Source: Acidobacteriota bacterium (GTDB taxonomy: Bacteria; Acidobacteriota; Vicinamibacteria; Vicinamibacterales; UBA2999). Taken from it: 43,807 nucleotides of DNA. Within the stretch, counting starts at the first letter, position 1, and the number at the start of each line of letters is the position of its first letter. The position numbers and the translations under genes were made by a program. Under the pieces are notes generated by a model that saw only the letters and a list, made by a program, of their open reading frames with translations, was not told the DNA's origin and searched no databases. The DNA is taken from positions 4,992 to 48,798 of the forward strand of contig JAKFXY010000020.1 in assembly GCA_021731165.1 (NCBI GenBank), given 5' to 3'. Shown piece after piece: positions 1-43,807 of the stretch.

Positions 1-87
1 TTGCTGCTCGCTGCGATGTCTCTGTGGCTGGCGTTTGTCTCGTTAGCGCTCATGCTGGAAGGAGACGACCAATGGAAAATGCGCTGA
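1..87 (+). CDS. 3' end of an unidentified membrane protein gene (partial)
   Basis: An open frame runs in from the left edge and ends with TGA at 85-87. Its last 28 residues are mostly hydrophobic (LLLAAMSLWLAFVSLALML) and end in a short polar tail, so it looks like the final transmembrane helix of a larger protein. It overlaps the next small gene by 16 bases, which suggests translational coupling. The family cannot be recognised from so short a piece, and a chance open frame is not excluded. Confidence 0.4.
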   Translation: MLLAAMSLWLAFVSLALMLEGDDQWKMR

Positions 88-182
88 TACTCTTCGGCGG
101 CATCGCACTGATCGCCTCGATCATCGTGCTGCTCGACTGGCTCGGACGCCGCAAGGACCGGCAGTCGAAGCTCAGTTCGTAA
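72..182 (+). CDS. Small single-pass membrane protein (36 aa)
   Basis: This gene is too short for the ORF track. ATG at 72 follows a good ribosome site (GGAAGGAG, 58-65) and opens a 36-residue frame ending with TAA at 180-182. Residues 4-22 form one hydrophobic helix (ALILFGGIALIASIIVLLDW), followed by a strongly basic tail (GRRKDRQSK), so the C-terminus should be cytoplasmic by the positive-inside rule. Its coupling to the truncated membrane gene upstream suggests a small accessory subunit of a transporter or oxidase. I do not recognise the family. Its last 11 bases overlap the 3' end of the convergent kinase gene. Confidence 0.55.
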   Translation: MENALILFGGIALIASIIVLLDWLGRRKDRQSKLSS

Positions 183-2892
183 GTCCTGCTGTCCAGTTGA
201 CGAGGACGGTGAGGGGTGCTTGGGTCCTCTCACCCGCCGGTGTCAGGACCAGAAAGCGCCGGCCGTCGGGAGAGACGCCGTACTGATCGTAGGAGCTGTT
301 CACGCTGAGCGTCGTACGGAAGAGCGCCTTCGGGGTGCCAGGCACGATACTCATCCCCGCGTTTGTCCCGGCGCTTCCGGCAGTGGTCCCGGCGGTGGTC
401 CCGACAGTGAGATCGACAGCCGTCATCGTCCCATCCAGCGCCAGGTAGAAGAGCTCTTGTCCGTCGGCACGCCATTTCGGTTGCGCGCCTCCGGAGGTGG
501 ACACGCGTACACGCTGTCCCGGCCCTGGAAACGGCTGAACGTAGATCTCGACCCGACCCGAATCCGACGAGCTGTACGCCAGCCAGCGCCCATCGGGAGA
601 TACCTGCGGTTCGTTTGCTCCGCCTGTGCGAGTGAGTTGGATTGGCGTGCCCGCAGCGGTCGACGTGCCACCAGACCGTGCATCAGCGGGCTGTGACTCT
701 CCAGGCAGCGGGAGTGCCCAAAGGCTCCCTCTGGCGCTGTAGACGAGATGTCGCCCATCACGTGACCAGTCCTCCAGCACCAGTCCTCCACCGAGTCCCG
801 AGATGAACGCGGCCTCGTCAGTGCCGTTCGCCGCCTTGCGGACGATCGATCCCTCTCCCACCGCGTAGTAGGCGAGCTCTCGCCCATCCGGAGACCAGAC
901 CGGGTCACTCCTGTCCGCCGCGAGGCGGGTGGGTGTTCCCCGCTCGGCGTCGATCACCCAGATCTCCGGTTGCGAGCGGGTGGTGCGCTGGGCAGCCACG
1001 TACGTCCCATCGTGAGAGATGACCATCTGCTGATATGGCGCCGCTTCTCCCAATGGCCGCAGACGCGCACCCGCGCGGTCGAACCAGGTCATCTGCACGG
1101 CGTCCGCCGGCGTCGATCGAAAGGAGACGACTCCGGCCGGCGACACGGCAAATGCGGTCGCCCCGCCCGTGCTCGACGTCACGTCTTCCGCGATCGACAC
1201 GACATCCCCTGACAACTGGCCTCGAGCGAGGTCGAATGGCTGTGCCAGCAAGACCGATTGCCTCACGAAGAGCAAGTATCCCGGCGGCGCAAAGAACGCC
1301 CCTGAATCCGCGGGCCCAAGCGGTGTCGCCTCGGGAGAATCCAGGGCGCCCAGAAACAGCGTGCCTGCATTGGCACCGACGTTGAGATAGACGAAGCGGC
1401 GGCCGTCCGGCAGAAAGCGCGGATACCGATGCGACGCGTCCTTGCGATTCACGTCCAAGGTCGTGGCCGGCGCGGGCTCGCCGCCCGCGGCGGACACACG
1501 CAGCACGCCACCGTCAGATCGCCCGAAGAGGATGACGCCATCGGCGTTCCAACTGCCACCGACAGCGGACGCGGCGTCGCACAGCGCCAAGGCCGATCCG
1601 CCGGACGGTGAAATCCGCTTGAGCTTGCCATCGGCGAAGAAGCCGATGAACCGGCCGTCGGGCGACCAGAACGGAGAGGTCGCGCCTTCAGTACCAGCCA
1701 GTGGCCTTGCCTCGACCGCGTCAAGCGATCGCACCCACAGCTGCGCGGGAAGACCAGGCTTGACCGCCACGAACACCATATGACGCCCATCGGCGGAAAT
1801 GGCCTGCGCGGGAGACCCAAAGGCGACCGGGAAAGCCGTACCTGCCGGCGCGGCAATGGTGAACCGAATTACCCGAGGGTCAGGCGGCGCCGGCCGCAGG
1901 TGCGGACTGATCAAAGCGGCCGCCGCAACCGCCGTGGCAAGCCCCGCGACAGACCAGGGGGCCAGCCGCATGCGTCTCGGTCGAGCAGGAGCCGCCGAGA
2001 CGGTCGCGGTGGGACTGGAGGCGCCCGAAGGTCCTTCGAGCGCAAACGCGAGATCGTGGGTGGACTGAAAGCGCGCTGCCGGATTCTTCTCGAGGCAGCG
2101 CTCGACGACACGCACGACGGCTGCCGGTACGTCGTTCCTCATCGACGCGAGCGGCGGCGGATCGTCCTTCACGATCGCCATCATCGTGTCCATCGCGGTA
2201 TCGCCCCGGAACGCCCGCTGGCCCGACAACATCTCGTAGAGCACCGCGCCAAAGGCGAAGATGTCGGCCCGGTGATCGGCCACCAGCCCCCGCACCTGTT
2301 CCGGCGCCATGTAGCCGACGGTGCCGAGCACCATTCCGGCCAGCGTGCCGGGCGGGCTCGTCGGCAGCATGCTGGCCCCAACGGCAGCCGGCTCGGTCTC
2401 TGTCAGCTTCGCGAGGCCGAAGTCGAGGATCTTGACCCGCCCGTCGGCGGTGATGAACACGTTGTCCGGCTTCAGATCGCGGTGGACGATGCCCTTGTCG
2501 TGCGCGGCGGCGAGGCCATGAGCAATCTGGACGGCGTACTCGAGCGTCTTCCGCAGCGGCAGCGGTGCGCCGGCCAGTTCCGTGCCCAGCGTCCCCCCCT
2601 CGAGCAACTCGGAAACGATGTAGGGAGACGGAGCGTCGGAACCTGGCGCCTGGTACGCGCCGATATCGTAGACCGCGAGGATGTTGGGGTGATTGAGCAC
2701 CGCGGCGGCGCGCGCTTCCTGTTCGAAACGTACCAGCCGCTCAGGATCGGCGGCGGCCGCTCCTGGCAGCACCTTGATGGCGACATCGCGGCTCAGCCGG
2801 AGATCGCGGGCACGGTACACTTCGCCCATCGCCCCAGCGCCCACGAGCGCCGCGACTTCGTAGGAACCGAGCCGCGTTCCCGCTGCCAGCAT
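172..2892 (-). CDS. Membrane Ser/Thr protein kinase with C-terminal TolB/PD40 propeller
   Basis: This is a 906-residue Hanks-type kinase fused to an extracytoplasmic beta-propeller. The kinase domain (about 10-285) has the glycine loop GAGAMGEV, Lys40 in VAIKVLP, the catalytic loop HRDLKPDN (about 137-144), DFG (157-159) and APE (196-198), so it should be active. One transmembrane helix follows (about 311-329, APWSVAGLATAVAAAALI). The rest holds PD40-type repeats such as WSPDGRFIGFF, SPDGRWLAYSSSD and VSPDGRRFLV. This architecture is typical of Acidobacteriota. The ORF track starts 68 codons upstream, but MLAAGTRLGSYEV is the usual family start and the longer version would cross the divergent gene. 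Substrate and propeller ligand are unknown. Confidence 0.93.
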   Translation of the reverse strand: MLAAGTRLGSYEVAALVGAGAMGEVYRARDLRLSRDVAIKVLPGAAAADPERLVRFEQEARAAAVLNHPNILAVYDIGAYQAPGSDAPSPYIVSELLEGGTLGTELAGAPLPLRKTLEYAVQIAHGLAAAHDKGIVHRDLKPDNVFITADGRVKILDFGLAKLTETEPAAVGASMLPTSPPGTLAGMVLGTVGYMAPEQVRGLVADHRADIFAFGAVLYEMLSGQRAFRGDTAMDTMMAIVKDDPPPLASMRNDVPAAVVRVVERCLEKNPAARFQSTHDLAFALEGPSGASSPTATVSAAPARPRRMRLAPWSVAGLATAVAAAALISPHLRPAPPDPRVIRFTIAAPAGTAFPVAFGSPAQAISADGRHMVFVAVKPGLPAQLWVRSLDAVEARPLAGTEGATSPFWSPDGRFIGFFADGKLKRISPSGGSALALCDAASAVGGSWNADGVILFGRSDGGVLRVSAAGGEPAPATTLDVNRKDASHRYPRFLPDGRRFVYLNVGANAGTLFLGALDSPEATPLGPADSGAFFAPPGYLLFVRQSVLLAQPFDLARGQLSGDVVSIAEDVTSSTGGATAFAVSPAGVVSFRSTPADAVQMTWFDRAGARLRPLGEAAPYQQMVISHDGTYVAAQRTTRSQPEIWVIDAERGTPTRLAADRSDPVWSPDGRELAYYAVGEGSIVRKAANGTDEAAFISGLGGGLVLEDWSRDGRHLVYSARGSLWALPLPGESQPADARSGGTSTAAGTPIQLTRTGGANEPQVSPDGRWLAYSSSDSGRVEIYVQPFPGPGQRVRVSTSGGAQPKWRADGQELFYLALDGTMTAVDLTVGTTAGTTAGSAGTNAGMSIVPGTPKALFRTTLSVNSSYDQYGVSPDGRRFLVLTPAGERTQAPLTVLVNWTAGLTN

Positions 2893-2902
2893 CGAGTGGC
2901 GA

Positions 2903-2908
2903 ATTATA
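2903..2908 (-). promoter_or_regulatory. -10 box (TATAAT) for the Ser/Thr kinase gene
   Basis: A perfect TATAAT lies on the minus strand 10 bases before the kinase ATG, which would give a nearly leaderless mRNA. No good -35 element is seen. It lies in the 28-bp gap between divergent genes, so the kinase promoter overlaps the start of the oxidoreductase gene. Confidence 0.45.
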
Positions 2909-2920
2909 TCGTGGCGTAAA

Positions 2921-4954
2921 ATGTCTCGTCCGATGAAGCGAGCCAAGACCTTCACCCGCGAGCATATCGTCGCCACGGCATGTCCGCTTGATTGTCCCGA
3001 CTCCTGCAGCCTCGATGTCACCGTCCAGAACGGCAAAATCACCGAGGTAGACGGTTCAAGGCTCAACCCGGTCACGGGCGGATATATCTGCGCCAAAGTC
3101 CGCCGGTTCCCGGAACGAGTCTACGGGCGCGACAGGCTGCTCTACCCGGCGGTGCGAATTGGGCCCAAGGGGTCGGCGCGATTCGAACGGGTCTCGTGGG
3201 ACACGGTGCTCGACCTTGTCGCCACTCGGATGCGGGAGGCGCGCGATCGGTTCGGCGGAGAGTCGATCCTCCCCTATTCGTACGGCGGCTCCAACGGCCT
3301 GCTGACGCAGGATACGAGCGACGCACTGCTCTTCCGTCGGCTCGGTGCCTCTCGGCTGGCGCGAACGCTTTGTGCCGCACCGACCGGCGCAGCCAACATG
3401 GCCATGTACGGCAAGATGCCGTCGGTCACCTACGAGGACTTTCCCGAAGCCCGGCTGATCATTCTCTGGGGCGTCAACCCATCCGCGTCGGGCATTCACC
3501 TAGTGCCGTACATCCGCGAGGCACGGAAGCGCGGCGCCACGCTCGTGGTCGTCGATCCGCGCACCACCCCGTTGGCGAAGCAGGCCGATATTCACCTCGC
3601 CGTGCGGCCTGGCACGGATCTCCCCGTCGCGCTCGCCATTCATCGGCACCTCTTCGAGGAGGGGCTCGCGGACGAAGCGTTCCTCTCGGCCCACACGCGC
3701 GGCGCGGACATGCTTCGCGAACGGGCGCGGCCGTGGACCTTCGATCGGGCCGCGCAGGAAGCCGGCATCGACGCTGGAGTGCTGCAACAGGTCGCGGAGA
3801 TGTACGCCGCGGCGTCTCCGGCGCTCATTCGCTGCGGGTGGGGACAGGAGAGGAACCGCAACGGCGGCAACGCTTCCCTCGCCATTCTGGGGCTGCCGGC
3901 CGTTGGAGGAAAGTTCGGCGTACGCGGCGGCGGCTACGCGATGAGCAACTCCGCGTCGTGGGGAATCACGCGGCCCTGGGTCGGCCCGGAACAAGCGACG
4001 CGGCTCGTGAACATGAACCAGCTCGGGCGCGCACTGCTCGACTACACGGACCCGCCGGTCTCGGTCCTGTTCGTCTACAACTGCAATCCGGCCGTCACCG
4101 TGCCGCACCAGCAGCGCGTGCTCGAGGGGCTTGCCCGCGAGGATCTCTTCACGGTGGTGTTCGAGCAGGTGATGACCGACACCGCGCGCTACGCCGACGT
4201 CATCCTTCCCAACACGACCTTCCTCGAGGGCTACGACATCGCCAAGGCCTACGGGCCGCTCACGATGCGACTCGCCAAGCCTGCCATTGAGCCGATTGGT
4301 GAATCGCGTTCGAACGCGGACGTCTTCGGCGACCTGCTCACGAAGCTTGGCCTGGACGACCCCTCCGATCCGAAAGGCGAGATCGAGGAGATGTTGAACA
4401 TCTTTGCGCGGCTGCCGGCGTCGATTGGCACCGAGCTTAGCGAGTCGGGTGCCGCCGCGCCGCCGTTCGAGGGACGGCCGGTGCAGTTCGGCAACTGTTG
4501 GCCGCTGACGCCCGATGCCAAGGCTGATCTCTTTCCACGGCACCTGGACTCCCTGGCACCCGCGGGGTTGTACGGCTACCAGCCCGACCCTGGCACCCCT
4601 ATGTACCCGCTGGCACTCATCTCGCCGGCCAGCAATCGCACCATCAGCTCAACACTCGCGGAGCTGCCGAGACCCGAGGTCCGGCTGTTGATGCATCCAG
4701 ACGATGCCGCGGCACGCGGGCTGACGGATGGCGACCTCGTGCGCATCTACAACGCGTTGGGCGAGGTGCGCTGCAGGGTCACGATCGGTGACACGATCCG
4801 GCCGGGCACGGTGTCGTTGCCCAAGGGGCTCTGGCGGAAACACACGGCCAACGGCTACACCGGCACGTCGCTCGTCCCTGACACGCTCACCGACCTGGGA
4901 GGAGGCGCCTGCTTCAACGACGCGCGGGCGCAAGTGGAAAGACTGGCGAACTAG
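2921..4954 (+). CDS. Molybdopterin-dependent oxidoreductase (YoaE/YyaE-like)
   Basis: This 677-residue protein belongs to the DMSO reductase superfamily and should bind a bis-molybdopterin cofactor and one [4Fe-4S] cluster. The N-terminal cluster motif is CPLDCPDSC, with a fourth Cys in GGYICAKVRRFPERVY. The catalytic domain includes ILPYSYGGSNG, WGVNPSASG and VVDPRTTPLAKQADIHLAVRPGTD. The C-terminal dinucleotide-binding domain starts around YPLALISPASNRTISST. Length and the CPLDCPDxC motif match the stand-alone B. subtilis YoaE/YyaE group. There is no Tat signal, so it should be cytoplasmic. The substrate is unknown, and the metal ligand is not obvious by eye. No electron-transfer subunit is adjacent. 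ATG at 2933 is an alternative start. Confidence 0.9.
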   Translation: MSRPMKRAKTFTREHIVATACPLDCPDSCSLDVTVQNGKITEVDGSRLNPVTGGYICAKVRRFPERVYGRDRLLYPAVRIGPKGSARFERVSWDTVLDLVATRMREARDRFGGESILPYSYGGSNGLLTQDTSDALLFRRLGASRLARTLCAAPTGAANMAMYGKMPSVTYEDFPEARLIILWGVNPSASGIHLVPYIREARKRGATLVVVDPRTTPLAKQADIHLAVRPGTDLPVALAIHRHLFEEGLADEAFLSAHTRGADMLRERARPWTFDRAAQEAGIDAGVLQQVAEMYAAASPALIRCGWGQERNRNGGNASLAILGLPAVGGKFGVRGGGYAMSNSASWGITRPWVGPEQATRLVNMNQLGRALLDYTDPPVSVLFVYNCNPAVTVPHQQRVLEGLAREDLFTVVFEQVMTDTARYADVILPNTTFLEGYDIAKAYGPLTMRLAKPAIEPIGESRSNADVFGDLLTKLGLDDPSDPKGEIEEMLNIFARLPASIGTELSESGAAAPPFEGRPVQFGNCWPLTPDAKADLFPRHLDSLAPAGLYGYQPDPGTPMYPLALISPASNRTISSTLAELPRPEVRLLMHPDDAAARGLTDGDLVRIYNALGEVRCRVTIGDTIRPGTVSLPKGLWRKHTANGYTGTSLVPDTLTDLGGGACFNDARAQVERLAN

Positions 4955-4997
4955 CCAGACCCTACAATCGGACCGGTGAGCTACGGGGCGTGTGCCG

Positions 4998-5013
4998 ACC
5001 CGCCAAAGCGGGT
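4998..5013. terminator. GC hairpin between the oxidoreductase gene and yggX
   Basis: ACCCGC and GCGGGT pair around a CAAA loop, 44 bases after the oxidoreductase stop. No T-tract follows, so termination would be weak. It lies inside the track's longer yggX ORF but upstream of the chosen start. Confidence 0.35.
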
Positions 5014-5024
5014 TACCATCGTTC

Positions 5025-5351
5025 ATGGCTCAGTGCGACCCCGCCCCCAACGACGCACCGCCGGCCGGGAACAAGAGCGGCCGGACGGTGAAATGCGTGA
5101 AGTTCCAGAAGGACATGCCGGCGCTCGACGCGGCGCCCTGGCCCGGTGAGCTCGGACAGCGCGTCTACGAGAACGTCTCGGTGGAGGCGTGGAAGCTCTG
5201 GGAGGAACGCATGAAGATGATCCTCAATGAGTACCGCCTCATGCCCTGGCAGAAAGAGGCCCAGGAGATCATCGCCAAACAGATGGAAGACTTCTTCTTC
5301 GGCGAAAGCGCGGCACTGCCGCCCGGCTACGTGCCCCAGCAGACGAAATAA
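5025..5351 (+). CDS. yggX: YggX-family Fe(2+)-trafficking / oxidative damage protection protein
   Basis: This 108-residue protein matches YggX, a small protein linked to iron handling and protection of Fe-S clusters from oxidation. Diagnostic segments are VKCVKFQKDMPAL with the conserved Cys (residue 24), PGELGQRVYENVSVEAWKLWEERMKMILNEYRL and the C-terminal MEDFFFGE...GYVPQ. The family normally begins near the Cys, so about 20 extra N-terminal residues are present here. ATG at 5025 is chosen over the track's 4992 because the longer version reads through a hairpin. A GTG at 5088, directly before KCVKFQ, is a possible shorter start. It is convergent with the ATP-grasp gene. Confidence 0.85.
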   Translation: MAQCDPAPNDAPPAGNKSGRTVKCVKFQKDMPALDAAPWPGELGQRVYENVSVEAWKLWEERMKMILNEYRLMPWQKEAQEIIAKQMEDFFFGESAALPPGYVPQQTK

Positions 5352-5364
5352 CGCGTCAAGGTAG

Positions 5365-5379
5365 CCTGAGGCCTTCAGG
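5365..5379. terminator. Short palindrome at the yggX / ATP-grasp convergent junction
   Basis: CCTGA and TCAGG pair around GGCCT, overlapping the stop codon of the minus-strand ATP-grasp gene. It is placed like a bidirectional terminator but has a 5-bp stem and no T-tract. Confidence 0.25.
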
Positions 5380-6670
5380 TCTCCCGGACCACCGTCAGTT
5401 CGCGTCCGATCTCGAAATGCAAGTGCGCGTGTGCGGCTCGCACGGCGCCCTCGGCCTCCGCCGGCACGGCGGCGTGGCCGAAGATGAACCCGAGGTAACT
5501 CCTCCCCTCCGGTAGCGGGAGCACGACGGTATCCAGCTTTGCGGTGATCCGGATTTCGTCGATGCCTCTGACGAGCCCCGCCTCCTCCACCCCTTCCACC
5601 CCTTTGTAGACGCCGAGACGTGGGATGGGGATCATCATCACCGCCGACGCCCGCGCCTCGCGCACGAACCCGCTGACGTCCTCGCCCACGGCGTGGCGCA
5701 GCAGCAGCTCTTCGAGCGAGTGAATGGCGTGCGAAGCAAGACCCGCCGATCCCGCCTCGAAGCGCAATGCCCGGGAACAGAGTCCCCCGATCGGACGGGC
5801 GGCGACCTCCAGCATGTACACCCCGTTCTCGTTGACGCGGCACTCGGCGTGGACAGGCCCATGGCGCAGTCCCAGCGCCTCGCACCCGCGGGCCACCGCA
5901 TCGGCGATCGCGGCCTGGACCGTTGCAGGCTCTCGCGAGGGAGTGACGTAGATCGTCTCCTCGAAGAACGGTCCGTCCAATGGATCCGGCTTGTCGAACA
6001 TCGCCAACACGCGCAGTGTGCCGGCCGTAAGGACGCCTTCGACGGCATACTCGCGCCCCGGAATGAACGACTCGATGATGAGCTCGTCGTGCGCGGCGTC
6101 GCGCTCGAGCTGCACGTCCGATGCCTGTAGCAGTCTCCGCACCCGCGCGCAGGCGGCCGTGAGCTCACCGGCATCGTTGACACGCACGACGCCGCGGCTC
6201 CCGGAGAGCGCCAGCGGCTTGACGACGGCCGGGTAGGTGAGCGCGGCCGCGATGGTCGCGGCATTCACCGAGACCGGGGCATGGCGGAAGTCGGGGACTG
6301 GAAGCCCTGCTCTTTTGAACGCGCGACGACTCTCGAGCTTGTTGCGACTGGCCGCGGCGGCAGAGGGAGGATTGCCGGGGAGACCAAGGCGCTCCGCCAC
6401 GAGCGCGGCCAGCACGGTGGGACGATCGCCAACAGCGAGGATCCCTGCTGGCCGCGTGCCCCCCAATCCCGCCATGACGGCATCAGCCGATAGTGCCTCC
6501 TCGTGGAAACGCACTGGAATCGCGCGATCCCACCAGGGATCGTCGAGCTGATCGCAGCGATCGCTCGCAAAGACCAGACGGATGCCGAGCCGCTCGGCCG
6601 CCTCGCCGAACGAGCGAATCTGGTAGCCGGTCGTCGTGGCGAAGAGCAGAACGGTCTTCACATCGCTCAT
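5375..6670 (-). CDS. ATP-grasp domain protein (carboxylate-amine/thiol ligase type)
   Basis: This 431-residue enzyme has the three-part ATP-grasp fold. It shows an N-terminal Rossmann-like region (TVLLFATTTGYQIRSF), a central ATP-binding region (KLESRRAFKRAGLPVPDFRH, YPAVVKPLALSGSRGV, IIESFIPGREYAVEGVL) and a metal-binding segment (HAECRVNENGVYMLEVAARPIGG). Such enzymes activate a carboxylate as an acyl phosphate and join it to an amine or thiol, as in carnosine synthase and dipeptide ligases. The substrate cannot be read from sequence. It starts 15 bp after the stop of the CCAEP-tail radical SAM gene on the same strand, so the two are almost certainly co-transcribed and probably act in one pathway. 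Confidence 0.85.
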   Translation of the reverse strand: MSDVKTVLLFATTTGYQIRSFGEAAERLGIRLVFASDRCDQLDDPWWDRAIPVRFHEEALSADAVMAGLGGTRPAGILAVGDRPTVLAALVAERLGLPGNPPSAAAASRNKLESRRAFKRAGLPVPDFRHAPVSVNAATIAAALTYPAVVKPLALSGSRGVVRVNDAGELTAACARVRRLLQASDVQLERDAAHDELIIESFIPGREYAVEGVLTAGTLRVLAMFDKPDPLDGPFFEETIYVTPSREPATVQAAIADAVARGCEALGLRHGPVHAECRVNENGVYMLEVAARPIGGLCSRALRFEAGSAGLASHAIHSLEELLLRHAVGEDVSGFVREARASAVMMIPIPRLGVYKGVEGVEEAGLVRGIDEIRITAKLDTVVLPLPEGRSYLGFIFGHAAVPAEAEGAVRAAHAHLHFEIGRELTVVRET

Positions 6671-6685
6671 CAGAGACCGCGAATC

Positions 6686-8098
6686 TCAAATGAACTTCAA
6701 GTCGTCGGCGGCCGGTTCCGCGCAGCAGTACCACGGCTCATCGAGGTAGGCCACCGAACGCGACGCGCGTCGTGCGACCTTCATCGGCGGCACGCCCGCA
6801 TGCTGTCGGGCCAACGCCGCCAGCGCATGGAACGTCTCCCCGCGAGCACCGCGGACACGGGCTCCCACCAGCCGCATGGCCGCGTCCTGCAGCGCATCCA
6901 CTCGCGCATCCGTGTGGCGCCACGGCCAGGTCAGCGACGCCGGATCGAACGCGCTGACTGAGGCCGCGATGTCCGGCAGCTCGAGCAACGGCGATCCCGA
7001 GGTCACGAGCAGTCGGATGACGAGCTGAATCGGGGCCACCTGGTCCACGAGATCCTCTTCGTCGAGCAGGTCGAGCAGCTCGACGTACCCCTCCACGGTC
7101 GTCCAGGGAGTGAAGGGCACGAACGTCGGCGAAAGCGTCAGCCCCGCCGCTCTCGTCAGCGCGACCGCCTCGAGGAAATCGGCGCGGGTGTGGCCCTTGC
7201 GCAGGTGCGCGAGCACTTCGTCGTCAATTGATTCGACCGCGCTCGTGATGAAGAGGCATCCAGTGGCCGCGAGCAGCGGCAGCATGTCGGCATGGCTCAA
7301 CAGGTGCTCGATCTTGATGGTCGCGTCATAGGTGACGCCGGGATGGGCCGTCCTAAACCGATCGAGAATCCTGCGAGCATGTGCCGGCCCGTTGAAGAAA
7401 TCAGGATCGCCAAAAGAAATATGCTGCGCTCCAGCCGCGACCTGCGCGGCAATGTCGTCCATCACCACGTCTACCGCAACGGTCCGGAACTGGCCGTTGT
7501 ACACGGGCACGATTGGGCAATGGCGACACAGGTGCTTGCAGCCGCGCGTGGCATCCGTGCTCCCGACAACCCGGGTCGAGCCATCGGGCATCACCAACCC
7601 CGCATACCGCTGAAGAGGCGGCAGCCCCGCTCGATCCGGCTGGATCAGCGTGAGTCGGGCAATGCCGCGGGCCGCGGAGTCAGTGCCTTGGGTCCGAGAC
7701 GTTGGGCCTTGAGCTTCGAGCCCTGGGCCTTGAGCCTTGGCATTTGCCGCGATCTCGACGAGCTCGGCTTCTGACTCGGGGCCGAGCACGTGCGTGACCC
7801 CCCGCTCGGTCAGCCAGTCCCGATTGAGCGGCGCGTAGAGGCCGTAAGCGGCAAGCATCGCTCCAGGGTTCAGTCGCCGCGTACGCGTGATGAGCGGCCC
7901 AGCCAGACGGGTGGCGGTGTGCATCGGGAGATAGAACGCCACGATCGACGCGTCGGCGATCTGCTGGTCCGTAAGCCGCTCGCGTGACGTGTCCACGCAC
8001 GCCGTCTCGATGCCTGCCCGGCGCAGCCATGCCGCCGGCGAGGCAAGACCGAATGGCTGACGGCCAAGGTCATAAGTGGACACGAGCAGGGCGCGCAC
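6686..8098 (-). CDS. CCAEP-tail B12-binding-type radical SAM protein
   Basis: This 470-residue radical SAM enzyme has an N-terminal Rossmann-like region of cobalamin-binding type (about 1-115, without a clear DxHxxG motif). A repeat-encoded linker follows (118-138), then the radical SAM core with CKHLCRHC (CxxxCxxC, Cys187/191/194). The core continues through GDPDFFNGP, KIEHLL and SAVESIDDEVLAHLRKGHTR. Near the C-terminus is WYCCAEP (Cys458-Cys459). This matches a family I recall as CUAEP/CCAEP-tail radical SAM proteins, in which the second position is selenocysteine in some species. Here both codons are TGC, so this is the cysteine form. The start is GTG at 8098. The reaction is unknown. Confidence 0.87.
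   Translation of the reverse strand: MRALLVSTYDLGRQPFGLASPAAWLRRAGIETACVDTSRERLTDQQIADASIVAFYLPMHTATRLAGPLITRTRRLNPGAMLAAYGLYAPLNRDWLTERGVTHVLGPESEAELVEIAANAKAQGPGLEAQGPTSRTQGTDSAARGIARLTLIQPDRAGLPPLQRYAGLVMPDGSTRVVGSTDATRGCKHLCRHCPIVPVYNGQFRTVAVDVVMDDIAAQVAAGAQHISFGDPDFFNGPAHARRILDRFRTAHPGVTYDATIKIEHLLSHADMLPLLAATGCLFITSAVESIDDEVLAHLRKGHTRADFLEAVALTRAAGLTLSPTFVPFTPWTTVEGYVELLDLLDEEDLVDQVAPIQLVIRLLVTSGSPLLELPDIAASVSAFDPASLTWPWRHTDARVDALQDAAMRLVGARVRGARGETFHALAALARQHAGVPPMKVARRASRSVAYLDEPWYCCAEPAADDLKFI
7684..7746. repeat. Degenerate 7-bp tandem repeat, 9 units, inside the radical SAM gene
   Basis: On the plus strand the sequence divides cleanly into nine heptads, with best units GGCCTTG (twice), AGCCTTG, AGCCCTG and TGCCTTG. 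Other units are more diverged. The total of 63 bp equals 21 codons, so the reading frame is kept. It encodes the Ala/Gln/Gly-rich linker AKAQGPGLEAQGPTSRTQGTD between the N-terminal domain and the radical SAM core. Confidence 0.75.
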
Positions 8099-8115
8099 CG
8101 CTCCATTATCACGTT

Positions 8116-9645
8116 ATGCTTGCCCGCATGGCGATGAGCGCCGCACCCCAGGCAAGCACGGAGCCGGTCTTTCCGACCGACACCGGATTTTTTGGCCACC
8201 CGCGCGGCCTCTCCACGCTCTTCTTCACCGAGATGTGGGAGCGCTTCAGTTACTACGGGATGCGCGCCCTTCTCATCCTCTTCATGACGGCACCGCTGAC
8301 GGCGGGAGGGCTGGGATTCGAGACGGGACAAGCCGCGGCGATCTACGGCCTGTACACCTCGATGGTGTACATGACCACGCTCCCAGGCGGTTGGATTGCG
8401 GACCGCCTCATCGGCGCGCAGCGCGCGGTACTCTACGGCGGGATTCTCATCGCCTGCGGCCACTTCAGCATGGCCTTTCCCTCGCTCATGACGTTCTATC
8501 TGGGCCTCTTCCTCATCGTGATCGGCACCGGGCTGCTCAAGGGCAACGTCAGCGTCATCGTCGGCCGCCTCTACGCGCCAGACGACGTGCGGCGAGACGC
8601 GGCCTATTCCATCTTCTACATGGGCATCAACCTTGGCGCCATGATCGCGCCGCTCGTCTGCGGGTACCTCGGGCAACGGGTGAGCTGGCACACCGGCTTT
8701 GCCGCCGCCGGCGTGGGCATGACGCTCGGGCTGATCCAGTACTCCGCGGGCCGGAAGCATCTCGGCGTCGCCGGCCTTCACCCTGCCGACGCCGGGTCGC
8801 CTGCCGAGACGGCTCGGAGACGGCGCAGCGCTCTCGTGTGGTCCGCGGCCGTCATCAGCGGCTGTGCGCTCTTCGGGATCGGCGCCGCCACGGGGGTACT
8901 GCCTGTCACGGCCACCGCGGTGGCCGACGTGGCCGGCTATTTCCTCCTGATCGTCACGGTCGCCTTCTTTGGCTGGCTGTTCTTTTCGCCAGGCTGGACC
9001 CCTGAGGAGCGTAAGCGCCTGTACGTCATCGGCGTCCTGTTCCTGGCCGCTGCCCTGTTCTGGTCGGAGTTCGAGCAGGCGGGATCCACGCTCAGCCTGT
9101 TCGCCGATCGCGACACGAATAGCTCGTTGCTCGGCTGGGCGTTTCCGAGCAGCTGGTTCCAGTCGATGAACGCGCTCTTCATCATCGCGTGCGCTCCGGT
9201 GTTCGCCTGGCTGTGGGTCAGGCTCGGTCGGCGTGGCAAGGAGCCGTCCAGCACGGCGAAGTTCGCCGTGGGACTCATGCTCGTCGGCGCGGGGTTCGCC
9301 GTTCTCGTCGTCGCCGGTACGATCGCGCAGCAGGGAGTGAGGGTCAGCCCGCTCTGGCTGACCGTGGTCTATCTCCTTCACACCTGGGGTGAGCTGACAT
9401 TGAGCCCTGTGGGACTGAGCGCCATGTCGAAGCTGGCCCCTGTCCGCATCGGTGGGCTCGTCATGGGTGTCTGGTTTCTGGCAGCGTCTGTCGGCAACTA
9501 CATCGGCGGACGACTGGCGGCGTTCTACGAGTCGATGCCGCTTCCCACGCTGTTCGGCATGGTCGCGGCCTTCGGCGTTGGTGCGGGGATTGTGTTGCTG
9601 TTGCTGGCGCGGCCGATCACCCGCCTCGAAGGCAGGCCACAGTAG
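8116..9645 (+). CDS. POT/PTR-family proton-dependent oligopeptide transporter
   Basis: This integral membrane protein of about 509 residues belongs to the PTR2/POT branch of the major facilitator superfamily. These carriers couple di- and tripeptide uptake to protons. Family signatures are FFGHPRGLSTLFFTEMWERFSYYGMRALLILFM (helix 1 with the ExxERFxYY motif), the second PTR2 signature FYMGINLGAMIAPLVCGYLGQ, and the late motif WGELTLSPVGLSAMSKLAP. About 12-14 hydrophobic helices are visible. The track start at 7984 runs deep into the divergent radical SAM gene and is rejected. ATG at 8116, 8128 or 8134 are candidates, and family alignment favours one of the later two. It may serve the adjacent radical SAM/ATP-grasp pathway or general peptide uptake. 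Confidence 0.9.
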   Translation: MLARMAMSAAPQASTEPVFPTDTGFFGHPRGLSTLFFTEMWERFSYYGMRALLILFMTAPLTAGGLGFETGQAAAIYGLYTSMVYMTTLPGGWIADRLIGAQRAVLYGGILIACGHFSMAFPSLMTFYLGLFLIVIGTGLLKGNVSVIVGRLYAPDDVRRDAAYSIFYMGINLGAMIAPLVCGYLGQRVSWHTGFAAAGVGMTLGLIQYSAGRKHLGVAGLHPADAGSPAETARRRRSALVWSAAVISGCALFGIGAATGVLPVTATAVADVAGYFLLIVTVAFFGWLFFSPGWTPEERKRLYVIGVLFLAAALFWSEFEQAGSTLSLFADRDTNSSLLGWAFPSSWFQSMNALFIIACAPVFAWLWVRLGRRGKEPSSTAKFAVGLMLVGAGFAVLVVAGTIAQQGVRVSPLWLTVVYLLHTWGELTLSPVGLSAMSKLAPVRIGGLVMGVWFLAASVGNYIGGRLAAFYESMPLPTLFGMVAAFGVGAGIVLLLLARPITRLEGRPQ

Positions 9646-9699
9646 AACCGCTGGAGAGAAAGCCTCACGCGTGAAGGAACCGGGCGGTGAGTCGAGGGA

Positions 9700-9717
9700 G
9701 GCCACACCGCGGTGGCC
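9700..9717. terminator. Hairpin between convergent POT and post-COAP-1-like genes
   Basis: GGCCAC and GTGGCC pair around a 6-base loop in the 94-bp convergent gap. A perfect 10-bp palindrome (TCACGCGTGA, 9665-9674) lies just upstream. Neither is followed by a T-tract. Confidence 0.35.
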
Positions 9718-9739
9718 CCCATCGACCTCCGACGGTCGG

Positions 9740-10363
9740 CTAGTCCGGGCTGCCTCCGGCAAATGGCGGGGCTACGCCATTGCACATCGTCGATTCGTCC
9801 GGAAGCGGATTCGGCGGTGTCGTGGATGGATTCGGCTGGTGAATCTCCACATCTCCCCCACCCGGCCGGCTGTTGTTCAACGCTCTCATGGAGACGACGT
9901 AGCCGTTGGAGAGCCTGATGCCGAATGCATCGGCCAGGCCCGGCTCACCGTTGTCGGTCACCTGGACACGGAAGTACACCGGCTGAGGCTCATCACGGTT
10001 TGTCGTGGCGAGGCCGCAGATGTCCCGGATGTTCGAGCCGACGAAGGGCGTGCCGTAGCCGGTGATCTGCACGCTGTCGATGTGGTACCCGGTCGTGTGA
10101 TCCATGAAGTTCAGGTGTCCCCAGAAGGCGCCGTTCTTACAGCCGCCATGCGCACCGAAGTTGGCTTTCTTCCCTGAGTCCGTGATCACGAACCCGCCGC
10201 TTGTCGCAAAATCGCATGGGGTCGGCACAATCGGTGCCTCGCCCTGCGCGCGTGCCGCGGGACCCAGAGCCGACACCATGAGGGCCAACGCGGCCGCGAG
10301 CGCCGAAGCCTGCCCGAACCTCACAACGTTCTGCCGTAACCAACCGCTTTTCTCACTCACCAT
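9740..10363 (-). CDS. Secreted protein with post-COAP-1-like domain
   Basis: This is a 207-residue exported protein. The chosen ATG at 10363 gives a classic signal peptide: charged MVSEKSGWLRQNVVRFGQ, then a hydrophobic core ASALAAALALMVSALG, then cleavage near ARAQ. The mature part contains FATSGGFVITDSGKKANFGAHGGCKNGAFWGHLNFMDH, a pattern of the small beta-rich post-COAP-1 domain found in secreted bacterial proteins. The tail is rich in Pro, Asn and Thr, with Cys residues that could pair. The track start 105 codons upstream has no export signal at its N-terminus and is rejected. Function is unknown. It lies 215 bp downstream of yvcK on the same strand, so it probably has its own promoter. 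Confidence 0.65.
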   Translation of the reverse strand: MVSEKSGWLRQNVVRFGQASALAAALALMVSALGPAARAQGEAPIVPTPCDFATSGGFVITDSGKKANFGAHGGCKNGAFWGHLNFMDHTTGYHIDSVQITGYGTPFVGSNIRDICGLATTNRDEPQPVYFRVQVTDNGEPGLADAFGIRLSNGYVVSMRALNNSRPGGGDVEIHQPNPSTTPPNPLPDESTMCNGVAPPFAGGSPD

Positions 10364-10578
10364 GTACCCCCACTCTGGAAGCGCGTTTGAACCGATGTCG
10401 CACCCCATGGCGCGATCATCCGTTCGATGTCTGTGAGCATGCGTGGTGCCAGAGGACGACGTGAGCACCGTTGTGCAAGCCTGGGCATCTGTATCGACGG
10501 GAGCACAAGGCGATCGTGCGACCGTGTCGTCGCAGCACGGATTCTGTGAGCGGCATCTCGCGAACGACGGCGGCCCGA

Positions 10579-11568
10579 CTACACTCCGTGCGCCCGGGCC
10601 CCGAGCAGCCGTTCGCTCAGCACGCTCCAGACGGCGAGCGACAGCCGCCGGCGGTGGTGCCGCGCCATTTCGCCGCACCAGAACTCACCGGACACGACTT
10701 CGCATTCCGGCGGAAGGACACCAAGCTCCAGTGGCTCCTTGTGTTCAGCGGAATATCGCATGAGGCCATCGAACGACGGGCGGCCGGTATTGGCGATCAC
10801 CACGTCCACCTGGCGGCCGATGGCGCCGGACACCCAACGCGCTGCATCGGCGGCGGTGAACGTGGCCATGCTGCGCCCTTCCGTTAGCAGGTTCGCGATC
10901 AGGATGATCGGGCCGTTCACGCCGGCGAGCGATTCCCGCACGCCGTGCACCAGCAGTGGCGGCATGAGGCTCGTGAAGAAGCTGCCGGGGCCGATGATAA
11001 CGGCGTCGAATCCCCCGATGGCGGCGGCGACCTTCGGATGAATGGCCGCTTCCGGCTCGAGCCAGAGACGGGTTACCGGTTCGCCGTGCTTCTGACCCGC
11101 ATCGACTTCGACCTCGCCCTTCGTCTGCGTCCCGTCGGCGTACTCGGCACAGACAGTCGCCGGCTGCACGCTCACCGGCCACACGCGCCCTCGACAGCCG
11201 AGCAACCCGCGCAGTCCGTCCACGGCGGCGAGAAAGTCCCCGCTGTACTGCTCCATCATCGAGAGCAGGAGGTTCCCGCCGGTATGGCCGCCAAGCCGCT
11301 CGTGGTGCTCGAGCGTGGGCAGGCGCGACAACAGCACGCGGCGCGCCTCCCCCTCGTTCCGGGACATCGCGAGCGCGCACTTCAGGACATCCCCCGGGGG
11401 CAGCACGCCCAGCTCATCACGAAGCTGGCCTGAGCTGCCGCCGCTGTCGAACATCGTCACGACAGCGTTGAGATGGAGCCAGGGGTTCCTCTTCAGACCT
11501 CCGAGCAAACTCGGCAGTCCAGTACCGCCGCCGACACAACCGATGTTCAGCTCACGTAACTTCACCAT
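10579..11568 (-). CDS. yvcK: YvcK/CofD-like UDP-sugar-binding protein (gluconeogenesis factor family)
   Basis: This 329-residue protein belongs to the YvcK family. In Bacillus and mycobacteria these bind UDP-GlcNAc and link carbon metabolism to cell-wall synthesis. Signature segments are NIGCVGGGTGLPSLLGGLKR at the N-terminus, TMFDSGGSSGQLRDELGVLPPGD, GGHTGGNLLL, and DAVIIGPGSFFTSLMPPLL followed by NLLTEG. Length fits the family. There is no whiA or rapZ neighbour as in Firmicutes. It starts at an ATG 183 bp from the divergent plus-strand operon. Confidence 0.92.
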   Translation of the reverse strand: MVKLRELNIGCVGGGTGLPSLLGGLKRNPWLHLNAVVTMFDSGGSSGQLRDELGVLPPGDVLKCALAMSRNEGEARRVLLSRLPTLEHHERLGGHTGGNLLLSMMEQYSGDFLAAVDGLRGLLGCRGRVWPVSVQPATVCAEYADGTQTKGEVEVDAGQKHGEPVTRLWLEPEAAIHPKVAAAIGGFDAVIIGPGSFFTSLMPPLLVHGVRESLAGVNGPIILIANLLTEGRSMATFTAADAARWVSGAIGRQVDVVIANTGRPSFDGLMRYSAEHKEPLELGVLPPECEVVSGEFWCGEMARHHRRRLSLAVWSVLSERLLGARAHGV

Positions 11569-11610
11569 GCAATTCTAGAGCGCTTTCCGCTGGATTTTTC
11601 TGTGCCACCG

Positions 11611-11679
11611 TCCTTCGACTCCCCTTCAGGACGTCCGATCCTTCGAGGTTGCTCAGGATCGTCCTGGCTTGTCGAAGGA
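11611..11679. repeat. Imperfect inverted repeat in the yvcK divergent intergenic region
   Basis: TCCTTCGAC (11611-11619) and GTCGAAGGA (11671-11679) form 9-bp arms. Between them CGATCC (11636) and GGATCG (11656) form a nested stem, and AGGACG/CGTCCT-like pieces recur. It resembles the mobile intergenic palindromes with CCTTCGAC ends seen in many GC-rich genomes. It occupies much of the 183-bp gap between yvcK and the plus-strand operon. Confidence 0.55.
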
Positions 11680-11751
11680 GGATCGAAGTCGAGGCGCGTG
11701 GTTCGCCGTCGCGACAACCTGCACCGTGGCCGCGGGCACTAGAATGAACTG

Positions 11752-12459
11752 ATGGAGACGACATGGCGACCGGCGGCTGAATCGTTGGTACGGGATCTCC
11801 GCACCGTCTTCGGCGATCGTCTCCGATCGGTGGTCGTCTACGGGCGACATCTCGACGGCGCGGTCGATGCCCCGCTCACGTGTCTCGCTCTGGTCACCGG
11901 CCTGTCCGCAAGTGACCTGGACGGATGCGCTTCGCTCGCGCCGCGCTGGCAACGTGACCGGATCGCGGTTCCTCTCATTCTGCCGGAGGAGGAATTCCGC
12001 CGCTCGCTCGACGCGTTCCCGCTCGAATACGGCGAGATTATCCGCGCCCATGAGCGCGTCCACGGCAACGACCCGTTCGAGGGGGTCACGATTGCACGCG
12101 ACGACCTGCGACGCGCGTGCGAAACCCAGATCAAGAGTCACCTCGTACACTTGCGCGAGGGCTACATCTCGGCGGGCGCGCACCCGGGTCGTGTCGCGGA
12201 GATGGTCACCGCTTCCGCGGCCGCCTTCGCCGCGCTCCTGAGGAGCGTGGCACGGCTCGCGGGCCTCGAGGTGCGCGACCGCGCGGAAGCGACGCGCGAA
12301 GGCGCCCGCGCGGCGGGGCTCTCCGACGGGCTGGTCCGCGACATCATCGCTCTGGAGCATCCCTCCGGCATGGCACCAGCCGATCCGGCTCGTCTGTTCC
12401 CCGAGTATCTGGCCGCCGTCGAACAGCTTGCCCGTACGGTTGACACCTGGCGAGCATGA
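11752..12459 (+). CDS. Nucleotidyltransferase-like hypothetical protein
   Basis: This 235-residue cytoplasmic protein begins with a helix followed by a strand like that of the nucleotidyltransferase fold (VFGDRLRSVVVYGRHLDG). The usual GS...D/E active-site pattern is degraded to GRHLDGAVD, so catalysis is doubtful. The C-terminal half is helical and resembles a HEPN-like or substrate domain. It is the first gene of a plus-strand operon and overlaps the TPM gene by 4 bases (ATGA). Export or membrane signals are absent. Function is unknown, and the nucleotidyltransferase assignment is tentative. Confidence 0.7.
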   Translation: METTWRPAAESLVRDLRTVFGDRLRSVVVYGRHLDGAVDAPLTCLALVTGLSASDLDGCASLAPRWQRDRIAVPLILPEEEFRRSLDAFPLEYGEIIRAHERVHGNDPFEGVTIARDDLRRACETQIKSHLVHLREGYISAGAHPGRVAEMVTASAAAFAALLRSVARLAGLEVRDRAEATREGARAAGLSDGLVRDIIALEHPSGMAPADPARLFPEYLAAVEQLARTVDTWRA

Positions 12460-13301
12460 CCACGACGACTCTCCACGCCATGAAGGTCATGCGGCACCGC
12501 ATACACGATGCCCCACATCTTCGTGCGCTTCGTGGTTGTTTGATTCTCGTCCTTCTCGTAGCGGCGACCGCGGCTGCGCAGGAACCACCCGCGCTCACGG
12601 CGCCGGTCAACGATTTCGCGAATGTCATCGACCAGGGCAGCGCGCAGTCGATGGAGACGCTCATCCGATCGCTCCAGCAGGCCAGCGGCGACGTGGTCGT
12701 TGTCGCCACGGTTGAGACCGTTGCCCCGTACGCCGACATCCGCGAGTACGCCGTGAAGATGTTTCAGAACCGCGGCCGTGGGATCGGCCAGGGCGGCAAG
12801 GACAACGGCCTGCTCGTACTGCTGGCGGTGAAGGAACGTCAGGTGTGGGTAGAGGTCGGCTACGAGCTCGAGCAGTTCGTCACCGACGGCTTCGCCGGGC
12901 AGGTCAGCCGTGAGTTCATGGTGCCGGAGTTTCGGCAGGCCAACTACGGCGCCGGGCTCCTCGCCGGAGTCTCGCGCATCGTCGCGCGCATAGCCGATGG
13001 GCGGAACGTGACGCTGCAGGGGGTCCGGCTACCGCGCTCCAGGGACACGCCCGACACCGGGCCAGGCGGGACTCTTCTCATCGCCATCGTCGTCATCTTC
13101 ATTCTGTTGAATGCCATCGCCGGCCGCACCCGACGCCGCCGGGGCGTCGGGCCCTGGAGCGGATGGCACAGCGGCGTCGGGCCATTTGGGGGACCGTTCG
13201 GGGGCGGCTTTGGCGGGTTCGGGCGTGGCGGTGGAGGGGGCGGCTTCGGTGGCTTCGGCGGCGGCCGAAGTGGCGGAGGCGGCGGAGGGGCTGGATGGTA
13301 G
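12456..13301 (+). CDS. TPM-domain membrane protein with glycine-rich tail
   Basis: This 281-residue protein carries an N-terminal signal or anchor (CLILVLLVAATAAAQ). An extracytoplasmic TPM domain follows (about 45-185), containing VNDFANVIDQ, DNGLLVLLAVKERQVWVEVGYELEQFVTDGFAG and YGAGLLAGVSRI. A transmembrane helix (GTLLIAIVVIFILLNAIAG) leads to a basic patch and a tail made almost only of Gly, Phe and Arg (GFGGFGRGGGGGGFGG). TPM proteins of this layout commonly sit beside LemA, as here. Roles in acid phosphatase activity or photosystem II repair are known for plant relatives, while the bacterial role is unclear. ATG at 12480 is a possible later start. Confidence 0.87.
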   Translation: MTTTTLHAMKVMRHRIHDAPHLRALRGCLILVLLVAATAAAQEPPALTAPVNDFANVIDQGSAQSMETLIRSLQQASGDVVVVATVETVAPYADIREYAVKMFQNRGRGIGQGGKDNGLLVLLAVKERQVWVEVGYELEQFVTDGFAGQVSREFMVPEFRQANYGAGLLAGVSRIVARIADGRNVTLQGVRLPRSRDTPDTGPGGTLLIAIVVIFILLNAIAGRTRRRRGVGPWSGWHSGVGPFGGPFGGGFGGFGRGGGGGGFGGFGGGRSGGGGGGAGW

Positions 13302-13302
13302 G

Positions 13303-13323
13303 CAGTGCACAATGCACTATGCA
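13303..13323. repeat. Short 7-bp tandem repeat between the TPM gene and lemA
   Basis: Three adjoining heptads, CAGTGCA CAATGCA CTATGCA, follow directly after the TPM stop codon and fill most of the 37-bp gap before lemA. The unit differs from those at the other four heptad sites, but the 7-bp period is the same. Confidence 0.5.
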
Positions 13324-13338
13324 CAAAGGTGTGAGGCT

Positions 13339-13917
13339 ATGACTCGACAGATTCGCTCGATCGTGCTGGTGTTGCTGGTGGCGGCGGCAGCCGGGCTCTC
13401 GTCCGGCTGTTCATACAACACGTTCGTGTCACAGGAAGAGGCAATCAAGGCCCAGTGGGCACAAGTGGAGAATCAGTTGCAGCGACGTAACGACCTGATT
13501 CCCAACCTCGTGGAAACCACCAAGGGCATCGCCCAGCAGGAGAAGGACGTCTTCGGCCAGATTGCCGAATCGCGTGCCAGGCTGGCGGGCGCGCGGACGC
13601 CCGACCAGACGATGCAGGCCGCCAACGAGCAGAGCGCGGCCCTCGCGCGCCTCCTCGTGGTCGTCGAGAACTATCCGCAGCTCCGGTCGAACGAGACGTT
13701 CAACCGGCTGATGGACGAGCTCTCTGGAACGGAGAATCGCATTGCCGTCGAACGGATGCGGTACAACGAGCGCATCCAGACGTACAACACGGCGCGGCGC
13801 CAGTTCCCCGCGAACATCACCGCGGGCATCTTTGGTTTCAAGGAATACCCGTTGTTCAACGCTCCTCCAGAGGCCGAGCGCGTGCCGCGCGTGGACTTCG
13901 GACAGAAGCCTTCATAG
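13339..13917 (+). CDS. lemA: LemA family protein, probable lipoprotein
   Basis: This 192-residue LemA protein has an N-terminal hydrophobic segment ending in LSSGCSYN, which resembles a lipobox with Cys25 as the lipidated residue. The core has the family hallmarks IKAQWAQVENQLQRRNDLIPNLVETTKG and YPQLRSNETFNRLMDELSGTENRIAVERMRYNERIQTYN. It ends in FPANITAGIFGFKEYPLFNAPPEAERVPRVDF. It is predicted to be a helical bundle at the membrane. The track ORF begins inside the TPM gene; ATG at 13339 with GAGG just upstream is the sensible start. LemA and TPM proteins often co-occur, but their joint function is not established. Confidence 0.92.
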   Translation: MTRQIRSIVLVLLVAAAAGLSSGCSYNTFVSQEEAIKAQWAQVENQLQRRNDLIPNLVETTKGIAQQEKDVFGQIAESRARLAGARTPDQTMQAANEQSAALARLLVVVENYPQLRSNETFNRLMDELSGTENRIAVERMRYNERIQTYNTARRQFPANITAGIFGFKEYPLFNAPPEAERVPRVDFGQKPS

Positions 13918-13926
13918 GAGATCGCC

Positions 13927-14424
13927 ATGGCCATCGCGGACGCGCTGCTCCCCGAGTTCGACCACGAGACAGGCACGACACGTAAACTGCTCGAACGTGT
14001 GCCCGACGGCAAGTTCGACTGGAAACCGCACGCGAAGTCGATGTCGCTCGGCCAGCTGGCGAGCCACCTGGCGACGATGATCAGTTGGGGCACGATGACG
14101 TTGAAGCAGTCGGAAGTCGATCTCTCCGGGCCCTTCACGCCGCCGGCGATCGGGACCCGGGCCGAACTGCTGGCGACCTTCGACAGGGAGACGGCAGCGG
14201 CGCGGGCGTCACTCGCGGCCGCGAGCGACGCGGACTTCATGGCGCCCTGGAGTCTCAAGCGCGACGGGAAGACCCTCTTCACGATGCCCAAGGTTGCCGT
14301 CATGCGCTCGTTCGTGATGAACCACATGATTCACCACCGCGGCCAGCTGAGCGTCTATCTGCGGTTGCACGACGTCCCTGTGCCGTCGATCTACGGCCCG
14401 AGCGCGGACGAGGCCACTTTCTAG
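13927..14424 (+). CDS. DinB family protein (putative metal-dependent hydrolase/transferase)
   Basis: This 165-residue protein has the DinB four-helix fold. Three His residues typical of metal binding are visible: one in LGQLASHLATM and two in the C-terminal NHMIHHRGQLSVYLRLHDVPVPSIYGPS. The family includes thiol-dependent transferases and hydrolases, but the substrate here is unknown. A strong ribosome site (AGGAG) overlaps the lemA stop codon 6-7 bases before ATG, and the next gene follows after one base, so it sits inside the operon. Confidence 0.88.
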   Translation: MAIADALLPEFDHETGTTRKLLERVPDGKFDWKPHAKSMSLGQLASHLATMISWGTMTLKQSEVDLSGPFTPPAIGTRAELLATFDRETAAARASLAAASDADFMAPWSLKRDGKTLFTMPKVAVMRSFVMNHMIHHRGQLSVYLRLHDVPVPSIYGPSADEATF

Positions 14425-14425
14425 C

Positions 14426-15916
14426 GTGACGTCTCCCCGGTGGCCGGTGGCCGCAATCGTCGGCGCCGGCCTCATCTTCGCGCTCCTGGCCACCGCGAAC
14501 GCCGCGGGCTATCGCTATGGCGTGTCCGACCAGGGCTTCTACGTTTCGGCGATCTTCGAGGACCTGCACCCTGGCGCCTATCCCCGGGACCGGGTCGTAC
14601 TCGCTCCGCAAGGCTCGCTGACGACGATCGACGAGATCGGCGCGGCCATCATTCGGCATACGGGCATCTCCCTGCCCCTTCTGTGCGCGATGGGATACAT
14701 CGCGGCCCTCGCGGGGCTCTGGGCCGCCATCTGGCTCATCGGCGGCTCGTTGTATCAGTCGACCTGGAGCACGGTTGCTCTTGGCCTGGCATTGACGCTG
14801 CGCCACCGCGTGACTCAAACAGGCGCCAACACACTCGAAGGCTACTTTCACCCACGCATGCTGGCCTTTGCGCTCGGAGCGCTCGGTTTGGCTGCATTCC
14901 TTCGACACCGCGCGTGGACGGCGATCGCACTGGTCGCGCTTGCCGCCCTGATTCATCCGACCACCGCTATCTGGTTCGCTGTCCTGCTCGGACCGGCGCT
15001 CGTGGTGTCAACCCCGTCGCTTCGACGACCTCTGCTGGCCGGGGCCGCAGTCGGCGCGGTTTTCGCGGGTTGGGCGCTCCTTGGGCCGCTCCGCCCACGC
15101 CTGGCGATCATGGATGACCTCTGGATCAGCGCCTTCGCCGGAAAAGACTACGTGTTTCCCACGGCGTGGCCGGTGAGCACCTGGGCGCTCAACCTGATGT
15201 TGCCCGCGCTGATCTTCTGGATCCTGAAGGTTCGGGCACGAACAGCGACGGCGGGGATGGATGCAGGGATCATGGCCGGAGCCGCCGCCCTGCTCGCCTG
15301 CTTCCTGATCTCGCTGCCCTTCATTCACACGCATGTCGCGCTGGCCGTGCAACTGCAATCCTCGCGTGTGTTTTGGCTGCTCGACCTGCTCGCGACGATC
15401 TACCTGACCTGGTGGCTGGTCGATCGGCCATCGGCCACGCGTGCGGCAACCCATCGGCGTCGGGTCGTGGTCGTCGCGCTTCTCGCGGCGCTCACCGTCG
15501 GTCGCGGCGGTTACATCGTCTTCTTCGAACATCCCGAGCGCCGCTTTGCGCGAATGGGACTGCCGGCGACGGATTGGCAGGACGCCATGGACTGGCTTCG
15601 AGGCCAGCCACTCGACACTCACGTGCTCGCCGATCCCAATCACGCCTTCAAGTACTCCACCAGTGTGAGGATTGGCGCGGAGCGCGACGTGCTCCTCGAG
15701 GGCGGGAAGGATTCAGCGATGGCGCTGTACGCGCGTGAGGTGGGCGTGCGGGTGGTCGAACGCTCGGCGGCCATCGGTGACTTCGCCCAGATGACGCCGG
15801 AGCACGCGCGCGAGCTGGCCGGACGCTACGACCTCGACTATCTGGTCACGGAGGCGGACCTCGCGCTGCCCATGGCCTACCGCAATGCGCAGATGCGCAT
15901 CTACTCGCTCAAGTAG
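14426..15916 (+). CDS. Multi-pass membrane protein, GT-C glycosyltransferase-like
   Basis: This 496-residue protein has about 9-11 hydrophobic helices. The first loop contains acidic residues (YGVSDQGFYVSAIFEDLHPGAYPRDRVV), as in GT-C polyprenyl-phosphate-sugar transferases. A motif TLEGYFHPRMLAFALG precedes central helices. The C-terminal 120 residues are soluble (TDWQDAMDWLRGQPLDTHVLADP..., DLDYLVTEADL) and resemble the C-terminal domain of bacterial membrane mannosyltransferase-like proteins. Specificity cannot be assigned. The start is GTG at 14426, one base after the dinB stop, and its TAG overlaps the GTG of the next gene, so all three are translationally coupled. Confidence 0.75.
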   Translation: MTSPRWPVAAIVGAGLIFALLATANAAGYRYGVSDQGFYVSAIFEDLHPGAYPRDRVVLAPQGSLTTIDEIGAAIIRHTGISLPLLCAMGYIAALAGLWAAIWLIGGSLYQSTWSTVALGLALTLRHRVTQTGANTLEGYFHPRMLAFALGALGLAAFLRHRAWTAIALVALAALIHPTTAIWFAVLLGPALVVSTPSLRRPLLAGAAVGAVFAGWALLGPLRPRLAIMDDLWISAFAGKDYVFPTAWPVSTWALNLMLPALIFWILKVRARTATAGMDAGIMAGAAALLACFLISLPFIHTHVALAVQLQSSRVFWLLDLLATIYLTWWLVDRPSATRAATHRRRVVVVALLAALTVGRGGYIVFFEHPERRFARMGLPATDWQDAMDWLRGQPLDTHVLADPNHAFKYSTSVRIGAERDVLLEGGKDSAMALYAREVGVRVVERSAAIGDFAQMTPEHARELAGRYDLDYLVTEADLALPMAYRNAQMRIYSLK

Positions 15917-16932
15917 TGGCGCGCGTGGCCTTCGAGCCCTCCCCGTACCGGCCGCTCTTCAAGGGCGGCCACACGCAAACGCTCTACGCATGGGCCAGGC
16001 CGCGACACTTCCCAGACTTGCCCGCGCCCTCCGCACGCTACTTCGATGTGGCCGCCGACGCGCGCGTGCTCGCCCATTGCCACTGGCATGAGCATCCCGC
16101 CGACCATCCGACGCTGCTCCTCCTGCATGGGCTCGAGGGATCCAGCTTCGCGCACTACATGGGCGGCATCTCGAACAAGGCCTGGGCGGCCGGCTGGAAC
16201 ATCGTGCGCCTCAACCAGCGCAATTGCGGCAACACCGAGCACCTGTCGCGGGGCCTCTACCACTCCGGGTTGACCGACGACCCGCTCTTCGTGGTGCGCG
16301 AGATCATCGAGCGCGACGGCATCCGCGCTGTGGCTATCGCTGGGTACTCGTTGGGGGGCAACCTCACGCTGAAGCTGGCCGGCGAACTGGGGGATGCCGC
16401 ACCACCGGAACTGAAAGCCGTCTGCGCCGTGTCGCCGACCATGGACCTGGCGTTGTGCGTGAAGGCCCTCGAGCGCCGAACGAACTACCCGTATCAGTGG
16501 AACTTCGTGCGGAACCTGAAGGGACGCATGCGCCGGAAGGCCGCGGCGTTTCCCGGGACGTTCGACCTCTCGCCGCTCGGGCGCATCTGGACCGTGCGCC
16601 AGTTCGACGAAGCGTACACGGCGCCGCATCACGGCTTCGTGGATGCCGCTGACTACTACCACAGGGCCAGCGCGCTGCGAGTCGTCGATCGCATCCGGGT
16701 GCCGGCGCTGATCCTGACCGCGGCCGACGATCCATTTGTCCCGGTCGATCCGTTCCGCGACCGCTCGGTGACGGGCAACCCGAACATCACCGTCGCGATC
16801 ACGCCGCACGGCGGCCATTGCGCGTATCTGGAGCACGTGGCGCCGGGGTACGACGGGTATTGGGCGGAGCGTGAGCTACTGCGGTTCGCCCAGGCACATT
16901 TTCACGGGCCCAGCTCCGCGACGAGGAGCTGA
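15916..16932 (+). CDS. YheT-type alpha/beta hydrolase
   Basis: This 338-residue hydrolase belongs to the YheT/ABHD1-3 family. Diagnostic segments are YRPLFKGGHTQTLYAW, LLLHGLEGSSFAHYMGG (oxyanion region), VRLNQRNCGNTEHLSRGLYHSGLTDD, the nucleophile elbow GYSLGGN, the acid strand ILTAADDPFVP and the catalytic His in HGGHCAYLE. These give a complete Ser-Asp-His triad. The natural substrate is probably a lipid or carboxylic ester. The start is GTG, overlapping the previous stop by one base. The last residues (HFHGPSSATRS) extend past the usual family end and are encoded by the palindrome at the junction with the DUF72 remnant. Confidence 0.9.
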   Translation: MARVAFEPSPYRPLFKGGHTQTLYAWARPRHFPDLPAPSARYFDVAADARVLAHCHWHEHPADHPTLLLLHGLEGSSFAHYMGGISNKAWAAGWNIVRLNQRNCGNTEHLSRGLYHSGLTDDPLFVVREIIERDGIRAVAIAGYSLGGNLTLKLAGELGDAAPPELKAVCAVSPTMDLALCVKALERRTNYPYQWNFVRNLKGRMRRKAAAFPGTFDLSPLGRIWTVRQFDEAYTAPHHGFVDAADYYHRASALRVVDRIRVPALILTAADDPFVPVDPFRDRSVTGNPNITVAITPHGGHCAYLEHVAPGYDGYWAERELLRFAQAHFHGPSSATRS

Positions 16933-17126
16933 GCACACTCCGGCGTCACCCTGCTCCACGCCTCCACGATTTTCAGGGTGGGCATCCGGTAAAAGGTGTA
17001 GTTGATCTCGACCGTCGAAAAACGCTCGGCATAGTACGGCAGCATCCTCGCCGTCGGCAGCGTCGGCGGATAGAAGCGGCCCTTCCACTCCGGGTAGTTG
17101 TAGCCGGAGGTACCAACCCGGATCAT
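16902..17126 (-). pseudogene. Truncated DUF72 gene (5' fragment)
   Basis: The 74-residue product starts exactly like a DUF72 protein: MIRVGTSGYNYPEWKGRFYPPTLPTARMLPYYAERFSTVEINYTFYRMPT. DUF72 proteins are TIM-barrels of roughly 240-300 residues, so about three quarters is missing. Homology stops near SRVTPE, and the final dozen residues (CAQLLVAELGP) come from the hairpin and the antisense end of the YheT gene. The remaining part is not found downstream. It therefore looks like a deletion remnant. A functional short protein is possible but unlikely. Confidence 0.75.
16911..16931. terminator. Hairpin overlapping the YheT stop codon
   Basis: CAGCTCC and GGAGCTG form a perfect 7-bp stem with a 7-base loop over the YheT TGA. 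It also lies within the 3' end of the convergent DUF72 remnant. There is no T-tract on either side. It could act as a modest bidirectional terminator. Confidence 0.4.
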
Positions 17127-17143
17127 TTGGTAGAGTTAAGCAC

Positions 17144-18022
17144 ATGACTCGTTTCAACGGCATCACCCTCCTACGCATCGCGTGTTTCGTGCTGCTGGCC
17201 GCAATCGCCGGTGGGTGCAACCGCGGGCCAGAGCCGAGGAAGTACGAGCTGAAAGGGCAGATCCTGGCCATCCAGCCCGAGCGGCAGGAGCTGCTCGTGA
17301 AGCACGAGGACATCGCAGGCTTCATGCCCGCCATGACCATGCCCTACAAGGTGTCGGATGCGGCGCTGCTGGCCGGCAAGGAGCCTGGCGATCTCATCAC
17401 CGCCACGCTCGTCGTCGGTGAAACCGAGGCGCACCTGTCCACGCTGACGAAGACCGGCCACGCGGCGATCGAAGTACCGCCGACGCAGCCCGAAGTGTCC
17501 GCCCTGGAGATGGTGCAGGAGGGCAAGCCGGTCCCGGACGCTCCCCTCTTCGATGAAGACGGCAAGCCGCGTCCGCTCGCCTCCTACCGGGGCCACCGCG
17601 TCGCGCTCACCTTCATCTACACGCGCTGCCCGGACGCGGAGTTCTGTCCCCTCATGAACCAGAACTTTCTCGCGGTTCAGAAGATCATCGCGAGCACGCC
17701 CGAGCTCTCTGACGTGCAGCTCGTCTCGATCAGCTTCGACCCGGAGTTCGACACCCCTGCCGTGCTGAAGGCGCAGGCGCAGAGACTCAAGGCGGACCCC
17801 CTGCGCTGGCATTTCGTCACGGCCCCGGCGGCCGCAATCGGGAAGTTCGCCTCGCTCTTCGGCGTGACCGTCACGAGCAACGGCACCCCGACGCTGATTC
17901 ACAATCTCGGAACGGCGGTGATTGACCCGGACGGACGTCTCGTGAAGCTGTACTCGACCAACCAGTGGACTCCCGCTGAACTCGTTGCCCAACTCAAAGC
18001 GGCCCCCGCTCCCGCACGCTGA
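17144..18022 (+). CDS. SCO1/SenC copper chaperone fused to a CusF-like copper-binding domain
   Basis: This 292-residue predicted lipoprotein carries LLAAIAGGC with Cys25 as the likely lipidation site. Residues about 33-105 form a CusF-type copper-binding domain (KGQILAIQPERQELLVKHEDIAGFMPAMTMPYKV; His and the Met pair are the expected ligands). Residues about 125-285 form an SCO/thioredoxin-like domain with a CX5C copper site (TRCPDAEFCPLMN) instead of the common CX3C, and a distal His in LIHNLGTAVID. SCO proteins help load copper into the CuA centre of cytochrome oxidase. It overlaps the next gene by 38 bases. Confidence 0.92.
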   Translation: MTRFNGITLLRIACFVLLAAIAGGCNRGPEPRKYELKGQILAIQPERQELLVKHEDIAGFMPAMTMPYKVSDAALLAGKEPGDLITATLVVGETEAHLSTLTKTGHAAIEVPPTQPEVSALEMVQEGKPVPDAPLFDEDGKPRPLASYRGHRVALTFIYTRCPDAEFCPLMNQNFLAVQKIIASTPELSDVQLVSISFDPEFDTPAVLKAQAQRLKADPLRWHFVTAPAAAIGKFASLFGVTVTSNGTPTLIHNLGTAVIDPDGRLVKLYSTNQWTPAELVAQLKAAPAPAR

Positions 18023-18698
18023 TCGGATCGAGCCGCCCGCGCTGCCGTTGACGCCTGCCGAGCGGCGGCTCGTCAGCAGCCTGGCCACGCCGGGCGCTGT
18101 TCAGCGCTGGCTCAATCTGCTTCCCTACAACGTGGAAAAGGGCGGCGAAACGCTCCGGAGTTTCCGCGGCGTGGTGCGCACCGGCACGGCACATTGCCTC
18201 GAGGCGGCCCTCTCGGCGGCGGTGATTCTCGAGCAGCACCGCTATCCTCCGCTCGTCCTCAGCTTTGAATCGATCGACCTGCTCGATCACGTGATCTTCG
18301 TGTACCGCGGCGCAGGCGGATGGGGATCGGTGGCGCGCTCGCGGGATCCTGGGCTGCACGGCCGCAAGCCTGTCTTTGCCACGCCACGCGCACTGGCGCT
18401 CAGCTACCTTGACCCGTACATCGACTTCACGGGGCGCGTGAAAGCGTACGGGGTCGTCGATCTACGCGAGGTGCTTGGCCGCTACGACTGGCGCCTCGCC
18501 GCCACCAACGTCTGGAAAGTGGAACAGGTGCTGCTCGACTGGCCACACCGGCCTCTCGTCTACTCGGACCGCCGCGCCGACCGGTGGCGGCGCCGCTACC
18601 GCGCCTTCCGCGACGCATATGGCTACAAGCCCTGGAAGTTCTACCCGCGGCGCGACCGGTGGACGGCGCTGCCGCCGGACGTCAGAAAGCGCGGCTGA
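17985..18698 (+). CDS. Transglutaminase-like cysteine peptidase-fold hypothetical protein
   Basis: This 237-residue protein has a Cys-His pair in the spacing and context of a transglutaminase-like fold: RTGTAHCLEAALSAAVILEQ (Cys71) and DLLDHVIFVYRGAGGWGSVARS (His102). No signal peptide is seen. The C-terminus is rich in Arg, Trp and Tyr (DRRADRWRRRYRAFRDAYGYKPWKFYPRRDRW). The start is uncertain: TTG at 17985 overlaps the SCO gene by 38 bases, and a second TTG at 18048 falls after the SCO stop. No ATG is available before the conserved region. Substrate and partner are unknown. Coupling to the SCO gene may be positional only. Confidence 0.7.
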   Translation: MPNSKRPPLPHADRIEPPALPLTPAERRLVSSLATPGAVQRWLNLLPYNVEKGGETLRSFRGVVRTGTAHCLEAALSAAVILEQHRYPPLVLSFESIDLLDHVIFVYRGAGGWGSVARSRDPGLHGRKPVFATPRALALSYLDPYIDFTGRVKAYGVVDLREVLGRYDWRLAATNVWKVEQVLLDWPHRPLVYSDRRADRWRRRYRAFRDAYGYKPWKFYPRRDRWTALPPDVRKRG

Positions 18699-18709
18699 GG
18701 TCGCACGCC

Positions 18710-19012
18710 TCAGTCCAGATCGAAGTCCCTCGCGGGTCTGCTGACCGGCTCCTGCCTGGCCTGCTTCAGCGCCTCCTCGAATCGGCGTGCGAGCGCATCG
18801 CCGCGCGTCTTCTCGGACTCGACCGACTGTTCGAACAGCGCGTCGCGACGCGCCTCCTCGGCTGCGAGAATCCTCTGGGCCTGGTTCAACTCTGGCTTGT
18901 CGGCGCGCTCTGGAACGTGATGCGACACGATTCGACCCAGATTGGTGTCCACCACGAGCATGGCCTGGCAACAGGGGCACGTCAGCTCGATCTCGCTCTT
19001 CAACTTCGCCAT
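18710..19012 (-). CDS. Small protein with single CxxC and coiled-coil tail
   Basis: This 100-residue protein has an N-terminal beta segment with a zinc-ribbon half (IELTCPCCQAMLVVDTNLGRIVSHH). A charged helix with heptad character follows (ELNQAQRILAAEEARRDALFEQSVESEKTRGDALARRFEEALKQAR), probably a coiled coil. Only one CxxC is present, so metal binding would need the two His residues or dimerisation. I do not recognise a named family. It is convergent with the transglutaminase-like gene (11-bp gap) and divergent from the EEP phosphatase gene. Confidence 0.7.
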   Translation of the reverse strand: MAKLKSEIELTCPCCQAMLVVDTNLGRIVSHHVPERADKPELNQAQRILAAEEARRDALFEQSVESEKTRGDALARRFEEALKQARQEPVSRPARDFDLD

Positions 19013-19022
19013 GGGGCTATTC

Positions 19023-19085
19023 TAGTGGGTAGTTGGTAGATGGTCGTCAATCCTGACTACCAACTACGAACGACCAACCACCAAC
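19023..19085. repeat. Degenerate 7-bp tandem repeat, 9 units, with an orientation switch
   Basis: The 63 bp between the CxxC gene and the EEP gene divide into nine heptads. The first are of type TAGTTGG / TAGATGG. After the centre they are the reverse complement type, TACCAAC, TACGAAC, GACCAAC and CACCAAC. The switch creates a perfect 11-bp inverted repeat (GTAGTTGGTAG 19029-19039 and CTACCAACTAC 19057-19067) with a 17-base loop. The array ends three bases before the EEP start codon. Confidence 0.75.
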
Positions 19086-19087
19086 CG

Positions 19088-19819
19088 ATGCCCGACGGCC
19101 ACTGGCGCACCCTCCGTGTCGCCACCTACAACGTCCACCGCTGCCGCGGCCTCGACGGCCGCACGAACCCCGAGCGCATCGCGGAGGTCATCCGCGCGAT
19201 CGAGCCGGACGTCATCGCGCTTCAGGAGGTCCTCGGGGCAGGACCGAACTCCGGAGGCCATGCCGAGGAACTGGGCGCGCTGCTCGGCATGGGCTGCGTC
19301 ATGGCCGCGACCCGCCATCTTCGCGGGCACACGTTCGGCAACGTCGTCCTCAGCCGGCTGCCCATCCGCCATCATTCCCAGTACGACCTGTCGTGGAAGA
19401 CCTGCGAGCCCCGCTGCGCGCAACGGGTGGATGTCGCCGTCGGCGAGGACACGCTGCACCTGTACAACGTGCACCTCGGCACGGCGTTCCTGGAGCGTCG
19501 CCACCAGGCCGGACGCCTGAGCACGATTCTTCATGACCGGCGGGTCGGACAGCCGAAGGTGGTGCTCGGCGACTTCAATGAATGGATGAAGGGACTTGCC
19601 ACGTCGATGCTGAGTGAGCGGCTCCAGAGCATCGACCTGAGGAAACACCTGAGCCGCCGGCGCACGTATCCGGGTGTGTTCCCGGTGTTGCACCTGGATC
19701 ACATCTACTACGACGGACGGATGGAGGTCGTGAAGCTCGAGCTGCCGCGGACGCGGCTATCCCTGATGGCGTCGGATCATCTGCCGCTGGTGGCAGAGCT
19801 GAGAGTCCAGTTTACCTAG
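19088..19819 (+). CDS. Endonuclease/exonuclease/phosphatase (EEP) family protein
   Basis: This 243-residue protein belongs to the EEP superfamily of Mg-dependent phosphodiesterases (DNase I-like). All the usual motifs are visible: VATYNVHRCRG (metal Asn), DVIALQEV (metal Glu), LYNVHLG (His), VVLGDFNEW (Asp/Asn), LDHIYYD and ASDHLPLVAEL (catalytic Asp-His). No signal peptide is present. Family members act on DNA, phosphoinositides or sphingomyelin, so the substrate is open. The track start at 19040 would translate the heptad repeat; ATG at 19088 is chosen because MPDGHWRTLRVATYNVH fits the family start. Confidence 0.9.
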   Translation: MPDGHWRTLRVATYNVHRCRGLDGRTNPERIAEVIRAIEPDVIALQEVLGAGPNSGGHAEELGALLGMGCVMAATRHLRGHTFGNVVLSRLPIRHHSQYDLSWKTCEPRCAQRVDVAVGEDTLHLYNVHLGTAFLERRHQAGRLSTILHDRRVGQPKVVLGDFNEWMKGLATSMLSERLQSIDLRKHLSRRRTYPGVFPVLHLDHIYYDGRMEVVKLELPRTRLSLMASDHLPLVAELRVQFT

Positions 19820-20040
19820 CCTTCTTCTTCGTACTCTTCTTCTTCGAGCGACAGGAAGCGGGTCGGCGGGCGAAGCGCCTCCCGGTAGTCGTACACCGGC
19901 AGGTCGCGCACGTGAAGCGCCATCACGCATCCGGGTCCCTTTTCGTCAACCATGACAGTGACTGGACTCCCCTCGACGCCTTCGCGGAACGCCAGACGGC
20001 AGCCACAAGCGAGGCGCGCGTGCGTGAATCCCTTCAACAT
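19816..20040 (-). CDS. Small hypothetical protein with acidic C-terminus
   Basis: This 74-residue protein contains CGC and a later Cys (ARLACGCRLAFREG..., GPGCVMALHV) and a very acidic end (SLEEEEYEEEG). It could be a small beta-barrel or a metal-binding protein; I do not recognise the family. It begins 12 bp after the stop of the TlpA gene on the same strand, so it is probably the last gene of the sigma/anti-sigma/TlpA operon. Its stop codon and that of the convergent EEP gene share the palindrome CTAG, a 4-base overlap. Confidence 0.65.
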   Translation of the reverse strand: MLKGFTHARLACGCRLAFREGVEGSPVTVMVDEKGPGCVMALHVRDLPVYDYREALRPPTRFLSLEEEEYEEEG

Positions 20041-20052
20041 ACGCGGATCATA

Positions 20053-20739
20053 CTACAACCCTTCTCCGGTGACCTTCGGCTGATCCAGCAGGGCGATGAT
20101 CTCCTTCTCGAATTGCTCGCGAGTCCCGATCCCGGAGTGCTTCTTCGCGATCCGGGCGTCTCGGCCGATGATGACCGATACCGGGATGCCCCACAGCGGA
20201 CCGAACGCGTCCTGCACATCCTCGCGCCCATTGCCGACGAGCACCGGGTAGTTGATCTTGTACTGGGCAGCATAGGGCCTCAGCTTTTCGACCGGGTCGT
20301 CTACCGAGAAACCCAGAACCACCAGGTCGTCGGCGTACTTCGTTTGAAGCTCGACCAGAGCGGGAATCTCCGCCCGGCACGGCCCGCACCACGTGGCCCA
20401 GAAGTTCAAGAGGATGATCTTTCCCTTGAAGGACGCCAGCTTCACACTCACGCCGTTCATGTCCTTGAGCGTGAAGTTGAGCGGCGCCTCCTTCCCGGTG
20501 ACGGCCGCGTCGTTGGGATCGCTTGTCGCGATGGCCAGCCCATCCGCCGGCGGCGGCGGCGCGTCCTCCTCCACGCCCGAACCGGGGGAGAGCATCATGA
20601 GCAGGATGATGGCCACGGCCACGATGCCCATCGCGGCAAAAGCGCCGGCGCGGCTCATTCGCCGTTCTGGGAGGGGCTCGGGCGGCTCCGGCGAATCACC
20701 CCGGCTGCCATTCGCGAATCCACGATCGCTATTCGCCAT
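20053..20739 (-). CDS. TlpA/ResA-like membrane-anchored thioredoxin
   Basis: This 228-residue protein has a short cytoplasmic N-terminus, one transmembrane helix (about 31-50, GAFAAMGIVAVAIILLMML), a Pro-rich spacer, and an extracytoplasmic thioredoxin fold. The fold has WATWCGPCRAEIP (CGPC active site) and cis-Pro loop WGIPVSV. Such proteins reduce disulfides outside the membrane, often for cytochrome c or CuA assembly. AGGAGG lies 13 bases before ATG 20739. However, the first 11 codons (MANSDRGFANG) are encoded by a heptad repeat, so ATG at 20658 (MSRAGAFAAM) may be the ancestral start. It follows the anti-sigma gene by 4 bp. Confidence 0.9.
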   Translation of the reverse strand: MANSDRGFANGSRGDSPEPPEPLPERRMSRAGAFAAMGIVAVAIILLMMLSPGSGVEEDAPPPPADGLAIATSDPNDAAVTGKEAPLNFTLKDMNGVSVKLASFKGKIILLNFWATWCGPCRAEIPALVELQTKYADDLVVLGFSVDDPVEKLRPYAAQYKINYPVLVGNGREDVQDAFGPLWGIPVSVIIGRDARIAKKHSGIGTREQFEKEIIALLDQPKVTGEGL

Positions 20740-20741
20740 TG
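20707..20741. repeat. Degenerate 7-bp tandem repeat, 5 units, at the TlpA gene start
   Basis: Five contiguous heptads on the plus strand read GCCATTC, GCGAATC, CACGATC, GCTATTC, GCCATTG. One more GCGAATC lies at 20691-20697. The array covers the TlpA start codon and its first 11 codons and abuts the anti-sigma stop. Confidence 0.65.
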
Positions 20742-20743
20742 CT

Positions 20744-21523
20744 CTAATGCGCCTCCTGCCGTACGTAGCTGGCTACATTGGCGAGGTCCCCGCCGGTCGC
20801 CGAGGATACCATCACGTAGGTGTTCGACCCGCGCGACCAAATACGAGCGCGATGACCGAGCGATGTAACGTCGGCATCGGCTCGGGCCACACCTTCAAGG
20901 ATGAAGAGCGAGACATCCTGGCCGTGCGCTCGGTACATCACGTGGGGAATTCGGCCGTCGGCATAGAGGCACCTTCGCGCGCCAACCAATCCTAACCCTA
21001 CGGGCCCCGAAGAGGGCGGCACGTGGAGATCCCAGCCGTAGCGCGCCCGCAGCATGGCTTCAACCTGCCCGGCATCGGCCGTGGCGCCCTGTGGCGGGAA
21101 ACCGCGGAAGCACTTCATGTGATCCGCGGTGAGCTGTGCCGCAAGCAGGGTATCGGAATGTTGTGTGGCGACCGCCACCATCGCGGCAGCGGTGAGGGCG
21201 ACAAACAGCACGGCCAGCCCGACGGGCGCGAAACGAGAGATCCAACCGGTGGCGTGCACGAGCGCCAGCCGGTGCTCGCGCGCCAGCGCCTCGCACCGGG
21301 TCCGTAGTCCAGGCGGCAGGGTGGTCTCGCTGTCGGAGGAACGCAGCCGCTGGGCGCAGCCACGCAGCACGGTGCGTCCGGCCTGGCCATCCGCGGCCGC
21401 GCCACGGCACGGCGGACAGGCCGCCAGGTGATCGTCAACGTGCCCGCGCTCATCCGGCGGCAGGTTACCGTCGACGTATTGCGTTATCCGCTCGGCGACT
21501 CGCCGACAGTCCTCTATCGCCAC
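20744..21523 (-). CDS. Membrane anti-sigma factor with zinc-binding HxxxCxxC motif
   Basis: This 259-residue anti-sigma factor has an N-terminal zf-HC2 / ZAS domain (CRRVAERITQYVDGNLPPDERGHVDDHLAACPPC; HLAACPPC gives His-x3-Cys-x2-Cys). A transmembrane helix follows (FAPVGLAVLFVALTAAAMVAVAT) and then an outside domain with HMKCFRGFPP and further Cys. It lies directly downstream of the ECF sigma gene, its presumed target. The track start at 21595 overlaps the sigma gene and reads through a heptad repeat. GTG at 21523, with AGAGG about 7 bases upstream, fits the family start (VAIEDCRRVAE) better. Confidence 0.87.
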   Translation of the reverse strand: MAIEDCRRVAERITQYVDGNLPPDERGHVDDHLAACPPCRGAAADGQAGRTVLRGCAQRLRSSDSETTLPPGLRTRCEALAREHRLALVHATGWISRFAPVGLAVLFVALTAAAMVAVATQHSDTLLAAQLTADHMKCFRGFPPQGATADAGQVEAMLRARYGWDLHVPPSSGPVGLGLVGARRCLYADGRIPHVMYRAHGQDVSLFILEGVARADADVTSLGHRARIWSRGSNTYVMVSSATGGDLANVASYVRQEAH

Positions 21524-21525
21524 GG

Positions 21526-21560
21526 TAGACCTCTGCCCTCTGACGTTGGACCCCTGCCTG
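21526..21560. repeat. Degenerate 7-bp tandem repeat, 5 units, between sigma and anti-sigma genes
   Basis: Plus-strand units TAGACCT, CTGCCCT, CTGACGT, TGGACCC and CTGCCTG approximate CTGACCT. The last two match at only 4 of 7 positions. They lie in the 49-bp gap between the sigma stop and the anti-sigma GTG. Confidence 0.45.
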
Positions 21561-21572
21561 ACTCGGAACGGT

Positions 21573-22187
21573 TCATCGTCGCCCTCCTGCCTCAACGGTG
21601 GCCCGAGCCATGCCGCGTCCTTCGCGCAGCCGCTCGAACAGGAGACGGCGGCCGCGCGAAATCCTCGACATCACCGTGCCAAGCGGCACGCCGAGCACTT
21701 CGGCGATCTCTCCGTAGGAGAACTCTTCAACGTCGCGCATCCAGACCGCCTCGCGGAACGCCTCGGGCAGCGCGTCCAGCGCAGCCTGCAGATCGACGTC
21801 GAGCGACTGTCGCAGCAGGATGCGCTCGGGCGTATCGAGTGCGGCGGGGCCGTCCGGCCGCGTGGCGGCCTGCTCCACACGGTCGCTGTCCACTTCCACC
21901 GTGTCCCGCGCGCGCCCCCGGCGTCGATTCCGCCACGTGTTGTGCAGAATGGCGTAGAGCCAGGCTCGCAGGTTGGTGCCCCGCTCGAAACGATTGGCAA
22001 AGCGGAGCGCCTTCACCACCGTATCCTGGACCAGGTCCTCCGCGTCCGCGCGGTTGCGCGTCAGTCGGAGCGACGTGGCGTATAGCGGTTCCAGAAAGCC
22101 GAGCACCTCCGACGCGAAAGCGTCCGCGCGAATCGGATCGGATGGCGGTCGGCGTCCAAGCATCAAGCGCTCGGGTCCTTGGGGCAT
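21573..22187 (-). CDS. ECF-type RNA polymerase sigma factor
   Basis: This 204-residue group 4 sigma factor has region 2 (FLEPLYATSLRLTRNRADAEDLVQDTVVKAL...NLRAWLYAILHNTWRN), which melts the -10 element. Region 4 (AALDALPEAFREAVWMRDVEEFSYGEIAEVLGVPLGTVMSRISRGRRLL) provides the helix-turn-helix for the -35. It probably guides transcription of its own operon with the ZAS anti-sigma factor, TlpA and the 74-residue protein. Two start codons are possible: ATG 22187 and ATG 22163 (MLGRRPPSD), and conservation should begin after both. Confidence 0.93.
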   Translation of the reverse strand: MPQGPERLMLGRRPPSDPIRADAFASEVLGFLEPLYATSLRLTRNRADAEDLVQDTVVKALRFANRFERGTNLRAWLYAILHNTWRNRRRGRARDTVEVDSDRVEQAATRPDGPAALDTPERILLRQSLDVDLQAALDALPEAFREAVWMRDVEEFSYGEIAEVLGVPLGTVMSRISRGRRLLFERLREGRGMARATVEAGGRR

Positions 22188-22337
22188 AACCCCCGCGGCG
22201 ACCCGTTTATTCCGTCCTCAAGTCTACGGCGGATGACGGCCCGCACGGACTCGTTGCCGCGGTTTCCGTCAATTCTGGCGCGACGCGAGGCGAGCCCATC
22301 GGTACGTCCTTTGCTGCCCCGCAACCGCGGCGGCTCA

Positions 22338-22367
22338 TTGCGAGCGTTGAACGGCCGGCAGTATGAT
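22338..22367 (+). promoter_or_regulatory. Sigma-70-type promoter for the peptidase/barrel fusion gene
   Basis: TTGCGA (22338-22343) and TATGAT (22362-22367) are separated by 18 bp in the 283-bp divergent gap. They lie about 100 bp upstream of the fusion gene, which has its own AGGAG (22457-22461). The rest of this gap shows nothing recognisable. Confidence 0.4.
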
Positions 22368-22470
22368 CGGCCTCCCATGGGCGCGGTGAATACCGCGGCC
22401 GGAATGACCGTCAGACCAGAGTGCCGGTGGTAATAAAACCCCTCGGCCCGTCTGCTAGGAGTAGAACGAC

Positions 22471-25400
22471 ATGAGCGACTGCACACGGCGCGGGACATGG
22501 CTCCCACTCGCTGTCGCCGCGCTGGCGGCCGCCATCGCGTCCGCACCGCTGCCGGCCTCGGCACAAACGCCCTATGTTCCCTACTTCGGGAAGAACCAGA
22601 TCCGCTACGACAACTTCCGGTGGCAGATCTACACCACGGATCATTTCGAGATCTACTACTACCCCGAGACCGAACAGCACCTGGAGCGCGTGGCCAGCTA
22701 TGCCGAGAGTGCCTACCAGCACATCAGCTCGGAGTTGCGTCACGATCTGGCCTTCAAGGTCCCGCTCATCGTCTTCAAGACGAGCAGCGAGTTCCAGACG
22801 CAGAACGTCATCCCGGGCGCGGCACAGGAGGGTGTCGGCGCCTTCGCCGAGCCGACTCGCCAGCGTATCGTGCTGCCGATTGACGATCCGCCCGATCTCC
22901 TCTACCGCCTGATCGTCCACGAGCTCACGCACCAGTTCGAGTTCGACATCATCCCGACCTCCCTCATCCGCCGCAGCGTGCCGCTGTGGGTCAACGAAGG
23001 GCTGTCCGACTACATGACGGGCATCTGGCAGCCGCTCGACCTGGCGTCGATCCGCGACGCCGCCGTGGCCGACATCATCCCGAAGATGAGCCGGATGGAC
23101 GAATACGGCAATTTCACGAACGTCCGCATGGTCTACAACCTGGGCCACGCGGTGTTCGAGTTCATCGAGTCACGCTGGGGCAAGGAAGGACTGCGGCAGT
23201 ATCTGTTCGCGCTGCGCAAGGCGGTGATCGGCGGTGGCGAGGACGCCTACATGGAGGCGCTGCGCCTCACGCCAGAGGAGTTCGACCAGCAGTTCGAGAA
23301 GTATCTGAAGGACCGCTTCAAGCCGTTCCGCGACAAGGAGCGGCCGTCGGACTACGGGCGCAACCTCGCACCGGACCCCGAGAAGTCGGCGTTCACGGCG
23401 GCGGTGTCGGTCGAACCGTCGCCGTCCGGAGATCTCATGGCCGTGGCCACCTTCAATCGGAAGGACCGCGAGCTCGACTTCGTGCTCGCCTCGGCCAAGG
23501 ACGGCTCGGTCATCCGCAACCTGACCAACGGCTTCGATCAGGACAAGGGCTTCGAGTTCATCGTGCAGCCTGGCGGCCGCTTCAATACGGTGCCCTGGAT
23601 GTCCTGGTCGCCGACCGGAGACCGCCTCGCCTACTTCGTGCGCACGGAGAAGTCGCGCACGCTCATCATGCAGAACGTCCTCAACCGCGATATCGAACAA
23701 CGGATTGTGATGCGGTCCGTGGACGATCCCGAGTCGCCGGACATCTCACCCGACGGACGCCAGGTGGCGTTCGCAGCGCTGCGGAGCGGCGTCGGCGACA
23801 TCTTCACTGTCAATCTCCAGAGCGGAGAGGTGACGAACCTGACGAAGGACAACTTCGGCGACTCGGGCCCGACCTGGTCGCCCGACGGCCGATCCATCGT
23901 CTACATCGCGCGCGTCAGCGGCAACGAGAAGCTGTTCCGCATCGACGTGGCCAGCGGCGTCAAGACGCAGCTCACCTTCGGCACGCACGACGACAGCGCC
24001 GCGCAGTTCATCGACGCCGACACGCTCGTGTTCTCGTCAACCGCCACCGACCCGAGCAAGTCGATCGAACCCGATGTCGCACGCAACGGCAACATCTACA
24101 ACATCTGGACGCTCGGCCTGAAGAACGGTGAGCTGCGCCAGTACACGGATGTCGCGGTGAGCAACGTGTCTCCGGTGCTGCTCCGCGAGGGCGGCAGTTC
24201 CTCGCGCATCGCGTTCGTCAGCACGTACAAGGGCGAGTACGAACTGCACACCCTCGACCGGAAGGAGGCCATCGTCACGGCGGCGTCGGCCGACTTCGGC
24301 GCGCCGGGCCCCATCATCGACTTCCAGGCTCCGCTCGCACACATGCTGCTGCCCGACAAGAAACGGAAGAAGGGATCGTTCGAGAAGATGTTCCTCGACG
24401 GACGCCCACCGGTGAACGTCGGCGTCACGAGCGGCGGCGACGTCTTTGGCGGTACCGCGGTCGCATTCAGCGACGTGCTGGGCGACAAGCAATTCAACCT
24501 GTACGCCGCGTCGATTTCGCAGTACCGCACTCTGGCGCTCTCGTACTCGAACATCGCGCGCCGCTTCAACTACATGTTCCAGGGCTTCTCGCAGACGTCG
24601 TTCTTCTACGGCAACCTCGAGAACGTCTTCTACGACCCGATTTACAGCGGCCAGATCGACAGGGACTTCGCGCTGGCGACACGCACCATCCGGGGTGGAA
24701 GCGCGTTCGGCATCTGGCCGTTCAACCGGTACCGGCGAATCGAGGTGTCTGGCGGTGTCATGCAGTACCGCGAGTCATTCAACGATCCGAGTCTCCAGCA
24801 GTACTCACAGGGGTACCAGCAGGAGCAGTTCGGCCGCCAGCTCTTCCAGTCTGGCACCTACGTGCCGTTGGGCGTCTCGCTCGTGCAGGAGACCACGGTG
24901 TTCCGCGAGTTCGGACCGCTCGCCGGCAACACGATGCGGCTTGCCTACGAGGTGTCGCCGAAGATCGGCAACACGCTCTCACGGCAGACAACCGACGTCG
25001 ATGCCAGGTACTACCTCCGTCTCGGCGGGTCAGGCCTGCTCGCGCTGCGGGCGAAGGGCTTCAAGAGCTGGGGCAGCTCCCCCGACTTCATGTACTTCGG
25101 GGGCAACTCGGAGCTGCGGGGGTACGACTACTTGTCCCTCATCGGATCGAAGGCCGGGTTCCTGAACGCCGAGCTGCGCTTTCCGCTCATCGAAGCCATG
25201 CTGACCCCGGTCGGGGTGCTTGGCGGAATTCGAGGCGTGCTGTTCGCCAACATGGGCGGAGGGAGCTTCGAGGGCCAGAAGGGTGCCGAGGGCGGGAACT
25301 ATAAGTGGTTCTCCACCTCGGCGGTTCGGTACACACCCGTCGACAGCTACACCACCGATGCGCTGGGGAACCAGATCGCGGTTCCGGGTACGCCGGTCAC

Positions 25401-25605
25401 TGTGTCGGGCCTTCGCCTCGTGGACGCCCGCGCCTCGTACGGCGTGGGGCTCGAGACCTTTGCGCTCGGCTTCCCCATCCATTTTGACTGGTCGTGGAAG
25501 ACGCTCCTGAACAAGGATTGGGAGGATGCGCTGTTCGCCGCCTACGGCGGAAGCAAAGAGTTCCGGAAACCGAAGTTCGCCGTCTGGATCGGCTACGACT
25601 TCTGA
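22471..25605 (+). CDS. Secreted gluzincin metallopeptidase fused to TolB propeller and outer-membrane barrel
   Basis: This 1044-residue exported protein has three parts. The signal peptide ends at PASA-Q (about residue 31). A peptidase-MA-like domain follows (about 50-330) with the zinc motif HELTH (150-154) and a downstream Glu in NEGLSDY (about 176). Residues about 340-640 are PD40 propeller repeats (WSPTGDRLAYFVRTE, ISPDGRQVAFAALRSG, WSPDGRSIVYIARVSG). The last 400 residues look like a Omp85/surface-antigen-type beta-barrel (GGNSELRGYDYLSLIGSKAGFLNAELRFPLIEAM) ending in the terminal aromatic motif WIGYDF. It should therefore be an outer-membrane-anchored protease. The substrate is unknown. 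Confidence 0.88.
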   Translation: MSDCTRRGTWLPLAVAALAAAIASAPLPASAQTPYVPYFGKNQIRYDNFRWQIYTTDHFEIYYYPETEQHLERVASYAESAYQHISSELRHDLAFKVPLIVFKTSSEFQTQNVIPGAAQEGVGAFAEPTRQRIVLPIDDPPDLLYRLIVHELTHQFEFDIIPTSLIRRSVPLWVNEGLSDYMTGIWQPLDLASIRDAAVADIIPKMSRMDEYGNFTNVRMVYNLGHAVFEFIESRWGKEGLRQYLFALRKAVIGGGEDAYMEALRLTPEEFDQQFEKYLKDRFKPFRDKERPSDYGRNLAPDPEKSAFTAAVSVEPSPSGDLMAVATFNRKDRELDFVLASAKDGSVIRNLTNGFDQDKGFEFIVQPGGRFNTVPWMSWSPTGDRLAYFVRTEKSRTLIMQNVLNRDIEQRIVMRSVDDPESPDISPDGRQVAFAALRSGVGDIFTVNLQSGEVTNLTKDNFGDSGPTWSPDGRSIVYIARVSGNEKLFRIDVASGVKTQLTFGTHDDSAAQFIDADTLVFSSTATDPSKSIEPDVARNGNIYNIWTLGLKNGELRQYTDVAVSNVSPVLLREGGSSSRIAFVSTYKGEYELHTLDRKEAIVTAASADFGAPGPIIDFQAPLAHMLLPDKKRKKGSFEKMFLDGRPPVNVGVTSGGDVFGGTAVAFSDVLGDKQFNLYAASISQYRTLALSYSNIARRFNYMFQGFSQTSFFYGNLENVFYDPIYSGQIDRDFALATRTIRGGSAFGIWPFNRYRRIEVSGGVMQYRESFNDPSLQQYSQGYQQEQFGRQLFQSGTYVPLGVSLVQETTVFREFGPLAGNTMRLAYEVSPKIGNTLSRQTTDVDARYYLRLGGSGLLALRAKGFKSWGSSPDFMYFGGNSELRGYDYLSLIGSKAGFLNAELRFPLIEAMLTPVGVLGGIRGVLFANMGGGSFEGQKGAEGGNYKWFSTSAVRYTPVDSYTTDALGNQIAVPGTPVTVSGLRLVDARASYGVGLETFALGFPIHFDWSWKTLLNKDWEDALFAAYGGSKEFRKPKFAVWIGYDF

Positions 25606-25609
25606 TCGT

Positions 25610-27139
25610 CTAGCTCTTCTGCAGCCGCAGTTCGCTCCGGGCCAGATCCATCGTCACCCGGTAGCCGCTCAGAAACTTGTGGCCGATGATCCCGCCGAGC
25701 TGGAAGCCGAGCAGCGCGCTTGGCGCCCGGAGGTTCAGGACGACGAGCGGAAAATTACGGTACTCGATTCGATCGAAATCCAGGCTCTGACCCGCGAGAA
25801 GGAACGCATCGCGATCCCATCCCGACGTGCCGTACACCTTGAGCGGGATGCGCCGATACGCCGCCACCTCGGCTGAGGGCGCCGTGAGCTGGTCCGCCAG
25901 ATCAGTGCTGATTGAAATGACCTCGCCACCGGTATCGACGACGAAATAGGCCGGCTTGGTGGAGTTGACCAGCCCGCGCACCATCGCGAGGCGATGAACA
26001 CGCATTGGCAGACGGAAGTCCGCGCCGACGTCCGGCATGTCATGGCCGATCGTCAGGAGACGCTGCTTGTAGTCGATCGCCATCGACATCCCGAGGGAGA
26101 GCGGCGAGAAGCTCTCCCCCTCCCGCTTGGGGATTCCGCGCAGCGCCGGGTTCTTGATGAGCACGGGCAGGTTGCGCACCTGGAGCGTCCCGATGTCGAG
26201 CGAGTTGACTCGCGCCAACTGGAGCCCACGTAGACCGACTTCACCAACGCCGGCGCTGAGAGTGTAGGTGATCGGCTGCACACCCTGTCTTTGGGCGGTC
26301 TCGCGCGAGACAACCGTTTCCTCGGAGCCGGTGTCGAGCACGAAATCCTGCCTGCTGCCGCCGTTGACACGAGCCTCGACGACGATCTTGTCCTTGACCA
26401 GCCGGAACGGCACCGTGTGCAGCGAGCGAAGATCCTCGGGATCGACGTCTACTGGAATCTTTCCCTGGAAGGCTTCGAGAAAACGTACCTGGGCGCGCGA
26501 CCAGGCGGCTTTGTCGCTCCGGTCCTTGTTCGGCAGCAGGTTGATGAAGTTCGTATAGGCGTTGGCGGCTTCGTCGAAGCGGCCGAGCCGCTCGTAGATG
26601 TCTCCAATCGTGGCGTGAATCTCGCCATCTCTGGGCGCCGCCGCGACGGCCGTCAGCGCCTCGTTCAGCGCCTGGTCGAGCTGGCTGCGCGTGGCGTGGG
26701 AACGCGCCACGCCGAAGCGCGCGCGCGACGAACCGGGGTTCCGGGCCAGCACGTCGCGGTAGATGGCGTCTGCCTCGTCGAAGAGACCCGACGACCACAG
26801 CGAATCACCGTAAAGGGTGATCGCTTCCGAATCCGCGGGGGCATCCTTCCTGAGGGTCTCGGCTTCCAGTCGCGCCGTGTCGAACCGGGCGAGCCTCAGC
26901 GCGGTCTTGACCTTCCCCTTCCGCGCGCGAAGAGCGAGCGCCCGGTCCTCGGCGTGCGTGGCCTTGTCGAACGCCTGGAACGCCTCGGGATAGCGGGTTT
27001 CCTCGGAGAACAGATTGCCAAGTTGGAGTTGGACCTCCGCATCGCCGGAGGTAATCGCGTCCGAGGCACGCAGCACCAGCGTGCATGCTGCCGCAATCGC
27101 GGCGGTGAACACGGCGAACCGGAGCGTGCTACGCGTCAT
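25610..27139 (-). CDS. TPR protein with two retropepsin-like aspartyl protease domains
   Basis: This 509-residue protein starts with a signal-like segment (RFAVFTAAIAAACTLVLRASDA). TPR-type helical repeats follow (about 30-210: LGNLFSEETRYPEAFQAFDKA, GDIYERLGRFDEAANAYTNFINLLP). Two aspartyl protease halves come next. The first has FVLDTGSEETVVS and the second has FVVDTGGEVISIS, each followed by hydrophobic and Gly-rich strands (LGGIIGHKFLSGYRVTMDL). Two DTG/S motifs in one chain can build a complete active site. The track ORF of 915 residues is wrong: its first 406 residues are antisense to the histidine kinase and ferredoxin. ATG at 27139 is the start. Its stop lies 4 bp from that of the convergent peptidase gene. 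Confidence 0.87.
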   Translation of the reverse strand: MTRSTLRFAVFTAAIAAACTLVLRASDAITSGDAEVQLQLGNLFSEETRYPEAFQAFDKATHAEDRALALRARKGKVKTALRLARFDTARLEAETLRKDAPADSEAITLYGDSLWSSGLFDEADAIYRDVLARNPGSSRARFGVARSHATRSQLDQALNEALTAVAAAPRDGEIHATIGDIYERLGRFDEAANAYTNFINLLPNKDRSDKAAWSRAQVRFLEAFQGKIPVDVDPEDLRSLHTVPFRLVKDKIVVEARVNGGSRQDFVLDTGSEETVVSRETAQRQGVQPITYTLSAGVGEVGLRGLQLARVNSLDIGTLQVRNLPVLIKNPALRGIPKREGESFSPLSLGMSMAIDYKQRLLTIGHDMPDVGADFRLPMRVHRLAMVRGLVNSTKPAYFVVDTGGEVISISTDLADQLTAPSAEVAAYRRIPLKVYGTSGWDRDAFLLAGQSLDFDRIEYRNFPLVVLNLRAPSALLGFQLGGIIGHKFLSGYRVTMDLARSELRLQKS

Positions 27140-27191
27140 GCAACCCAACCTTTCTGGGCCTCGACTTTTTCGACTCGAATCGCGAAGGATG

Positions 27192-27455
27192 CTACGTCTT
27201 CTGGTAGAACCGCGCGTTGGCCCCGATGAAATGCTCCCACTTCTCCGGAGTTTCGTCCAGCGCGAAGATCGCTTCAACCGGGCACGCGGGCACGCACGCG
27301 CCGCAGTCGATGCACTCGTCCGGGTGAATATAGAGCATTTCCGCTGCGTCGAACCCCGCTTCGTCCTTGCGCGGGTGAATGCAATCCACGGGGCAGACGT
27401 CCACGCACGCACTGTCCTTCGTCCCGACACAGGGTTCGCAGATGATATACGCCAC
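27192..27455 (-). CDS. fdxA: Seven-iron ferredoxin, FdxA type
   Basis: This 87-residue ferredoxin has two cluster motifs. EPCVGTKDSACVDVCPVDC near the N-terminus matches the 3Fe-4S type site of 7Fe ferredoxins. CIDCGACVPACPVEAI is a standard 4Fe-4S binding motif. It acts as a low-potential electron carrier in the cytoplasm. GTG at 27455 is preferred over the track's TTG at 27467: it gives MAYIICEPCVG, as in FdxA relatives, and is preceded by GGAG with good spacing. It lies 52 bp upstream of the protease gene on the same strand. Confidence 0.92.
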   Translation of the reverse strand: MAYIICEPCVGTKDSACVDVCPVDCIHPRKDEAGFDAAEMLYIHPDECIDCGACVPACPVEAIFALDETPEKWEHFIGANARFYQKT

Positions 27456-27628
27456 GCGACACTCCAAACCGGCAAGGTCCCCGCTTCCGCCGCCTCGGCG
27501 GGCTGACCCGATCCCCGCCGTCGCTCGGCTGAGCGCCAGCCCCGAAGTATACCCGGAGAGAGCGTCTGCGCCTCGCGCCCGAGGCTGCGACCGGGTACGA
27601 AAGCCACGGGCGGGCGGAACCGTGCCGG

Positions 27629-27634
27629 TATAAT
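27629..27634 (+). promoter_or_regulatory. -10 box (TATAAT) for the histidine kinase gene
   Basis: A perfect TATAAT sits 13 bases before the GTG start, implying a leader of only a few bases. No clear -35 is visible. The rest of the 191-bp gap to the divergent ferredoxin gene shows nothing recognisable. Confidence 0.45.
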
Positions 27635-27646
27635 CGCCGCGCTCGA

Positions 27647-29437
27647 GTGACAGGCGTGCTTTCCTCCCTCACGAACCGGATCTTCCTCGCGTGCACGCTG
27701 CTGGCGATGCTCTCGCTCGGCTTCGCGTTCTACTACATCAACGCGCGAGCCACGACGGAAGCGGAGGCCGAGTTGAGGCGTGGCCTCAATGAAGCGAGCA
27801 CCCTGGTGGATCAGAACCGCGTAAATCTGACCGAGACATTTACGCGCCTCACGCGACTCATCGCCGATCTTCCGAAGCTGAAAGCCGCGGTGGAGACCGG
27901 CGACGCTCCGACGGTGCAGCCACTTGCGGATGAATACCGCCAGGAGCTCGCCGCGGACGTCCTCGTGCTCGCGGGCCCGCGCGGGACGGTGCTGGGTGCC
28001 GCGGGTGCCGATCCTTCCGCCCTGCTGGCGCTCCTCCCCCGTCAACCGTCGTCGGAGGAGCTGGCACTGTTCTCCAGGCACCCGAAAGGCCTGCTGCAGA
28101 TCGTCAGCGTGCCGGTTCAGCTCGCGGGTGAACCACCGGAGATTCTCGGCCGCCTGACCGTCGGCTTCTTTCTCGACGACACGCTCGCGGCCCAGTTCAA
28201 GCGCCTGACCGGCAGCGAGATTGCGTTCGGGGTTGACGGCCGCATCCTCGCATCGACCCTGGCGCCAGAACTTCGTGACCGGCTCCGCCCGATGATGCAG
28301 TCGCGCGATGTCGCGTCGGTCACACTCGGCACGGAGGAGTTCCTCGGCGTCAGCCACCCGCTGCTACCCACCCCTCGGGCCGAGGCCGACGCGGACACGC
28401 CCATGGCACTCGTGCTCCGCTCTCGGACGGAGCGGCTGCGCTTTCTCAACACAATTCGCACCGGGCTGGCAGGCGTACTGGTCCTGACGCTCGTCCTCGC
28501 CACCATCGTGAGCTACGGCGTCGCCCGGACGGTCACCAAGCCTCTCAGCGCGGTGACCGGCGCCATGCGCGAGGTCGCTGCCACCGGCGACCTCACACGC
28601 AAGGTCTCCCTTCACAGCGGGCCGTGGGACGACGAGGACGCGCGGCTGTTGGCCTCGGCGTTCAATACGCTCACTGACTCGATTGCCCGTTTCCAGGCGG
28701 AGGCGGCGCACAAGGACCGGCTCTCGTCACTCGGCCGGCTGTCCACGGTGATTGCCCACGAGATCAGGAATCCGTTGATGATCATCACGACGTCGTTGGG
28801 CACCCTGCGTCAGGACGATGTCTCGGCGGCCGAACGGCGCGAAGCGGTGACGGACATCGCCGACGAGACCCGTCGTCTGAATCGAATCGTCGCGGAGGTG
28901 TTGGACTTCGCGAAGCCGATTACCTTCGAGCTGGCCGAGGCCAGCATCAACGACGTCTGCCGAGACTCGGCGGCGGCGGCGTGGGCGGGCGAAGCGAACT
29001 GCGGCGCACACCTCGATCTCGACGCCGCGCTGCCGGCCGCCGTCACGGACGCGGAACGGCTGCGAACGGCGCTCGTCAATATTCTCGCCAACGCTCGGAA
29101 TGCCGTGCACGCCGCGGAGAGCGCCGATATGCAGGCTCGCGGCGGCAGCCGGGCGGCGGCGGTGACGGAGCCGGCGGTCCGCGTCACGACGAAGCGGGAC
29201 GGCGACCGCGTGCGCCTGTCGATTCAGGACCGCGGCATCGGCATCACGCCCGAGGACCTCGTGCACATCTTCGACCCGTACTTCACGACGCGCCGCGCCG
29301 GGACCGGCCTCGGCCTGCCGATTGCCAAGAACATCATCGAAGGGCTTGGCGGCCATCTGGAGGTCACGAGCAGGCATGGCGAAGGCACGGAGATTCGCAT
29401 CGACCTGCCGTTGACGGCACGCGAGGCACACGCATGA
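27647..29437 (+). CDS. Membrane sensor histidine kinase
   Basis: This 596-residue kinase has TM1 (about 9-30, FLACTLLAMLSLGFAFYYI), an extracytoplasmic sensor of about 230 residues with Cache-like pattern (NLTETFTRLTRLIADLPKLKAAVE), and TM2 (GLAGVLVLTLVLATIVSYGVA). HAMP (TVTKPLSAVTGAMREVAATGDLTRKV), the HisKA phosphoacceptor (STVIAHEIRNPL) and HATPase boxes ILANARNAV, DRGIGI and GTGLGLPIAKN follow. All catalytic motifs are intact. The start is GTG at 27647 in a near-leaderless setting. Its stop overlaps the response regulator start by 4 bases (ATGA), so the two are a cognate pair. The signal is unknown; copper or redox state is a reasonable guess from the operon downstream. Confidence 0.93.
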   Translation: MTGVLSSLTNRIFLACTLLAMLSLGFAFYYINARATTEAEAELRRGLNEASTLVDQNRVNLTETFTRLTRLIADLPKLKAAVETGDAPTVQPLADEYRQELAADVLVLAGPRGTVLGAAGADPSALLALLPRQPSSEELALFSRHPKGLLQIVSVPVQLAGEPPEILGRLTVGFFLDDTLAAQFKRLTGSEIAFGVDGRILASTLAPELRDRLRPMMQSRDVASVTLGTEEFLGVSHPLLPTPRAEADADTPMALVLRSRTERLRFLNTIRTGLAGVLVLTLVLATIVSYGVARTVTKPLSAVTGAMREVAATGDLTRKVSLHSGPWDDEDARLLASAFNTLTDSIARFQAEAAHKDRLSSLGRLSTVIAHEIRNPLMIITTSLGTLRQDDVSAAERREAVTDIADETRRLNRIVAEVLDFAKPITFELAEASINDVCRDSAAAAWAGEANCGAHLDLDAALPAAVTDAERLRTALVNILANARNAVHAAESADMQARGGSRAAAVTEPAVRVTTKRDGDRVRLSIQDRGIGITPEDLVHIFDPYFTTRRAGTGLGLPIAKNIIEGLGGHLEVTSRHGEGTEIRIDLPLTAREAHA

Positions 29438-30801
29438 GCGCCATACGCGGCTCGATCCTGCTCACCGACGATGAAGAAAAGATCCTCAAGCGGCTCGGCC
29501 GGGCACTGAGGGACGACGGCCACGAAGTGATCGAAGCGGGGTCCGCCCGGGAAGCCCAGAAGCTGCTTGGGGAACGGCCGTTCGACCTCCTCGTGGTGGA
29601 CAACGTCATGCCGGGTATGACAGGGCTCGAGCTCATTCGCGACCTCGGGCTCACCATGTCTCCGTCCGAACGCCCGCAGGTGTTGATGATGACGGCCCAT
29701 GCCTCGGTGGAGAACGCCATCGAGGCCATGAAGCTCGGGGCGCTCGACTATCTCCAGAAGCCGTTCGAGGTGGAGGAGCTGCTCGTGGTGGTCCGCCATG
29801 CACTCGAACACCAGCGCCTGCGCACCGAGCGCCAGTACCTGATCAGCGAGCGCAACGCCGAGTTCAACCACTATGGCATCGTCGGCCGGAGCCGCGCGAT
29901 GGAGGAGGTCATCAAGCGCGCCGAGCTGGTCGCGCAGACCAAGAGCACCGTGCTCATCACCGGCGAAACAGGGACGGGCAAGGAAATGGTGGCCCGCGCC
30001 ATCCACCATCACAGCGCACAGCGCGATATGCCGCTCATCAAGGTGAACTGCGCGGCCATCCCGGACACGCTCCTCGAATCGGAGCTGTTCGGCCACGTCC
30101 GCGGCGCCTTCACCGGCGCCACGATGACCAAACGCGGCAAGTTCGCGCTGGCCGACGGCGGGTCCATCTTCCTCGATGAAATCGGGACGTTGACTACCGC
30201 GGTCCAATCGAAGCTGCTCCGGGTCCTGCAGGAGCGCGAGTTCGAGCCTCTCGGAGCGGAGCGGACGCAGCGCGTGGATGTACGCGTGATTGCCGCCACC
30301 AACCGCGACCTGAAACAGATGGTCGGCGACGGCCGGTTCCAGGAGGACCTGTACTATCGGCTCAATGTGATCCCCATCGTGATCCCGCCGCTCCGCGATC
30401 GCCGGGACGACATCCCAGTCCTCATCGAGCACTTCGTGGACAAGCACAAGGGCCGCACCGGCAAGCCGATCGAGCGCGTGGATGACGAGGTCATGCAGAT
30501 CCTGCAGCGGTACGAGTGGCCCGGCAACGTCAGGGAGCTGGAGAACACCATCGAGCGCGCCGTGGTGCTCGCCACCAGCGCCGTGCTGACGCCTCAGTCC
30601 GTGTCTCTGCTCGGTGCGACGTCGGCGCCGCCTCCGGGTCTGCCGTCGCTCCGGCTTCATCAGAACATCGAGTGGGTGGAGAAGGAGACGGTCCGCCGTT
30701 CGCTGGAACAGTCGGGGGGAGTCAAGAAGGAGGCCGCCGAGCTGATGGGGATCAGCCAGCGAGCGCTCAGTTACTACCTGAGCAAGTACCGCATCGATTA
30801 G
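29434..30801 (+). CDS. NtrC-class sigma-54-dependent response regulator
   Basis: This 455-residue regulator has a receiver domain (LLTDDEEKIL, phospho-Asp in LLVVDNVMPGMTGLE, MMTAHAS, QKPF). The AAA+ domain has Walker A GETGTGKE, the sigma-54 contact loop GAFTGA, Walker B-like GGSIFLDE and NRDLKQMV. A Fis-type helix-turn-helix lies at the C-terminus (EAAELMGISQRALSYYLSKYRI). The GAFTGA loop means it activates sigma-54 promoters. A good -24/-12 site lies downstream in front of the copper-protein genes. The track ORF starts 151 codons too early, inside the kinase gene; ATG at 29434 is the start. Confidence 0.95.
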   Translation: MSAIRGSILLTDDEEKILKRLGRALRDDGHEVIEAGSAREAQKLLGERPFDLLVVDNVMPGMTGLELIRDLGLTMSPSERPQVLMMTAHASVENAIEAMKLGALDYLQKPFEVEELLVVVRHALEHQRLRTERQYLISERNAEFNHYGIVGRSRAMEEVIKRAELVAQTKSTVLITGETGTGKEMVARAIHHHSAQRDMPLIKVNCAAIPDTLLESELFGHVRGAFTGATMTKRGKFALADGGSIFLDEIGTLTTAVQSKLLRVLQEREFEPLGAERTQRVDVRVIAATNRDLKQMVGDGRFQEDLYYRLNVIPIVIPPLRDRRDDIPVLIEHFVDKHKGRTGKPIERVDDEVMQILQRYEWPGNVRELENTIERAVVLATSAVLTPQSVSLLGATSAPPPGLPSLRLHQNIEWVEKETVRRSLEQSGGVKKEAAELMGISQRALSYYLSKYRID

Positions 30802-30815
30802 GGTCAGGGCCAGAC

Positions 30816-30835
30816 CTGTCGCCGCAGGGTGACAG
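30816..30835. promoter_or_regulatory. Short inverted repeat, possible activator site or weak terminator
   Basis: CTGTC and GACAG flank a 10-base spacer just after the regulator stop codon and about 100 bp upstream of the -24/-12 promoter. The distance suits an enhancer-like binding site for the NtrC-class regulator, but it could equally be a weak terminator. Confidence 0.3.
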
Positions 30836-30936
30836 TAACTTACCGATGGCGTCTGCGATTACCGGTCCTGTAACTCCGGTCCCGCCTCATCCCTACGATT
30901 TGCCCTCGTTTTCACGCGATTCTCCCCGCGGGTGGC

Positions 30937-30952
30937 AGGCATCGGGATTGCT
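30937..30952 (+). promoter_or_regulatory. Sigma-54 (-24/-12) promoter of the copper-protein operon
   Basis: The sequence aGGCAtcgggaTTGCT has the invariant GG (30938-30939) and GC (30950-30951) with exactly 10 bases between, and a perfect TTGCT -12 block. Transcription would start near 30963, 16 bases before the cupredoxin ATG, with GAGG at 30963-30966. The adjacent upstream gene encodes a GAFTGA activator, which strengthens the call. Confidence 0.7.
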
Positions 30953-30978
30953 AGGACATACCGAGGTCCGATTTCCAG

Positions 30979-31377
30979 ATGATGCCGCGCGCATGCTCCG
31001 TTGCCCTCACAGCCCTTGCGGTCGCGCAGGTGACCATGACCATGTCCTGGCCGAGTGTCGAAGCACGCCAGGCCGCTGAGCCGCGCGTGATTGAGGTGGT
31101 CGCGAAGAGGTACTCCTTCGAACCGGCGATCATCGAAGTCACAGAAGGCGAGCCCATTCGCCTCCTGGTCAAGTCGGGAGACGGGGTGCACGGGTTTCAA
31201 GTCAAGCAGTTCAAGATTGGCAAGGAGATCCCGCGCGGCACCGAAGCGGTCGTGATCGACTTCACGCCCAACGTGGCGGGCCGCTTCCCCATCCTCTGCT
31301 CGGAATACTGTGGAGACGGCCACGACGACATGAGGGGCACACTCGTGGTCGCGGCACGCGCGGTTCACACACCGTAG
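30979..31377 (+). CDS. Exported CuA-type cupredoxin (cytochrome oxidase subunit II-like)
   Basis: This 132-residue protein has a hydrophobic export segment (CSVALTALAVAQVTMTMSW). The cupredoxin fold follows, carrying a CuA-like ligand set: His in GDGVHGFQVKQF, then CSEYCGDGHDDMRG, which supplies two Cys, a His and a Met as in oxidase subunit II and nitrous oxide reductase. It lacks the transmembrane helices of true subunit II, and no catalytic subunit is nearby, so it is probably a stand-alone periplasmic electron carrier or copper sensor. It is the first gene after the sigma-54 promoter. A second ATG lies at 30982. Confidence 0.88.
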   Translation: MMPRACSVALTALAVAQVTMTMSWPSVEARQAAEPRVIEVVAKRYSFEPAIIEVTEGEPIRLLVKSGDGVHGFQVKQFKIGKEIPRGTEAVVIDFTPNVAGRFPILCSEYCGDGHDDMRGTLVVAARAVHTP

Positions 31378-31389
31378 GAGAACCGATTG

Positions 31390-32262
31390 ATGCGGATACG
31401 TATGTTCATGATGGCGCTCGCCATCACCGCCGGGCTCGGGCCGGCGTACGCCGCCGGCGTTGAGAACGCCGGCGACCAGACGCCGACGGGGCAGCAAGCC
31501 GCACCCTCCGCGCCCCCGGATGACCCGGACTTGGACATCAATTCGCTCCAGCCGGAGTTCACCATCGTCAATCTGCCAACGACCCTGCGAATGCCCCGCA
31601 ACAAGTTGGCATTCCGGCTGACGCACCGTTTCGGCCGTCCGCTCGGCGCCGGGACTTTCGGCAACCTCGCCGCGGACCTCTTTGGCCTCGATACCGGCGC
31701 GCAGGTTGGCCTCGAGTTGCGCTACGGCCTCATGCGCGGGACACAACTCGGTATCCATCGCACGAGCGACCGAACAGTGGAACTCTTCGGGCAGCACGAC
31801 CTGTGGCGGCAGAGCGCGGGACATCCCGTGGGCCTCGGGATCAACGTCACCGTCGAGGGCATGAACAACTTCAAGGAAAGATACACCCCATCGCTTGGCC
31901 TCGCCTTGTCTCGCGAGATCAAGGGCGTCGGATCGGTGTACGCCGAACCGATGTGGGTAGGCAACGTCAACGTCTTCGAATCCTTCGTCAGCGGCGACGA
32001 CAACACGGTCTTGGTTGGACTCGGCGCCCGAATTCGCCTGCGACCCACCGTCTACTTCGTCGGTGAGTTCGCACCGCGGCTCGCGGGCTACGACGCCGGT
32101 GCGCACCACCGCTCAATCGGCATCGAGAAGCGCGCCGGCGGCCACTCGTTCCAGCTCAACTTCTCCAACGGTACCGGGTCCACGATCGGGCAACTCGCGC
32201 GCGGCGGCACCGGGAGCGACGACTGGTACATCGGATTCAACATCTCCAGGAAGTTCTTCTGA
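31390..32262 (+). CDS. DUF5777-type outer-membrane beta-barrel protein
   Basis: This 290-residue protein has a signal peptide (RMFMMALAITAGLGPAYAAG). A beta-rich body resembles the DUF5777 family: TIVNLPTTLRMPRNKLAFRLTHRFGRPL near the start, then alternating strands, then a C-terminal aromatic end (WYIGFNISRKFF) typical of outer-membrane barrels. The biochemical role is unknown; the operon suggests a partner for copper-dependent electron transfer or transport across the outer membrane. ATG at 31390 follows AGGAG (31376-31380), which overlaps the cupredoxin stop. The track's TTG at 31387 is less likely. Confidence 0.82.
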   Translation: MRIRMFMMALAITAGLGPAYAAGVENAGDQTPTGQQAAPSAPPDDPDLDINSLQPEFTIVNLPTTLRMPRNKLAFRLTHRFGRPLGAGTFGNLAADLFGLDTGAQVGLELRYGLMRGTQLGIHRTSDRTVELFGQHDLWRQSAGHPVGLGINVTVEGMNNFKERYTPSLGLALSREIKGVGSVYAEPMWVGNVNVFESFVSGDDNTVLVGLGARIRLRPTVYFVGEFAPRLAGYDAGAHHRSIGIEKRAGGHSFQLNFSNGTGSTIGQLARGGTGSDDWYIGFNISRKFF

Positions 32263-32675
32263 TGCGGGTACACACGCTCTGGTTCCCAACCCTGATCCTG
32301 GCTGCCACGCTGGCCGCGGCCACCTGCGGCGGCAGCTCGTCGCCGACGACGCCGTCACCGTCGCCCGCGCCTGCACCATCGCCGGCTCCGTCCACGAACA
32401 CGATTACGATCTCCGCGAGCGGCGTGTCGCCGAAGACGATCACCGTGCCGCCAGGGACGCGCGTGACGTTCGTCAACAACAGCAACTCGCCGCATGACAT
32501 GAGCTCGGACCCTCATCCGGAGCACACCGACTGCCCCGAGATCAATCAGGTGGGGTTCATCTCGGCTGGTCAAACGAAGCTGACGGGCAACCTCAACACG
32601 CCGCGTACGTGCGGCTACCACGATCACAATCAGCCCTCCAACACATCGCTCCAGGGATCGATAGTGATTCAGTAG
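32262..32675 (+). CDS. Second cupredoxin-like exported protein (lipoprotein candidate)
   Basis: This 137-residue protein has a hydrophobic N-terminus ending in ATCGGSSSP, so Cys22 may be lipidated, although the lipobox is not ideal. A Pro/Ser/Ala linker (TTPSPSPAPAPSPAPS) follows. The cupredoxin domain is ITISASGVSPKTITVPPGTRVTFVNNSNSPHDMSSDPHPEH, with a late Cys-His pair (TCGYHDHNQP). Blue-copper ligands are plausible: the His of SPHDM, then Cys and His. There is no clear axial Met after the last His. It overlaps the DUF5777 stop by one base, so it belongs to the same operon. Confidence 0.82.
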   Translation: MRVHTLWFPTLILAATLAAATCGGSSSPTTPSPSPAPAPSPAPSTNTITISASGVSPKTITVPPGTRVTFVNNSNSPHDMSSDPHPEHTDCPEINQVGFISAGQTKLTGNLNTPRTCGYHDHNQPSNTSLQGSIVIQ

Positions 32676-32713
32676 ACCCTGGGCAGTGATCGATTGGCGA
32701 AACTCGATGTACA

Positions 32714-33106
32714 TTGATTCGTCGCCGTCAGTCGATCACGAGCTGGCTTGCGACGCTTCTCGTGACTGACGACAACCCGCCTTCAACCCTCCGAATTCCC
32801 GTGGCCGTCCTTCTCGGCCTCGCGGCGCCACCCATCGGCCTGCTGGCCTGGATCGCGTTGAGCGGCTCGCGCCGGAACGACTACCTGCGCTCACCGTGGG
32901 TTCGGACGGGCATGGCTCTCGGCATTGCCAGCGCGCTCCCCCTCCTCACCGTCGCCGGCGCGGCGGGACTGGGCCTCTGGCCTGATCCGAATCCCAATCC
33001 GATCGGCCTCGGGCTCCTGCTGTTCGCGGGCGGCGGCGTGGCGACGGTACTCATCGCGGCGGGGATCGTCCTCATCGGCAAGGGCGAACCGCGCACTCGA
33101 GAGTAG
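32714..33106 (+). CDS. Hypothetical three-helix membrane protein
   Basis: A 130-residue frame contains three hydrophobic helices (VAVLLGLAAPPIGLLAWIAL, TGMALGIASALPLLTVAGAAGLGL, IGLGLLLFAGGGVATVLIAAGIVLIG) and short basic ends. The start is uncertain: TTG at 32714 or GTG at 32762 (MTDDNPPSTLRIP), neither with a strong ribosome site. The family is not recognised. It lies 38 bp after the cupredoxin gene and 12 bp before lipA. Confidence 0.55.
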   Translation: MIRRRQSITSWLATLLVTDDNPPSTLRIPVAVLLGLAAPPIGLLAWIALSGSRRNDYLRSPWVRTGMALGIASALPLLTVAGAAGLGLWPDPNPNPIGLGLLLFAGGGVATVLIAAGIVLIGKGEPRTRE

Positions 33107-33118
33107 CGATCCACGACG

Positions 33119-34099
33119 ATGCAGAGCTGGCGAGCCGTGCTCTCCCGCGAGTCGTCCACGTCAATTACACTAGGTACTATCGTGCCTCTCGACGCGCCTC
33201 TGACCTTCATCGGACCCAAGACCCCCAAGCCGGAATGGCTGAAAGTTCGAGCACCTGGGTCGGAGAACTTTCTCCGGCTCAAGGGAATCATGAAGGATCT
33301 GCGGCTCAATACCGTGTGCGAGGAGGCCCGCTGCCCGAACATCGGGGAGTGCTGGCATCAGGGCACGGCCACGTTCATGATCCTCGGTGAGATCTGCACG
33401 AGGGCATGTGCGTATTGCGCCGTCAGCCACGGCAGACCGAACGAGCTCGACGTCGCCGAGCCGGCCCGCGTGGCGAGCGCCATCGAGGCGATGGCGCTGA
33501 AACACGCCGTGATTACCTCCGTCGATCGCGACGACCTGGCCGACGGCGGCGCCTCGATTTTCGCGGACACAATCCGACAGACCCGGGCGCGCGTTCCTGG
33601 CTGCCGCATCGAAGTGCTCATCCCGGATTTTCAGGGACACGAGGCGTCGCTGCGCACGGTGCTCGACTCCGGCCCCGACGTGCTGAACCACAACATCGAG
33701 ACCGTGCCCCGCCTCTATCGGATGGCGCGATCCGGCGGTCGCTATCCGCGATCGCTGGAGCTCCTCGATCGGTCGCGCCACTATGCTCCCGCCATCGCCA
33801 CGAAGACGGGCATCATGGTCGGGCTCGGCGAGGAGATCGACGAGGTGATGACGGTGTTCGACGATCTCCGCGGCGTCGGCGTGTCGATCCTGACGATTGG
33901 GCAGTACCTCAGGCCGACCCCGGCGCACGCGCCGATGGCGCGCTATTACCACCCCACGGAGTTCGCCCACCTGAAATCGGAAGCACTCGCCCGCGGCTTC
34001 GTACACGTGGAATCAGGTCCGCTCGTCCGCAGCTCGTACCATGCGAGCGAGCAGGCGGACGCCTACGACGCCCGGCAGCAAGCAGACGACACGGCCTAA
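33119..34099 (+). CDS. lipA: Lipoyl synthase
   Basis: This 326-residue radical SAM enzyme inserts two sulfurs into protein-bound octanoyl chains to make lipoyl groups. It has the auxiliary-cluster motif CEEARCPNIGECW, the radical SAM motif CTRACAYC and the C-terminal RSSYHA whose Ser ligates the auxiliary cluster. Other hallmarks are TFMILGEICTRAC, NHNIETVPRLY and LRPTPAHAP. The start is ATG 33119 or GTG 33182; the first 21 residues (MQSWRAVLSRESSTSITLGTI) are not typical, so 33182 is a serious alternative. It lies near the lipoylated pyruvate dehydrogenase E2, its likely substrate. No lipB is in the window. Confidence 0.95.
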   Translation: MQSWRAVLSRESSTSITLGTIVPLDAPLTFIGPKTPKPEWLKVRAPGSENFLRLKGIMKDLRLNTVCEEARCPNIGECWHQGTATFMILGEICTRACAYCAVSHGRPNELDVAEPARVASAIEAMALKHAVITSVDRDDLADGGASIFADTIRQTRARVPGCRIEVLIPDFQGHEASLRTVLDSGPDVLNHNIETVPRLYRMARSGGRYPRSLELLDRSRHYAPAIATKTGIMVGLGEEIDEVMTVFDDLRGVGVSILTIGQYLRPTPAHAPMARYYHPTEFAHLKSEALARGFVHVESGPLVRSSYHASEQADAYDARQQADDTA

Positions 34100-34111
34100 G
34101 CGCCGCCAGTC

Positions 34112-34852
34112 CTACTTCGCCATCCGCAGGATGCGTGTAATCGGATCGTAGAACCGGCTGACCACCCGTTCCTTGAGCGGGATGATGGCGTTGTCGGTGA
34201 TGTGGATGTGCTCGGGACACACCGTCGTGCAGCACTTCGTGATGTTGCAGTAGCCGATGCCGTGCTCGTTCTTGAGGTCCGGCACGCGGTCCTCGGTGTC
34301 GAGCGGGTTCATCTCGAGGTTGGCCGCGTAGACGAGGAAGCGCGGGCCGATGAACTCGTCGTGCTTGTTGTGGTCGCGCAGCACGTGACAGACGTCCTGG
34401 CACAGGAAGCACTCGATGCACTTCCGGAACTCCTGGACTCGATCCACGTCGCGCTGCGCCATCCGCCACGTGCCATCCGGTGCGTCGGGCTTTCGCGGCA
34501 GGAACTTCTTGATGGTCTTCTTCACGCGGAAGTTCCAGGAGACGTCCGTGACGAGATCCTTGATCGGCGGAAAGGCGCGCATCGGCTCGACGGTGATCGG
34601 CTCCCAGAGGTTCAACTGGCTCATGCGCGTCATGCACATCAGGCGCGGCTTGCCGTTGATCTCCGCCGAACAGGACCCGCACTTGCCGGCCTTGCAGTTC
34701 CAACGGACCGCGAGATCGTTGGCTTGCTCGGCCTGAATCTTGTGCACGACGTCCAGCACGACCATCCCCTCCGTCACCTCGGTGTGGAAGGTCTGGAACG
34801 TGCCGTCACCGCCCTCGTGCGTGCGCCAGATCTTGAATGTCGCTTTCGCCAT
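34112..34852 (-). CDS. sdhB: Succinate dehydrogenase iron-sulfur subunit
   Basis: This 246-residue subunit carries the electron-transfer clusters of complex II. The N-terminal [2Fe-2S] site is in WNCKAGKCGSCSAEINGKPRLMC. The C-terminal half holds CIECFLCQDVC and CNITKCCTTVCPEHI, the [4Fe-4S] and [3Fe-4S] ligands. The pattern and length agree with the mycobacterial Sdh1 type rather than the E. coli type. It lies 110 bp downstream of sdhA on the same strand and is convergent with lipA. Confidence 0.95.
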   Translation of the reverse strand: MAKATFKIWRTHEGGDGTFQTFHTEVTEGMVVLDVVHKIQAEQANDLAVRWNCKAGKCGSCSAEINGKPRLMCMTRMSQLNLWEPITVEPMRAFPPIKDLVTDVSWNFRVKKTIKKFLPRKPDAPDGTWRMAQRDVDRVQEFRKCIECFLCQDVCHVLRDHNKHDEFIGPRFLVYAANLEMNPLDTEDRVPDLKNEHGIGYCNITKCCTTVCPEHIHITDNAIIPLKERVVSRFYDPITRILRMAK

Positions 34853-34962
34853 TTAGTGGAGATTCTCCTCGAAACAAATAGCGGGCCGCTCCGTTGTCAC
34901 AGCCCGATGGATCGCGCTTGGCGGTTGGTTGTCATCCCACCCCCAGCAGTGCGACCGGCCCA

Positions 34963-36780
34963 CTAAGTCTTCTGCTCCTCGATAACGGCTTTGAGGTGGT
35001 CCGGTATCGGAGGCAATGGCGCCCGCGACACCTGCACGGACCCGCCAGGGCCCTGCTTGGTCATGACGTTGAAGGTGGCGAATTCCGGGAGCTTCTCCGG
35101 GTAGTCCTCGCGGAAATGGCCGCCACGGCTTTCCTTCCGCTCGATCGCCGAGAGCGCCACCGCTTCAGACACCGCCAGCAGGTTGCGCAGGTCCAGCGCC
35201 GTGTGCCAACCGGAGTGGTACTCACGGTGGCCCGTGACGCCGACGCGCGACGCGCGCGCCTTGAACGTCTGGATCCGCTTCACCGCCTCCTGCATTTCGT
35301 CCTCGAGCCGTACGATGCCGACCAGCGCCTGCATCGACTCCTGGAGATCGGCCTGAACGGTATAAGGATTCTCGCCCGCCTCGCCGCGATCGAACGGCGC
35401 GAGCGCCTCCTCGATCGCGCGATCCACGGCGGCATCATCCACGCGCGCCTGGCCGTTCTCGCGCGAGAACGTGGCCGCGTACTCACCGGCGCGCTTGCCG
35501 AACACGATCAGATCGGAGAGCGAGTTGCCGCCAAGGCGATTCGCACCGTTGATGCCGGAAGCGCACTCACCGGCGGCAAAGAGGCCAGGGATGCTCGACA
35601 TTTGCGAGTCGCCGTCCACGCGGATGCCGCCCATCACGTAGTGAGTCGTCGGACCGACTTCCATCGGCTCCTTCGTGATGTCGAGGTCGGCGAGCTCCTT
35701 GAACTGGTGGTACATGCTCGGAAGCTTGCGCTTGATGTGCTCCTCGGCGTTCCCCACCTTCTCCTTGATCCACGCGATATCGAGGTAGACGCCGCCGTGT
35801 GGAGAGCCACGCCCGGCCTTCACCTCGCGGTTGATGCAGCGCGCCACGTGGTCGCGCGTCAGCAGCTCGGGCGGACGGCGGGCGCTCTTGTCGTGTTGCA
35901 CGTAGCGCCAGCCCTCCTCGGGATCGGAGGCCGTCTGCGGCTTGTAGTTGTCGGGGATGTCGTCGAACATGAAGCGGCGCCCTTCGCTGTTCTTCAGGAT
36001 GCCTCCCTCACCGCGCACGCCCTCGGTGACGAGAATCCCCTTCACGCTCGGCGGCCAGACCATCCCGGTGGGATGGAACTGGATGAACTCCATGTCGATG
36101 AGCTCGGCGCCGGCGCGGTAGGCCAGTGCATGACCATCGCCGGTGCCCTCCCAGCTGTTGCTCGTGACCTTGTAGGCACGGCCGATGCCGCCGGTCGCCA
36201 GAATCACCGCCTTGGCGGAGAAAACGTGAAAGCGCCCGCGCTCGCGGTCGTAGGCCACCACGCCGGCGGCCCGACCGCCATCGAGCAGCAGCTCGATGAC
36301 CGTGTGCTCCATGTGCACCGTCACGCCCAGGTAGGTCGTGTGATCCTGGAGCGTGCGAATCAGCTCCAGACCGGTGCGATCGCCTACGTGCGCCAGCCTC
36401 GGATAGCGGTGACCGCCGAAGTTGCGCTGGTTGATGCGGCCATCCGGGGTCCGGTCGAAGACCGCGCCCCACCCCTCGAGCTCCCGCACACGATCGGGCG
36501 CCTCCTTGGCGTGCAGCTCCGCCATCCGCCAGTTATTGACGTACTGGCCTCCGCGCATCGTGTCGGCAAAATGCACTTTCCAGCTGTCGCGGTCGTCGTT
36601 GTGGGCCATGGCCGCGGCCATGCCCCCTTCCGCCATGACCGTATGCGCCTTGCCGAGCAGCGACTTGCAGATGAGCCCCACCGACACGCCGGCATTGGCC
36701 GCCTCGATGGCCGCGCGCAGCCCCGCGCCACCGGCCCCGATCACGAGCACGTCGTAGCTGTAGGTCGAGTAGGCGGCCAT
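34963..36780 (-). CDS. sdhA: Succinate dehydrogenase flavoprotein subunit
   Basis: This 605-residue subunit oxidises succinate to fumarate with covalent FAD. It has the Rossmann motif DVLVIGAGGAGLRAAIEAA, the FAD-attachment region KAHTVMAEGGMAAAM, the active-site strand FIQFHPTGMV, EGVRGEGG and the capping-domain GGIRVDGDSQMSSIPGLFAAGECASGINGANRLGGNSL. The track start is 134 codons too early, inside sdhC antisense-free overlap; MAAYSTYSYDVLVIG from ATG 36780 is the normal start. That ATG overlaps the sdhC stop by one base (TGATG), so the two are translationally coupled. Confidence 0.96.
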   Translation of the reverse strand: MAAYSTYSYDVLVIGAGGAGLRAAIEAANAGVSVGLICKSLLGKAHTVMAEGGMAAAMAHNDDRDSWKVHFADTMRGGQYVNNWRMAELHAKEAPDRVRELEGWGAVFDRTPDGRINQRNFGGHRYPRLAHVGDRTGLELIRTLQDHTTYLGVTVHMEHTVIELLLDGGRAAGVVAYDRERGRFHVFSAKAVILATGGIGRAYKVTSNSWEGTGDGHALAYRAGAELIDMEFIQFHPTGMVWPPSVKGILVTEGVRGEGGILKNSEGRRFMFDDIPDNYKPQTASDPEEGWRYVQHDKSARRPPELLTRDHVARCINREVKAGRGSPHGGVYLDIAWIKEKVGNAEEHIKRKLPSMYHQFKELADLDITKEPMEVGPTTHYVMGGIRVDGDSQMSSIPGLFAAGECASGINGANRLGGNSLSDLIVFGKRAGEYAATFSRENGQARVDDAAVDRAIEEALAPFDRGEAGENPYTVQADLQESMQALVGIVRLEDEMQEAVKRIQTFKARASRVGVTGHREYHSGWHTALDLRNLLAVSEAVALSAIERKESRGGHFREDYPEKLPEFATFNVMTKQGPGGSVQVSRAPLPPIPDHLKAVIEEQKT

Positions 36781-37583
36781 CAGAGGATCCTCAGGTCCGT
36801 GAAGATCCCCATCGAGCAGCAACGGATATAGATATCCGAGAAGCCGACGGAGAAGAGGCTGCACCAGGCAAACAACTGGTGCCTGTGGTTGAGGGCCGTC
36901 GAGCAGGCATACGCCTTGTCGCAGACCGGATGCTTCGAGACCTCGTCGAACACGCCGCCGACGACATGGCGCATGACGTGGCAACCGAGCGTGTAGGAGC
37001 TCAGGAGGACGACGTTGACGGCGAGGATGAGCGTGCCGACGCCGATGCCGAATACTTCCTCGCCGGTGGCCGGATCGAGAAACCACATCGCCTTCCACAC
37101 GTCGTACGAGAGCAGGAAGAGGAAGATGACCGCGATCCACATGAAGTAGCGGTGCGCGTTGTGCAGAATCAGGGGGAACCACTGCTCACCCCAGTAGCTC
37201 TTGCGCGGCTCACCGACGGCGCACGAGACCGGATCCCCCCAGAACGCCTTGTAGTACGCGCCGCGGTAGTAATAACAGGTGAAGCGAAAGAGACCCGGGA
37301 ACGGGAGAATCAGGAGCGCCGGGGAGAACGGCGCCAATGACGGCCACCATGCGGGCTTCGGGCCGAACCATGCGTGCGGCGAATCGCCCCAGATCTCCGG
37401 CGCGTAGAACGGCGACAGGTAGGGACCGAATGCGTAGTGCTCGCCCTGGAACGCCGCCCACGTCGAGTAGACGACGAATGCGCCCAGCCCGATGAAGACG
37501 ACGATCGGCGTCACCCACCAGGCGTCGCGCCGGTTCGTCTCACCGAAACCACGCGGCACCACCCTCACCGGAATCGCTTCCAT
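36780..37583 (-). CDS. sdhC: Succinate dehydrogenase membrane anchor, Cys/His-rich Sdh1-type
   Basis: This 267-residue membrane anchor has about five helices (WWVTPIVVFIGLGAFVVYST, LAPFSPALLILPFPGLF, YFMWIAVIFLFLLSYDVW, VGTLILAVNVVLLSSYTLG, LFAWCSLFSVGFSDIYI). It is rich in conserved-looking Cys and His: TCYYYRGAYYK, GDPVSCAVG, LILHNAHRYF, TLGCHVMRHVVGG, HPVCDKAYACSTALNHRHQ. Size and pattern fit the single large anchor of mycobacterial Sdh1, for which I recall a membrane Rieske-type cluster. ATG 37583, preceded by GGAGG, is preferred over the track's TTG at 37616. It is the first gene of the sdhC-sdhA-sdhB operon. Confidence 0.88.
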   Translation of the reverse strand: MEAIPVRVVPRGFGETNRRDAWWVTPIVVFIGLGAFVVYSTWAAFQGEHYAFGPYLSPFYAPEIWGDSPHAWFGPKPAWWPSLAPFSPALLILPFPGLFRFTCYYYRGAYYKAFWGDPVSCAVGEPRKSYWGEQWFPLILHNAHRYFMWIAVIFLFLLSYDVWKAMWFLDPATGEEVFGIGVGTLILAVNVVLLSSYTLGCHVMRHVVGGVFDEVSKHPVCDKAYACSTALNHRHQLFAWCSLFSVGFSDIYIRCCSMGIFTDLRIL

Positions 37584-37624
37584 ATACCTCCGAGATGGAA
37601 AGACTGATTGAGCCAACCTCGTAC

Positions 37625-37651
37625 GATATAGGGGGACTCGCGCAGAATCAA
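37625..37651 (-). promoter_or_regulatory. Possible promoter of the sdh operon
   Basis: On the minus strand TTGATT (37651-37646) and TATATC (37630-37625) are separated by only 15 bp, upstream of sdhC. The spacing is short, so this is a weak candidate. Confidence 0.3.
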
Positions 37652-37679
37652 GGCCGGAGCAGCTCCAGCGCTCTCGGCG

Positions 37680-37982
37680 CTACGTTTCGTAGTCGATCAC
37701 GCGCCGCTCCACGCGCACGTCCTTGACGAACGACGCGAGCGCCTTGTGCGCGGGATGGTCCTGATATGCCTGATACGCGGCGCGCGACTCGAACTCGGAG
37801 TACAGCGCGACATCAGCCGAGTCGGCTTCATGAATCACGTCGATCCCGACTTCGAGACGACGGAGACCATCCATCATATTGGCCAACTCCTCGAGTCGTG
37901 CCTTCATGAGGCGCGCATTCTCGGCACGACTGCGGCCCGCAGCCGTTTCCTTCAATTTCCACAAGACAATATGGGTGAACAT
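37680..37982 (-). CDS. Dabb (stress-responsive A/B barrel) domain protein
   Basis: This 100-residue protein is a ferredoxin-like dimeric alpha/beta barrel. It starts with MFTHIVLWKLKE, typical of the family. EVGIDVIHEADSADVALYSEFESRAAYQAYQDHPAHKALASFVKDV carries the conserved YxxHPxH segment. The function is unknown; relatives include stress proteins and small-molecule binding enzymes. It lies between sdhC and lpdA on the same strand, separated from lpdA by a repeat-rich gap. Confidence 0.92.
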   Translation of the reverse strand: MFTHIVLWKLKETAAGRSRAENARLMKARLEELANMMDGLRRLEVGIDVIHEADSADVALYSEFESRAAYQAYQDHPAHKALASFVKDVRVERRVIDYET

Positions 37983-37998
37983 AAATCCCGTTCCAAGA

Positions 37999-38077
37999 AC
38001 GCCACAGAGACACAGAGGCCACAGAGATCATGGGGTTGACAAGAATACCTCCGTGTTCTCTGTGCCTCTGTGGCGTT
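37999..38077. repeat. Inverted repeat built from CACAGAG units
   Basis: The left arm (37999-38027) contains AACGCCACAGAG and two further CACAGAG-like units. The right arm (38058-38077) ends in CTCTGTGGCGTT, the exact reverse complement of the first 12 bases. A 19-bp segment of the left arm recurs with two mismatches between aceE and aceF (40931-40970 region). It fills most of the gap between lpdA and the Dabb gene. Confidence 0.65.
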
Positions 38078-38095
38078 TGACTGAGAACCCGGAAG

Positions 38096-38134
38096 CGTGT
38101 ACAAGCCGAAGCGGAAACAGCGGCGAAGGCGCCG

Positions 38135-38159
<25 letters not shown>
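38096..38159 (-). terminator. Long nested hairpin at the 3' end of lpdA
   Basis: The outer stem is a perfect 14-bp pair (CGTGTACAAGCCGA and TCGGCTTGTACACG, 38096-38109 and 38146-38159). The inner stem is AGCGGCG / CGCCGCT (38119-38125, 38130-38136) around a 4-base loop. The inner stem covers the lpdA stop codon, and the outer stem reaches back into its last codons (HVYKPR). A short TTT follows the inner stem on the minus strand. It is a good candidate terminator or mRNA-stabilising structure for the pyruvate dehydrogenase operon. Confidence 0.6.
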
Positions 38160-39564
<1,405 letters not shown>

Positions 39565-39565
<1 letters not shown>

Positions 39566-40905
39566 CAGCCGAGCAGCGACAGGAGGAACGGCTGTTCGAT
39601 TGCCTCAACCACCCAGCGGAGGAAGCGCATCGCATCGGCGCCGTCGATCACGCGGTGATCGTAGGACAGTGACAACGGGAGGAGCTGGCGCGGCTCCCAG
39701 GCATTGCTTTTCCAGACCGGCTCGAGAATTCCGCGCGACACGCCGAGGATCGCGACTTCCGGCCAGTTGATGATTGGCGTGAAGTAGGTCCCGCCGATCC
39801 CGCCGAGGTTCGAAATGCTGATGCCGCCGCCGCTCATCTCCTCGAGCGTCAGCTTCTTGCTGCGGGCCTTCTCGGAGAGCTCGTGCATTTCGATGGCGAT
39901 CTGGGTGATGTTTTTCCGGTCGGCGTCCTTGATGACAGGGACGAGCAGACCTCGATCGGTATCCACCGCGACGCCGACGTTCACATACTTCTTGTAGATG
40001 ATCTCGTTGGAGGTCATGTCCACCGAGGTGTTGAACTGCGGGAACTGCTTCACCGCGGCAGCCAGCACCTTCACGAGCACCGCGGTGACCGTGAGGTTGC
40101 CGCCGGACTTTTCGACCTGCCCGCGGAACATCGCCCGCAGTTCCTCCATCGGGGTGATGTCGGCCTTGGCGAACTGAGTGACGTGCGGAATGGTGGTCCA
40201 GGCGTGGCTGAGATGTTCGGCCGTCTTCCGGCGGATGTTGTTCATCGGCTGCCGGTCGATCTCGCCCCACTTCTGAAAGTCCGGCAGAGACACTGCCGCC
40301 GGTGCGCCAGACTGGCGGGACGTGGCACCGGTGGCCCCGACGCTGCTCAGGATCCGCCTCGCGTGCTCCTTGACGTCTTCATCGGAGATACGGCCGTTCC
40401 CGCCGCTTCCCTGCACTTCATGGATATCCACGCCGATCTCGCGTGCGAGCCGCCGTACCGATGGCGAGGCCGGCGCAGGGACTCCCGAGCCAGCCGGCGG
40501 TGAGGGCTTCGAGGCCGGTATCGGCTCCGGCGCGGGCTTGGAGGCCCGCGGCATCGGCACGACCTTCTGTTCCTTGGGTTCCGCGGAAGCCCGCCCCTCG
40601 ACTCCGCCCAGAGGGGCTACGCCAGCCTTCCTTGAAGCCGCCGCCCCGTTGCCCGCCCCGCGCCCAGCCGAGGGGTCATCCACCACGAGGACGACGGAGC
40701 CGACCTTCACCTTGTCACCAGGCTTGACCCTGACCTCCGTGATGCGGCCAGCCACCGACGAGGGCACCTCTATGGTGGCCTTGTCGGTCTCGAGCTCGAG
40801 CACGGACTGGTCACGGGCGACGGTATCGCCGACTTTCACGAGCACGCGGGTGACGTCGCCCTGCGCGACGTTTTCACCCAGTTCTGGAATCTTGAACTCC
40901 GCCAC
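39565..40905 (-). CDS. aceF: Pyruvate dehydrogenase E2, dihydrolipoamide acetyltransferase
   Basis: This 446-residue E2 has one N-terminal lipoyl domain (lipoyl-Lys in LELETDKATIEVPSS). A flexible Ala/Pro/Lys-rich linker leads to a peripheral-subunit binding domain (ASPSVRRLAREIGVDIHEVQGSGGNGRISDEDV). The catalytic core ends in SLSYDHRVIDGADAMRF with the His-x3-Asp-Gly active site. E. coli E2 has three lipoyl domains, this one has one. The start is GTG at 40905 with GGAG seven bases upstream. The Lys is the expected target of LipA encoded nearby. It lies 89 bp downstream of aceE. Confidence 0.95.
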
Positions 40906-40930
40906 TAATCAGCTCCGCACAATTGCGACA

Positions 40931-40970
40931 GGCCACGGCGGCACGGACACGCCTCTCTGTCTCCGTGGCC
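40931..40970. repeat. Inverted repeat between aceE and aceF
   Basis: GGCCACGG (40931-40938) and CCGTGGCC (40963-40970) form 8-bp arms. On the minus strand the right part reads GCCACGGAGACAGAGAGGC, matching 17 of 19 bases of the CACAGAG repeat near lpdA. It could be a processing or attenuation hairpin that sets the E1:E2 ratio. Confidence 0.5.
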
Positions 40971-40994
40971 ACGTGTCGTGACTATCGCCACGAA

Positions 40995-43718
40995 TCAGGC
41001 TGTTGCCGGGTTGGGCTTGTCGGGATTGATGCCCAGATCCTTGATGGCCTTCTGCACGACTCCGGCGTCGAGCTTGCCGTCCTGCATGAGCGCGCTCAGC
41101 GTCGCGGCCGTGATGAACTTCGCGTCCACCTCGAAGAAGTCGCGGAGCGACGCGCGCCCCTCGCTCCGCCCAAAGCCGTCGGTCCCGAGCGACGTCAGCT
41201 TCCTGGGCATCCAGCGATCGATTGAGTCCGGCAAGGCCTTCACGTAGTCCGACGCGGCCACGATGACACCCTCGGTCTCACCGAGACACTGTGTTACGTA
41301 CGGCACCCGGGCCGGCTGGCCAGGATGGAGACGGTTCCAGCGCTCCGCGACATGCCCGTCGCGATAGAGCTCCTGGTAGCTGGTCACGCTCCACACGTCA
41401 GCCGCCACGTCATACGACTCGAGCATCTGCTGCGCCTTCAGCACTTCGTTGAGAATGGCGCCGCTGCCGAGCAACTGTGCCCGCAGCCCGGGCGTCTTCT
41501 TCGACTCGGTGTTTCCGAGCGCGGTCGATCCCGAAGCGCCGCGTGCAGGAGCGGCGCGGAGCCGATAGAGCCCCTTGAGGATGCCTTCGCGCGCGCCCTC
41601 GGGCATCGGCAGCATCTCGTACTGCTCGTTCATCACGGTGATGTAGTAGAAGATGCTCTCGCCGTCCTTGTACATCCGCCGGATGCCGTCCTCGATGATC
41701 ACCGCGATCTCATAGCCGAACGTTGGATCGTAGGAGAGGAGCGTCGGCACGGCGAGCGAAAGAAGGTGACTGTGGCCATCCTGATGCTGCAGCCCTTCTC
41801 CGGCAAGGGTCGTCCGGCCGGCCGTCCCGCCCAGAAGGAAGCCGCGGGTACGAGTGTCGGCCGCCGCCCACACGAGGTCGCCCACGCGCTGCATGCCGAA
41901 CATCGAGTAGTAGATGAAGAATGGGATGGTGTTGATGCCGTGCGTCGCATACGCGCTGCCTGCGGCGATGAACGAGGAGATTGAGCCAGCCTCGGTAATG
42001 CCTTCCTCGAGAATCTGCCCCTCCTTCGCCTCCTTGTAGTAGAGCAGCGTATCCACGTCCACCGGCTCGTACAACTGACCGACATGGGAGTAGATCCCGA
42101 CCTGACGGAAGAGCGACTCCATCCCGAACGTGCGCGCCTCGTCCGGCACGATCGGTACGACGAGGTCGCCGATCTCCTTGTCCTTCAGCATCTTCGACAA
42201 CATGCGCACGAACGCCATCGTCGTTGACACCTTGCGGCCGTCGCTGCCTTTGTGGAATTCGGCGAAGAGCTCCGGCAGCGTGTCGGCCTTGAGCGGCTCG
42301 ACTTCAACGGAGCGCGTCGGAACGAAGCCGCCCAGCTGCGTCCGCCGCTCGAGCATGTAGCTGACTTCCGGGCTGTTGTCCGACGGCCGATAGAATGGCG
42401 CCTTCGCCACGTCCTCGTCACCGATCGGAATGCCGAAGCGCGTGCGGAATGCCTTCAGCTCGTCTTCGTTCAACTTCTTCTGCTGGTGCGTGATGTTCTT
42501 CCCCTCGCCCGCCTCACCGATGCCGTAGCCCTTGATGGTGCGCGCGAGGATGACGGTGGGCTGCCCGGTGTGCTCGACGGCGGCCTTGTACGCGGCGTAG
42601 ACCTTGATGGGATCGTGCCCGCCGAGCGTCAGCTTCTTGAGCTGCTCGTCCGAGAGATGCTTGACCATGTCGACGAGCGCCGGATCGACACCCCAGAAAT
42701 GGTTGCGGACGTAGTCGCCAGACTCCACGGCGTACTTCTGATACTCGCCGTCCACCACTTCGCCCATCCGCTTGATGAGCAGCCCGCCGTGATCCTTCTC
42801 GAGCAGCGCGTCCCACTCGCCGCCCCAGATCACTTTCAGGACGTTCCAGCCCGCGCCCCGGAATGCCGCCTCGAGCTCCTGGATGATCTGACCGTTGCCG
42901 CGAACCGGACCGTCGAGGCGCTGGAGGTTGCAGTTGATGACGAAGATGAGGTTGTCGAGCTTCTCTCGAGAGGCCAGAGTAATCGCCCCCAGCGTCTCCG
43001 GCTCGTCGGTTTCGCCGTCGCCGAGAAACGCCCAGACCTTCGAGTTCGATCGCTTCTTGAGGCCGCGATCCTCGAGGTAACGCATGAAGCGGGCTTGGTA
43101 GATCGCGCAGATCGGTCCGAGGCCCATCGACACCGTCGGGAACTCCCAGAAGTCCGGCATCAGCCAGGGGTGGGGGTACGACGAGAGGCCGCCGCCCTCC
43201 TTCAGCTCGCGTCGGAAGTTCTCCAACTTCTCAACGGGCAGTCGCCCTTCGACGAACGCGCGCGCGTAGATGCCTGGCGCCGCGTGTCCCTGGAAGTAGA
43301 TGATGTCACCGTCGTGGTTGTCGCCCTTGCCCTTGAAGAAGTGGTTGAATCCCACCTCATAGAGCGTGGCGGCCGAGGCGAATGTGGAAATGTGGCCGCC
43401 GATGCCCTCCTCCGCCTTGTTCGCCTTGACCACCATCGCCAGCGCGTTCCACCGCACCAGGCTCTTGACGCGGCGCTCGATCTCCCGGCTCCCCGGGAAA
43501 GGCGGCTGTTCCGCGGCGGGGATGGTGTTGACGTAAGGGGTGTTGGCGGTGAAAGGCTGCCTGACGCCCTTCTGCCTGGCATAGTCCGAGAGGTCGTGAA
43601 GCAGGCGGCTGACCCGTGTCGGGCCACCGGACTGAAGGACGTAGTCAAGCGATTCGAGCCATTCGCGAGTCTCGACCGCTTCGAGCTCCGCCGCGTCCTT
43701 CGGTGCAGTGTTGCGCAT
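40995..43718 (-). CDS. aceE: Pyruvate dehydrogenase E1, homodimeric type
   Basis: This 907-residue thiamine-diphosphate enzyme decarboxylates pyruvate and acetylates the E2 lipoyl arm. The ThDP motif is GDGETDEPETLGAITLASREKLDNLIFVINCNLQRLDGPV. Other AceE hallmarks are GGHISTFASAATLYEVGFNHFF, YFQGHAAPGIYARAF, RTIKGYGIGEAGEGKNITHQQKK and YEPVDVDTLLYYKEAKEGQILEEGITEAGS. Length matches the proteobacterial AceE type, not the two-subunit E1. ATG 43718 with GAGG five bases upstream is preferred over the track's GTG at 43736. It is the first gene of aceE-aceF-lpdA. Confidence 0.96.
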   Translation of the reverse strand: MRNTAPKDAAELEAVETREWLESLDYVLQSGGPTRVSRLLHDLSDYARQKGVRQPFTANTPYVNTIPAAEQPPFPGSREIERRVKSLVRWNALAMVVKANKAEEGIGGHISTFASAATLYEVGFNHFFKGKGDNHDGDIIYFQGHAAPGIYARAFVEGRLPVEKLENFRRELKEGGGLSSYPHPWLMPDFWEFPTVSMGLGPICAIYQARFMRYLEDRGLKKRSNSKVWAFLGDGETDEPETLGAITLASREKLDNLIFVINCNLQRLDGPVRGNGQIIQELEAAFRGAGWNVLKVIWGGEWDALLEKDHGGLLIKRMGEVVDGEYQKYAVESGDYVRNHFWGVDPALVDMVKHLSDEQLKKLTLGGHDPIKVYAAYKAAVEHTGQPTVILARTIKGYGIGEAGEGKNITHQQKKLNEDELKAFRTRFGIPIGDEDVAKAPFYRPSDNSPEVSYMLERRTQLGGFVPTRSVEVEPLKADTLPELFAEFHKGSDGRKVSTTMAFVRMLSKMLKDKEIGDLVVPIVPDEARTFGMESLFRQVGIYSHVGQLYEPVDVDTLLYYKEAKEGQILEEGITEAGSISSFIAAGSAYATHGINTIPFFIYYSMFGMQRVGDLVWAAADTRTRGFLLGGTAGRTTLAGEGLQHQDGHSHLLSLAVPTLLSYDPTFGYEIAVIIEDGIRRMYKDGESIFYYITVMNEQYEMLPMPEGAREGILKGLYRLRAAPARGASGSTALGNTESKKTPGLRAQLLGSGAILNEVLKAQQMLESYDVAADVWSVTSYQELYRDGHVAERWNRLHPGQPARVPYVTQCLGETEGVIVAASDYVKALPDSIDRWMPRKLTSLGTDGFGRSEGRASLRDFFEVDAKFITAATLSALMQDGKLDAGVVQKAIKDLGINPDKPNPATA

Positions 43719-43748
43719 GGGTCCTCGTGGGTTCACGGTTACAGATCG

Positions 43749-43754
43749 ATTCTA
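43749..43754 (-). promoter_or_regulatory. Possible -10 box of the aceE operon
   Basis: TAGAAT on the minus strand lies about 30 bases upstream of the aceE ATG. No convincing -35 is seen in the remaining sequence before the window edge. Confidence 0.25.
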
Positions 43755-43807
43755 CTATTCACCGAAGACTTCTGATGAAGACAGTTTCGTCCGATCGTCC
43801 CCCGCCC

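Follow-up and report, generated by a model that had tools for sequence, protein, structure and literature searches.

A single gene in the analysed window (the whole stretch of 43,807 nucleotides, from an Acidobacteriota bacterium of the order Vicinamibacterales) joins a signal peptide, a zinc metallopeptidase domain, a six-bladed TolB-like propeller and an Omp85-type barrel in one chain, and across the phylum it recurs together with genes for a TPR protein and a lipoprotein. This phylum-wide three-gene module (TPR protein, lipoprotein, peptidase-barrel protein) is new here; a search of the open-access literature found no paper on the peptidase-propeller-Omp85 combination or on the three-gene module. 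The function that we propose, with a confidence somewhat short of even, is that of an accessory Omp85 protein which, facing the periplasm, would provide a station where outer-membrane clients are assembled and quality-controlled.

Domain architecture and topology

The features of the gene and its product are as follows.

22457-22461, + strand: ribosome-binding site AGGAG, with the ATG 9 bases on (sequence)
22471-25605, + strand: complete gene for peptidase, propeller and Omp85 barrel, 1044 aa and a stop codon (frame, homologues)
22471-22563, + strand: Sec signal peptide without a lipobox, residues 1-31 (sequence; the model shows an N-terminal helix and a tail of low confidence)
22606-23364, + strand: gluzincin (MA-clan, M1-like) metallopeptidase domain, residues 46-298 (Peptidase_MA_2, 3cia profile match, conservation)
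22918-22932, + strand: HELTH zinc motif, residues 150-154, with H150, E151 and H154 (conservation)
22996-22998, + strand: E176, third zinc ligand, in NEGLSDY (175-181) (invariant)
23134-23136, + strand: Y222, matching the tyrosine in the Y-x-K-G motif of M1 peptidases (invariant; 3cia alignment)
23383-24288, + strand: six-bladed TolB-like (PD40) beta-propeller, residues about 305-606 (PD40, TolB matches, model strands)
24412-25602, + strand: predicted 16-stranded Omp85-type outer-membrane barrel, residues about 648-1044 (model strands, fold search, profiles, PF01103 in the family)
25114-25125, + strand: L6-loop motif LRGY, residues 882-885, an Omp85 signature (conservation; alignment with BamA of the same genome)

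An earlier note on this DNA had read from the letters one polypeptide with a signal peptide, a HELTH...NEGLSDY zinc peptidase, PD40 propeller repeats and a C-terminal barrel ending in an aromatic residue. Every one of these elements was recovered, all of them within a single frame that starts with ATG and runs over 1044 codons with no internal stop. Homologues of this main family were present in 39 of 40 relatives, with identities of 57-79%, and nearly all of them were full-length proteins in one long open frame. This excludes a frameshift joining two genes, the objection that the note had raised beforehand against its own reading, and any other gene-fusion artefact was rejected on the same grounds. 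Upstream of the gene, a sigma-70-like promoter match was no better than chance.

The signal peptide ends in an AxA-type cleavage site (..PLPASA, before Q). Behind it, the peptidase is the best conserved of the three domains, with a mean identity of 0.67 vs 0.57 for the other two. H150, E151, H154, E176 and Y222 were invariant in 111 of 111 homologues with letters at these positions and in all 15 proteins of a sister family (15/15), and the HExxH motif, the downstream glutamate ligand and the catalytic tyrosine of gluzincins of the MA clan are all present. Family assignment was less straightforward: in Pfam, Peptidase_MA_2 (PF13485) scored 23.9 bits (E 4e-5) vs a curated cut-off of 32.4, with a match in 20 of 28 family members, and the domain is therefore named by its motif and fold class rather than filed in PF13485. 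A weak profile match (E 0.026) to the cold-active M1 aminopeptidase 3cia spanned HExxH, E and Y-x-x-G and placed the tyrosine on Y222; the AlphaFold2 model predicted an alpha/beta fold for the domain. A degenerate peptidase was rejected, every catalytic residue being invariant, and the conservation of the five residues in 111 homologues and 15 sister proteins makes it likely that the protein is an active enzyme.

The propeller gave a PD40 match of 1.2e-10 in Pfam. TolB chains were matched at 8e-19, or 1.6e-27 with a profile, TolB was recovered by the fold search (E 1e-11), and six four-stranded blades were seen in the predicted AlphaFold2 model.

For the C-terminal part, the same model (pLDDT 83, pTM 0.78, from an input alignment of 28 sequences) contained 16 strands from residue 648 to the terminal ...WIGYDF, which would close into a barrel. 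The fold search returned BamA (2.2e-9), Sam50 (1.1e-8) and TamA (2.7e-8), and profile matches to BamA were obtained at 2e-4 to 3e-4. PF01103 had no match in this protein at E<=1; it was found in 3 of 28 family members (best 7e-13) and exceeded its cut-off in sister proteins (up to 37 bits vs 24). As in BamA, the LRGY motif follows the 11th strand and precedes the 12th; it aligned with LRGYD of the BamA encoded in the same genome; R883 was kept in 107 of the 109 homologues with letters there and G884 in 101 of 109. A POTRA domain was found in the chain neither by the Pfam scan nor in the AlphaFold2 model. On the evidence of the fold search, the BamA profile matches, PF01103 in relatives and the L6 RGY motif, the barrel is a member of the Omp85 superfamily (BamA/TamA/Sam50) without POTRA domains, and a location in the outer membrane after Sec export is strongly supported by homology. 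The outer-membrane barrel foreseen in the earlier note was borne out; its Omp85 identity had been missed there, and a merely anchoring barrel was rejected in view of the Omp85 fold and the L6 motif.

The part of an Omp85 protein that precedes strand 1 is periplasmic. By the topology of the family, the peptidase and the propeller are expected to face the periplasm, unless they are translocated as has been proposed for PlpD. As Omp85 topology places both domains below the membrane, the surface-exposed processing machine of the earlier note was not supported.

Distribution and partner genes

The source genome is an assembly of 3.0 Mb. Homologues of the gene were detected in 99 of 199 genomes sampled across the Acidobacteriota, and when genome contigs were scanned, the best 80 matches listed were nearly all from this phylum. 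Since almost every relative has the main family, usually in one copy per genome, the gene behaves as a housekeeping gene. The sister family (L166-L180), at about 30% identity, has the same peptidase-propeller-Omp85 order and keeps all catalytic residues; some genomes have the sister family alone, mostly without the partner lipoprotein. Additionally, a 633-aa protein encoded on the Salinibacter ruber plasmid pSR116 (L131:3908-5809) has the peptidase and the propeller with no barrel match, so this pair of domains can be found in the absence of an Omp85 barrel.

Outside the Vicinamibacterales, the position directly upstream on the same strand is taken by a lipoprotein gene (about 220 codons, in many cases encoding a lipobox), itself preceded by a small secreted TPR gene. 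The lipoprotein gene was adjacent, upstream and in the same orientation in 69 of 71 genomes; the two exceptions (G107 and G199) have only a low-identity, sister-like homologue of the peptidase-barrel gene. The TPR gene was found upstream in all 18 linked loci that were inspected, as well as at all 6 Vicinamibacterales sites inspected, and at one locus (L144) TPR protein and lipoprotein form a single frame. In the Vicinamibacterales, the source genome included, the TPR-lipoprotein pair is unlinked from the peptidase-barrel gene yet retained, a separation that counts against the proposed role. In the source genome the pair occupies C8:34044-35157 (L157:9045-10158), between topA/dprA and rplU/obg, and the lipoprotein was kept in 25 of 26 relatives.

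Independently of linkage, the lipoprotein profile was positive in 88 sampled genomes besides the window's own, all 88 of which have the peptidase-Omp85 gene, and in none of the 100 sampled genomes that do not have it; the Fisher value for this co-occurrence (2e-45) takes no account of common descent and cannot serve as a probability. Ten genomes have the peptidase-barrel gene alone, and because five of them show only a sister-like homologue, the lipoprotein appears to follow the main family.

The predicted model of the lipoprotein (pLDDT 84) resembles HpaA, GNA1162, PelC, CsgG, FlgT and LpoB. With the GNA1162/PelC/CsgG/LpoB/FlgT-M fold it shares the predicted fold and, in many members, a lipobox, but sequence identity to these fold relatives is about 10%, no Pfam match exceeded its cut-off, and the lipoprotein is tied to a peptidase-Omp85 gene. 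Given the observed linkage, the TPR protein and the lipoprotein are expected to be periplasmic partners that would contact the peptidase-barrel protein. Their co-occurrence with it across the phylum renders doubtful the self-contained design that the earlier note had ascribed to the single chain.

Known envelope systems and proposed role

The source genome also encodes BamA with POTRA repeats (C6), a TamA-TamB pair (C8; TamB was recognised by its size and its location next to TamA rather than by family searching), TolB, BamD-like proteins and several M48 peptidases. A substitute for a missing BamA, TolB or TamA was therefore rejected, all three being present, and with its own BamA, BamD, TamA-TamB and TolB in the genome, the peptidase-barrel protein represents an additional system and not a replacement of BAM. 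A third Omp85 protein was also observed in this genome (C20, L160:2996-5170; 725 aa), the N-terminal about 480 residues of which had no Pfam match.

Of the kinds described so far, the WD40-Omp85 subfamily comes closest; a 2014 paper likened it to a BamA-BamB fusion (Heinz & Lithgow 2014, PMC4104836), and the comparison made here draws on that published description. Both the subfamily and the present protein have a TolB-like WD40 propeller N-terminal to an Omp85 barrel and no POTRA domain; however, the text of PMC4104836 mentions no peptidase or partner genes, whereas here an intact gluzincin precedes the propeller and two genes track the protein. The 'Metallo' class of the same paper is defined by PF00149, a domain other than the gluzincin peptidase. 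PlpD likewise has an enzyme domain, of patatin type, fused to an Omp85 barrel, and translocation of that domain to the surface has been suggested (PMC4104836), but it combines a lipase with one POTRA domain, in contrast to a metallopeptidase and a propeller with no patatin or POTRA match. BepA of E. coli, a periplasmic zinc peptidase of family M48, acts on LptD at BAM (PMC8423444) and so offers an HExxH zinc peptidase at an Omp85 barrel together with TPR; the periplasmic site of the present protein would be a further likeness. Here, however, the peptidase is MA_2/M1-like with no PF01435 match, the TPR is encoded by a separate gene, and the peptidase is covalently joined to the barrel. A recent Flavobacterium BAM structure illustrates how strongly other phyla can differ (PMC12611786). 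With BamA and TamA the protein shares the 16-strand barrel fold and the L6 RGY motif, but the Pfam scan found no POTRA repeats, which both BamA and TamA of the same genome carry, and a peptidase and a propeller stand in their place. With TolB of the Tol-Pal system it shares the six-bladed PD40 propeller; it differs in having no TolB_N match and a TIGR02800 score of 82 bits vs a cut-off of 343, and TolB of the same genome is a separate protein.

Outer-membrane biogenesis is known chiefly from E. coli, in which the corresponding elements are spread over BamA (barrel), BamB (propeller), BepA (metallopeptidase and TPR) and BamD (TPR). In effect, one chain with two helpers would combine elements of these four proteins. 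In the proposed mechanism, Sec would export the chain and the 16-strand Omp85 barrel would insert in the outer membrane, the propeller below it docking partners or clients. The TPR protein, the lipoprotein and the propeller would take up a client on the periplasmic side, and the barrel may then help it into or across the membrane; the gluzincin domain would cut clients that are stalled or that need trimming or maturation. BepA at BAM provides the precedent, and the quality-control role is proposed by analogy. It is possible that the peptidase is a precise processing enzyme, and the barrel could be a translocase, not an insertase. More tentatively, the module may constitute a second machine of the Acidobacteriota for outer-membrane assembly and quality control, distinct and inherited vertically, in which a TPR protein, a CsgG/PelC-like lipoprotein and a covalent peptidase-propeller-Omp85 protein would couple proteolysis to insertion or translocation. 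With a peptidase covalently joined to an Omp85 barrel, the coupling of assembly and proteolytic quality control, known from the contact of separate BepA and BAM, would become directly testable in one polypeptide, and the module offers three defined genes as a target in a large phylum that has received little study.

Another explanation, unlikely on the present data, can be based on a self-contained secretion or maturation device, the barrel exporting one or few clients in the manner of TpsB or PlpD and the periplasmic peptidase trimming them before or during export. Translocases, FhaC for example, are known among the Omp85/TpsB barrels (PMC4104836), the conservation of the peptidase suits a specific reaction, and PelC-like lipoproteins, relatives of the partner model, belong to export systems. 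Against this, no conserved client gene was found beside the peptidase-barrel gene across the classes examined, where wide recurrence was confined to the TPR and lipoprotein genes, and a gene present almost universally in the order differs from the TpsB translocases, whose distribution is described as scattered (PMC4104836).

A surface protease, in which the peptidase and the propeller would pass through the barrel and act on external proteins, is very improbable, even though the signal peptide, the barrel and the intact active site would agree with it and a precedent has been claimed for the patatin domain of PlpD (PMC4104836). Passage through the barrel would involve two folded domains of about 550 residues, the Omp85 topology implies a periplasmic N-terminus, and the chain is constantly accompanied by a TPR protein and a lipoprotein of periplasmic type. 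Just as little probability is given to a lipoprotein or polysaccharide export gate like PelB-PelC, made of the barrel, a PelC-like lipoprotein and the TPR protein with the propeller as plug and the peptidase as regulator: the partner fold is like that of the PelC and CsgG ring formers and the TPR protein belongs to the same gene cluster, but PelB barrels are, to our knowledge, not Omp85 barrels, and glycosyltransferase or polymer genes do not recur nearby.

Gene neighbourhood in the Vicinamibacterales

In the window, the peptidase-barrel gene is flanked by the following genes.

20053-22187, - strand: group of ECF sigma factor, zf-HC2 anti-sigma factor and TlpA-like thioredoxin, divergent from the peptidase-barrel gene
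20744-21595, - strand: anti-sigma factor with zf-HC2 domain (domain search)
21573-22187, - strand: divergent ECF sigma factor gene (Sigma70_r2/r4)
25610-27118, - strand: retropepsin-like aspartyl protease with TPR repeats, convergent

An operon with these neighbours was rejected, their orientation being divergent or convergent and the phylum-wide partners lying elsewhere in the genome. The arrangement was conserved within the order. Of 61 Vicinamibacterales loci whose flank was long enough, 44 had an ECF sigma homologue no more than 1.5 kb upstream; an anti-sigma homologue lay within the same distance in 36 loci and a TlpA homologue somewhere upstream in 56. On the downstream side, the gene for the TPR-aspartyl protease was retained in 45 of the 56 loci that had flanking sequence there. 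The conserved divergent sigma/anti-sigma pair would fit control by envelope stress. Elsewhere in the window, a frame of 974 codons (172-3096, - strand) displayed a weak propeller-like match to the peptidase-barrel protein.
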